In this document: positions 1-47,846 of the stretch, piece after piece
Position numbering within the stretch: position 1 is the stretch's first letter
Layout of the letters: every line of letters starts with the position of its first letter
NCBI GenBank assembly: GCA_016939365.1
Contig: JAFGHD010000132.1
Span: 1-47,846 of the forward strand
DNA from: Bacteroidales bacterium
GTDB taxonomy: Bacteria; Bacteroidota; Bacteroidia; Bacteroidales; JAFGHD01
Length of the DNA stretch: 47,846 bases
Reading direction: 5' to 3'
Translations under genes and position numbers: made by a program
The notes under the pieces: generated by a model
The model's database searches: none
Seen by the model: only the letters and a program-made list of their open reading frames with translations
What the model was told of the DNA's origin: nothing

Positions 1-82
1 AGATCAGCATATTTCAGACGATAAATGTCTGAATTTTAAAACTGACGAAATCAGGCAGTTTAAATTTGCAAACCTGATTTCC
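1..82 (+). repeat. Dispersed 82-bp repeat, copy 1 (cut by window edge)
   Basis: This stretch is the reverse complement of 18206-18287 with only two substitutions and no gaps (80/82 identical). It contains short internal inverted repeats, for example TTCAGAC/GTCTGAA around positions 13-33, so both DNA and RNA could fold. Similarity decays just after position 82 (both copies continue with a TCAG-ATA-like stretch). The left edge is the window boundary, so the full repeat may be longer. Nature unknown: it could be a mobile-element end, a MITE-like repeat or a conserved regulatory element. Confidence 0.85.
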
Positions 83-322
83 GTCAGCATATTTGCCGGG
101 CCATAGCTTGCTATCTTATTGCCCCGAAGCATTGCTTTTTCATTTTCATTCTTTGTTTCCGGGAATCCCGGATATCATTGAACAGAATTGTGTGGAAAAA
201 AACGCCCCCTCTTCTCCTGTGAGTGATGAGAATTCAATTATTATTACGCACCGTTTTTTACCCATTGAACTTACGGCGAGTGGGGGCGGCAAGAGCCTGT
301 GTAAAACACATAATCAATACCT

Positions 323-1309
323 ATGGAAAGAATCAGAGAGGGAATGGTTTTAATGCCGGTAATTTTATTGTTTTTTGGGGGGGTCCGTACGAGTGCAACT
401 GCGATCAGTCTGACAGACACGTTGCAGATGAATGATTCTGCCAGCTACACCAGGATCAATGCATTGGCCAGCCTCCAGATCAATCAGATAAGCCTTTCCA
501 ACTGGGCAGAGGGAGGGGAAAGTAACTGGTCAGGGATCACTTTTGGGAAATTCAATCTGCTGTACCGCAAGGACAAAATGAAAGTGGAATTCACTACACA
601 CCTGGGATACGGTCTTTCCTGGAGCAAGGAGCATGGCCGGAGGAAGTCGGATGACCGGGTTGATCTTAGCGTGGGATTTGGCTACAGTGCATTTAAAAAG
701 TGGTATTACAGCAGTGTGGTCAAGTTCAAGAGTCAGTTTTCGAAAGGGTATAAATACCCTGACGATTCGACGGTCGTTTCGGATTTACTGTCGCCGGCCA
801 ATGTTTTCGCATCCCTGGGTCTGGAATACAAACCGGCTGACTATGCATCCGTTTTCCTCTCCCCGGCCAGCGGACGGTTCATCCTGGTCATGAACCAGGA
901 ATTGGCCGACAAGGGAGCCTACGGCGTTACACAGGCTGTCAGGAACGATTCGGGTTGCGTGATCGTGCCCGGAAGGAACCTCCGCGCCGAGTTCGGGATC
1001 AATGTGATCCTTAATTTGCGCAGGGATATCATGAGAAATGTCAATCTTGACTCCAAGCTGAACCTCTTTAACAACTATTTGGATGAAGACACCGGTAACC
1101 GCTGGAATATCGATGTCGACTGGGAGACCGCCTTCAATTTCAAAATCAACAGCTACCTTTCCTCCAACCTTTTCCTGCATTTTCTGTACGATCATGAAGT
1201 GGCCATTCCCACTGTAGAGATGATGGACGGAAAGAAGGTGGAAGTCGGTGTCGGCCCGAAACTGCAGTTCAGGGAGCATTTCGGAATCGGTTTGTCTGTC
1301 AAGGTCTGA
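323..1309 (+). CDS. DUF3078 domain-containing protein (probable outer-membrane/periplasmic)
   Basis: The 328-residue product begins with a basic n-region and a hydrophobic stretch (about residues 8-27, ending ATA) that looks like a Sec signal peptide. The mature part starts with the motif LASLQINQISLSNWAEGGES, which is typical of the DUF3078 family known almost only from Bacteroidota. It then runs as alternating aromatic/polar strands (LLYRKDKMKVEF, YYSSVVKFKSQF, FLHFLYDHE), as expected for a beta-barrel or beta-rich outer-membrane protein. The molecular role of the family is unknown. The ATG at 323 was preferred because it gives the charged n-region; ATGs at 344 and 353 are alternatives. The gene is followed 56 bp later by a sirtuin gene with its own promoter-like box. 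Confidence 0.85.
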   Translation: MERIREGMVLMPVILLFFGGVRTSATAISLTDTLQMNDSASYTRINALASLQINQISLSNWAEGGESNWSGITFGKFNLLYRKDKMKVEFTTHLGYGLSWSKEHGRRKSDDRVDLSVGFGYSAFKKWYYSSVVKFKSQFSKGYKYPDDSTVVSDLLSPANVFASLGLEYKPADYASVFLSPASGRFILVMNQELADKGAYGVTQAVRNDSGCVIVPGRNLRAEFGINVILNLRRDIMRNVNLDSKLNLFNNYLDEDTGNRWNIDVDWETAFNFKINSYLSSNLFLHFLYDHEVAIPTVEMMDGKKVEVGVGPKLQFREHFGIGLSVKV

Positions 1310-1338
1310 TGACTGAATTCATATCCAATGCAAATTGA

Positions 1339-1346
1339 TATCTTTG
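1339..1346 (+). promoter_or_regulatory. Candidate -7 promoter box (TATCTTTG) for the sirtuin gene
   Basis: TATCTTTG is an exact match to the Bacteroidota -7 consensus TAnnTTTG and lies 19 bp before the ATG at 1366. I do not see a convincing TTG-type -33 element at the right distance, so this is a moderate call. Confidence 0.45.
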
Positions 1347-1365
1347 TGGTTAACGGGTACCGTTT

Positions 1366-2112
1366 ATGTTTCTCGAAGTTCAGTTGGCCAAAGCAGCAGA
1401 AGCGATCCGCAAGTCATCTTACACCGTGGCATTCACCGGTGCGGGTGTTTCAGTGGAAAGCGGCATCCCGCCGTTCAGAGGGGTTGATGGGATATGGAGC
1501 AGGTATGACCCAAGGCTTCTTGAGATCAACCATTTTTATGAGAAACCTGTGGAATCCTGGTCACTAATCAGGGATATCTTTTACAGTTATTTCAAACAAG
1601 CCCGGTTCAACCGCGCCCATGAAGTGCTTGCGAGGATGGAAGCTGAAGGCCTGCTGGGATGCGTCATTACACAGAACATTGATAATCTTCACCAGGAGGC
1701 AGGCAGTCGCTGTGTGTATGAATTTCACGGAAACTCAAAGCGGCTGATATGCACCCGATGCGGTGAATCAATGGACTCGGCGGATGTGGATTTTGAAAAT
1801 ATCCCCCCATACTGCAGTCACTGTCATGGCCTCCTGAAACCTGACTTTATCTTTTTTGGTGAAGGGATACCTCCGGCCGCCTTCCAGGGATCTGTTGATG
1901 CGGCCAACAGAGCCCGTACCCTGATCATCATCGGATCAACCGGTGAAGTGATGCCCGCATCCCAGATGCCTTATATCGCCAAGCAATCGGGTGCCGTTAT
2001 CATTGAGGTGAACATTGAGCCATCCCGGTTTACATCCGGAATTACAGATATATTCCTGGAAGGAAAGGCCACATATGTGATGGACCTCCTGGCAGGGGAG
2101 CTTTTTCCATAG
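1366..2112 (+). CDS. cobB: SIR2-family NAD-dependent protein deacylase (sirtuin)
   Basis: The product is 248 residues, the usual length of a bacterial sirtuin. It has the NAD-binding motif TGAGVSVESGIPPFRG (residues 24-39), the QNIDNLH motif (103-109), the catalytic histidine in FHGN (His121) and a four-cysteine zinc site (Cys129, Cys132, Cys150, Cys153), followed by KPDFIFFGE. Sirtuins remove acyl groups from lysine using NAD+, giving nicotinamide and O-acyl-ADP-ribose, in the cytoplasm. The tyrosine/arginine pair that marks desuccinylases is not obvious, so deacetylation is the safer guess. It precedes a secreted-protein gene with a short gap, but a functional link is not implied. Confidence 0.93.
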   Translation: MFLEVQLAKAAEAIRKSSYTVAFTGAGVSVESGIPPFRGVDGIWSRYDPRLLEINHFYEKPVESWSLIRDIFYSYFKQARFNRAHEVLARMEAEGLLGCVITQNIDNLHQEAGSRCVYEFHGNSKRLICTRCGESMDSADVDFENIPPYCSHCHGLLKPDFIFFGEGIPPAAFQGSVDAANRARTLIIIGSTGEVMPASQMPYIAKQSGAVIIEVNIEPSRFTSGITDIFLEGKATYVMDLLAGELFP

Positions 2113-2165
2113 GACTTCTACCGGTGACATCCGGCTTCCGGGGGTGGCTGCGAAAACGCCCGTTA

Positions 2166-4466
2166 ATGAATAAATCAATACATCATATCATGTCAGGAGA
2201 TGCACAACATATCAGGTCAGCGGCTGTATATGCCCTCATCGTTTCTTTCCTTCTTTGTTCAATGAATTTCAGCCTGCAGGGTCAGGTACGCGTAATGAAT
2301 GACCACCGGAAGGAATACCGGTTTCCCTGGACGGGAGGTATGAATTCCTGCCAGTTCGGCGAGGTGGACCTGAACCTCGATCAGGTGATGGACCTCATCA
2401 TTTTTGACAGGAGCGGAAACAGAATCGTTCCTTTGGTCAACAAGGGAACACCCGGACAGACCGATTACGAGTATGCACCCGAATACAGGAGTGCCTTCCC
2501 CGGTATCTCCGACTGGATGATCCTGGCCGATTATGACCAGGATGGCAGAAGGGACATTTTTACCTATTCACCCGGATATGCAGGTATCAAGGTCTTCAGG
2601 AACACTTCTGCAAAAGCCCTGGAATTCACTCCGGAGGTTTATCCGTACCTGACATCCCATCAGGGGGGCGGGTTTACCAATATATTGGTGACCTATGCGG
2701 ATTACCCGGCTATTTGTGACCTGGATCAGGACGGGGATCTGGATATTCTCACCTTCTGGGGACTGGGTTCTTTTATCGATATGCACAAAAACCAATCTGT
2801 GGAGAAATACGGGGTTCCTGACTCACTGGATTTTTTCAGGGTTACGGGATGCTGGGGCTACCTTGCCGAAAGCGAAGAATCAAATGTCGTTTATCTGGAT
2901 ACCTGTTTCATCATGAGAGAAAGCGGGGGATACCGGCATACGGGCTCCACCTTCTTCGTCAGGGATCTGAACGGAGACCTGCTGCCTGAGTTGGTACTGG
3001 GTGATGTGGATTACCCGCAGCTGATGTCAATGACCAATGGAGGAACTATTGAAGATGCCTTTATGATCAGCATCGATAGTCTGTTCCCGGCACCGGATCA
3101 CCCTGTCAGGCTTTTCTCGATGCCCTCTGCCATTGAAATCGATATCAACAATGATCAGAAGAAAGACCTGCTGGTCGCCCCATTCGATCCGAATCCCATC
3201 GTATCAGAAAACTATAGAAGTGTTTGGCTCTACCATAATACAGGTACCAACGACCTTCCGGTTTACCATTTCGAGGAACCGGATTTTCTGCAGTCGGACA
3301 TGATCGACGTGGGTTCCGGCTCAGCCCCCATTCTTCAGGATGCCGACGGGGACGGCCTTACCGACCTGTTCATCTCAAACTATGGCTATTACCAGTACTC
3401 CTGGTACCTTCCGGGCATGCTTCTCAAATCGAAATATACTTCTTCACTGGCACTCTTCCTGAATGCGGGCACGGCCGAACAGCCCGTATTTGAACTGGTG
3501 ACACGCGACTTCGGCGGGTTGTACAGCCTGGGAAAAGCTGCACTTCATGTTGCTTTTGGCGATATAGACGGGGATTCGGATATTGACCTGATCACCGGCC
3601 AGGAGGATGGCCGCCTGATTTTCCTGAAAAATCTTTCAGGTGACCCCGGCCAGTTTGATTTTGCTGCCCCTCAGGATGATTACCAGCAGGTCGATGTCGG
3701 TTCTTTCAGTACACCCCAGTTATTTGACCTGGATCAGGACGGACTGTCCGACCTGGTGATCGGTGAGCAGAACGGAAACCTGAATTATTACAAGAACACC
3801 GGTTCGTACGCACAGCCCGTATTTGACCTGGAAACCGACAGCCTCGGAAAGGTCAATGTGACCGATTACAATCTTTCTTTTTACGGGTATAGTGTTCCGT
3901 TCTTTTTCCGCTGGATGGGACAGACGCAGTTGCTTGTGGGCTCTGAAAAGGGCAAAGTGTTCTATTTTAAAGATATTGATGGCAACCTGACGGGCAAGTT
4001 CAGTGAGTCGGACTCGCTTTTTTCCCTGATCGGCACCCCCCCGGGTCCTGTGATCACCGGAATCCGTTCCTCCGCCGATATCTGCGACCTGGACAGCGAC
4101 GGGTGGCCAGAGCTGGTGGCAGGAAATTTCTCCGGCGGCCTGGTTTACCTGCCGGAGATATCGTTACCTCCTGTCGCTGAAGTATCCGAACCGGAACCCA
4201 ATGAAACACGGATTGCAGTATTCCCCAACCCGGTAAAAAACACATTGAATGTGATCATCCCACCTGCTTCATCCGGCAGCCGGGCTGTGATCCATTGCTT
4301 CACACCTTCCGGCAGGCTGATCTTCAGCCGAAGTGTCAGCATTTCATACAAATTCCAGATGGATGTTTCAGGCCTTTCATCAGGTGTCTATTTTCTTTCC
4401 GTTTTTCTGACACAACGGAACGGAAATTTCAGCCGGTTCCATGGGAGGTTTGTGAAGTCGGAGTAA
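2166..4466 (+). CDS. Secreted VCBS/FG-GAP repeat protein with T9SS type A sorting domain
   Basis: About 766 residues. A hydrophobic segment near the N-terminus (AAVYALIVSFLLCS) is a likely signal peptide. The body contains many FG-GAP/VCBS-type calcium-binding blocks of the form D-x-D-x-D-G-x-x-D (for example DYDQDGRRD, DLDQDGDLD, DADGDGLTD, DIDGDSDID, DLDQDGLSD, DLDSDGWPE), which form a beta-propeller. The last ~80 residues (from IAVFPNPVKN, through LSSGVYFLSV) are a type IX secretion sorting domain, so the protein should cross the outer membrane and be released or attached to the surface. Binding partner unknown. The ATG at 2166 gives a longer n-region; 2190 is an alternative start, and the open frame from 2124 is unlikely to be fully used. 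Confidence 0.88.
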   Translation: MNKSIHHIMSGDAQHIRSAAVYALIVSFLLCSMNFSLQGQVRVMNDHRKEYRFPWTGGMNSCQFGEVDLNLDQVMDLIIFDRSGNRIVPLVNKGTPGQTDYEYAPEYRSAFPGISDWMILADYDQDGRRDIFTYSPGYAGIKVFRNTSAKALEFTPEVYPYLTSHQGGGFTNILVTYADYPAICDLDQDGDLDILTFWGLGSFIDMHKNQSVEKYGVPDSLDFFRVTGCWGYLAESEESNVVYLDTCFIMRESGGYRHTGSTFFVRDLNGDLLPELVLGDVDYPQLMSMTNGGTIEDAFMISIDSLFPAPDHPVRLFSMPSAIEIDINNDQKKDLLVAPFDPNPIVSENYRSVWLYHNTGTNDLPVYHFEEPDFLQSDMIDVGSGSAPILQDADGDGLTDLFISNYGYYQYSWYLPGMLLKSKYTSSLALFLNAGTAEQPVFELVTRDFGGLYSLGKAALHVAFGDIDGDSDIDLITGQEDGRLIFLKNLSGDPGQFDFAAPQDDYQQVDVGSFSTPQLFDLDQDGLSDLVIGEQNGNLNYYKNTGSYAQPVFDLETDSLGKVNVTDYNLSFYGYSVPFFFRWMGQTQLLVGSEKGKVFYFKDIDGNLTGKFSESDSLFSLIGTPPGPVITGIRSSADICDLDSDGWPELVAGNFSGGLVYLPEISLPPVAEVSEPEPNETRIAVFPNPVKNTLNVIIPPASSGSRAVIHCFTPSGRLIFSRSVSISYKFQMDVSGLSSGVYFLSVFLTQRNGNFSRFHGRFVKSE

Positions 4467-4467
4467 A

Positions 4468-4475
4468 TATCTTTG
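4468..4475 (+). promoter_or_regulatory. Candidate -7 box (TATCTTTG) upstream of the C1 peptidase
   Basis: Exact match to TAnnTTTG located just after the stop codon of the VCBS gene and 79 bp before the chosen ATG at 4555. A TTTG at 4449-4452 is 15 bp upstream, shorter than the usual 17-23 spacing, so the -33 element is uncertain. Confidence 0.35.
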
Positions 4476-4554
4476 CCGTTAAGTTTTTGTTAAACAGACA
4501 AGTGTGCCGTTATATTTTCCCCGGATTGTGTTAACTTCGTATCAAAATGCCTGT

Positions 4555-6636
4555 ATGAAACCAGGATTGTTACTGGTTGTGTCGGTTTGCCTGTCATCCG
4601 GGATTTTAGGCCAGGGAAGACTCAGGGAATACCGGCCCGGAGAAGAGACTGATGTTTCCGAAATGCCGGAATGCCTTGCCGAAAACATCGGGAATGGCCA
4701 CCCCGGGATATATCCACTGCGGGCCCGGATGGGTTACGAAGCGTATTATGCAGGAAAGCCAACCCAAGCCTTTGCGGAGTTTCCGGTGCTTTACGACCTG
4801 CGGACGGCAGGACCGGGAGGAACACCGTTGGTGACGCCTGTGAAATCGCAGATGGGTTGCGGTGCCTGTTGGGCTTTCGCAACATACGGTTCCATGGAGT
4901 CCGGTCTGTTGGCGGCCGGAATGGGTGAATATGACTTCTCGGAAAACAACCTTAAGAATTGTCATGGTTTTGAGCCTTTACCGTGCCAGTGGGGGCATCA
5001 TTTCATGTCGACCGCATATCTGACAAGGAGAAGTGGCCCCATTGCCGAATCAGATGATCCATATGTACCTGTCAATGGAGCCTGTACCCCCGGATTCGTC
5101 CCGGTTTTTTACATCACCGATGCCCGGTACCCTCCCGATGACCTGATGGCCCTGAAACAGGCTATTTACAGTTACGGAGGTTTATATACCACGATGGCAT
5201 TCAGGCTGGAATGCTATAATCCGCTGGATTACACATATTGCGACACGATATCCGTCAACACCGGCCATGCGGTGACCCTGGCCGGCTGGGACGACAACAA
5301 GGTCGTTACCGGCGGCCCGCTCAGCCCGCCTGACGGACGTATCGGAGCTTTTATTGTCAAGAATTCGCGGGGCCTGACATTCGGTGAAAATGGGTATTTC
5401 TACGTTGCCTATGATGATAATCTGATCAAAAAGTACTGTGCCTATTGGCCTGGGGTATCCCTTTACGACTCAAGTGTTCATATTTACCAGTACGATACCA
5501 TCGGAGGCTGGCCTTTCATCGGTTACGATGATACCATTGCATTCGGGATGGTGAAATTTGATTCACCGGCCGACCATTTGCTAACTTCGGTCGGCACATA
5601 CACCGTTGCATATGGTTCCACACTTGAGGTGACCGTGTACGATGATTTTGACGGGATCACAGCCAGTGGGGTGCTCGGTTCGGCTGCTCTGAGCTGTTCT
5701 GATCCGGGTTACTACACCATTCCTCTTCAGTATCCGGTACCGATACCGGAGGGAGAGGATTTCTTTATCCTCATTAAGTATATGGCTCCCGGATTCGACT
5801 TCCCGATTGCCGTGGAAGGAGTGGATCCGGGATATTCAAATCCGTTGCTGGAAACAGGAAAGTGCTGGGCCAGCCCTGACGGAATGGCTTGGGAAGTTCT
5901 CGGAAACGGAACACCTTATCCATATGATTTGTGCATCAAAGTGCATGCTGTGGAATTCCTGGAGGCCGATCTGAGGGTTTTTCTTGAAGGGCCCTTCGAT
6001 GGAACGGGGATGTCCACTTTCCTGAATGACCAGAACCTTTTGCCCATGTGCCAACCTTACAGCCAGTTTCCATGGAATTACCAGGGAACGGAATGTGCGA
6101 CTGCCATGCCGGTAAATACGGTGGACTGGGTGCTTTTGGATCTCCGTGATGCGCCGGGAGGCCCTGCAACAGCTACTTCCGGAACGAGGATTGCGATGCA
6201 GGCTGCATTGCTGCTTGACAACGGCGCCATCCGTTCGGCTGACGGATCATCATTCCCCCTTTTCAGAACAAAGGTGACGGACAGCCTGTATGTGGTCATT
6301 CACCACCGCAATCATCTTGCCGTTATGTCTTCAATGTCCCTTCAGAAGGTAAACGGCAGGTATTCATATGATTTTACCGATGGTATCCATAAGGCATATG
6401 GCGGTATGATCGGTTTCAAACAACTCCTTCCCGGGAAAACCGGTATGGCAGGAGGTGATGGTGACGCCAACGGCCTGGTCGACAACGTGGATAAGATTGA
6501 TGTATGGACACTACAGGCCGGCGGGACAGGATACCTGCAGGGAGATTTTTCGATGGATACGCAGGTTTCCAATTCCGATAAAAATGAAATCTGGGTTCCC
6601 AACAGCGGTATGGGAAGCCAGGTTCCGGGCCGATGA
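4555..6636 (+). CDS. Secreted papain-like (C1 family) cysteine protease with lectin-like and dockerin-like regions
   Basis: About 693 residues starting with a signal peptide (MKPGLLLVVSVCLSSGILGQ). The ATG at 4555 is preferred over the upstream GTG at 4504, which would bury the signal. The papain core has the catalytic cysteine in CGACWAFA (Cys105), histidine in TGHAVTLAGW (His238) and asparagine in VKNSRG (Asn270). After it comes a beta-rich segment (about 310-430) like the lectin-like domain that often follows C1 peptidases in bacteria. The C-terminus carries two dockerin-like blocks (GDGDANGLVDNVDK and GDFSMDTQVSNSDK) ending WVPNSGMGSQVP. There is no classical T9SS type A tail. It probably acts outside the cell or at its surface; substrate unknown. 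It converges with the LOG gene, 31 bp away. Confidence 0.9.
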   Translation: MKPGLLLVVSVCLSSGILGQGRLREYRPGEETDVSEMPECLAENIGNGHPGIYPLRARMGYEAYYAGKPTQAFAEFPVLYDLRTAGPGGTPLVTPVKSQMGCGACWAFATYGSMESGLLAAGMGEYDFSENNLKNCHGFEPLPCQWGHHFMSTAYLTRRSGPIAESDDPYVPVNGACTPGFVPVFYITDARYPPDDLMALKQAIYSYGGLYTTMAFRLECYNPLDYTYCDTISVNTGHAVTLAGWDDNKVVTGGPLSPPDGRIGAFIVKNSRGLTFGENGYFYVAYDDNLIKKYCAYWPGVSLYDSSVHIYQYDTIGGWPFIGYDDTIAFGMVKFDSPADHLLTSVGTYTVAYGSTLEVTVYDDFDGITASGVLGSAALSCSDPGYYTIPLQYPVPIPEGEDFFILIKYMAPGFDFPIAVEGVDPGYSNPLLETGKCWASPDGMAWEVLGNGTPYPYDLCIKVHAVEFLEADLRVFLEGPFDGTGMSTFLNDQNLLPMCQPYSQFPWNYQGTECATAMPVNTVDWVLLDLRDAPGGPATATSGTRIAMQAALLLDNGAIRSADGSSFPLFRTKVTDSLYVVIHHRNHLAVMSSMSLQKVNGRYSYDFTDGIHKAYGGMIGFKQLLPGKTGMAGGDGDANGLVDNVDKIDVWTLQAGGTGYLQGDFSMDTQVSNSDKNEIWVPNSGMGSQVPGR

Positions 6637-6667
6637 CGGGGGAAGCCCGCATCTTTGGTGACCCGGA

Positions 6668-7390
6668 TCAGAAATTGGGTTTGAGTTCGTACTTCTTGTA
6701 AAAATCTTCAATCACTCCCACGGCCTCTTCCGCCGTGTCGACGACATTGAAGATATCCAGATCACTGGGGCTAATGTGTTCACTCTCCAGCAGCCGGCTG
6801 TGAATCCACTGGATCAATCCTTCCCAGTAGCTCCTGACTCCCAACACAATCGGGAAACGGACCAGCTTGTGGGTCTGGATGAGGGTGATGGCCTCAAACA
6901 TCTCATCAAGGGTGCCGAATCCTCCGGGAAGAACGATATATCCCTGGGAATACTTCATGAACATAACCTTTCTGACGAAAAAATGATCGAAGGTCAGGAA
7001 TTTGTCTGCGTCAATGAAAGGATTGGGAATCTGTTCCAAAGGCAGGGCAATGTTCAGTCCGACTGATTTACCCCCGGAGAAATGGGCACCTTTGTTGGCG
7101 GCTTCCATAATACCCGGCCCACCGCCTGTGACGACCCCGAACCCTTTTTTTGTAAGCAGATAGGCGATCTCCTCAGCCATCCGGTAATATGGACTCCCGG
7201 GTTTGGTCCGGGCTGAGCCGAAAATCGATACGCATGGTCCGATCTGTGCCAGCTTTTCATAGCCATCCACCAACTCGGACATGACCTTGAACACCGCCCA
7301 CGAATCCATCGTTTTTGTCTCATTCCAGGTTTTTGGGGAAATCGCTTCCCGGATCCTGTCCTCTTCGTTTGTGACCTTATGATCCATCAT
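6668..7390 (-). CDS. LOG-family / TIGR00730 Rossmann-fold protein
   Basis: A 240-residue protein with the two family motifs: GGGPGIMEAANKG and PGGFGTLDEMFE, the latter being the PGGxGTxxE active-site motif of cytokinin riboside 5'-monophosphate phosphoribohydrolases (Lonely Guy proteins). Members hydrolyse nucleoside monophosphates to base plus ribose 5-phosphate. Many bacterial members are of unknown physiological substrate and are mislabelled as lysine decarboxylases. An N-terminal extension of about 45 residues before the Rossmann core (VSIFGSART) fits the longer subgroup. Two adjacent ATGs (7390, 7387) are possible starts. It is divergent from the aconitase-like gene. Confidence 0.88.
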   Translation of the reverse strand: MMDHKVTNEEDRIREAISPKTWNETKTMDSWAVFKVMSELVDGYEKLAQIGPCVSIFGSARTKPGSPYYRMAEEIAYLLTKKGFGVVTGGGPGIMEAANKGAHFSGGKSVGLNIALPLEQIPNPFIDADKFLTFDHFFVRKVMFMKYSQGYIVLPGGFGTLDEMFEAITLIQTHKLVRFPIVLGVRSYWEGLIQWIHSRLLESEHISPSDLDIFNVVDTAEEAVGVIEDFYKKYELKPNF

Positions 7391-7443
7391 TTCATGTTTC
7401 TAATGATTGTCCAAAATTATTCAAAAACAGCACATGGTTCCTG

Positions 7444-7475
7444 TTTCAAACGCGAAAGAAATATATATAATTTTG
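7444..7475 (+). promoter_or_regulatory. Candidate promoter for the aconitase-like gene
   Basis: The -7 box TAATTTTG (7468-7475) matches TAnnTTTG exactly. A TTTC at 7444-7447 lies 20 bp upstream, an acceptable -33 element. The chosen ATG at 7526 is 50 bp downstream. This argues against the longer open frame from 7379, which would begin upstream of the promoter. Confidence 0.5.
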
Positions 7476-7525
7476 AACCGGATTGGGGAAATTTCAATCC
7501 ATTATCATCTCAAAGTAACACAAGT

Positions 7526-9304
7526 ATGGCAGGAAAGACATTTGCAGAAAAGATTTTCGGTGCCGGGAGCGGAAGCATCGTTTTCGCCGGGCCGGATATC
7601 ATCCTTTCACATGACAACACGGCCAGTATTGCCAAAACATTTGAGAAGATGGGAGGCAAAGTGTTGTCTGGTCCGGACCGCTTGCTGATTGTTCTGGATC
7701 ACAATGCACCGCCCACCAATGCCAAGCTGGCCAATGATTACCAGTTCATCCGGGATTTTGCCAGAAAAAACGGGGTAAAAAAGTTTCACGATATCGGCAG
7801 TGGCATATGTCATCAGGTGATGGCTTCATATGCGAAGCCCGGCATGATCATCGTCGGGAGCGACAGCCACACCTGCACGGCCGGTGCCTTCAATGCCTTT
7901 GCAGCGGGTATCGATCGCACCGAAACAGCTGGTTTGTGGAAGCAGGGTGAGACCTGGTTCAGGGTGCCGGATAGCATGAAGATCACTCTGACAGGGAAAT
8001 TGCCCGAAGGGGTTTATGCAAAGGACCTGTCCCTCTGGATCATCGGCATGCTTGGTTCGGCCGGAGCGGATTACATGTCCATTGAGTTCCACGGTAGCGG
8101 AGTGAAAGCACTGGGCATCTCCGACCGGATGACCATTGCCAATCTCGCTTCTGAAATGGGAGCTAAAAATGCCGTCTTCCCCGCTGATGAGGTGCTTCAT
8201 GAATATCTGGGCAATGATTTCGGAGGTGTATGGGCGGATATGGATGCTATCTATTTACGGGAGATTGAGATCGATCTGGATCAATTGTTCCCGGTGGCGG
8301 CAGCTCCGCATCATGTCGATCATGTCAAAGCGCTGGCAGAGGTGGAAGGGACGGTCATACATCAGGCCCTGATCGGCACCTGTACAAACGGCCGGCTGGA
8401 GGATCTGGAGGTCGCCGCTTCCATTCTTGCCGGCAAATCGATCCCTCCTGAAGTGCAGCTGCTGGTCATTCCTGCATCACGGGAAATATACATACAAGCC
8501 CTGGATCGTGGAATCATCTCGGATCTGATGAAGGCGGGAGCACATGTATTGGCCTCCTCCTGCGGCCCCTGCCTTGGAACGGGTCAGGGAATACCTGCCG
8601 ATGGATACGTGGTGATCTCCACAGCCAACCGGAACTTCAAGGGAAGAATGGGGAACAAGGAAGCTTCCATTTATCTTGCTTCGCCTGCCACAGTGGCCCT
8701 TTCAGCACTGGCCGGCAGAATCGTTGACCCGCGCGGCAAAAGCCATGGGGAAACATTCCCTTTCACCCGACAGCAAAGCCCTACCGTCGATATTCCGGCA
8801 AATGATGACCGTTATGCACCCGGAGTCTGGAATTATTCGGATGTCGATAACCTCAATACAGACCAGATGTTCGCCGGAAACCTGACTTACAATATCCTGA
8901 GTTCAGAACCTGAAAAGATCATGCCCCACCTTTTCAAGGGATTTGATGACAGCTTTTCCGGGCGTGTCAGCGCAGGCGATATCATCATCGCAGGAGCCAA
9001 CTTCGGATGCGGGAGCTCCAGGGAACATCCGGCAGTGGGTCTGGCTCATGCCGGTATCAGAGCGGTGATCTGCAAATCGGTGAACAGGATATTCTACCGG
9101 TCATCGGTAAACCAAGGCCTTCCGATCATCATTCAACCTGAAGCGGTGGAGCGGTTCCAACCGAATCAGAAGGTGGATATTGACTTCTCAAGAGGTCAGA
9201 TCATTATGGGCGACCAGGAATACCGGTTTGCCCCGCTACCTGATAAACTGATGAAGATCTTTGCAGCCCGCGGCCTGGTCAACTATATCCGCCAGGGGGG
9301 ATGA
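7526..9304 (+). CDS. Aconitate hydratase, single-chain Aquifex-type (fused large and small domains)
   Basis: The 592-residue protein joins the aconitase large domain and the swivel (small) domain in one short polypeptide. The 4Fe-4S ligands are Cys286 (GTCTNGR), Cys346 and Cys349 (SSCGPCLG). Other family motifs are GSDSHTCTAGA near the N-terminus and the swivel-domain signature GANFGCGSSREH. At about 590-640 residues it is much shorter than AcnA or AcnB. It matches the compact aconitase/3-isopropylmalate dehydratase-like group. It probably interconverts citrate and isocitrate in the TCA cycle, but a homoaconitase or isopropylmalate dehydratase role cannot be excluded from motifs. No leuB or citrate synthase lies nearby to decide. 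Confidence 0.85.
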   Translation: MAGKTFAEKIFGAGSGSIVFAGPDIILSHDNTASIAKTFEKMGGKVLSGPDRLLIVLDHNAPPTNAKLANDYQFIRDFARKNGVKKFHDIGSGICHQVMASYAKPGMIIVGSDSHTCTAGAFNAFAAGIDRTETAGLWKQGETWFRVPDSMKITLTGKLPEGVYAKDLSLWIIGMLGSAGADYMSIEFHGSGVKALGISDRMTIANLASEMGAKNAVFPADEVLHEYLGNDFGGVWADMDAIYLREIEIDLDQLFPVAAAPHHVDHVKALAEVEGTVIHQALIGTCTNGRLEDLEVAASILAGKSIPPEVQLLVIPASREIYIQALDRGIISDLMKAGAHVLASSCGPCLGTGQGIPADGYVVISTANRNFKGRMGNKEASIYLASPATVALSALAGRIVDPRGKSHGETFPFTRQQSPTVDIPANDDRYAPGVWNYSDVDNLNTDQMFAGNLTYNILSSEPEKIMPHLFKGFDDSFSGRVSAGDIIIAGANFGCGSSREHPAVGLAHAGIRAVICKSVNRIFYRSSVNQGLPIIIQPEAVERFQPNQKVDIDFSRGQIIMGDQEYRFAPLPDKLMKIFAARGLVNYIRQGG

Positions 9305-9353
9305 ACAGGGTGAAGCTCCATGAACATTTCCTGCTGGCCCCAGTTATAATGGT

Positions 9354-10688
9354 GTGAAACGTTATGGGTATCTCTTTTTTATATTGGTCCTGATAGCCGG
9401 GGGCTACGGACTGGTATCTTATCTCTTCCCGAAAGAAACAGGCAGATTTCCGTTTTTTGTACTGGTTTTTCTCGCGGATATTTACCTTTTTCGTTCCATC
9501 CGAAATGACCTGAAGAAAAGCCGGGCACCAGTCAGGCGGTGGATAACCGGGTTGTACTGGTCTCCACTGATACTCATCGGCATAATGACAGTTTTCCCTG
9601 TCCTTTTTCCGGAACTGCCCATTCCGGATATTCCAAGAATATATATTCCGGGCTTCATATTTGCGGCTTATGCCTTCAAGCTGGTAGCGGTTTTATTTCT
9701 CTGGATGGGTGATGGAATTTTTCTTGTCCGCCGGCTGATCCCCGGTGGAAGGGCGTTTTCCGCGACCTGGGCTGTTTACAGCGGTTCCCGCAGAAAAATG
9801 ATACGCAATTCGGGAATGGCAGCAGCAGCCGTCCTTTTTTCCGGGCTCACATGGGGTATGATCAGCGGGGCCTACCGTTTCAGACTGAGCCGGATCGACC
9901 TCAGGTATGGTCATCTGCCCGGATCATTCGAAGGTTTCAAGATCGTCCAGATATCCGATCTTCATCTGGGAAGCTGGGCGTTCCCCGGCAAGCTGGAGGA
10001 GGTGGTTCGCCTGATCATGAAAGAGATGCCGGATCTCATCGTTTTTACCGGCGATCTGGTGAACGACCGGACCCGTGAGGCGGAAGGTTTCGGTACGATC
10101 CTTTCGGGACTCAGGGCACCTTTCGGTGTGTATGCAATCCTGGGGAATCATGATTACGGTGACTATGCCCGTTGGGCCAGTTCGGAGGAAAAGGCAAAAA
10201 ATATGCAGGAACTGCAGGATTTTTATAATCAGGTAGGCTGGAAACTGCTCCGCAACGAATATACAATATTGGAGAAAGATGGCGGGCAAATGGCACTGAT
10301 CGGCAGTGAAAACTGGGGTGCCCTTTCCCGGTTTCCAAAGTATGGAGATCTTTCCCTTGCCACCGAACGGATGGAGCAGGTCCCATTCAGTATTTTGCTG
10401 ACTCATGACCCTACTCACTGGGACCTTCATGTGATCAGGCATACCCGTGTGATCGACCTTACCCTCTCGGGTCATACGCATGGATTCCAGTTCGGGATTG
10501 AATACGAAGGTTTGAGCTGGAGCCCTGCCCGGCTGCTGTACAAGCACTGGGGAGGATTGTATCATGAAAACCACACGGCTTCAAACCGCAGCATTGATCT
10601 TTATGTCAACAGGGGATTGGGTCACCTGGGATATCCCGGCCGGGTCGGCATTCTCCCCGAAATAACGGTGTTTCAGTTATTCACCTGA
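9354..10688 (+). CDS. Membrane-anchored metallophosphoesterase (YkuE-like)
   Basis: A 444-residue protein starting at GTG (9354). The first ~175 residues hold about five hydrophobic segments (for example YLFFILVLIAGGYGLVSYLF). The C-terminal half is a calcineurin-like phosphoesterase with all metal motifs in order: SDLHLGSW, TGDLVNDR, LGNHDYGD, LTHDPTHW and SGHTHGFQFG. Such proteins sit in the cytoplasmic membrane with the catalytic domain usually outside and may act on lipid or sugar phosphodiesters (the LpxH/YkuE-like group). The actual substrate is unknown. It follows the aconitase-like gene by 49 bp and may be co-transcribed. Confidence 0.88.
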   Translation: MKRYGYLFFILVLIAGGYGLVSYLFPKETGRFPFFVLVFLADIYLFRSIRNDLKKSRAPVRRWITGLYWSPLILIGIMTVFPVLFPELPIPDIPRIYIPGFIFAAYAFKLVAVLFLWMGDGIFLVRRLIPGGRAFSATWAVYSGSRRKMIRNSGMAAAAVLFSGLTWGMISGAYRFRLSRIDLRYGHLPGSFEGFKIVQISDLHLGSWAFPGKLEEVVRLIMKEMPDLIVFTGDLVNDRTREAEGFGTILSGLRAPFGVYAILGNHDYGDYARWASSEEKAKNMQELQDFYNQVGWKLLRNEYTILEKDGGQMALIGSENWGALSRFPKYGDLSLATERMEQVPFSILLTHDPTHWDLHVIRHTRVIDLTLSGHTHGFQFGIEYEGLSWSPARLLYKHWGGLYHENHTASNRSIDLYVNRGLGHLGYPGRVGILPEITVFQLFT

Positions 10689-10817
10689 TCCGGGTATTTC
10701 CAGGAGTAAAAGAGCCGGTTCCGGATACTGTCCCAGCGACAGAACCCTTTCGTATTTTGCTGGATAGATAGTTAAAAGATTCAATATCAGATGCAAAAAG
10801 CTGCATTAACGCAAATA

Positions 10818-10849
10818 TTGGTTTTTTGGCACAAAATGTGGTATGATTG
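10818..10849 (+). promoter_or_regulatory. Candidate promoter of the structured RNA
   Basis: TTG at 10818-10820, a 21-bp spacer and TATGATTG at 10842-10849 (7 of 8 matches to TAnnTTTG) form a reasonable Bacteroidota promoter. A TTGGCAC at 10826-10832 resembles a sigma-54 -24 box, but the matching -12 position reads GG instead of GC, so the housekeeping reading is preferred. Confidence 0.35.
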
Positions 10850-10852
10850 TAT

Positions 10853-11039
10853 TATGAGGCTTCCTGACCGTTTGAAAGAGAAATCTAAAACCAAGCCAGG
10901 AATTTTGTAACTGTGCCTCTCCGGAGAGGTTAAGGCACAGCCAACTGCTGCAGGAAAAATGTGTGGGGTGACGATGATGGTTGATCTCTGCTACTAAATA
11001 AAACTCGTTTTACTATATACCCATCACCCCACACTTTTT
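10853..11039 (+). ncRNA. Candidate structured small RNA with terminator
   Basis: This region has no credible protein but is rich in strong stems. CTGTGCC (10911-10917) pairs with GGCACAG (10934-10940), enclosing the 14-base palindrome CCTCTCCGGAGAGG (10916-10929). GTGTGGGGTGA (10961-10971) pairs perfectly over 11 bases with TCACCCCACAC (11024-11034), directly followed by five Ts, as in an intrinsic terminator. Inside that long loop, TAAAAC/GTTTTA (10999-11012) makes a further hairpin. The predicted 5' end comes from the promoter-like sequence just upstream. I do not recognise 6S, SRP RNA, tmRNA or a known riboswitch. It could instead be a leader of the NRDE gene at 11189. Confidence 0.45.
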
Positions 11040-11188
11040 ATAACCACTTGCAAATATATGCAATTCCGGTATTGAAATTCGCCCTGTGTGTCTGCATTCG
11101 TTGCGACGGCGAACAAACCGCTCCCCATTTTTGTTATCTTCACTGACGTTTGGTTCTTTTTTGCCTTTGAACAAAGCAAGACCAGGAG

Positions 11189-11923
11189 ATGTGTACCTTA
11201 ACCTTTTTCCCGCAGGGTAATGGATTCTTTTGCATGACCCAGAGCCGTGATGAGAGTATCCGGCGCAGGCCGGCCATTCCACCAATGATTGCAGACATCT
11301 CAGGCAGGAAACATATATTTCCGGCCGATGGGGAGAAGGGTGGAACCTGGATCGGTGTTTCTGCCGACGGAAGGGCTGCTTCACTGCTCAACGGATCCGA
11401 GTTCGCCCACCCCGTAAAACCCCCCTTCAGACACAGCCGGGGGTTGTTGATACCTGCCCTTTTTTCCTTCCCGGATATACGGGTTTTTGCGAGGGAATAT
11501 GCATTCGGTGGTCTGGAACCGTTTACAATGGTTGTCAGGGAGGCTGCCGGCCTGTATGAACTGTCATGGAACGGTTTGGAGCACAGGCTGCTGGAGCTCG
11601 ATCCGGACCAGGCGAGGATATATTCCTCTCCCACGTTGTATGATGATGATATCCGTATCACAAGAAGGCGTTGGTTCGACCGGATGATTGCTGATCACCC
11701 CGGCTTCAGACCAGGAGATATCTGGCAACTGCATGTCATGGGTCAGCCACCCGGGCTCAATGGAAACCTCCTGATCCAACGGGAAGATTTTATCGAGACA
11801 GTGAGCATTTCACAAATCACCAGAGGCGCAGATGGTATTTTTTTCAAATACAAGGATCTGATCAATCAGATTACCTTTACCAAAAGCTTCTCCGATAATG
11901 CTGATTCCACGCAGGCTGCCTGA
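11189..11923 (+). CDS. NRDE (TANGO2) family protein
   Basis: The 244-residue protein begins MCTLTFFP and has the family block CMTQSRDES, a variant of the NRDE motif, with an N-terminal cysteine at position 2 that is conserved in the family. Further along it shows GGTWIGVSADGRAASLLNG, also typical. The family (called TANGO2 in animals) is cytoplasmic in bacteria and has been linked to haem trafficking or lipid-related stress in eukaryotes; its bacterial function is not established. The gene converges with uvrA (71 bp between the stops) and is preceded by the candidate RNA. Confidence 0.88.
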   Translation: MCTLTFFPQGNGFFCMTQSRDESIRRRPAIPPMIADISGRKHIFPADGEKGGTWIGVSADGRAASLLNGSEFAHPVKPPFRHSRGLLIPALFSFPDIRVFAREYAFGGLEPFTMVVREAAGLYELSWNGLEHRLLELDPDQARIYSSPTLYDDDIRITRRRWFDRMIADHPGFRPGDIWQLHVMGQPPGLNGNLLIQREDFIETVSISQITRGADGIFFKYKDLINQITFTKSFSDNADSTQAA

Positions 11924-11994
11924 TCATCGTCCGGTCATCAGTTGGTTTCCTGATCCGGCAGGGTGGCTGATATGTGAACTGTAAGCGGGGGATA

Positions 11995-14844
11995 TCATCT
12001 TCCGTTGAGCGCATCTTTAAGAAACCGGCCGGTGAAGCTTGATTCATCCGCCGCAACGGCCTCCGGGGTTCCTTCGCAGATGATCTGTCCGCCCCTTTCG
12101 CCTCCTTCAGGTCCCAGATCGATGATGTGATCGGCCATCTTGACCACTTCCATATTGTGTTCGATCACCAGAATGGTGTTACCCCTGTCCACCAGTCTCT
12201 GAAGTACCTGAAGCAATACGTTGACATCTTCGAAATGCAGTCCTGTGGTGGGCTCATCAAGGATATAAAGGGTTTTGCCCGTATCTTTCTTTGAAAGCTC
12301 TGCTGCCAGCTTCACCCGTTGTGCCTCGCCCCCCGAAAGCGTGGTGGAGGGTTGGCCCAGCGTAATGTATCCCAGCCCAACCTCCCGCAGCGTTTTTATT
12401 TTCTGAAGGATGGCCGGGATGTTCTCGAAAAATGAAGTGGCCTGGTTGATGGTCATCTCAAGGACGTCATTTATGGATTTTCCCTTGTAACGGACTTCCA
12501 GTGTCTCCCTGTTGTATCTTTTGCCGGTGCATGTCTCGCAGGGTACCTGGACATCGGGAAGGAAATTCATTTCGATCACCCGGACACCGGCCCCTTTGCA
12601 TGTTTCACAACGGCCGCCGCGGACATTGAAGGAAAAGCGTCCGGGTTTGTATCCCCTGATCCGGGCTTCCGGCAGCTGTGCAAAAAGTTTCCTGATCTCA
12701 TCAAATACACCCGTATAGGTGGCCGGGTTGGAACGGGGAGTTCTGCCGATCGGGGATTGGTCGATATCGATGACTTTGTCAAGGTACTCAATGCCCGAGA
12801 TGCTGTGATAGGGCAGGGGCTTTTTGTCTGAGCGGTAGAAGTGGCGGCTCAGTATCGGGTAAAGCGTTTCATTGATCAGGCTCGATTTTCCGCTTCCCGA
12901 GACCCCTGTGACACAGACCAGTATACCCAGTGGGAGCCTGAGTTGAACCTGTTTCAGGTTGTTTCCACTGGCCCCATCTACCACCAGGAAGTGGCCGTTA
13001 CCGGATCTTCGCCGGACAGGTATCTCGATCCTGCGCTGGCCACGCAGATATTCACAGGTGATTGTATTGCATGTCTTCATCACAGCAGGAGAACCCTCGG
13101 CTACCACCTTACCGCCGTGTTTGCCTGCTCCCGGGCCAATATCGAGAACCCAATCTGCTGAGAGTATGGTTTCCTTGTCATGTTCCACAACGATTACCGA
13201 GTTCCCGATATCCCTCAACTCCCTGAGTGCGGAGATCAGACGCTGGTTGTCCCGCTGATGAAGACCGATGCTCGGTTCATCCAGGATGTACAGGACGTTG
13301 GTCAGGCGGGAGCCTATTTGGGTGGCCAGCCTGATCCGTTGCGATTCCCCACCTGAGAGACTTCGTGCGGAACGGTTCAGCGAAAGGTAGCCCAGCCCCA
13401 GGTCCAGCATCAGCCTGAGCCGGGAGGATATCTCCCGCAGTATCTCATGAGCCACGGGTCTTATCCTCTCGCTGAAGGTTTCTTCGATCGACCCGATCCA
13501 GAGCCAAAGGTCTTTCAGATCCATTCCGGAGAGCTCTGCGATGTTCCTGCCCGCAATACGGAACTGAAGGGAATCCTTTTTCAGCCGGGCTCCCCCGCAC
13601 TCCGGACAGACCACCTGGTTCATGAAGCTGTTGGCCCATTTTCTGATCCCCTCCGAAGAGGTTTCCTGGAACTGGTTCAAAATGAAGTTTACGATCCCTT
13701 CGAAGTTGAGCGTATAGGTCGATGTAACACCCAGATATTCCTTTCTGATATGAAAGGTCTCGTCGGACCCATAAAGGATGGTCGAGATGGCCTCCCCGGG
13801 AATCTGGCTGATGGGGGTGTCAAGGTTGAAACCATAACGGGTTCCGATGGCCTCCATCTGATGAAAAATCCAGTTCTGACGGTATTCCCCGATGGGGGAG
13901 ATGCCCCCCTTGCGAATGCTTTTCGTGGGGTCGGGAAAGATCTTATCGAGGTCAACCTCCGTGATCGTGCCCAGTCCTGAACATTTCGGGCAGGCCCCAT
14001 AAGGAGAGTTGAATGAGAAGGTATTGGGTTCCGGTTCGTCGTATGAGATACCGGATGTTGGACACATCAGCGCCTTGCTGTAATGCCTGATCTGACCGGA
14101 TTCCGGATCGAATACCATAACGGTTCCCTTCCCATGACGGAGCGCCAGCTGGATGGACCCGGTCAACCGTTTCTGATTATCTTCCGAAGCCAGAAGCTCG
14201 TCGACCACAATTTCGATGTTGTGCATCTTGTAACGGTCGAGCTGCACCCCGAACCTGATCTCCATGACCTCTCCATCCACCCGGGCCTTAAGGAATCCCA
14301 TCTTGCGGATTTGCTCGAACAACTCCCTGTAGTATCCCTTTCTTCCGCGTACCATCGGTGCGAGAACCATCAGCCTTCTTCCTGCATACCTTTTAATGAT
14401 CAGGTTCACGATCTGGGGTTCGGTATACCTGACCATCTTTTCTCCGGTAACATGTGAATAGGCTTCGGCGGTACGTGCAAAAAGCAGCCGCAGGAAGTCG
14501 TAAACCTCGGTGATGGTGCCTACCGTCGATCTGGGATTCCGGCTGACCGATTTTTGTTCAATGGAGATCACGGGGCTCAATCCCGTGATCATATCCACAT
14601 CCGGACGTTCCAGGTTGCCGATGAACTGGCGGGCATAAGCTGAAAAAGTCTCCATATAGCGCCGTTGCCCTTCGGCATATATCGTATCAAATGCCAGTGA
14701 AGATTTACCGCTTCCGCTCAGGCCCGTGATCACTACCAGGCTGTTGCGCGGAATATTCGTGTCGATGTTGCACAGGTTATGTACCCGCGCACCCCTGATC
14801 TTCAGGTATTCACTTCCATTGTCACCGATGGTGTCCTGAGGCAT
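11995..14844 (-). CDS. uvrA: Excinuclease ABC subunit A
   Basis: The 949-residue product has the full UvrA1 layout. There are two ABC ATPase halves with Walker A motifs (GLSGSGKSS near the N-terminus and GVSGSGKSS in the C-terminal half), two LSGGE signatures and two ILDEP Walker B motifs. The C-terminal zinc module is intact (CETCKGAG...CETCTGKRY). In the first zinc module the leading CPxC motif reads CPTSG, so one cysteine is replaced by serine; a similar change is common in Bacteroidota UvrA as I recall. UvrA dimerises, loads UvrB and scans DNA for bulky lesions in nucleotide excision repair. ATG at 14844 is chosen over a TTG at 14850. It is the last gene of a minus-strand run. Confidence 0.97.
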
Positions 14845-14952
14845 TATCAATCCGGGAATTTTTTAACAAGGGCTGCCGGCAAGCCGGAACCGGACTGCAA
14901 AGATAGTTTTTCATATTGCAAGGATCAGCTGGGAAGGATCATGCCGGGTTCA

Positions 14953-15954
14953 TCACCAGTTACTGACGGAAGCAGTGTCATGGTAAATACGGCTGTCGTC
15001 CATATCTCTGATCAGGCGATCATAATCCAGGGCAAAGCCTGACGCGATCTTCAACGGGTAGGTTTTTCCACCCGGATTGCGGAGTTTGTCCGATCTCAGC
15101 CAAGGATTCATGTCCTTCAGCAGCTTATAGGTGGTCCCGTTCTCGCGGGCAAAGGCAACCAGGTCTGGGACAGGCCCGGCGATTTCCCGGATGATATATG
15201 GCAGGGGCGGGTAAAGGTCCTTTCCCCGAAGGTAGAAACCGAAACGGGCAGGATTTTCGCAGATCAGTTTTAGGGCAATAATCCTGAACACATACCTGGA
15301 GGTCTCCTCGTTCAGGAAGAGTTCAAAATAATCGTGGCTGGACTGCCTGTCGACAGATTCCCGGATTCTTTTCCGCCCGGCGTTGTAGGAAGCGGCCACA
15401 AGTGGCCAGCGCTCGAATTCCCTGAATGATTCAAGGAGGTAGCTGCAGGCTGCCCTTGTAGATTTCTCGACATGATAGCGTTCATCCACCTCGTCGTTAA
15501 CCTCCAAACCGTATTCCCGGGCAGTCCCCTCAAGAAACTGCCAGAATCCCACAGCACCCCGCGGTGATACGGCGTTTGTGAGCCCGCTTTCCGCCAGCGC
15601 AAGATACTTGAAATCATCCGGTATCCCTGAATCGGCAAGAATAGGCTCAATTACCGGAAACCAGCGAAAGGAACGCTTCAGCACAAGGATCGTGGCGGAG
15701 TGCCAGTAAGTGTTCACCAGCAGTTCCCTGTCCAGGTTCTCCCTGATGTAATAAATGTCCAGAGGTATCTCTTCCCCTGCAAATGATATTTGATCAGGCA
15801 ATTCCACTGTGAATATCCTGTATTTTTCATGGAAAGCAGCCCGGTATTTCTCATCATTCCTTTGCTTCTTCCATGCAAGTGTGACGAGCAGTGCGCCGGT
15901 GACGATCAGGGTGATGACCGCCGGTACCAGGAAGTATTTTCCTTTTCTCATCAT
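14953..15954 (-). CDS. Membrane-anchored lytic transglycosylase (MltD-like SLT domain)
   Basis: About 333 residues. An N-terminal hydrophobic helix (FLVPAVITLIVTGALLVTLAW) anchors it to the membrane. The SLT catalytic domain spans roughly 110-230, with the catalytic glutamate in LALAESGL, then SPRGAVGFWQFLEGTAREYGL and VAASYNAG, all typical of family 1 lytic transglycosylases. These cleave peptidoglycan between MurNAc and GlcNAc, forming 1,6-anhydro ends, in the periplasm. The tail (YKLLKDMNPWLRSDKL) resembles the start of a LysM-like or MltD spacer but no full LysM repeat is visible. Its start lies 8 bp after the rfbC stop, so it is probably co-transcribed with rfbC and lpdA. Confidence 0.9.
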   Translation of the reverse strand: MMRKGKYFLVPAVITLIVTGALLVTLAWKKQRNDEKYRAAFHEKYRIFTVELPDQISFAGEEIPLDIYYIRENLDRELLVNTYWHSATILVLKRSFRWFPVIEPILADSGIPDDFKYLALAESGLTNAVSPRGAVGFWQFLEGTAREYGLEVNDEVDERYHVEKSTRAACSYLLESFREFERWPLVAASYNAGRKRIRESVDRQSSHDYFELFLNEETSRYVFRIIALKLICENPARFGFYLRGKDLYPPLPYIIREIAGPVPDLVAFARENGTTYKLLKDMNPWLRSDKLRNPGGKTYPLKIASGFALDYDRLIRDMDDSRIYHDTASVSNW

Positions 15955-15962
15955 GTCGGGTA

Positions 15963-16505
15963 TCAGAATGGATTGCTGATATCCCTGAAAAAGGGAGCCC
16001 TGCTGTCCCGCTCGGATACCTGCGGAGCGTCGACACCCCAGTCAATGGCAATATCCGGGTCGTTCCACCGGATACAGCCTTCCGCTTCGGAACGGAAGGG
16101 ATTGGTGCATTTGTACTGGAAAATGGTGTCATTCTCAAGGGTCAGGAATCCATGTGCAAAGCCGGGCGGTATGTAAAGCATCTTCTTTTCTGAGGAATCC
16201 AGTACGACTGAGTACCATCTGCCGTATGTCGCGGATTTGGTCCTGATATCGACAGCCACATCCAGAACACGTCCCGCCACGACCCGCACCAGTTTACCCT
16301 GTTCGTATGGGGGATGCTGGAAATGCAGACCCCTCAGCACCCCTTTCGCCGAGCATGATTCATTATCCTGGTGGAATTGAGCTTCAATACCCTTTTCAGA
16401 GAAAGTTTCCTTCCGGAATACTTCCATGAAATACCCCCGGATGTCGTTAAAAACCTTTGGGGTGATCAGCCATAATCCTTCAAAACCTGTTGGTGAGATC
16501 GTCAT
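15963..16505 (-). CDS. rfbC: dTDP-4-dehydrorhamnose 3,5-epimerase
   Basis: With the start at 16505 (MTISPTGFEGLWLITPKVF) the protein is 180 residues, the normal length for RmlC; an upstream ATG at 16544 would add 13 hydrophilic residues. The cupin fold motifs are present: FHQDNESCSAKGVLRGLHFQ, with the catalytic histidine in RGLHFQ, and YIPPGFAHGFLTL. The enzyme converts dTDP-4-keto-6-deoxyglucose to dTDP-4-keto-rhamnose in rhamnose synthesis for surface polysaccharides. The rfbA, rfbB and rfbD partners are not in the window, so this is an isolated copy inside the lpdA-rfbC-transglycosylase run. Confidence 0.93.
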   Translation of the reverse strand: MTISPTGFEGLWLITPKVFNDIRGYFMEVFRKETFSEKGIEAQFHQDNESCSAKGVLRGLHFQHPPYEQGKLVRVVAGRVLDVAVDIRTKSATYGRWYSVVLDSSEKKMLYIPPGFAHGFLTLENDTIFQYKCTNPFRSEAEGCIRWNDPDIAIDWGVDAPQVSERDSRAPFFRDISNPF

Positions 16506-16550
16506 ATGCCTGGCCTCAGCTTCATCTGTGTCACGGGGATTCATAGCGGG

Positions 16551-17948
16551 TCAGATATGTATTACTTCCCCGTAAGCGGCAGCTGCGGCTTCCATGACGG
16601 CTTCCGACATGGTCGGGTGCGGATGGACGGATTTGATGATCTCATGGCCGGTGGTTTCCAGCTTACGCGCTGCCACGGCTTCTGCAATCATTTCCGTTAC
16701 ATTTTCCCCGATGAAATGGGCCCCGAGCCATTCGCCATATTTCGCATCGAAGATCACCTTCACGAAACCGTCCCTGGCGCCGGCTGCATTGGCTTTCCCT
16801 GATGCCGTGAAAGGAAACTTGCCTACCCGGATTTCGTAACCTGCATCACGTGCCTGTTTCTCGGTCATTCCCACTGAGGCGACTTCAGGGTGGGTGTATG
16901 TGCATGCAGGCACATTGCCGTAATCCAGCGGTTCCGGATCAAGACCTGCAATCTTCTCCACGCAGCAGATGCCTTCAGCCGAGGCGACATGAGCCAGGGC
17001 CGGCCCGGATACGATATCCCCGATGGCATAGTAGCCTTCCACCTGGGTCCGGTAAAACGAATCGACCTTCACCTTCCCGTTATCGGATTGAATGCCGGTC
17101 TCCTCCAGGCCGATCCCTTCCAGATTGGGTGTGATTCCCACGGCGGAAAGGACTATGTCCGTCTCAAGGGTTTCTTTCCCCTTCGGGGTTTTGACCGAGA
17201 CCTTTATTTTCTTCCCCGAAGTATCTGCCGATTCGACGGATGAACCGGTCATTATTTTCATTCCCATCTTCTTGAATGACCGCTCCAGTTGTTTTGAGAC
17301 TTCTTCATCCTCCAGCGGAACGATGGCGGGCAGGAATTCGACCAGGGTGACCTGAGTGCCGATGGTTTGATAGAACCATGCAAATTCAGAACCGATGGCG
17401 CCGGAACCTACTACCAGCATGGATGCAGGTTGTTTGTCGAGGGTCATGGCTTCACGGTAACCGATGATTTTCCTGCCGTCCTGTTTCAGCCCGGGCAACT
17501 CCCTGGAGCGGGCTCCGGTCGCGATGATGATGTGGTCTGCTTCATAAATGGCAGTCTTACTCCCTGAACCGGTGACCTCGATTTTTTTGCCGGGCAATAC
17601 CCTGGCGGTTCCCTCGATCACCCCGATCCCGTTTTTTTTGAATAGGAACTGAATGCCTTTGCTCATGTTGCCGGCGACCTCGCGGCTCCTCTTAACCATG
17701 GCAGAAAAGTCAGGTTTGATTTCTCCCTTGACTGAGATGCCGAAATCTGATGCATGTACCATATGGTGGTAGACATCTGCACTCCTGAGAAGGGCTTTTG
17801 TCGGGATGCAACCCCAGTTGAGGCATATACCGCCGAGCTCCGCCCTTTCCACAACCGCTGTTTTCAGACCCAGTTGGGATGCCCTGATGGCTGCAACATA
17901 TCCTCCGGGTCCGCTACCTATAACGATCAGCTGATACTTCATAAGCAT
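16551..17948 (-). CDS. lpdA: Dihydrolipoyl dehydrogenase (E3)
   Basis: The 465-residue flavoprotein has an N-terminal FAD site (IVIGSGPGGYVAA), the redox disulfide in GGICLNWGCIPTK (Cys42, Cys47), a second Rossmann motif (VVGSGAIGSEFA), the FAD motif YAIGDIVSGPALAH and the catalytic His-Glu pair in VHPHPTMSEAV at the C-terminal interface. It reoxidises dihydrolipoamide for 2-oxo acid dehydrogenase complexes or glycine cleavage, using NAD+. No E1 or E2 genes are adjacent, so which complex it serves is unclear. It is the first gene of the minus-strand run; upstream is an AT-rich intergenic stretch with a weak TAATTTCG box. Confidence 0.96.
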   Translation of the reverse strand: MLMKYQLIVIGSGPGGYVAAIRASQLGLKTAVVERAELGGICLNWGCIPTKALLRSADVYHHMVHASDFGISVKGEIKPDFSAMVKRSREVAGNMSKGIQFLFKKNGIGVIEGTARVLPGKKIEVTGSGSKTAIYEADHIIIATGARSRELPGLKQDGRKIIGYREAMTLDKQPASMLVVGSGAIGSEFAWFYQTIGTQVTLVEFLPAIVPLEDEEVSKQLERSFKKMGMKIMTGSSVESADTSGKKIKVSVKTPKGKETLETDIVLSAVGITPNLEGIGLEETGIQSDNGKVKVDSFYRTQVEGYYAIGDIVSGPALAHVASAEGICCVEKIAGLDPEPLDYGNVPACTYTHPEVASVGMTEKQARDAGYEIRVGKFPFTASGKANAAGARDGFVKVIFDAKYGEWLGAHFIGENVTEMIAEAVAARKLETTGHEIIKSVHPHPTMSEAVMEAAAAAYGEVIHI

Positions 17949-18205
17949 GATGGGATTGTGAGGAGCGAAATTACAAAAAATGTTTCAGCGGCGATGAAAG
18001 ACTTCGCCGGTGTCGCCATTGCGCAGAAGTGCCCGGAAAGAATTTTTATTTTAATAAGATTAAATAAAAATAGATAATTTTAAAATAAAGTAAAAAAAAG
18101 AATCACATAATTTAATTTTTTTAATGATTTATGAAGATGATTGTCAAAATCTTTTTTTAATTCATATCGCTTTAATAAGTTTGTGTCGGAAAATATTATA
18201 CTGAA

Positions 18206-18287
18206 GGAAATCAGGTTTGCAGATTTAAACTGTCTGATTTCGTCAGTTTTAAAATTCAGACATTTATCGTCTGAAATATGCTGATCT
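18206..18287 (-). repeat. Dispersed 82-bp repeat, copy 2 (inverted relative to copy 1)
   Basis: Reverse-complement match to positions 1-82 with two substitutions. Within it TTCAGAC (18255-18261) and GTCTGAA (18269-18275) form a perfect 7-base stem with a 7-base loop. The repeat sits 62 bp upstream of the ATG of the PLP enzyme gene, so it may lie within or next to that gene's control region. Confidence 0.85.
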
Positions 18288-18322
18288 GTAAGATTTTGCG
18301 AAGCAAAATCAAACAGCATCAG
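18281..18322 (+). repeat. Extended stem-loop abutting repeat copy 2
   Basis: CTGATCTGT (18281-18289) pairs with ACAGCATCAG (18313-18322) with one bulged base. Inside it GATTTTGC (18292-18299) pairs perfectly with GCAAAATC (18303-18310) across a GAA triloop. No T-run follows, so it is not an obvious terminator. Its position just ahead of the gene at 18350 suggests a leader or a binding site. Confidence 0.6.
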
Positions 18323-18349
18323 TATAAATTCAAGGAATAACAATCTGAG

Positions 18350-19816
18350 ATGAAAACACAAGGAACCGATCATTATGTGGAGGCCGCCCGCCGGTCTGCA
18401 GAATGGCACCGGAGTCATCTGGAAGCCATGAGAAAATGCCGCTTTGATACAATAGCGGTACATGGAGTGTATTCCATGCAGGAATCACTGGATTTCAACC
18501 AGGGCTCCATCATCGAACCTATCTACATGTCTACTTCGCAGGCTTACAGGGATGCTGACGAAATGGAGGCCGCACTCGGATACCAGATTCCGACATGGTG
18601 TTACTCACGGATTGGCAATCCATCCATGTATTACCTGGAAGGGACGTTGGCGTTGCTTGAAACCTACGGGACAGGCCTGGATGCCACCTGCTGTGCCACC
18701 TCATCGGGTATGGCAGCCATCCAGAGTGCCGTAGACCCCTTTCTGGTGGTCGATCCTGCCAATCCGGACCAACGGATCAATTTTGTTGCAACCAGCCAGG
18801 TCTATGGTGGTACATTTCAGCAGTTTGCCATCCGGAAAGACCAGGAGAAGTATATTGAATGGCGCAAGATCAGGAATTCAAACGACCTGAATGAGTGGGT
18901 ATCCCTTATCGATGAGAACACGCGGTTTCTGTATGGTGAGATGCCCAGCAATCCGGGACAGGCTTTCTTTGATCTTGAGAAGGTGATCGAACTGGCCCAC
19001 CGTAAGGGTATTCCCATGATCGTCGATGCCACTGTCGCTACTCCCGCACTGATGAGGCCGCTGGCATGGGGTGCCGATATCGTCATTCATTCCATTTCCA
19101 AAACGGTCACTTCATCAGGTTTCGGCATCGGGGGGGCGGTCATCGCAAGGAAGCACCTGGTGTCAAAGGTTGGTAGCGATGAGATGAAGACGGATTTCGG
19201 GACCTATATCAAGCTGCTGCCCAACCGGGACAACGGTCCGAATATATCCCCCTTCAACGCGATCATGGCACTGAACGATCTGCGTACACTGCGCTCAAAG
19301 GTGGATCAGTTCAGCCGCTCCACCATGAAAGTGGCCCAATACCTCCGGCAGCACAGACATGTGGAGCAGGTGGACTATTTAGGCCTGGATTCTCACCCGC
19401 TTCATCCCCTCGCGAAAAAATACCTGGTACTTGTGGATTCAGAGGCCGATGAGCTGTACGGCAAACCGGTCAACAGATTCGGCCATTTGATGTCCTTCCG
19501 TGTGAAAGGCGGCGGTGAAGCGGCCCGCAAGGTGTTTGACGGATTCAATATGATCTGGAGAGCCACCGACCTGGGAAGGATCAAGTCTGTGGCGACAATA
19601 CCGGCCATTTCCACGCACTCCCAGCAGGGTGAAGAGGGCCGCAAACTGGCTGATATACCTCCCAGCCTCATCAGGCTTTGCGTGGGTGGTGAGCATTCTG
19701 ACGACATCATCCGGGATCTGGAAAGAGGTTTTGCTGCCCTCGATGGAAAGGTTATCCCTGTCTCATCCCCGGAGTATTCCGCAGGTGGCGCTTCATCAGC
19801 CACATTGAAAAGGTAA
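18350..19816 (+). CDS. Cys/Met metabolism PLP-dependent enzyme (O-acetylhomoserine sulfhydrylase / cystathionine gamma-synthase type)
   Basis: A 488-residue fold-type I PLP enzyme of the gamma-family. Motifs: YSRIGNPSMYYLE (phosphate and neighbour-subunit contacts), SSGMAAIQ, SQVYGGTF (stacking tyrosine), IVDATVATP (aspartate that binds the pyridine nitrogen) and the Schiff-base lysine in SISKTVTSSG (Lys251). It is about 50-60 residues longer than usual, mostly by an N-terminal extension. The family makes homocysteine or cystathionine from activated homoserine, or degrades methionine. The next gene, 28 bp later, encodes homoserine dehydrogenase, which supports a role in homoserine-derived sulfur amino-acid synthesis. 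The exact reaction cannot be fixed from sequence. Confidence 0.85.
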   Translation: MKTQGTDHYVEAARRSAEWHRSHLEAMRKCRFDTIAVHGVYSMQESLDFNQGSIIEPIYMSTSQAYRDADEMEAALGYQIPTWCYSRIGNPSMYYLEGTLALLETYGTGLDATCCATSSGMAAIQSAVDPFLVVDPANPDQRINFVATSQVYGGTFQQFAIRKDQEKYIEWRKIRNSNDLNEWVSLIDENTRFLYGEMPSNPGQAFFDLEKVIELAHRKGIPMIVDATVATPALMRPLAWGADIVIHSISKTVTSSGFGIGGAVIARKHLVSKVGSDEMKTDFGTYIKLLPNRDNGPNISPFNAIMALNDLRTLRSKVDQFSRSTMKVAQYLRQHRHVEQVDYLGLDSHPLHPLAKKYLVLVDSEADELYGKPVNRFGHLMSFRVKGGGEAARKVFDGFNMIWRATDLGRIKSVATIPAISTHSQQGEEGRKLADIPPSLIRLCVGGEHSDDIIRDLERGFAALDGKVIPVSSPEYSAGGASSATLKR

Positions 19817-19844
19817 GTCATGACCTGGATCAATAAGAAAAATC

Positions 19845-20894
19845 ATGAAACATAAAATCGGTATTATAGGATTCGGTACTGTAGGCCGCGGACTCACAGA
19901 AATATTGATCAACAAGCGCGACTACCTGAGGAGAAAGTATGGATATAAGTTCGATATCATCGCGGTGGCGGATTTTAAATTCGGCAACGTTTACAACCCC
20001 AAGGGACTGGATGTTCAGCACATGCTGGACATGGCACAGGCCGGAAAGAAATTCACAAGGGACCTGGTTGACTGGGACAACACCAGGCTGATCCGCAAGG
20101 CGAATGCCACCGTGTGGTGTGAGCTTACCTTTACGGACCTTCAGACCGGTGGCCCTGCCATCGAACATGTGATCACAGCCCTGGAAGCAGGCAAGCATGT
20201 GGTCACAAGCAACAAGGGACCTGCCGCATTGCACTATCCCCGTCTGAAAAAGCTGGCCGACAAAAGAGGGGTTGAATTCATGATTGAGGGAACCGTTGTG
20301 GCGGGAACACCTGTGATCAATCTCGCAACAGGTCCCATGGCAGGTTGCACCATCAACGGGATCAGAGGCATCCTGAACGGTACGACCAACTATATGCTCA
20401 CGGAAATGGAAAAGGGCATGGCTTACAAGGATGTGCTGAAGATCGCCCAGGAAAAAGGCTATGCCGAGGCCGACCCAACAGGCGATGTCGAGGGCTTTGA
20501 TGCGCGCGCAAAGGTGACCATCCTGGCCAACATCGTAATGGATGCAGGTATAGGGATCGAAGAGGTGTCATGCGAGGGGATTACGAAGATCACTCCCGCA
20601 GATATCGAACAGGCAAGAAAGCAGAACAAAAGGTGGAAACTGATCGGTTCGGTGGTCAGAAGGGGTGACAGGGTGGAAGCTTTCGTGAAACCGGAGATGA
20701 TCGACCTGTCGCATCCGCTTGCAGGAGTGATGGGGGCCACCAACGCACTTACCTTCGCCACAGACCTGCTGGGCGATGTCACCATCGTCGGGCCCGGTGC
20801 CGGAAAAACCGAAACAGGCTTCGCCATATTGACGGATCTGCTTGCAATCCACAGAAAAAGAGCACAGCACAAAAAGAGTGGCCGGAAAGCATAG
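19845..20894 (+). CDS. hom: Homoserine dehydrogenase, stand-alone type without ACT domain
   Basis: The 349-residue protein starts with a Rossmann motif (GFGTVG, residues 9-14). It has the NKGPAALHYPRL segment with the conserved lysine, the homoserine dehydrogenase signature ILNGTTNYMLTEM and the catalytic block ADPTGDVEGFDARAK. There is no fused aspartokinase and no C-terminal ACT domain, so feedback control by threonine through that domain is not expected. It reduces aspartate semialdehyde to homoserine, the branch point to methionine and threonine. It is downstream of a gamma-family PLP enzyme and upstream of DapA-like and ThrB-like genes, after a 437-bp gap. Confidence 0.92.
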   Translation: MKHKIGIIGFGTVGRGLTEILINKRDYLRRKYGYKFDIIAVADFKFGNVYNPKGLDVQHMLDMAQAGKKFTRDLVDWDNTRLIRKANATVWCELTFTDLQTGGPAIEHVITALEAGKHVVTSNKGPAALHYPRLKKLADKRGVEFMIEGTVVAGTPVINLATGPMAGCTINGIRGILNGTTNYMLTEMEKGMAYKDVLKIAQEKGYAEADPTGDVEGFDARAKVTILANIVMDAGIGIEEVSCEGITKITPADIEQARKQNKRWKLIGSVVRRGDRVEAFVKPEMIDLSHPLAGVMGATNALTFATDLLGDVTIVGPGAGKTETGFAILTDLLAIHRKRAQHKKSGRKA

Positions 20895-21331
20895 CACCCT
20901 GACAGGGGTATTCCGAACCACCTGCCGGCCCGGGCCTTGTTATACATACCTCTGTTTGACCATCCGGGGATTCACATTACCTGGCCCAGCCAGTCAGTAA
21001 GCGCGCGGTTACGTAAACAGTTTTGATGTCCTTGCCTGTCGGCAGCACATCCGGGGTATCAAAAGGGAACCATATAACCTTTATGGATGGAACGGTTCCG
21101 TTTTGGACCCATGGAATGGCTCTGGGGGGAGCTCACCTGCCGGATATACGATCCCATCACGAAACAGAACCCACCGGCCCTTTCATTGCCGTTCCTGCCG
21201 GTTAGCTTGTCCACGTGGTGACAGAATCACGGCTGATTCAGATCATTTGCGTAAAGTATGCAGGACTGCAGGGACATTTTTTATGTTGCGTCACACATTC
21301 AAATTGTTGACCTTTGCAAAAAACAAATAAA
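20895..21331. other. 437-bp gap inside the amino-acid cluster
   Basis: No convincing gene. A ten-base palindrome GGCCCGGGCC (20927-20936) followed by TTGTT may act as a weak terminator after hom. A short + strand frame (21023-21205) has coding-like composition but no recognisable domain and no homology I can name; it may be a gene remnant. The 3' end carries the promoter of the DapA-like gene. Confidence 0.5.
21286..21316 (+). promoter_or_regulatory. Candidate promoter of the dapA-like/thrB/SDR operon
   Basis: TTG (21286-21288), a 20-bp spacer and GACCTTTG (21309-21316; CCTTTG half of the -7 box well kept) lie 15 bp before the ATG at 21332. The 437-bp gap and this promoter suggest the last three genes of the cluster are a separate transcription unit. 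Confidence 0.4.
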
Positions 21332-22210
21332 ATGAAAAAAGGAGCTTACACATTGTTGGTCACGCCTTTCAGGGATGATTATTCTCTTGATGAAGAAGCC
21401 CTCAGACGTCTGGTAAGAAGGCAGGTGGAATCGGACATTACAGGAATTGCACCCCTCGGAACTACCGGGGAGAACAACCTCCTCACGGATGCAGAGGTGA
21501 AAAGGGTGTTGCAGATTGTCGTGGAGGAGGCTAAAGGGAAGAAGGACATTCTTCCTGACCTTTGTTTGGCCGGCACACAGGCATCCATTGATCGTGCCAG
21601 GATGTATGCCGACCTGGGTGCAGATTACGTGGTGGCTTTTTCGCCCTATATGGTACTTCCTGTTCCCTCAGCGTTGATGAAATATTATGAGCAGTTGGCT
21701 GACGCCTGTCCCGTTCCGGTGGTTCTTCACAGTTCCAAGGGCCGGACAGGAGTGGAACTCACACCGGAAATGACGGCTGCTCTCGCAAAACATCCCAACA
21801 TCGTAGCAACCAAGGATGGCAAGAAGGAGATCGACCACCTGGCCAAGATTGTGTACCTGACACGGAATGACGATTTCCTGGTCTTTACAGGGAAGGATAC
21901 CACCGCCTATCCTACGGTGGCTTTCGGTGGGGATGGCACCTTTACCGTGGTGGGGAATGTGATCCCGGATGTGATGAGCCACATGGTCCGGTTTGCCCTT
22001 GAGGGAAACCACACTGAAGCCCGGAAACTGCATGAGGAGTACTATCCTCTGTTTGAAGCATGCCGTTTTGAGACCAATCCCATGGGTGCCAAGAAGGCCC
22101 TGGAGCTGATGGGACTGATCAGGGGTAATTTGCGGCCACCGGTGATCCCTCTGAGTGAGGGCTGGTCGGAAACGCTGCGGATGATCCTGAAGGAGAGGGG
22201 GTTGATATGA
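21332..22210 (+). CDS. DapA-family (NAL superfamily) Schiff-base aldolase with altered active site
   Basis: The 292-residue protein aligns with E. coli DapA without gaps up to residue 161, so numbering is shared. The Schiff-base lysine (Lys161, in IVATKDG), the GTTGE loop with Thr44-Thr45 and Arg138 (GRTG) are kept. Two tyrosines of the catalytic triad are not: Tyr133 is His133 (VVLHSSKGRTG) and Tyr107 is Met107 (SPYMVLP). It is therefore probably a Schiff-base lyase or synthase acting on a pyruvate-like or other carbonyl substrate, but a true dihydrodipicolinate synthase role is doubtful. ATG 21332 is chosen over the upstream TTG at 21314. Its stop overlaps the thrB start (ATGA), so the two proteins are translationally coupled. 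Confidence 0.88.
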   Translation: MKKGAYTLLVTPFRDDYSLDEEALRRLVRRQVESDITGIAPLGTTGENNLLTDAEVKRVLQIVVEEAKGKKDILPDLCLAGTQASIDRARMYADLGADYVVAFSPYMVLPVPSALMKYYEQLADACPVPVVLHSSKGRTGVELTPEMTAALAKHPNIVATKDGKKEIDHLAKIVYLTRNDDFLVFTGKDTTAYPTVAFGGDGTFTVVGNVIPDVMSHMVRFALEGNHTEARKLHEEYYPLFEACRFETNPMGAKKALELMGLIRGNLRPPVIPLSEGWSETLRMILKERGLI

Positions 22211-23130
22211 AACGGATCAAGGTGCGGGCTCCTGCCACCAGCGCCAATGTCGGACCCGGCTACGATATTTTTGCCCTTGCCCTTGAGGATCCTTTTGATG
22301 AGATCGAGTTACTGGTCAGTGATGAGGGCGGGATTGATATTGACATCGAAAACGATACGCAGGGTATCCCCCGTACCGTTGCGGATAACACGGCCGGGCT
22401 GGCGGTTTCGGAACTCTTCAGACGGAAAGGTATTCACAAAGGGGTCCGCATAAGGATCATCAAGCGAATGTGCTCTGGTGGCGGGCTGGGCACTACGGGC
22501 GCTTCTGCAGCCGGTGCCGTTTCCGGACTGAACACCCTGCTGGAGCTCGGGCTTACTCATAATGAAATGATTGATATTGCCCGGATGGGTGAGGTTGCCT
22601 CGGGTGGTTCACCCCATGCAGATAATGTGGCAGCTGCCATCATGGGCGGATTTATCCTTGTGAAAAGCTACTTCCCGGTGGATGTCCTCAAACTGGAACT
22701 TCCCGATATACCGGTCGTGCTTGCCGCAATCACAAAGAGCCAGAGGACAACCCGCGGTTTCATTACCTATGAGATCGGCCAGGAGAAACTCAAGGAACAA
22801 ATGGCCCGTTGCTCCCGTGTCATCCATGCCATCCATTCGGGGGATCCCACCGAATTCGGCAAAGCCGTCTCGGTAGATTATATCCATGAACCGGTCAGGG
22901 GATCCGCCATACCCGGTTACTGGGAGATCAAAAAGAAGATACTCGATACAGGTGCTTATGGCTGTACAATAAGCGGAGGGGGGTCATCCGTGATTGCTTT
23001 CTGCCCCGAGAACTGCAGGGAAACTGTTGCTGAACTGATGAACCGGGAATTTTCGTCCAATCCGCACTTCATCAGGGTGTATCAGACACGGATCAGCAAC
23101 TCCGGCATCCGGGTGCTGGAGATGGAATGA
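22207..23130 (+). CDS. thrB: Homoserine kinase (GHMP family), archaeal-like variant
   Basis: The 307-residue GHMP kinase begins with the motif 1 VRAPATSANVGPGYD (residues 6-20). The phosphate-binding loop reads GGGLGTTGAS (91-100), whereas typical bacterial ThrB has GLGSSA. It also has GEVASGGSPHADNVAAAIMGGF, close to the homoserine kinase signature, and the GHMP C-terminal motif CTISGGGSSVIAF. The reaction expected is homoserine + ATP to O-phosphohomoserine for threonine synthesis in the cytoplasm. No thrC is in the window. The GLGxxGASA pattern resembles archaeal homoserine kinases from memory. ATGA overlap with the DapA-like gene upstream. Another small-molecule GHMP substrate remains possible. 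Confidence 0.85.
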   Translation: MKRIKVRAPATSANVGPGYDIFALALEDPFDEIELLVSDEGGIDIDIENDTQGIPRTVADNTAGLAVSELFRRKGIHKGVRIRIIKRMCSGGGLGTTGASAAGAVSGLNTLLELGLTHNEMIDIARMGEVASGGSPHADNVAAAIMGGFILVKSYFPVDVLKLELPDIPVVLAAITKSQRTTRGFITYEIGQEKLKEQMARCSRVIHAIHSGDPTEFGKAVSVDYIHEPVRGSAIPGYWEIKKKILDTGAYGCTISGGGSSVIAFCPENCRETVAELMNREFSSNPHFIRVYQTRISNSGIRVLEME

Positions 23131-23162
23131 TACCTGCAACTCCAAATTAAGAAAAAGATCCG

Positions 23163-23927
23163 ATGGAAATTTCACTGGAAAGCAGGGGTGTGCTCGTTAC
23201 CGGTGCATCGCGCGGCATCGGCAGGGCCATTGCCAAAGGGATGGCGGGTGCAGGAGCACGGGTGGCCATCCATTACCTCAGAAACCAGAAAATGGCGCAG
23301 GATGTGCTCTCTGATCTTCCGGGTAAAGGGCATATCATGCTGCAGGCCGAAATTGGCGATAAGGAGCAGACCAGGCGATTGGCGGAACAGGCCATCGGAC
23401 GTCTCGGCAGGGTGGATATTCTGGTGAACAATGCCGGCATTTTTCAGGAATATCCTGTTTTGGACCTGAACTATGAGGAGTGGTGCGGGGCATGGGAAAA
23501 GACCATCCGGACCAATCTCAGCGGAGCCGCTCATCTTTCCTTCCTGATGGCGAAACATATGAAGGAAATGGGTGGCGGAAAGATCATCAACATCAGCTCC
23601 CGGGGGGCGTTTCGTGGTGAGCCGGACGCACCTGCCTACGGTGCCAGCAAGGCCGGTCTTAACTCTCTGGGACAGTCCATGGCAAAAGCCTTCGCACCTT
23701 TCGGCATTATGGTTTATACTCTTGCCCCGGGTTTTGTGGACACGGATATGGCGGCATATGCCATGCATGGCGACAGGGCGAAGGAGATCAGAAACCAGAG
23801 CCCCCTTCAACGGATCGCCTCCCCGGAAGAGATTGCCCGAACCGCACTCTTCCTGGCCGGAGAGGGAACCGATTACCTTACCGGCTGTATCCTCGATATC
23901 AACGGGGCTTCATATCTGAGAACCTGA
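23163..23927 (+). CDS. Short-chain dehydrogenase/reductase (FabG-like SDR)
   Basis: A 254-residue classical SDR. It has the cofactor motif TGASRGIGRA, the NNAG motif, the catalytic serine in NISSRGAF and the YGASK tyrosine-lysine pair, followed by LAPGFVDTDM. Length and motifs fit 3-oxoacyl-ACP reductases, but SDRs act on many carbonyls. It starts 32 bp after thrB, so it is probably the third gene of the dapA-like operon. That context makes an amino-acid-pathway substrate as likely as a fatty-acid one. It converges with the serine hydrolase gene, 17 bp apart. Confidence 0.88.
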   Translation: MEISLESRGVLVTGASRGIGRAIAKGMAGAGARVAIHYLRNQKMAQDVLSDLPGKGHIMLQAEIGDKEQTRRLAEQAIGRLGRVDILVNNAGIFQEYPVLDLNYEEWCGAWEKTIRTNLSGAAHLSFLMAKHMKEMGGGKIINISSRGAFRGEPDAPAYGASKAGLNSLGQSMAKAFAPFGIMVYTLAPGFVDTDMAAYAMHGDRAKEIRNQSPLQRIASPEEIARTALFLAGEGTDYLTGCILDINGASYLRT

Positions 23928-23944
23928 ATGGCTTTCCGCAGGGC

Positions 23945-25477
23945 TTATTCTGTCCTCGTGAACTTCAGTTTATGGAAATGAAAATCAGGATTGGGGAGAT
24001 CGATGGTAAATGAGTCTGCATTACCTGCCCCATTGACCGTAAAGGTGACGAAACCCTGCGGAAGGAACGGGTCAATGAATTTTATCCTGAAGGTATTGTA
24101 ATGCCAGTGTTCCATAGGACTGGAGAAGAGTTCCCCTGTGGGGATCAGCTTCAGTTCCAGTATGTCTCCTGACAGGGTGATTTCAGCCGGACCGTACATT
24201 GTATCCGTATAGGAACCGGTGTATTTTTCCAGGGGCAGGGTGGGCCGGGTATCCTGTACACGTGAAGCCTCCCTGTCGCGTTTTTCCTGGTCAGCATCCT
24301 CCTTTATCCTGTTCCACCCCTCGAGATACCTTTTGATCCAGTCCCCGGGCTCATCTGCCAGATAGAAGTCCAGGATGTGACGGTACAGCGCTTCAACCAG
24401 TCCCGATATCTGGTTGGCCAGGATGACGAATCCGAGGTTCTCTTCCGGGACAAGCACCACTTTGGTATGGATGCCGGGAAGCCCTCCGCCATGCTCGATC
24501 ACCTTCCGCCCCTCGTAATCAAAGAGAAACCACCCGAGTCCGTATGTTCTGAAATGGGTGCCCCCTGCATGGGTACCGGAGGGATCACCCATCATCGTAT
24601 GTGATGAAGTCAGCGCATGCATGGTTTCAGGGGAAATCAACTGCTTTCCGTTCACAGAACCGCCATTCAGCCACAGACCAACCCATTTCAGGAGGTCATC
24701 AACGGATGAATGGACTGAGGCTGCCGGGCCGCAGTTGTCGTAGTTGATGAATTCCATCACGCTCCCCTCATGGTGTGGGAATGAGACGTCCTGCTCAAGT
24801 GTGAAGCCTGCATTGCTGGTAGTGCTCCGGGTCATTCCGAGCGGCTGAAATATCCGTTCGCTGACAAAATCATCCCATGATTTCCCGGTGATCTTCTCAA
24901 TCACCAGGCCGGCTGCGATGTACATCACATTCTGATATCCGAATTCGCTCCTGAACTCTTGGGTGGTTTCGCGGAACTGTATCTTCCGCACCACTTCTTC
25001 CCGGGTATAGTCCGTTCCGTACCAGAGCAGGTCGCCGTCGAATGTCTCCAGTCCTGAACGGTGACAAAGCAAATCGGCGATGGTGATCATACGGCTGATC
25101 GCAGGATCATGGAGCCGGAACTCCGGCAGGTACATGCTCACCGGATCATTCCAGTCAAGCAGACCGTCATCGGCCAGCATACCGATGCAGGTTGCCGTAA
25201 ATGCCTTGGTGCATGACGCGATCCCGAAAACCGTTTCAGTGCCCACCGGTAATGCCTCTCCTGCGTGACGCATGCCATATCCCTTCTTGAGGACAATCTC
25301 ACCGTCCTTGATGATACCTACCGCCAACCCGGGGATACCGAAAACTTCCTTTGCGGATGCGATGTCCCTATCAAGTTGTTCCAGTTGCCTCTGCCCTGAA
25401 ACCGGCGGTGAAATCAGGGAGATTACGATGATGCACACCGGCAGGAACCGGTGCAGAAAAAGCAAGTGTTTCAGCAT
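23945..25477 (-). CDS. Secreted serine hydrolase, class C beta-lactamase/DD-peptidase fold, with DUF3471-like tail
   Basis: The 510-residue protein has an N-terminal hydrophobic signal sequence (residues 11-28). The catalytic motifs are Ser88-x-x-Lys91 (SCTK), the YQN motif (Tyr181-Asn183) and HGGG (EHGGGLPG), as in AmpC-like penicillin-binding enzymes and related esterases. The tail after about residue 415 (LEKYTGSYTDTMYG... ) is a beta-rich DUF3471-type domain found in this group. The likely location is the periplasm or outer membrane. Substrate unknown: peptide, ester or beta-lactam are all possible, and a dedicated resistance role is not implied. Possibly in tandem with the Lrp gene upstream, 52 bp away. 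Confidence 0.88.
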   Translation of the reverse strand: MLKHLLFLHRFLPVCIIVISLISPPVSGQRQLEQLDRDIASAKEVFGIPGLAVGIIKDGEIVLKKGYGMRHAGEALPVGTETVFGIASCTKAFTATCIGMLADDGLLDWNDPVSMYLPEFRLHDPAISRMITIADLLCHRSGLETFDGDLLWYGTDYTREEVVRKIQFRETTQEFRSEFGYQNVMYIAAGLVIEKITGKSWDDFVSERIFQPLGMTRSTTSNAGFTLEQDVSFPHHEGSVMEFINYDNCGPAASVHSSVDDLLKWVGLWLNGGSVNGKQLISPETMHALTSSHTMMGDPSGTHAGGTHFRTYGLGWFLFDYEGRKVIEHGGGLPGIHTKVVLVPEENLGFVILANQISGLVEALYRHILDFYLADEPGDWIKRYLEGWNRIKEDADQEKRDREASRVQDTRPTLPLEKYTGSYTDTMYGPAEITLSGDILELKLIPTGELFSSPMEHWHYNTFRIKFIDPFLPQGFVTFTVNGAGNADSFTIDLPNPDFHFHKLKFTRTE

Positions 25478-25529
25478 AAGGTCCCGGTTTTTGTTGCAGT
25501 CATTTAGAGATCAGAACGCCCAATGATCA

Positions 25530-26006
25530 TCATTCATCCTCAATGGGTAACTGTCTGATGAATCCCACTTCCAATGAAATGAACGTCTCTGTACTGGTGA
25601 TCTCAGGGATCGATTGGATTTTTTCAACCAGTATCTGTTTCAGATGCTCGTTGCTTTTGGCAAAAATTTTTGCCAGCAAAGAGTACTTGCCTGTAATATG
25701 GTGACATTCAATAATTTCAGGCAATTGCTTGATTTTTTTAAACACTTCATCATGGGTGGTGTTGCTGGTAAGATTAACCTGGATGCCCACAAAGGCGCAT
25801 GTGTCAAATCCCAGTTTCGACGGATCGAGATTGAACTGGGAACCGGTGATGACACCATCTTCGGTCATTTTCTGGACGCGTTGATGGACGGCTGCTCCGG
25901 AAACTCCGCAATTCCTGGCGATTTCCAGGAAAGGCATCCTGGCGTTCTTGATCAGGAGGGTAAGTATCCTTCTGTCAAGGCTGTCGAGTTTCAGACGTGT
26001 CTGCAT
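25530..26006 (-). CDS. Lrp/AsnC family transcriptional regulator
   Basis: The 158-residue protein has an N-terminal helix-turn-helix (LDRRILTLLIKNARMPFLEIA, then GVSGAAVHQRVQKM) and a C-terminal RAM effector domain (FVGIQVNLTS, HHITGKYSLLAKI, SIPEITSTETFISLEV). Lrp-like proteins bind DNA as octamers or dimers and sense amino acids or other small metabolites. Given that a homoserine/threonine cluster lies 2 kb away and a peptidase gene nearby, an amino-acid effector is plausible but not shown. Its upstream region (26007-26186) is very AT-rich and includes TATCTTTA, a 7/8 match to the -7 box. Confidence 0.93.
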   Translation of the reverse strand: MQTRLKLDSLDRRILTLLIKNARMPFLEIARNCGVSGAAVHQRVQKMTEDGVITGSQFNLDPSKLGFDTCAFVGIQVNLTSNTTHDEVFKKIKQLPEIIECHHITGKYSLLAKIFAKSNEHLKQILVEKIQSIPEITSTETFISLEVGFIRQLPIEDE

Positions 26007-26186
26007 TTTGGTTGTGTTAATAAGATGAAAAAAAATGTTTCATTAGCTGTTAAAGATAATCAATTTCCCCCTTTTAAGGTAATGATTTTATCAAAAAAAA
26101 GTCATTATTTTTCTTTTATTCTCGGAACAAACTCTGCTTATTATGAAATTGAAGGTTATTTATGCCCTGCAATCAGGGCAAATGCA

Positions 26187-27041
26187 TTATTTGATATCAG
26201 TGGGCTGCTGAGCCAGATAGAACAATATGCACACATAATCCACCACCTCATCCGAAGGAACGACCTCGCCTGAATGTCCTCTGCGCAATATCTGAGCCTG
26301 CGGATACCCAGTCAGCATGGTTGAGTAGTGGATCAGGGTCATGATGGGGCCGTATCCGCACACGGAAATATTGTTCTTCACGACCGTCTGATAGACTCTC
26401 TTTGCATCAAGTCGAATGATGTTTTCAATTACCATCCGGTCCAGCATTTCTCCCTCCTGAGGATTGACATAGTGTGAAAAATCGGAGGAGGCGATCATGC
26501 ATATTTTTCTCCTCAGCGACTGTGCGACCCGGAATATTTCCCTGGCCAGGATTCCGGCATTCTCCTCGCTTTGCCGGGTGAGGGTGATGGGAAGAATCCG
26601 GAAGGGGGTTGACACGCTGTACTGAAGCATCGGAACCATCACTTCTCCGGAATGCTCATACTGGTGTGCTATGTTGGCAATACTGAAGGGCAGCTGTGCG
26701 ATCATTTCCGTATCCACTTCAACCGGTCCGTAAGGAGTTTCCCAGAATGTGTGACCGTCAAGGGCGATCTCCGGACCATATCCGGTATGGTTAGGATTGA
26801 TGATGACGAAAGTATCGAAACGCTGTCGTGATTTTCTCAGGATCTCGAAGAAGTGGATGGCCTCATAGCTGGAGAAGACATATCCGGCATGCGGCACAAT
26901 GGCTCCGATGATCTGGTGCCTGGCCAGGGGAAGGTTGATATTTTTCCGCTCCGTTTCAAATGAGCGTTTGAGGAGTGCTGTGATCTCTCCTGCAGTCCCA
27001 GGGTAAAAACGTCCTGCTACTGCAGGTTTTCTGGTCGTCAT
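26187..27041 (-). CDS. MEMO1/AmmeMemoRadiSam system protein B
   Basis: The 284-residue protein has the family pattern: KPAVAGRFYP at the start, then PHAGYVFSSYEA (metal-ligand histidine), INPNHTGYG, YEHSGEVMVPML, SSDFSHYV and a conserved cysteine in ISVCGYGP. The fold resembles extradiol dioxygenases (LigB). The family is often encoded with an AMMECR1 protein and a radical SAM protein; neither is adjacent here, so it is an orphan copy in this window. Function is not established; a metal-dependent redox role has been proposed for the human homologue. It lies upstream of, and may be separately transcribed from, the Lrp gene. Confidence 0.9.
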   Translation of the reverse strand: MTTRKPAVAGRFYPGTAGEITALLKRSFETERKNINLPLARHQIIGAIVPHAGYVFSSYEAIHFFEILRKSRQRFDTFVIINPNHTGYGPEIALDGHTFWETPYGPVEVDTEMIAQLPFSIANIAHQYEHSGEVMVPMLQYSVSTPFRILPITLTRQSEENAGILAREIFRVAQSLRRKICMIASSDFSHYVNPQEGEMLDRMVIENIIRLDAKRVYQTVVKNNISVCGYGPIMTLIHYSTMLTGYPQAQILRRGHSGEVVPSDEVVDYVCILFYLAQQPTDIK

Positions 27042-27336
27042 ATGAGTGCTCCTGTTGTGGAGTTAGTTATTGACTATATCAATCCGATATAAAACATAAA
27101 ATTACTAAAAATAAAAATATTATGCAAATTATGTGTATGTTAATTTACAAAAGGGCTAAAATTCATGATGAAACTGCCTTTTTTCATAACGAATGTAAAA
27201 GTCATCAGCGGGATGATATGCTCCGGAACGATGATCTCAGTCGGCAGCAGAATTACAAAACCGAAAAATCATTGCTCCGGAATGATCAAATAATACTATT
27301 TTAGCTATCCGAATCTATACTTTAAAGACTCCAATC
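27042..27336. other. AT-rich intergenic region between MEMO protein and Xaa-Pro aminopeptidase
   Basis: This 295-bp divergent promoter region has two exact copies of TGCTCCGGAA (27219-27228 and 27273-27282), both soon followed by ATGATC, spaced 54 bp. They could be operator half-sites. A TACTTTAA box at 27318-27325 may be the -7 of the aminopeptidase gene. The 60-codon open frame at 27122-27304 has no recognisable feature and is not called. Confidence 0.5.
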
Positions 27337-28731
27337 ATGATGTTCGAAGCAAAAGTATATGCAGAGAGAAGGGAACGGTTAATATCCGCCATGAGTGGTG
27401 GATTGGTACTTATTCTGGGTAATCCTGAAGCGCCGTATAACTATCCGGCCAATACCTATCATTTCCGGCAGGACAGTTCTTTCCTTTATTTTTTTGGTCT
27501 GGATCAGCCCGATCTTGCAGGGGTGATAGATTTGGATGATCATACCGACTGGCTTTTCGGGGACGATGTGGATATAGATGACATTATCTGGATGGGGCCT
27601 CAACCCTCCATGTCTGAGAGGGCAGCCCTGGTGGGAGTGAAGCAAACCGCCCCTCTGGCAAAGCTTCCGGATATTCTCCGGCAAGCCATCCAGAAAGGCA
27701 GGAGGATCCATTACCTCCCTCCCTACCGGGGCGAGACTTACATGCAGCTGGAAAACCTCCTGGGAATCAAGGTGGCCGGTATACCGTCCAATGCGTCCGG
27801 AGAGCTGATCCAGGCTGTCGTCGGTCTCCGCTCGGTGAAGGATGATTATGAGATCGCCGAAATCGAAAAAGCGGTGGATATTGCCTATGAAATGCATACC
27901 ACCGCCATGAAAATGGCGCGGCCTGGGATCATTGAACGCGAAATCGCCGGTATCATTGAAGGGATATCCCTTTCACGCGGCGGCCCGGTTTCCTTCCCCA
28001 TCATCCTGAGTATTCATGGGGAGACCCTCCACAACCACTATCATGGAAATATCCTCCAGCCCGGCCGGCTGATGGTCACCGATGCGGGGGCCGAAACTAC
28101 CCTGCATTATGCCAGCGACATCACACGTACCGTGCCGGTGGGCGGAAAATTCAGTGACCGGCAGCGGGATATTTATGAGATCGTGCTGAAAGCCAATATG
28201 GATACCATTGCAGCCACGAAACCAGGGATCACCAACCTGAGCCTCCATATGATGGCTGCCCGGATCATCGCTTCGGGACTGAAGGATGTCGGGTTGATGA
28301 AAGGCGACACGGATGAGGCGGTCGCTCAGGGTGCCCACGCGCTGTTCTTCCCCCATGGACTGGGACATATGCTGGGCCTTGATGTCCATGATATGGAAGG
28401 ACTCGGAGAAAACCATGTGGGGTATGACAATGAAGTGACAAGAAGCAAACAATTCGGTACCGCATTCCTCCGGCTGGGCAGAAAACACCACCCCGGTTTC
28501 ATATTTACCATTGAACCCGGTATTTACTTTATTCCCGCCCTGATCGACAAATGGAAGGGAGAGGATAAGTTCACCGATTTCATCAATTATGAAATGGTTG
28601 AGAAATACAGGGATTTCGGTGGAATCCGGATTGAGGACGATATCCTCGTGACACAGAACGGTCATAAGGTTCTGGGTAGACCCATCCCGAAGAAAGCTAA
28701 TGAGATCGAATTACTGATGCAGGAAATTTAA
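27337..28731 (+). CDS. pepP: Xaa-Pro aminopeptidase (aminopeptidase P, M24B)
   Basis: A 464-residue protein with an N-terminal aminopeptidase P domain (through about residue 150) and a C-terminal M24 pita-bread domain. The dimetal ligands appear in order: VTDAGAETTLHYASDITRT (two aspartates), HGLGHMLGLDVHD (histidine), FTIEPGIY (glutamate) and GGIRIEDDILVT (glutamate). It removes N-terminal residues before proline in peptides, cytoplasmic, usually manganese-dependent. Two ATGs at 27337 and 27340 are equivalent. A hairpin terminator follows at 28771. Confidence 0.94.
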   Translation: MMFEAKVYAERRERLISAMSGGLVLILGNPEAPYNYPANTYHFRQDSSFLYFFGLDQPDLAGVIDLDDHTDWLFGDDVDIDDIIWMGPQPSMSERAALVGVKQTAPLAKLPDILRQAIQKGRRIHYLPPYRGETYMQLENLLGIKVAGIPSNASGELIQAVVGLRSVKDDYEIAEIEKAVDIAYEMHTTAMKMARPGIIEREIAGIIEGISLSRGGPVSFPIILSIHGETLHNHYHGNILQPGRLMVTDAGAETTLHYASDITRTVPVGGKFSDRQRDIYEIVLKANMDTIAATKPGITNLSLHMMAARIIASGLKDVGLMKGDTDEAVAQGAHALFFPHGLGHMLGLDVHDMEGLGENHVGYDNEVTRSKQFGTAFLRLGRKHHPGFIFTIEPGIYFIPALIDKWKGEDKFTDFINYEMVEKYRDFGGIRIEDDILVTQNGHKVLGRPIPKKANEIELLMQEI

Positions 28732-28770
28732 ACCGGCGGGTGCTGCGGGTGGCAGGAGCTGAATTGCCGG

Positions 28771-28790
28771 AGCCTTCAGAGGCTTTGTTT
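28771..28790 (+). terminator. Rho-independent terminator-like hairpin after pepP
   Basis: AGCCT (28771-28775), loop TCAG and AGGCT (28780-28784) are followed by TTGTTT. The stop codon of the converging coiled-coil gene lies in its loop, so the hairpin may serve mainly the + strand transcript. Confidence 0.45.
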
Positions 28791-29513
28791 CAACCGTGTG
28801 ATGAGGCTCCTGATATGTTCTTCCATCAGTTCCCGGGACCGGGTCTCTTCCTGCAAGGCACCTCTCTGTGCCGAAACCCTTTGTTCCAGTTCGGCAGAAT
28901 GTTCCTTCAGATGTTTCATCTCACTGGTCAGCGCCATGATTTCCTCACGGCAGCGGTTGTGTTCCTGTTCCCTTTCCCCTGCCTCCTTCAACCGACTGGT
29001 TGCCTCTCCCAGTTCCTTCTCCAGTTCGGAGTTCCTGTGAACCAAATGGTCGTGCAACATTCGCAGTTTCGATTGCTTCAGGTGGGCAGCGATGTAGAGG
29101 ATCAGAAAAACCAGGAAAAGTAACAATAAAACGCCCGTGGCAACCATCACCATCCGGTTCCGGTCATAGAGGTATTTTTTTTCCAGTTCCAGGATGTTGA
29201 TTTCGTGATCCAGTTTTTCCAACCGTTGCTCCAGTTCCTCCCGTTGTGTTTCAAAGGAATGGTATTGCTGTTGTTCGCGCTTCAGCATCTTCTCAATCAG
29301 AACATTGTCAACTGAGATGACCTCTCCGGCACGGACCTGGAGTGCGACCAGGTTCACCCATGACCTTTCTTTCATGTTCCCGATAAAGGAGAGGTATCTA
29401 TCATGGGCATCCTTCCTGATCTGGAGCAGCGAATCTATCCCGGTGTCGTGGGAGGCTGCCAACACCCCAGACAGCCAGATTATCTTCAGAAAAACAATCA
29501 TTATTCGGATCAT
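28776..29513 (-). CDS. Coiled-coil membrane protein of unknown function
   Basis: With the ATG at 29513 the product is 245 residues. It starts with a signal/anchor helix (MIRIMIVFLKIIWLSGVLA). A first predicted coiled coil (about 75-125, rich in Glu/Gln/Lys heptads) leads to a central transmembrane helix (VMVATGVLLLLFLVFLILYIAAHL). A second long coiled coil runs to the C-terminus. The open frame extends 86 codons upstream, but that part is proline/arginine-rich and spans REP-like hairpins, so it is not coding. Architecture suggests a membrane-tethered oligomer, possibly a scaffold; I do not recognise a family. It is the last minus-strand gene after the EEP phosphatase. Confidence 0.65.
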   Translation of the reverse strand: MIRIMIVFLKIIWLSGVLAASHDTGIDSLLQIRKDAHDRYLSFIGNMKERSWVNLVALQVRAGEVISVDNVLIEKMLKREQQQYHSFETQREELEQRLEKLDHEINILELEKKYLYDRNRMVMVATGVLLLLFLVFLILYIAAHLKQSKLRMLHDHLVHRNSELEKELGEATSRLKEAGEREQEHNRCREEIMALTSEMKHLKEHSAELEQRVSAQRGALQEETRSRELMEEHIRSLITRLKQSL

Positions 29514-29594
29514 GACCCGTGGATTGTATCCATGCAAAAATAGATCAAACAGAGGATGTTGATTTTTAAATCCAAATCCGCCATTATGAGGAAT

Positions 29595-29645
29595 GACATC
29601 CCGACTGCCTGCCCGTTGAAATGCGGGTCGGTGGGCAGGAATGTC
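29595..29645. repeat. REP-like hairpin 1
   Basis: Nested inverted repeat: GACAT (29595-29599) with ATGTC (29641-29645), and CCTGCCC (29608-29614) with GGGCAGG (29633-29639). It belongs to the CTGCC-rich intergenic hairpins in this window (see also 29671 and 47597). Confidence 0.6.
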
Positions 29646-29670
29646 GGCTGCGTTGGTCTGAGCGGGGAAT

Positions 29671-29700
29671 ACCTGCCTGTCTGCCGAAGGCATGGCAGGT
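29671..29700. repeat. REP-like hairpin 2
   Basis: ACCTGCC (29671-29677) pairs with GGCAGGT (29694-29700), and inside TGCC/GGCA pair across GAA. It lies 26 bp after hairpin 1 in the gap between the EEP phosphatase and the coiled-coil gene. Confidence 0.65.
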
Positions 29701-29761
29701 GGATTCATCTGGGTCGAATGCCACCGATCCCGGTATAACCCGCGGGGTGTAATCCGGCATC

Positions 29762-30907
29762 TCACTCGCAATCCGTGTGGTCTTGTGTCTTCCTCAGGTC
29801 ACAGGAAATGGGATAATGATCCGACAGCTTCACATTGAACCGCTGGTAGCAGGTTGTGGAAAAAAAGCAGGGATCATAGAAGATATAGTCAATCCTGTAG
29901 GAGGGTATCTGTTCTCCTGCATAGGTGTTGCTGATTCCCCGGCCCGCTTTCAAAAATGTATCCTCCAGCCTGCCTTTAACCACACGGTAGGCGTAGGAGT
30001 GAGGGGTGTCATTCAGATCGCCGCACACCACTACCGGGTGTGGAGAGTCCTGGATGGCAGCATGTACGATCCCGACCTGGTTACCCCTTCTGACAAATGC
30101 CCTTTTTAGCTTTGCCAGTATCTTACGGGTACCTTCCCTGATGGTCTCGCTCCCTCCATCCAGAAGCTCATCGAAGAACAGGTAGTCCTCCCTGATGAAA
30201 TGGATGGAAGCCAGATGTACATTGAATACCCTGATGGTATCGTCTCCCATGTCCAGGTCGGCGAAAAGACATATGGTCTTTCCTTCTGATTCTATGGATC
30301 CCTGGCTTATGATCGGATAACGGCTCATGATCACCAATGCATCGGGAAACCTGGATGTCTCGTAATACTTCTGGAAACAGAAATAAGGCATCTGGATACC
30401 CGTGGCGAATTTCCGGAGGCTGACCGGCAGCTCTTCCCGCTTGCAGAAATATTCCTGCAGGCAAACCAATGTTCCCTTCCTTTCTGCCAGGAATTCACTG
30501 ATCTCTTTCCGCATCAGCTTTTCCTGTTCGGCAGGCTTGCCGTCATGGATTTTATGGGCGAAATTCCGGATGTTGAATGATGTGATCCGGATATCTTCCT
30601 GATCCGGGAAATTCTGACCCGAATGGAACTGCACTATTCTGCCGATATGGTTAAAGCCGAGCAGCAGTGTGGCCAGCGGCAGTATGGCCAGCCGTTTCCA
30701 CATCAGGAGCCAGATTGCCAGGAACATGATCTGGATGAGCATGAGATATGGAACCGCCAGGCCGGCGAATGCCAGCGGCCAGAACCGGGCCGGATTGACA
30801 AAGGGTGTAGCGTAGGAGATGACCAGGAGGAACGCAGAAAAAATGTTTAATACCAGGAAAAGATTCCTGAACCATCGATACCGGGGCCTGGGGGGGGAGG
30901 TTGTCAC
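29762..30907 (-). CDS. Endonuclease/exonuclease/phosphatase family protein with N-terminal membrane helices
   Basis: The 381-residue protein has three hydrophobic segments in the first ~95 residues. The EEP domain follows, with ITSFNIRNFA, LVCLQEYF (metal-binding glutamate), VFNVHLASI, VVCGDLNDTPHSYAY, the SYRIDYIFYD block and the C-terminal LSDHYPISCDL histidine motif. EEP proteins cleave phosphodiester or phosphomonoester bonds in nucleic acids or lipids; membrane-anchored ones in Bacteroidota are of unknown substrate. The gene lies 13 bp after the second rhomboid gene and is probably part of the mutL-rhomboid operon. Confidence 0.88.
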   Translation of the reverse strand: MTTSPPRPRYRWFRNLFLVLNIFSAFLLVISYATPFVNPARFWPLAFAGLAVPYLMLIQIMFLAIWLLMWKRLAILPLATLLLGFNHIGRIVQFHSGQNFPDQEDIRITSFNIRNFAHKIHDGKPAEQEKLMRKEISEFLAERKGTLVCLQEYFCKREELPVSLRKFATGIQMPYFCFQKYYETSRFPDALVIMSRYPIISQGSIESEGKTICLFADLDMGDDTIRVFNVHLASIHFIREDYLFFDELLDGGSETIREGTRKILAKLKRAFVRRGNQVGIVHAAIQDSPHPVVVCGDLNDTPHSYAYRVVKGRLEDTFLKAGRGISNTYAGEQIPSYRIDYIFYDPCFFSTTCYQRFNVKLSDHYPISCDLRKTQDHTDCE

Positions 30908-30920
30908 GCTGCACCAATAA

Positions 30921-31850
30921 TTACTTCCTGTCGCCGGCTTTGAAAAGAAGCTCCTTCTCTTTCCGTGTCAGGCTGTCATAACCGGATTTGGAAATTTTGT
31001 CCAGGATTTCATCGATCCTTTTCTGATAGGCAGCTCTTTGACGGTTGTATTCTTCATCGGTCATGGATCTTGCCTGCCGTTTTTGGCCGAAATCATCTTT
31101 TTCCCTTGACCGGCGGGATTTTAACACATTCCATCGGATATTTTTTAACCAGATGAACAACAGAGTGATATCCCGTCCCCTTCGCAGTTGCGTCGCAAAC
31201 AGGAACCCCCAGAGCGCACCTCCGAGGTGGGCCAGGTGTCCGCCCGAGTTTTGGGACTTGATCATCAGGATATCCAGTATGATTGAAAAGAGGGCGATAT
31301 AGTAGATCCGTACCGGTCCGATGAAGAGAAGGTGTATCCTGTAATTGGGAACATACCATGAAATGGCCACAACGATCGCCATGACGGATGCGGATGCACC
31401 CAGTGCCACCGAGTTCAGATACACATCCTGGAACTTGGGGAAGATGTTGAATGATGCCACATAGACCAAAGCTCCTGCAATACCTCCCAGGATGTAAGTT
31501 GCTCTCAGCTGCCGGCTGTTCAGGAACTCCGTGAAGATTCTTCCAAACCAATAGAGCCAAAGCATATTGAAGAGGATGTGCCAGAAGTCGAAATGAAGAA
31601 ACATATAGGTAAATATGGTCCAGGGGCGTGTTGCCAGTATGCTTGGATTGGCAGGTACCGCAAGCAGGCCGATCAGGTCGGCCGTGAGTCCGGTATTGAA
31701 CAGGTCGAAGACCACATCCATGAAACGGATCAGTATCCATATACCGGCATTGATGATGATCAGGATGGAAAGGACCGATTTCCCCCTGAAAAAGGAACCG
31801 ATGTCCTGAAATGGATGCCGCTGGCCCTGAAATCCCTCAAATCCGTTCAT
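30921..31850 (-). CDS. Rhomboid family intramembrane serine protease with cytoplasmic C-terminal tail
   Basis: A 309-residue protein. About six transmembrane helices lie between residues 27 and 230. The helix-2 asparagine motif HILFNMLWLYWFG, the serine motif VALGASASVMAI and the histidine motif LAHLGGALWGF are all there, so it should be catalytically active, although GASAS replaces the usual GASGA. The tail (about 240-309) is hydrophilic and basic, with a predicted helix before KEKELLFKAGDRK, as in the longer Bacteroidota rhomboids. It lies 3 bp after the other rhomboid gene. Substrates unknown. Confidence 0.9.
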   Translation of the reverse strand: MNGFEGFQGQRHPFQDIGSFFRGKSVLSILIIINAGIWILIRFMDVVFDLFNTGLTADLIGLLAVPANPSILATRPWTIFTYMFLHFDFWHILFNMLWLYWFGRIFTEFLNSRQLRATYILGGIAGALVYVASFNIFPKFQDVYLNSVALGASASVMAIVVAISWYVPNYRIHLLFIGPVRIYYIALFSIILDILMIKSQNSGGHLAHLGGALWGFLFATQLRRGRDITLLFIWLKNIRWNVLKSRRSREKDDFGQKRQARSMTDEEYNRQRAAYQKRIDEILDKISKSGYDSLTRKEKELLFKAGDRK

Positions 31851-31853
31851 GAA

Positions 31854-32597
31854 TCAGTGTTTGATGCCTCTTTTTTTCCAGTAGATAAGAAGCAGGTACC
31901 CAAAAATCATACCACCCAGATGGGCGAAATGCGCCACGTTGTCGCCGGGATTGTTGGCGATACCCGCATAGAGTTCGATGGCCCCGTAAAGGATCACGAA
32001 GTATTTGGCCCGTATCGGAATGGCAAAGAAGAGGTATATCAATGCATTGGGGAACAGCATCCCGAAACCCAGCAGTATTCCGAATACGGCGCCGGATGCA
32101 CCTACCGTTGTCGTGTTGTAGAGAATGTTGAGCTTGCCGAGCAGGGAGTCGGAATAGTTTTTCCCCTCTTTCAGCAGATCATAACCCTTGCCTGTTACCT
32201 CGCTGATGGCTTCCGGAGAGAGATTCCGTTCGATCCCCGCAACCTGGATATGTATAACCAGCAAATGCAGCAGGCCGGCGCCGATCCCTGTGATCATATA
32301 ATATACCAGAAACCTTCTGGGGCCCCATACATTCTCCAGCGCGTTACCGAACATCCACAGGGCAAACATGTTGAAGAAAATGTGTGCAAATCCGCCATGC
32401 ATGAACATGTAGGTGATCAGCTGGTGTGGCTTGAAAAGCGGCGAAGCCGGATAATGAAGCCCAAGCATATCCGTCAGATCGATCATGCGGCTGAGAGATA
32501 TGGTGGCCAGAAAAAACAATCCGTTGATGATCAACAGGTTTTTTACCACCATGGGTAACAGGTTGAATCCCGAAGGCCTTAAATACTGACTGTTCAT
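31854..32597 (-). CDS. Rhomboid family intramembrane serine protease (first of tandem pair)
   Basis: A 247-residue protein with about six to seven membrane helices. It has HIFFNMFALWMFG, VGASGAVFGILLGF (catalytic serine) and AHFAHLGGMIFGYLL (catalytic histidine). A loop of about 45 residues between helices 4 and 5 is longer than in E. coli GlpG. It is 11 bp after mutL and 3 bp before the second rhomboid gene, so the two are co-expressed. The pair may work as a heteromeric protease or on different substrates; neither is shown. Confidence 0.92.
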   Translation of the reverse strand: MNSQYLRPSGFNLLPMVVKNLLIINGLFFLATISLSRMIDLTDMLGLHYPASPLFKPHQLITYMFMHGGFAHIFFNMFALWMFGNALENVWGPRRFLVYYMITGIGAGLLHLLVIHIQVAGIERNLSPEAISEVTGKGYDLLKEGKNYSDSLLGKLNILYNTTTVGASGAVFGILLGFGMLFPNALIYLFFAIPIRAKYFVILYGAIELYAGIANNPGDNVAHFAHLGGMIFGYLLLIYWKKRGIKH

Positions 32598-32608
32598 CTC
32601 TGATGATC

Positions 32609-34480
32609 CTATTTCCTGAAAAGTTGCAGCAAATCTTCCATGGTGATGATCTTCAGGACCGGAAGCCCGCCGGGTGATATTTCAGGCACCTGGCATGCGA
32701 ACAGCTGATGGATCAATCCCATGATCTCTTCCGGCTGAAGCTTTTTACCTGACCTGATGGCCAGTCCGGATGCTGAAGATTTTGCCAGGTTGACCATCTT
32801 GTCGTTTTTCAACTCACTCAGATTTTGCTTGAAATTTTCAATGATTATTTCTAAAACGTCTTTCACTTCATCATTGTTCATGCCGGCGGGTATTCCGCGG
32901 ATGATGAACGTATGACCTCCGAAATCCCCGATGTCGAATCCCAGGCATCTGAGCTCGTCCGAGATTTGGTTCATGATCACAGCCTCTTCGGCTGTCAGTG
33001 TGATGGTCTCCGGGAACAACTGTTGCTGGCTGGCCTCCTTCCGTGACTGAAGCTGGTTGAGGAACCGCTCATAAAGGATGCGTTCATGTGCCCGTTGCTG
33101 ATCGATCACCATCAGTCCCGACTTGATCACAGTTACGATGAAATGATTGTGCAATTGCAGGGCGAGACTGTCCGGAGCGTAATGTCCCGGTTCATTTTCA
33201 TGATCAAGTGAAGAGGGTATGGAAAGGGTGTGTGAATTGTGATCCCCGGATTCCTTCTCTTCCCCGGGTGCATGGTCATCACGGTATAGCTTTTCCCAGT
33301 TCCTCAGGTTGCTTTCTGATCTCTGGCTTTCTGACTTCTCATGACCGCTCCGGGGCACTGTTTTGAAGGGATCGTAATCGGGATTGATCGTCACTGTCGG
33401 CTGCCTGATTACCCGTCCGGAGGGGGCGGTGCCGAAATCCATGCTTTTCTCCTTGTCAAAATCAATCGTGCCGTCCAGGTTGAACTGCCCCAGAGCTTTT
33501 TTTACCGATGACCGGATCAGGCTGTAGATGACCTGTGCATTCTGGAAGTTGATCTCCGTTTTTGTCGGATGTATATTGATGTCGATGGTTCCGGGATCCA
33601 CATCAAGGTGGATGAAGTAACTGGGGAATGAGCGGGAGGGGAGCAGTTCCTGAAAGGCATTTTCCACCGCATGGTTCAGATAGGGATGCCTGATGAACCG
33701 TCTGTTGACGAAAAAGAACTGTTCACCACGGGTCTTCCGGGCAAATTCAGGTTTCCCGATATACCCTGACAGGCGCACCACCGGTGAATCTTCATCCATG
33801 GATATCAGCCGGTTCTTAAAGACAGGCCCGAAGATAGCCATAATCCTTTGCTTCAGATTCGTTTTGCCGAGCTGGTATACGGTTTTGTCGTTCTGCACCA
33901 GCAGAAACTGGATTTCAGGATGGATGATGGCGGCATGATGGAATTCCTGTATGATGTGCCGGGTTTCAGATGCATCCGACTTCAGGAATTTCCTGCGCGC
34001 AGGGACATTATAGAAGAGGTTTCTGACCGAGATAGATGTCCCTTCGGGGCAGGCACAGTAATCCTGGCTGATCACGCGCGCTCCTTCAGCATGGATCAGA
34101 GTGCCCAGATCCTTTCCTTTCGTACGTGTTTTCAGCTCGACCTGTGCGACAGCGGCGATGGAGGCCAGGGCCTCACCCCTGAAACCAAATGAACGGATGG
34201 CGAAGAGGTCTGCAGCCTGCCTGATCTTCGAGGTGGCATGCCTCTCAAAGCACATCCGGGCATCAGTCTCGGACATGCCGCAGCCGTTATCGGTTACCTG
34301 GATAAGTGTTCTTCCTGCATCCCTTATGACAACGCTGATCTGGTCCGCTCCTGAATCAATGGAATTTTCAATCAGCTCCTTGACTGCTGAGGAAGGACGT
34401 TGGATCACTTCCCCTGCAGCGATCTGGTTGGCCACTGCATCAGGAAGGATCTGAATGATATCCACTGGTTCTTTCGTCAC
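32609..34480 (-). CDS. mutL: DNA mismatch repair protein MutL
   Basis: The product has the GHKL ATPase core: IAAGEVIQRPSSAVKELIENSIDSG split over the first motif, VTDNGCGMSE, ATSKIR, FGFRGEALASIAAV. The C-terminal dimerisation region contains QQRAHERILYERF and ends with HQLFACQVPE...DLLQLFRK. MutL couples mismatch recognition by MutS to strand removal. The open frame runs up to 34621, but that part overlaps the next gene in another frame and is proline-rich, so a GTG near 34480, or the GTG at 34465 (giving VDIIQILPD as in other MutL N-termini), is preferred. About 620 residues. It leads a compact operon with two rhomboids. Confidence 0.94.
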   Translation of the reverse strand: MTKEPVDIIQILPDAVANQIAAGEVIQRPSSAVKELIENSIDSGADQISVVIRDAGRTLIQVTDNGCGMSETDARMCFERHATSKIRQAADLFAIRSFGFRGEALASIAAVAQVELKTRTKGKDLGTLIHAEGARVISQDYCACPEGTSISVRNLFYNVPARRKFLKSDASETRHIIQEFHHAAIIHPEIQFLLVQNDKTVYQLGKTNLKQRIMAIFGPVFKNRLISMDEDSPVVRLSGYIGKPEFARKTRGEQFFFVNRRFIRHPYLNHAVENAFQELLPSRSFPSYFIHLDVDPGTIDINIHPTKTEINFQNAQVIYSLIRSSVKKALGQFNLDGTIDFDKEKSMDFGTAPSGRVIRQPTVTINPDYDPFKTVPRSGHEKSESQRSESNLRNWEKLYRDDHAPGEEKESGDHNSHTLSIPSSLDHENEPGHYAPDSLALQLHNHFIVTVIKSGLMVIDQQRAHERILYERFLNQLQSRKEASQQQLFPETITLTAEEAVIMNQISDELRCLGFDIGDFGGHTFIIRGIPAGMNNDEVKDVLEIIIENFKQNLSELKNDKMVNLAKSSASGLAIRSGKKLQPEEIMGLIHQLFACQVPEISPGGLPVLKIITMEDLLQLFRK

Positions 34481-34509
34481 TGGGAATAAGCCCTGATCGG
34501 GCGGAAATG

Positions 34510-34782
34510 TCAGGCAAAGAAAATAAAATAGACCAGAATGGCAAGGATGAACAGGTAGATCAGCAGGCTGTTCCGGCGGGCTTTCAACCGGTCGTCTTCC
34601 TTTCTCCTTTGCCGTCTCCATTCATGGGAAAGCCGGGCACTGAACGGTTCCTCCCTGTCCCCACCAGCAAGCAGGCCCAGTTCCCGCTTTCGCTGCTCCA
34701 GACGCTCTTTCTCCTCATCAAAGTAACGGGGCGGGTACCTGAACTGCCTGGGTTTGGGAAGCCTGAAAAAACTCAGGTTCAT
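34510..34782 (-). CDS. Small conserved membrane protein upstream of mutL
   Basis: A 90-residue protein. The first half is hydrophilic and rich in Pro/Arg/Glu (MNLSFFRLPKPRQFRYPPRYF), followed by basic residues. The C-terminus is one transmembrane helix (LLIYLFILAILVYFIFFA). I recall similar small proteins, sometimes misnamed, upstream of mutL in other Bacteroidota. Function unknown. The gene's stop is 29 bp from the mutL start, so they are probably co-transcribed, and its existence is the main reason for shortening mutL. Confidence 0.7.
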   Translation of the reverse strand: MNLSFFRLPKPRQFRYPPRYFDEEKERLEQRKRELGLLAGGDREEPFSARLSHEWRRQRRKEDDRLKARRNSLLIYLFILAILVYFIFFA

Positions 34783-34851
34783 GATTGCTCCTTTACCGCA
34801 AAGGTATTTAAAAAAAATGAGGACGATCCTCTGACTTCCACCGCTTTTTTA

Positions 34852-34859
34852 TATTTTTG
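34852..34859 (+). promoter_or_regulatory. Candidate -7 box (TATTTTTG) for the GroES-like gene
   Basis: Perfect TAnnTTTG match 21 bp before the ATG at 34881. No clear -33 element. The divergent small-membrane-protein gene starts at 34782, so its promoter must lie in the same 98-bp gap. Confidence 0.45.
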
Positions 34860-34880
34860 AAATGATTCAGGAATTGATTG

Positions 34881-35255
34881 ATGGAAATTACCGGAGAAAA
34901 CAAGTTCAGAAAGCTCATCGTTGTGGGTGACAGGGTGCTGATCAAACCCAAGGTACCCTCTTCAAGGTCGAAAGGCGGGCTCTACCTGCCCCCGGGATAC
35001 TCGGAAAAGGATGATGTTCAGACGGGCTACGTGATCAAGACGGGTCCCGGCTATCCCTTACCTCTGCCTTCAGAGGAAGACGAACCCTGGAAGAAGATCG
35101 ACGAGAAGATCAGGTATATACCCCTGCAGGCCATGGAGGGCGACCTGGCCATTTTTTTGCAGAAAGGTGCCGTTGAGGTGATCTATGACGATGAGAAATA
35201 CTTCATCGTCCCACAACATTCCGTTTTAATGCTCGTGAGGGAAGAAGACCTTTGA
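34881..35255 (+). CDS. GroES-like (Cpn10-fold) co-chaperone homologue
   Basis: A 124-residue protein with the Cpn10 beginning VVGDRVLIKPKVP, then SKGGLYLPPGY (the mobile-loop region) and AIFLQKGAVEVIYDDEKYFIV at the end. It is about 25-30 residues longer than GroES because of an insertion with acidic and proline residues (LPLPSEEDEPWKK). No groEL is next to it. It is likely the divergent co-chaperone paralogue common in Bacteroidota rather than the main GroES, so its partner is uncertain. Confidence 0.82.
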   Translation: MEITGENKFRKLIVVGDRVLIKPKVPSSRSKGGLYLPPGYSEKDDVQTGYVIKTGPGYPLPLPSEEDEPWKKIDEKIRYIPLQAMEGDLAIFLQKGAVEVIYDDEKYFIVPQHSVLMLVREEDL

Positions 35256-35331
35256 ATTCCACCAGATCGTATAAATGATCCTCTGGGCCGCTGTCCTGAT
35301 GCACCGTGAAAGAGTGAGACAAAGTGAGGGT

Positions 35332-35856
35332 TTACGCCTTGTTGATGGCGGGAATCCAGCGTGCTGCCAGGTAGAAACTTCCGAAAAAGACCCCCGTATA
35401 GAACAGGTCACCTGCCAGACCGTTCCTGAGAAACGGCAGACCTGCCGTGTAACAGGCAAGCAGACCTGTGGCATCCTGTGAGTAGAACGGGCTGCCCAGC
35501 CATACGGCAAAGTTGGTGATCAGGAAGAAAACCAGGGAGGAAGCTACCGCCGCACCGGCAATGTAACCGGCCTGCAATCGCCGTTGCAACAAAAATCCCA
35601 TAATCACGGTCAGAATAAAACTGATATAAACAGCGGGCATGTAGGAATGGAATCCCAGGATCAGATCGCTGAGCAGCATGGCACCCAGCGGGATGATAAA
35701 TGCAACTGACTTCCTCTGCAAGGTGGCGCCTGCAAATAAAGCCATGGCCGCCACGGGTGTGAAATTGGGCCAATGAGGCACCAGCCTCATCAACGCACCG
35801 AAAAGGATCAGTGAAAAAATCAGAACAAGGCGGGGATTCAAATTCAGTTTGCTCAT
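35332..35856 (-). CDS. DUF6580 family integral membrane protein
   Basis: A 174-residue protein with five to six membrane helices. The family hallmark is seen at residues 21-46 (ALMRLVPHWPNFTPVAA and ALFAGATL), followed by a DLILGFH motif. Function unknown; the family resembles small transporters or ECF-type substrate-binding membrane proteins in shape but that is only an inference. The start at 35856 is close to a 269-bp gap before the MATE gene. Confidence 0.85.
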   Translation of the reverse strand: MSKLNLNPRLVLIFSLILFGALMRLVPHWPNFTPVAAMALFAGATLQRKSVAFIIPLGAMLLSDLILGFHSYMPAVYISFILTVIMGFLLQRRLQAGYIAGAAVASSLVFFLITNFAVWLGSPFYSQDATGLLACYTAGLPFLRNGLAGDLFYTGVFFGSFYLAARWIPAINKA

Positions 35857-35956
35857 ACCTCTTAACTTATGGGGGCCAAAAATAAAAAAATTACCTGAAT
35901 CATACTGTGGGCATCAGGATCACTACCGGCAGAATATATCCAAACAATCCAACAAT

Positions 35957-36059
35957 CCATCAGGATTTAAGTTCATGTTGCCTGCCGGAAAACCGGAATA
36001 CCCGCGACCCATCAGTCATTATATTATTTTTGCAACACCTTAAACCGGAATCCTGATGG
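35957..36059. promoter_or_regulatory. Inverted-repeat candidate operator/promoter for the MATE gene
   Basis: CCATCAGGATT (35957-35967) and its perfect complement AATCCTGATGG (36049-36059) flank a consensus -7 box TATTTTTG (36025-36032). A further direct copy of CATCAGGAT is at 35912-35920. AAACCGGAAT also occurs twice (35990-35999, 36042-36051). The MATE start is 67 bp beyond the second arm. The arrangement suggests a regulator site, perhaps a looped repressor, though a cruciform or RNA structure is also possible. Confidence 0.45.
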
Positions 36060-36125
36060 GATACGGGTAACATACAATGGCTGACCTGTGGGGAGCAGAT
36101 ATGCCTTGGCTAAAGTTGCTGCTGG

Positions 36126-37487
36126 ATGAAAGATCTGAGTGTAGGAAAGGAAAGCAGGCTGATCATTCAGTTCGCCACCCCCATGCTGCTGGGTAACGTT
36201 TTTCAGCAGTTGTACAATGTCACCGACAGCATTATCATCGGCAATTATCTGGGAAAGGAGGCGCTGGCAGCGGTAGGAGCGTCGTTCCCGATCATCTTCA
36301 TGCTGATTTCCCTTCTGATCGGATTTACGATGGGATCCACCATCATCATCGCACAGTATTTCGGAGCCAGAAAGTTTGAATCGGTGAAGAGAGCCATCGA
36401 TACCCTCTACATCGTACTTTTCTTCACATCGCTGGTTCTGACGGTAGCCGGGATTTTTCTGAGCGGTCCCCTCTTCCGGATGATAAAACTGCCCGGTGAT
36501 GTATTTCCCCTGGCCAGGCTCTACCTCAATATCTATATGGGGGGGATGGTATTCTTTTTCGGATTCAACGGAACGGCGGCCATTCTCAGGGGGCTGGGAG
36601 ATTCCAGGACACCCCTCTATTTTCTGATCATTTCGACTGTGATGAACATCCTGTTCGACCTGGTATTCGTCATTGTCTTCAAGTGGGGTATTGCCGGAGT
36701 GGCAGTAGCCACAATCATTTCCCAGGGCGGGGCATTCATTACGGCCATCATATACCTGAACAGGAGCCACGGGCTGCTCAGGTTTTCCATTTCCTCCATG
36801 GTTTTCGACAGGGATATCTTCAGGAAGAGTATACGTATCGGACTTCCTTCGGGAATGCAACAGACTTTTGTTGCGCTGGGCATGATGGCTCTGGTCTGGA
36901 TCGTCAACCTTTTCGGCACTGATGTCATAGCAGCCTATTCCATCGTCATGCGGATCGATTCACTCGCATCCATGCCGGCCATGAATTTCGCAGCAGCACT
37001 CTCCACCTTTGTCGGGCAGAATCTGGGCGCCAGCAAACCCGAGCGTGTGAGGGCAGGATTGATAGCGACACTCAGGATTACCAGTGTCATATCTTTGGGG
37101 ATCACATTGATCGCCATCCTGTTCGCGCGCACCCTCATGGGGATATTCACCCAGGATCCGGAGGTGATCCGCACCGGGGTTGCCTATTTACAGATCGTCA
37201 GCAGCTTTTATATCCTGTTTTCCGGGATGTTCGCCCTGAATGGGGTGCTGAGAGGGGCCGGCGATACCCTGATCCCGATGTTCATCACGCTGTTCTCCCT
37301 GTGGGTGATCAGGGTGCCTGTCTCATGGTTTCTGTCCCAGGAGCTCGGAGAGACCGGGATATGGTGGGGAACACCCATCGGATGGGTGGCGGGGATCTTC
37401 TTTTCCTGGCTTTACTACCGGTCGGGCCGGTGGAAGACGAAAACAGTCGCAGGCCGCCCTGACCTGCCCGGACAGGAAGAAGGATGA
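36126..37487 (+). CDS. MATE family multidrug/metabolite efflux transporter
   Basis: A 453-residue protein with about 12 membrane helices. The N-terminus has IIQFATPMLLGNVFQQLYNVTDSII, with the MATE-specific pattern, and the second half repeats the fold (GLPSGMQQTFVALGMMALVWIVNLFG). MATE carriers export cationic compounds or other metabolites against sodium or proton gradients across the inner membrane. Substrate unknown. It is preceded by a repeat-rich regulatory gap and converges with the patatin gene, leaving only 3 bp. Confidence 0.93.
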   Translation: MKDLSVGKESRLIIQFATPMLLGNVFQQLYNVTDSIIIGNYLGKEALAAVGASFPIIFMLISLLIGFTMGSTIIIAQYFGARKFESVKRAIDTLYIVLFFTSLVLTVAGIFLSGPLFRMIKLPGDVFPLARLYLNIYMGGMVFFFGFNGTAAILRGLGDSRTPLYFLIISTVMNILFDLVFVIVFKWGIAGVAVATIISQGGAFITAIIYLNRSHGLLRFSISSMVFDRDIFRKSIRIGLPSGMQQTFVALGMMALVWIVNLFGTDVIAAYSIVMRIDSLASMPAMNFAAALSTFVGQNLGASKPERVRAGLIATLRITSVISLGITLIAILFARTLMGIFTQDPEVIRTGVAYLQIVSSFYILFSGMFALNGVLRGAGDTLIPMFITLFSLWVIRVPVSWFLSQELGETGIWWGTPIGWVAGIFFSWLYYRSGRWKTKTVAGRPDLPGQEEG

Positions 37488-37490
37488 AGA

Positions 37491-38369
37491 TCACTTTGCA
37501 ACACACCTGCGGAAACTGATCCGCCCATATTCCACCATTTCTTCAGCCCGGTGGAACTCGAAAACGTCGCAGGAATGCCTCGATATTTCGATCAGCAGAT
37601 CCGGCCTGTACTGCTCCAGTGCGATCCGGGTCAGCCTCACCTGCATGGCATAAATGGATTTCATCATCAGGTCGAAGAATCCGGGTGCTTTTTCCTTCTT
37701 TCTGGAGGAATGGAAGTACTGTGTCCATTTTTCATTGATCGTCTCCAGGGCTTTACGGTAGGCTGAATCGCTTTTTTCCTCCATCTCAAAGGCGGGTGGG
37801 GGCTTATAGGGGATATCCGCATTCAGATCCACTGCGACCAGCAGGTCGCCGTCGTGACGTGCCACGCAATCCATCGGCAAAGGATCGAGGACGCTGCCGT
37901 CCACCAGGTTTTGTTTTTTATACCTGAAGGGCCGGAAGACCGTAGGTATCGAAACGGAAGCGCGCAGGGCTTCCAGCAGGGGGCCCTCCCGGAAGACCAC
38001 CTCCTCATGCCTGTCGATATCCGCCGCCACCGCAGCATAAGGCACGGGGAGCTCCTCAATCTTCACGGCACCCGTGAACCGCTTGATTTCCCTGAAGACC
38101 TTTTCTCCCCTGATAAAACCATTCTTGCTGATGGCCAGGTCCACCAGCCGGATCATATCCATCCGGCTCAGTGAGCATACCCACTCCCTGTATTCTTCCA
38201 GCTTCCCCGCGGCATAAACTCCTGCAACCACCGAACCGATGGACGTCCCGGCCAGTGACGTGATCCTTCCTCCGGCCTTTTCGATTTCTTCGATCACACC
38301 GATGTGCGCCAGCCCCCGTGCACCACCACCTGAAAGCACCAGGGCAATGTTCCGGCCTTTTATTTCCAT
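37491..38369 (-). CDS. Patatin-like phospholipase family protein
   Basis: The 292-residue protein has the oxyanion-hole motif SGGGARGLAHIG near the N-terminus, the nucleophile serine in AGTSIGSVVAG and the catalytic aspartate in VDGSVLDPLP. It lacks a signal sequence and a C-terminal barrel, so it is a cytoplasmic or peripheral lipase rather than a type V secreted one. It may act on phospholipids or lipoproteins; substrate unknown. The stop-to-stop gap with the MATE gene is 3 bp. Confidence 0.92.
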   Translation of the reverse strand: MEIKGRNIALVLSGGGARGLAHIGVIEEIEKAGGRITSLAGTSIGSVVAGVYAAGKLEEYREWVCSLSRMDMIRLVDLAISKNGFIRGEKVFREIKRFTGAVKIEELPVPYAAVAADIDRHEEVVFREGPLLEALRASVSIPTVFRPFRYKKQNLVDGSVLDPLPMDCVARHDGDLLVAVDLNADIPYKPPPAFEMEEKSDSAYRKALETINEKWTQYFHSSRKKEKAPGFFDLMMKSIYAMQVRLTRIALEQYRPDLLIEISRHSCDVFEFHRAEEMVEYGRISFRRCVAK

Positions 38370-38380
38370 TCCCTATTTTT

Positions 38381-39067
38381 TTAACGGATGAATTCTTCGG
38401 GATACCAACTGTGCTTTACGATGCCCCGGGGCTCAGACCGTGTGCAGAAGCCCAGCCAGTAACCTTCGCAAAAAGGAATGTGACCCAGATAAACATCCGG
38501 CAGGGGTAGTCCGCTCAGGTCGGTGGCGAGGTATCTGCCCTGATGCTCCATGACTGAAAATGATCCCAGGGAAGCGGTCATGCCCAGACCCAGGTATTTC
38601 AAATAGCTCTCCTTCAGGGTCCATAAACGGAAAAAATACTCCGGACGGCTCTCCGGGGGTTTCGATATAAGCCATTCAATTTCTGCCGGAGTGAAAAATC
38701 TTTTCGCAACCCCCAGTTTTGTCTTTCTGATTTTTTCAATGTCGATACCGATCTCTCCTGTGAATATCCCGCATACAACCCATAATCCGGCATGTGAAAT
38801 ATTGAAATGGAGCCCGCTGTGATCCTGAAGCGAGGGCTTTCCTTTCGGATTGGTGGCGATCCTGATCCTTTCAACGGGAATGTCCAGCTTACGGCTCAGG
38901 ATGCTTCTGGCCATGATATCTCCCAGCAAAGACCGCTGCTGGCTGTCCGGGTGACGGTAACTGCTCAGGACGTCCCTTCTTCCCGGAGGAAGCAACTCCA
39001 TCAGTGACTTTCTGATCGATTCATACTTGTCCTCCGGCAGTATTTCCGTATAATGGATTTCAACCAT
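38381..39067 (-). CDS. 4'-phosphopantetheinyl transferase superfamily protein
   Basis: A 228-residue Sfp-like protein. The magnesium-binding motif is IGIDIEKIRK (with catalytic acids), and the second signature is FRLWTLKESYLKYLGLG. The N-terminal part has the LGDIMARSIL region that contacts the pantetheine donor. It transfers the 4'-phosphopantetheine arm from CoA to carrier proteins. A long, Sfp-like member is usually for secondary-metabolite or fatty-acid carriers, but no carrier or synthetase genes are nearby. The start is 11 bp upstream of the patatin stop, in a shared minus-strand pair. Confidence 0.9.
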   Translation of the reverse strand: MVEIHYTEILPEDKYESIRKSLMELLPPGRRDVLSSYRHPDSQQRSLLGDIMARSILSRKLDIPVERIRIATNPKGKPSLQDHSGLHFNISHAGLWVVCGIFTGEIGIDIEKIRKTKLGVAKRFFTPAEIEWLISKPPESRPEYFFRLWTLKESYLKYLGLGMTASLGSFSVMEHQGRYLATDLSGLPLPDVYLGHIPFCEGYWLGFCTRSEPRGIVKHSWYPEEFIR

Positions 39068-39170
39068 GATTTTTCAATCTCTGCCCAGGGGCATGATTTC
39101 ATTTCTGGCCCTTCTTTCGTATCAAAAGTAAGGATTGTTCCCTTTTATCAGACCCAAGCCTGTTTCAGCC

Positions 39171-39178
39171 TATTTTTG
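39171..39178 (+). promoter_or_regulatory. Candidate -7 box (TATTTTTG) touching the glycosyltransferase start
   Basis: Perfect TAnnTTTG match ending 2 bp before the ATG at 39181. If used, transcription would begin at or just after the start codon, giving a leaderless message or use of a later ATG such as 39184. No good -33 element is seen, so the box may be fortuitous. Confidence 0.3.
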
Positions 39179-39180
39179 TA

Positions 39181-42778
<3,598 letters not shown>

Positions 42779-42789
42779 AGACAACAACA

Positions 42790-42820
42790 TTGCTGTTGCA
42801 AAATGCAGCATGTATTTTTG
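42790..42820 (+). promoter_or_regulatory. Consensus promoter upstream of the methyltransferase remnant
   Basis: TTG (42790-42792), a 20-bp spacer and TATTTTTG (42813-42820) are an almost ideal Bacteroidota promoter. The ATG of the broken methyltransferase is 5 bp later (42826), so the transcript would be leaderless or nearly so. Confidence 0.5.
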
Positions 42821-42825
42821 CAGAT

Positions 42826-43033
42826 ATGGAGATCAGAAATGAGATTTACCCTGGCGATTGCAGGAAAAATTAAGAATGCTTCCTGATAATTCTGTGGATT
42901 TGATATTCACATCTCCCCCATACGCCGATCAGAGCAAAAATACCTGGGGAGGTATGAAACCCGCGCAAAATGTAAACTGGTTTCTGCCAATATCCCAACA
43001 GCTTCTGCGTCTACATAAACCTGAAGGAATGGG
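42826..43033 (+). pseudogene. Truncated, frameshifted DNA methyltransferase (N4/N6, TSPPY type)
   Basis: Reading from the ATG at 42826 gives MEIRNEIYPGDCRKN and then a stop. In the next frame from about 42868 the protein continues as LRMLPDNSVDLIFTSPPYADQ and NTWGGMKPAQNVNWFLPISQ, with LLRLHKPEG after it. Together these match the first ~70 residues of a site-specific DNA methyltransferase, with GDC as the start of the family, TSPPYADQ as catalytic motif IV, and LLR.LKPxG. After about 43033 similarity stops and the remaining two-thirds of the gene is absent. One indel plus a 3' truncation make it inactive. It lies between ligA and the convergent outer-membrane receptor gene. Confidence 0.8.
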
Positions 43034-43053
43034 TGTCCTTCTGTCTTGCAGAT

Positions 43054-43112
43054 CGGGAATGCCGGCTCAGGTCATGTTTCAGAACCTCTGCCATTCCCGT
43101 CTTGCCGGCATT
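43054..43112. terminator. Overlapping inverted repeats at the remnant/receptor junction
   Basis: AATGCCGGC (43058-43066) pairs with GCCGGCATT (43104-43112), and CGGGAATG (43054-43061) with CATTCCCG (43092-43099), as alternative stems. The receptor gene's stop codon is in the loop. No T-run is visible, so terminator function is only plausible. Confidence 0.3.
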
Positions 43113-45943
43113 ACAGGTGCGGTGCCGAAGTGCCTTACATAATACGTAAAGGTAAGCATCAGGTAGCGCCGTAACAACTCCGTCCGGGAATCTTCCACGT
43201 AGAACCCGGTCACGGTGCGGCTAATGGTTCTGTTCCGGTCGAGGATATCGAACACCGACAATCTGATCTCGCCCCGCTGGTTGGCGAATACCTTCTTCCC
43301 GATACCTGCGTTCCACAGCAGGAAATCCTCGTTATAACCCTCCGACATCCCGGCATACAGCGAATGGGTGATGTCGGTCTGCAGCACAAGGTTCCTCCAT
43401 GTGATCCAGTCGATCCGGAACCCGGCGTTATGGTTGTAATAGTCGCTGTTCATATCCTTCCGGATGGTGTTGTCGACGAAGTTGATATTGCCCGTGTATG
43501 AGAGGCGAAAATCGACCTTGTCGGATATGTTGCTGCTGAGCACGAATCCCTGGCTGACGGTGAAGGTGCCGGAAATGTTTTGACGGTCATTGATCAGCCC
43601 CGGGGTACGGGTATAAGAAACACCCGTGTTCAGGTTCAGGTTGCATTGTATCTTTTTGACCGGAAATCCGAAGGTTATGAAGGAGCGGATGTTCCGGCTA
43701 CCGTCCAGGTTGACGGGCCGGGAAAGCTGTGTGCCGGGCGGAAGTATGATGCCGCCGATGGTGAGGGTGTCGCTGTAGTCATACCAGGTGGCCGTGCCGA
43801 TCGCATCGCCTGTCAGGCTCCCGAACAGGAACACGAAGAAACTGTTCCCCTCTTCGGTATTTGCCTGCGAGAAGCGCGCCACGGCCATATGGCGGTATTC
43901 CTGCCGGAGTTCGGGATTGCCGGTGGAAAGAAGCAGCGGATTGGCGTTGTCCACTACCTGTTGCAACTGGTCGATCGAGGGAGGCTGGGTAGAGGTTCTG
44001 TAAAACAGCCTGAGATTGCTTTGGTTGGAGAACTTATGCCGGAACATGACGGAAGGGAGAAGGTCGCGGAACCTCCTTTCCGTCGTCTCCGTCACTGGAA
44101 ATTCCTCATCGCCCGACAGGTCTGCCTGCTGGTAATCGAGGTTGATCATCAGGTTGGATTTCTCATTGCGGTAGCGGTATCCGGCCCCGGCCCGGTGTGT
44201 CAGATAGGTAGTGGTATATAAATTGGAGAGAGCCGTATCCAGTATCACATACTCACCGCTGACGGGATCCGGGTGGTATGTCTTCCGGTCGGCGTCGCTG
44301 AACGTGTGTGAAGGGCTGTAGCTGAGCTGCAGCTGACCTTTCGTACCCACGGGCTCAGTATATATGACCCGTCCCGAGAGGGTTCTTCCCGTGGTTGACA
44401 GTCCGGTATGCTGATCGATGGTGTCGCTGAGGCCTCCCTGGCCGGTATCGTAACTTGTGGTGGAACAAAGCGTGGACTCACCCTCCCGGTCATTGAGACG
44501 GGTTCCCAGGTTCACCGAGACCGTCCGGCCCTCCTTGCGGAAGCGATGCCGGTACAGGATATCGTTGCTGAAATCGATGCCGGAGAGGTCAGAACCATTG
44601 TCGTTCATCGTGCTGCTGATCACCTGCGGCCCGGCCGTCGTGGTGCCCGATACCAGGCTCCGGGTCCGGTTGTCCTGCAGGCTCAGCCTGGGCATCAGCA
44701 GGATGCTGTTCATGGAGTCGATCGTGTAGTCGAGCCTGAGGTTGAACCGGTGGTTGAAATTGTCGGCATCGCTCCGGTTCGCTTCGTCATAATACTGTCC
44801 CGCTTCGGATCCTGAGTAGTACTCCCGGGTAAGACTCTGCTCCGTTTCATTCTCCGTGGCATTGAAGAAATAGCTGCCGTCCACCCTGATCTTCTCTCCC
44901 CAGTTGCCGGAGTAGTTCAGGCCGAAGGCATGGGTGGTGGTGTTGCCGTTCTGCTGACCGGTCATAAAGTCGCCGATGCTTCCGCCGCCTATGGGGGGGC
45001 CACCTCCCTGGGGACTTCCCAAACGACTGCCCCCCATACGACCTGCTCCCCCTGGCCCGAAGCGCCGCATGCCCCCGGTGCCCGCCACACCCAGCAGGTC
45101 CTGCGTGGAGAAGTTCTGCCGGTTCACGTTGTTGGTCAACCCGATCAATGAAATCCTTCTCTTTTTCGTGAAGAAACTGATATTTCCCCCGGCGAGGTAG
45201 CGCTGATCGGTGCCATATCCTGCGTAGGTTTTTCCGAACTGACCGGTACGGCGATCCATCCTGGTGATGATGTTGATGGCACGGACGGACTGGCCGTCGT
45301 CGAACCCGGTGAATTCCGCCTGCTCGCTCATCTTGTCGAAGAACTGGATCTTGTCGATCACCTCGGCAGGCAGGGTCCTCAGGGCAAGGGTAGGGTCATC
45401 GCCGAAGAAAGGCTTTCCGTCGACCAGCACCTTCTTCACATCCTCCCCCTGTGCCCTGACCGTGCCCTGCTCCACCGTGACTCCCGGCATTTTGGTGATC
45501 AGGTCCTCGGCTGTGGCTTCCGGCAGGGTTTTGAACGCTGCGGCATTGAACTCGGTGGTGTCACCCTTCTGTACCGCCCGGGGCATCACACCGGTCACCT
45601 CGACGCCTTCGATCGTCTCGACGCGGCGATGCATAAGAAGCAGTTCCAGGTCGGTAACGGGCCGTGCCAGATTCACCGTTCGTTGTATCCTGTCAAAGCC
45701 GACAAAACTGCCGCGCAGCCGGTAATGACCCTGATCTAATCCGTTAAAGCGGAAGGCACCGTCCGGTCCTGAAGTGGTGTAAGCCATCCGGGTGGTGTCG
45801 CTGAGGAGGGTCAGGATCAGGTTGACCCCGGCCAGCGGCGACCGGTCGGCACTGTCGGCCACACGGCCCTGCAAAACCAGCTCCTGCGCAGGTAACCCCA
45901 GCCACATCACCAGACACAGGAGCGTGAGTAAATCTGTTTTCAT
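43079..45943 (-). CDS. Outer-membrane beta-barrel receptor with carboxypeptidase-regulatory-like and plug domains
   Basis: A 954-residue protein with a signal peptide (TLLCLVMWLGLPAQE). Residues about 23-110 form a carboxypeptidase-regulatory-like domain (LQGRVADSADRSPLAGVNL, then GPDGAFRFNGLDQGHYRLRGSFVGF). A TonB-plug-like region follows (EDLITKMPGVTVEQGTVRAQGE, KVLVDGKPFFGDDP), then a long beta-barrel with a Gly/Met-rich loop (about residues 290-320, GGAGRMGGSRLG and GGGPPIGGG). No partner SusD-like gene is adjacent. Ligand unknown. The final ~14 residues (GTAPVMPARREWQRF) look like an extension past the usual barrel end and reach into the methyltransferase junction. Confidence 0.9.
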   Translation of the reverse strand: MKTDLLTLLCLVMWLGLPAQELVLQGRVADSADRSPLAGVNLILTLLSDTTRMAYTTSGPDGAFRFNGLDQGHYRLRGSFVGFDRIQRTVNLARPVTDLELLLMHRRVETIEGVEVTGVMPRAVQKGDTTEFNAAAFKTLPEATAEDLITKMPGVTVEQGTVRAQGEDVKKVLVDGKPFFGDDPTLALRTLPAEVIDKIQFFDKMSEQAEFTGFDDGQSVRAINIITRMDRRTGQFGKTYAGYGTDQRYLAGGNISFFTKKRRISLIGLTNNVNRQNFSTQDLLGVAGTGGMRRFGPGGAGRMGGSRLGSPQGGGPPIGGGSIGDFMTGQQNGNTTTHAFGLNYSGNWGEKIRVDGSYFFNATENETEQSLTREYYSGSEAGQYYDEANRSDADNFNHRFNLRLDYTIDSMNSILLMPRLSLQDNRTRSLVSGTTTAGPQVISSTMNDNGSDLSGIDFSNDILYRHRFRKEGRTVSVNLGTRLNDREGESTLCSTTSYDTGQGGLSDTIDQHTGLSTTGRTLSGRVIYTEPVGTKGQLQLSYSPSHTFSDADRKTYHPDPVSGEYVILDTALSNLYTTTYLTHRAGAGYRYRNEKSNLMINLDYQQADLSGDEEFPVTETTERRFRDLLPSVMFRHKFSNQSNLRLFYRTSTQPPSIDQLQQVVDNANPLLLSTGNPELRQEYRHMAVARFSQANTEEGNSFFVFLFGSLTGDAIGTATWYDYSDTLTIGGIILPPGTQLSRPVNLDGSRNIRSFITFGFPVKKIQCNLNLNTGVSYTRTPGLINDRQNISGTFTVSQGFVLSSNISDKVDFRLSYTGNINFVDNTIRKDMNSDYYNHNAGFRIDWITWRNLVLQTDITHSLYAGMSEGYNEDFLLWNAGIGKKVFANQRGEIRLSVFDILDRNRTISRTVTGFYVEDSRTELLRRYLMLTFTYYVRHFGTAPVMPARREWQRF

Positions 45944-46060
45944 CCGCGGATCGAATTGACATCCTTTAGACCGTCATGAAGGTCGTTGGTTTAATGGATC
46001 ATCTTCATACATCCTGATCATCGCTCGGGAACAGTGTGATTGACGACAGGAATAACTTTA

Positions 46061-46092
46061 TTTGTGATATCACAGAAAATTCAATACTTTTG
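46061..46092 (+). promoter_or_regulatory. Consensus promoter with overlapping 12-bp palindrome
   Basis: TTTG (46061-46064), a 20-bp spacer and TACTTTTG (46085-46092) match the Bacteroidota -33/-7 consensus. The perfect palindrome TGTGATATCACA (46063-46074) overlaps the -33 element and would suit a dimeric repressor or a CRP/FNR-like protein (TGTGA and TCACA half-sites, but with only 2 bp between them). The gene starts at 46179. Confidence 0.6.
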
Positions 46093-46178
46093 AATAATCA
46101 TGAGAAGACATGCATATTATGCACTGCAACAGGTCATTCTGCAAGTTCTTTTTAATGAATATAAAATCTTTACGATAG

Positions 46179-47042
46179 ATGAAATCGATATTCCTTCTTT
46201 TCGCGGGTATACTGAGCGCATTTATTTCTGCTTCTCAGGGTTATCATAAGATGATACAAGAGAACAATGAATGGAATGTGCTTCATGTTACATTTCATAT
46301 TCCAAATCCCTGGGATACTTCATTTTATACCATTACCTACCGATTGTCGCATGATACCGTGATTAATAACCAGCCATTCTTCAAGTTACTCAAATCAGAG
46401 GGAGAATTTCCCATTCACTGGCAGTATGAAGGAGCTTTGCGGGAGAAGGACCAGAAAGTCTGGTTTCTGCCGAAATTTGGGACCGAAGAAGAATTGATAT
46501 ACGATTTCAGTATCAAAGTCGGGGATACCATCGCTTTCCTGTATGAGCCCATGGTAGTGGATTCAATAGTATTCAGGCTGATCAACGGAGAATACAGGAA
46601 GCACTGGTTTTTTTCATATCCGGGAGTCCCTTTTAGGGAATTCTGGATAGAAGGAATTGGAAGCAACAGGGGCGTTCTGCAAAGCGGGAATGCGGGGTTC
46701 GTGGGTGGCTGGACATGGCTGTTATGCATGTATGAAAATTCTTCGTTGATCTATATGAACCCGGCGCATAATTCATGTTCTCTGTTCAGTACAGGGATTG
46801 AAGAGACCGGTTTTCCTGTGGTCCGGTTTAGTTCAAATACTTCAGACGGATACATTATGGTTGAATACCCGGAGGACTTCAGAATAACGCACCTTTCGGT
46901 CATTTCTTTGTCAGGGCGTACGGTCAGGAGCTATGCAACAGAAACGAAACGCCTTGATATTTCCGGAATGTCGTCAGGGATATTTTTCCTGAAGTTGGTC
47001 TATGAAGGTGGTGTAACGATACGGAAATTTGTAATTCATTGA
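46179..47042 (+). CDS. Secreted protein with T9SS type A C-terminal sorting domain
   Basis: The 287-residue protein starts with a signal peptide (KSIFLLFAGILSAFISASQG). The central part (about 20-200) is aromatic- and acid-rich with no domain I recognise. The last ~85 residues (from ETGFPVVRFS through SVISLSGRTVRSY, LDISGMSSGIFFLKLVYEGG and IRKFVIH) match a T9SS sorting domain, so the protein is exported across the outer membrane. Its promoter is one of the clearest in the window. The product belongs to a large group of short T9SS cargo proteins of unknown role. Confidence 0.85.
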   Translation: MKSIFLLFAGILSAFISASQGYHKMIQENNEWNVLHVTFHIPNPWDTSFYTITYRLSHDTVINNQPFFKLLKSEGEFPIHWQYEGALREKDQKVWFLPKFGTEEELIYDFSIKVGDTIAFLYEPMVVDSIVFRLINGEYRKHWFFSYPGVPFREFWIEGIGSNRGVLQSGNAGFVGGWTWLLCMYENSSLIYMNPAHNSCSLFSTGIEETGFPVVRFSSNTSDGYIMVEYPEDFRITHLSVISLSGRTVRSYATETKRLDISGMSSGIFFLKLVYEGGVTIRKFVIH

Positions 47043-47057
47043 AATATATCCTGCATT

Positions 47058-47546
47058 ATGAAAAGCACCTCTCAACCCGACCCCATCTGTTGTCCCGAAT
47101 TCGATCCCGCACCCTGGGACGACAAAATCCTGGAATGGAAGGATAAGCTTTTCATCCGTAGCAGGGTGCCCGCCTTTTTCTACATGCCTTATGGCTTCGG
47201 CCGGGTGATGCGGCGGCTCGACCGCAAGGTGCGCGAGGCTGGTGCCACGATCCCCGGCGCTTTGTGCCTGTCGGACCATACCTCCCGCTGGAATATGGAT
47301 ATTTATCTGGCCGTGGACCGCGAGATACCGGATGAGGATCATGCACAATTCAATGGTACCTTCTTCAGCAAGGTCTATGAGGGCCCGTTCAGGGATACCC
47401 GGAAATGGTGCGACGACTTTGAAAAGACTGCGAAAGAAAAGGGGATGAAGGTGGACAAGTGGTTCATGTGGTACACCACCTGCCCGAAATGTGCCAAAAA
47501 ATACGGCAAGAACTATGTGGCCATCATTTCCCGGGTCGGGACATGA
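47058..47546 (+). CDS. Conserved hypothetical protein with C-terminal CxxC
   Basis: A 162-residue, soluble-looking protein starting 15 bp after the T9SS gene. It has conserved-looking blocks: PAFFYMPYGFGRVMRRLDRK, GALCLSDHTSRWNMDIYLAV, the pattern GTFFSKVYEGPFRDTRKWCD and a terminal CPKCAKKYGKNYVAII with a possible metal-binding CPKC. The GxFFSKVYEGPF segment faintly resembles the effector-binding (GyrI/SRPBCC-like) fold, but this is weak. No function is assigned. Codon use and length suggest a real gene. Confidence 0.7.
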   Translation: MKSTSQPDPICCPEFDPAPWDDKILEWKDKLFIRSRVPAFFYMPYGFGRVMRRLDRKVREAGATIPGALCLSDHTSRWNMDIYLAVDREIPDEDHAQFNGTFFSKVYEGPFRDTRKWCDDFEKTAKEKGMKVDKWFMWYTTCPKCAKKYGKNYVAIISRVGT

Positions 47547-47846
47547 AATGACTTGGTTATATTACGTATGATTTTTGGGTAAGAACAAGAAATTCCTGCC
47601 CGCCTCCGGCGGGGCAGTCTTGTCAGGCTTCTGTGCAAACAGTCATCTTATGTGGTAAGACTGCGTTTAAGCCCTATTTGTTGGCAGCTGGCAATTTTTA
47701 AACTGATCCATATTCTTATAAAATCTTTGGTTATCTATTCAATATAGAAATAAGTCAAATTACTAAAATCAAATGTATTTTCATTGTCATCATTTTTAAG
47801 CCTGACTTAATATATATCTGATGTTCGCTTGCTGCCAACGACCCGG
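47547..47846. other. AT-rich 3' end of window with hairpins and an inverted repeat
   Basis: There is no gene in the last 300 bp. CTGCCCGCCTCCGGCGGGGCAG-type hairpin sequence lies at 47597-47618, matching the CTGCC-rich hairpins at 29595-29700. GTTGGCAGC (47680-47688) and GCTGCCAAC (47831-47839) are a perfect 9-base inverted repeat 142 bp apart, enclosing an AT-rich stretch. The right arm is at the window edge. Confidence 0.6.

Follow-up and report, generated by a model that had tools for sequence, protein, structure and literature searches.

A clade of DapA-like proteins from Bacteroidales has, judged from its aligned residues, lost the catalytic triad of DapA, and no DapB was found in the genomes that encode it, a pattern that suggests an undescribed way to a cell-wall building block. 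Diaminopimelate (DAP) synthesis is generally taken to begin with DapA and DapB in all organisms; the two enzymes are drug targets, and they are used to call lysine prototrophy or auxotrophy from genomes. When a clade passes the DapA cut-off without the triad or DapB, yet carries DapD and a DAP-type MurE, the annotation conceals either that the reaction differs or that a partner is missing.

The stretch of DNA analyzed, hereafter the window, is a 47,846-nucleotide contig of a Bacteroidales bacterium (JAFGHD010000132.1). The features of interest are as follows.

18350..19816, + strand: PLP enzyme of the cystathionine gamma-synthase/OAH-sulfhydrylase family, 488 aa (PF01053; no curated subfamily fits)
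19845..20894, + strand: monofunctional homoserine dehydrogenase (NF004912, 426 bits, cut-off 373)
21332..22210, + strand: DapA-like protein, 292 aa (sole PF00701 protein of the genome; TIGR00674; AlphaFold superposition)
21650..21652, + strand: codon of Met107 (Tyr107 in E. coli); Met, Leu or Phe across the clade
21728..21730, + strand: codon of His133, where E. coli DapA has Tyr133; all 13 clade members have His
21812..21814, + strand: codon of Lys161, the Schiff-base lysine, kept in the alignment
21893..21895, + strand: codon of Lys188 (position 187 of E. coli DapA, there Asp); 13/13 clade members have Lys, 32/32 canonical DapAs Asp or Glu
22064..22066, + strand: codon of Arg245 (position 244 of E. 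coli DapA, there Phe); 13/13 clade members have Arg, 32/32 canonical DapAs Phe
22207..23130, + strand: GHMP-type homoserine kinase, ThrB (ATGA overlap with the DapA-like gene; NF002288, 268 bits, cut-off 194)
23163..23927, + strand: short-chain dehydrogenase, SDR (after ThrB in five relatives, L002-L006; link uncertain)

The DapA-like protein and its clade

The reading frame is intact from the ATG at 21332 to the stop at 22210 on the forward strand and encodes 292 aa. This start is backed by the relatives, whose proteins open with MKKGAYTLL at the equivalent position; a longer frame, called mechanically, would open at the TTG at 21314. The protein scored 201 bits against PF00701 and 213.4 bits against the NCBIfam dapA equivalog TIGR00674, above the cut-off of 206.15, so automatic annotation would name it DapA and hide the difference. 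Its AlphaFold model (pLDDT 83.8) has the standard DapA fold and superposes on solved dihydrodipicolinate synthases (DHDPS) with Z of 38-39.6 and rmsd of 1.6-1.9. At the Rfam gathering threshold, no riboswitch, for lysine or otherwise, was found in the window or in 13 relatives, and matches in the leader of the DapA-like module were at chance level only.

The initial annotation had described an alignment with DapA free of gaps up to residue 161, with Lys161, Thr44/Thr45 and Arg138 conserved, His in the place of Tyr133 and Met in that of Tyr107, together with an ATGA overlap with a homoserine kinase gene. All of this was borne out: against E. coli K-12 DapA there are no net gaps up to residue 161, the window protein retains Lys161, Thr44, Thr45, Arg138 and Asn248, the two substitutions lie at codons 21728-21730 and 21650-21652, and the overlap is real and kept in five relatives. 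A second, canonical dapA was sought in the window genome, a 3.67-Mb draft that is 97.5% complete, and there is none; the DapA-like gene is its lone PF00701 member.

Relatives found by protein similarity came from Bacteroidales and Lentimicrobiaceae metagenome bins. In the tree, the DapA-like protein falls in a separate clade of 13 sequences with 100/100 support, on a long stem outside the main Bacteroidales DapA clade, and the members are at least 50% identical to one another. Residue 133 is His in 13/13 members, and residue 107 is Met, Leu or Phe, with Tyr in 0/13. Residue 44 is Val in 12/13, the window protein with its Thr44 being the exception, and residue 203 is Phe in all 13. Four basic residues have been gained and are invariant, namely His133, Lys165, Lys187 and Arg244 (E. 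coli numbering). The clade-specific changes thus fall at positions 44, 107, 133, 165, 187, 203 and 244, whereas positions 45, 138, 161 and 248 are kept in 13/13 members, Arg138 and Asn248 being invariant.

A high frequency of His133 and Met107 among proven dihydrodipicolinate synthases had been named as the finding that could overturn the initial annotation; all 32 canonical DapAs compared carry both Tyr107 and Tyr133, and 0/32 lack either. By these counts of aligned residues, with His133 in every clade member and Tyr107 in none, the change at the two tyrosines is not random, and the Thr44-Tyr107-Tyr133 triad is lost in the clade as a whole, though the window protein keeps Thr44.

In published DHDPS structures, Thr45 and Lys161 are assigned to pyruvate; in the E. 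coli enzyme, the carboxylate of the second substrate is bound by Arg138 and Asn248, and Ile203 contacts the C4 hydroxyl that is formed (PMC11201819). The kcat of E. coli DapA is 177-fold lower with Tyr133Phe and 12-fold lower with Tyr107Phe (PMC3188589). The kept and changed positions together imply that the parts holding either pyruvate or the C4 amino acid have been retained, that the parts handling the aldehyde oxygen are replaced, and that the net positive charge has increased. The earlier suggestion of a different reaction with the same Schiff-base lysine is well supported by the clade-wide triad loss and the four invariant basic residues.

Probable diaminopimelate synthesis in genomes without DapB

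DapB (PF05173) was sought in the 12 clade genomes reached (G000, G001, G013, G027, G046, G048 and G060-G065; G001 was included via a contig-end fragment, and G067 is apparently the same record as G001) and was found in 0/12. In a sample of 60 relatives, in which almost every family is represented by a single genome, DapB was absent from 6/6 clade genomes versus 2/54 others (Fisher p = 5.6e-7, uncorrected for shared ancestry) and was present in the remaining 52. All clade genomes are draft assemblies, which speaks for reading the protein as an ordinary DapA that has drifted, with canonical DapA and DapB merely missing from incomplete metagenome bins. We consider this highly improbable, since the 12 genomes without DapB include several that are at least 94% complete, the 52 genomes with it are of like quality, and the fully supported clade carries conserved, specific substitutions.

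The later pathway enzymes were examined with the curated models and, for DapD and Ddh, with chimeric protein queries, which also served in the searches for ThrB, the PLP enzyme and ThrC/MetX/MetA. DapD, about 50% identical to the E. coli protein, was found in 9/11 clade genomes searched and not in G046 (89% complete) or G048 (94%). The window genome encodes DapD (NF008808, 346 bits, cut-off 204), DapF (TIGR00652, 191 bits, cut-off 114.65) and a MurE that carries the DNPR motif. These enzymes, the set expected for DAP synthesis by the succinylase branch, imply that L-2,3,4,5-tetrahydrodipicolinate (THDP), the normal product of DapA plus DapB, is still required. The claim that the gene lies outside normal lysine synthesis therefore held in one part only: canonical dapA and DapB are indeed absent, but DapD, DapF and a DNPR-type MurE are present and THDP is still needed. 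On these gene contents, the DapA-like protein probably remains a supplier of the DAP pathway but catalyzes a different reaction.

Two other solutions were considered and rejected. DapL or Ddh might have served as the remaining branch; DapL gave no match above its cut-off, and Ddh was not found in 11 clade genomes. Lanthionine or another diamino acid might have replaced DAP with DapF kept, as in Fusobacterium; this does not fit the presence of DapD and of a MurE with DNPR.

No LysA above the curated cut-off was found in any clade genome tested, and the bacteria may thus obtain lysine itself externally or via a LysA-like protein. Such a protein, of 460 aa, scored about 215 bits in the window genome against the LysA cut-off of 297.9 and occurs in most clade genomes as well as a single ordinary relative. 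It is a possible LysA stand-in or belongs to a separate pathway. On contig C124 of the window genome (L096 4280-6720), an ATP-grasp protein is paired with this 460-aa LysA/FslC-like decarboxylase.

The protein could also be a repurposed aldolase acting outside DAP synthesis, for example on pyruvate and formaldehyde or another aldehyde, with THDP drawn from a wholly different source. The aldehyde partner does change among enzymes of the NAL superfamily, the triad loss speaks against the normal substrate, and the missing LysA would fit as well. We nevertheless hold this to be very unlikely: the clade never varies at Arg138 and Asn248, the residues that bind the carboxylate of the C4 amino acid, whereas Arg138 is replaced in HOG aldolase; the protein lies far under the cut-offs of all the curated NanA, KdgD, HpaI and KDG aldolase models; and the loss of DapA and DapB with DapD kept is left unexplained.

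Some genomes depart from the general pattern. G013 is the only clade genome that also keeps a Tyr-bearing DapA (L136 2970-3854), in which Gly43 is changed to Asp; it has no DapB, and the copy is perhaps decaying or altered. Outside the clade, G035 and G045 have DapD and lack both DapB and the module, and G045 lacks DapA too. Judging from these two, the order may harbor a further, non-homologous substitute for DapB.

The homoserine link and a candidate route to THDP

The ThrB that adjoins the DapA-like gene forms a subfamily of its own. Its members are 59-71% identical among the genomes with the DapA-like gene, and the subfamily (at least 59% identity) occurs in 12/12 clade genomes and in 0/54 others searched. 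The ThrBs of other genomes are 30-37% identical to it and mostly lie beside thrC. The DapA-like/ThrB pair is usually accompanied by a homoserine dehydrogenase, whose copies in the other DapA-like genomes are 66-79% identical, and by a cystathionine-synthase-type PLP enzyme. The joint pattern of DapB and this module may stem from one evolutionary event.

E. coli-type ThrC, MetX and MetA were not found in the clade genomes among the matches listed. This absence is full by per-genome counts for G000, G013, G027, G046, G060, G061, G062 and G064; for G001, G048, G063 and G065, it holds among the matches listed, to about E 1e-35. The usual users of activated homoserine are therefore missing from the results. 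Six clade genomes (G001, G013, G046, G048, G060 and G062), but not the window genome, encode a ThrC-like protein with a zinc ribbon.

The protein might still be a 4-hydroxy-tetrahydrodipicolinate synthase that joins pyruvate to aspartate semialdehyde, with His133 as the acid-base, DapB replaced by an unrelated reductase such as the neighboring SDR, and the thrB link reflecting regulation of the aspartate family. The passed dapA cut-off, the retention of Lys161, Thr45, Arg138 and Asn248, the downstream DAP pathway and the module-less genomes without DapB (G035 and G045) all agree with it, as does the position of the SDR after thrB in five relatives. However, the SDR lies away from thrB in L009, L011, G013, G027, G046 and G048, and neither the clade-invariant basic residues 187 and 244 and the loss of Thr44 nor the distinct ThrB subfamily and the missing E. 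coli-type ThrC, MetX and MetA are explained. We regard this reading as rather unlikely.

From the observed sequence changes, gene presence and absence, and linkage, we infer a substrate, product and mechanism in which homoserine leads to THDP without DapB and the DapA-like protein participates directly. We favor this reading tentatively, at somewhat under an even chance. Aspartate semialdehyde would be reduced to homoserine by the homoserine dehydrogenase (19845-20894), and homoserine would be converted by ThrB (22207-23130) to O-phosphohomoserine. The pyruvate enamine on Lys161 would then attack C4 of O-phosphohomoserine, phosphate would leave, and the product would be L-2-amino-6-oxopimelate, the open form of THDP, which would pass to DapD, DapF and MurE. 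The carbon balance would be exact (C4 of O-phosphohomoserine plus C3 of pyruvate gives C7), and the redox balance would close with the reduction of DapB done by homoserine dehydrogenase.

This scheme would account for the residue pattern. Thr45 and Lys161 would hold pyruvate, Arg138 and Asn248 the carboxylate of the C4 amino acid, and the new basic residues the phosphate. With the reduction to homoserine placed before the C-C bond and not after it, DapB would be unnecessary; with no aldehyde, no proton relay would be needed; and a phosphate on the substrate would call for new basic residues. The specific step, in which the DapA-fold enzyme itself joins O-phosphohomoserine to pyruvate by alkylating the enamine with loss of phosphate, with no aldol addition and no need for DapB, is possible but doubtful on the evidence of residues and gene neighbors. 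Its chemical weak point is that we know of no enzyme in which a simple alkyl phosphate serves to alkylate an enamine bound to lysine. A ThrB beside an aspartate-pathway gene could also simply serve threonine, and six clade genomes do have the zinc-ribbon ThrC-like protein.

O-phosphohomoserine is readily activated by PLP enzymes, and this known chemistry would favor the 488-aa PLP enzyme as the catalyst. That enzyme may make, or help make, the C-C bond; in one variant of the homoserine route, it would activate O-phosphohomoserine and form the bond, and the DapA-like protein would supply pyruvate. It was found in 10/11 clade genomes tested (G063 lacks it) and in 0/4 controls, and its gene usually adjoins that of homoserine dehydrogenase. 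It scored 274 bits against the O-acetylhomoserine sulfhydrylase model TIGR01326, below the cut-off of 495. FUB7 was the third best of its solved relatives, but its sequence is no closer to FUB7 than to ordinary sulfhydrylases. Its predicted structure (pLDDT 40.6) was too poor for use.

FUB7 itself accepts other carbon nucleophiles, and its products are piperideine-carboxylates, close analogues of THDP. One could thus propose that the PLP enzyme alone makes the THDP bond by a FUB7-like gamma-substitution of O-phosphohomoserine by pyruvate, with the DapA-like protein acting elsewhere in the same or a neighboring pathway. Its distribution, its closeness to FUB7 among solved structures and the lack, among the matches listed, of the MetX or MetA that would give O-acyl-homoserine are consistent with such a role. 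Yet the tightest gene link joins the DapA-like gene and ThrB rather than the PLP gene, G063 does without the enzyme, the sequence shows no preference for FUB7, and the enzyme may be an O-phosphohomoserine sulfhydrylase for methionine. We judge this division of labor quite unlikely.

Several further genes were observed around the module. Two genomes carry a second DapA-like copy (L007 5001-7120 and L008 5001-7137), which is directly followed by a PLP gene of the methionine/cystathionine gamma-lyase type and not by thrB. An aldehyde:ferredoxin-oxidoreductase-like gene (about 589 aa, recognized by eye from the N-terminus) follows homoserine dehydrogenase in four clade genomes (L006 3184-4953, L169 5985-7754, L171 1467-3221 and L172 4658-6424). 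A gene for an Lrp/AsnC regulator, a possible regulator of the module, lies near it (window 25530-26006, L168 1727-2206, L175 15209-15682 and L004 9035-9508) and stands beside the PLP gene in two genomes.

In the literature covered, which included few subscription journals or preprints, we found no description of THDP formation from O-phosphohomoserine or of the clade. If the proposed step is true, class I aldolase folds would gain a new type of C-C bond formation, and a central step of cell-wall synthesis would have a second solution.

Comparison with known systems

The closest known system is DapA itself (TIGR00674; E. coli DHDPS, 2yxg from M. jannaschii and 1o5k from T. maritima), which the protein resembles in fold, length and the residues Lys161, Thr45, Arg138 and Asn248, and with which it probably shares the first place in DAP synthesis. 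Unlike DapA, the clade lacks the Thr44-Tyr107-Tyr133 triad and has invariant His133, Lys165, Lys187 and Arg244; mean identity is about 30%, there is no DapB partner, and the gene shares an operon with a homoserine kinase.

With HOG aldolase and the other aldolases and dehydratases of the NAL superfamily, the protein shares a pyruvate Schiff base in a TIM barrel, in which a few active-site residues switch the substrate. In HOG aldolase, the Tyr equivalent to Tyr133 is kept and Asn stands where DapA has Arg138 (PMC3188589). From these sibling families the DapA-like protein is set apart by scores far below their curated cut-offs.

The partner gene is like ThrB of the GHMP type in scoring above the homoserine kinase cut-off. 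It differs in forming its own subfamily, whose members occur solely alongside the DapA-like gene, in genomes where E. coli-type thrC is not among the listed matches. The proposed step, for its part, would be analogous to that of FUB7-type PLP enzymes, in which an activated homoserine and a carbon nucleophile give a piperideine carboxylate, and the 488-aa enzyme belongs to the same broad family. However, the DapA-like protein does not belong to the PLP enzymes, and the 488-aa enzyme shows no special closeness to FUB7. Taken together, the DapA-like protein belongs to the NAL/DapA superfamily but lacks two features that define DapA as a function, namely the triad and a DapB partner.
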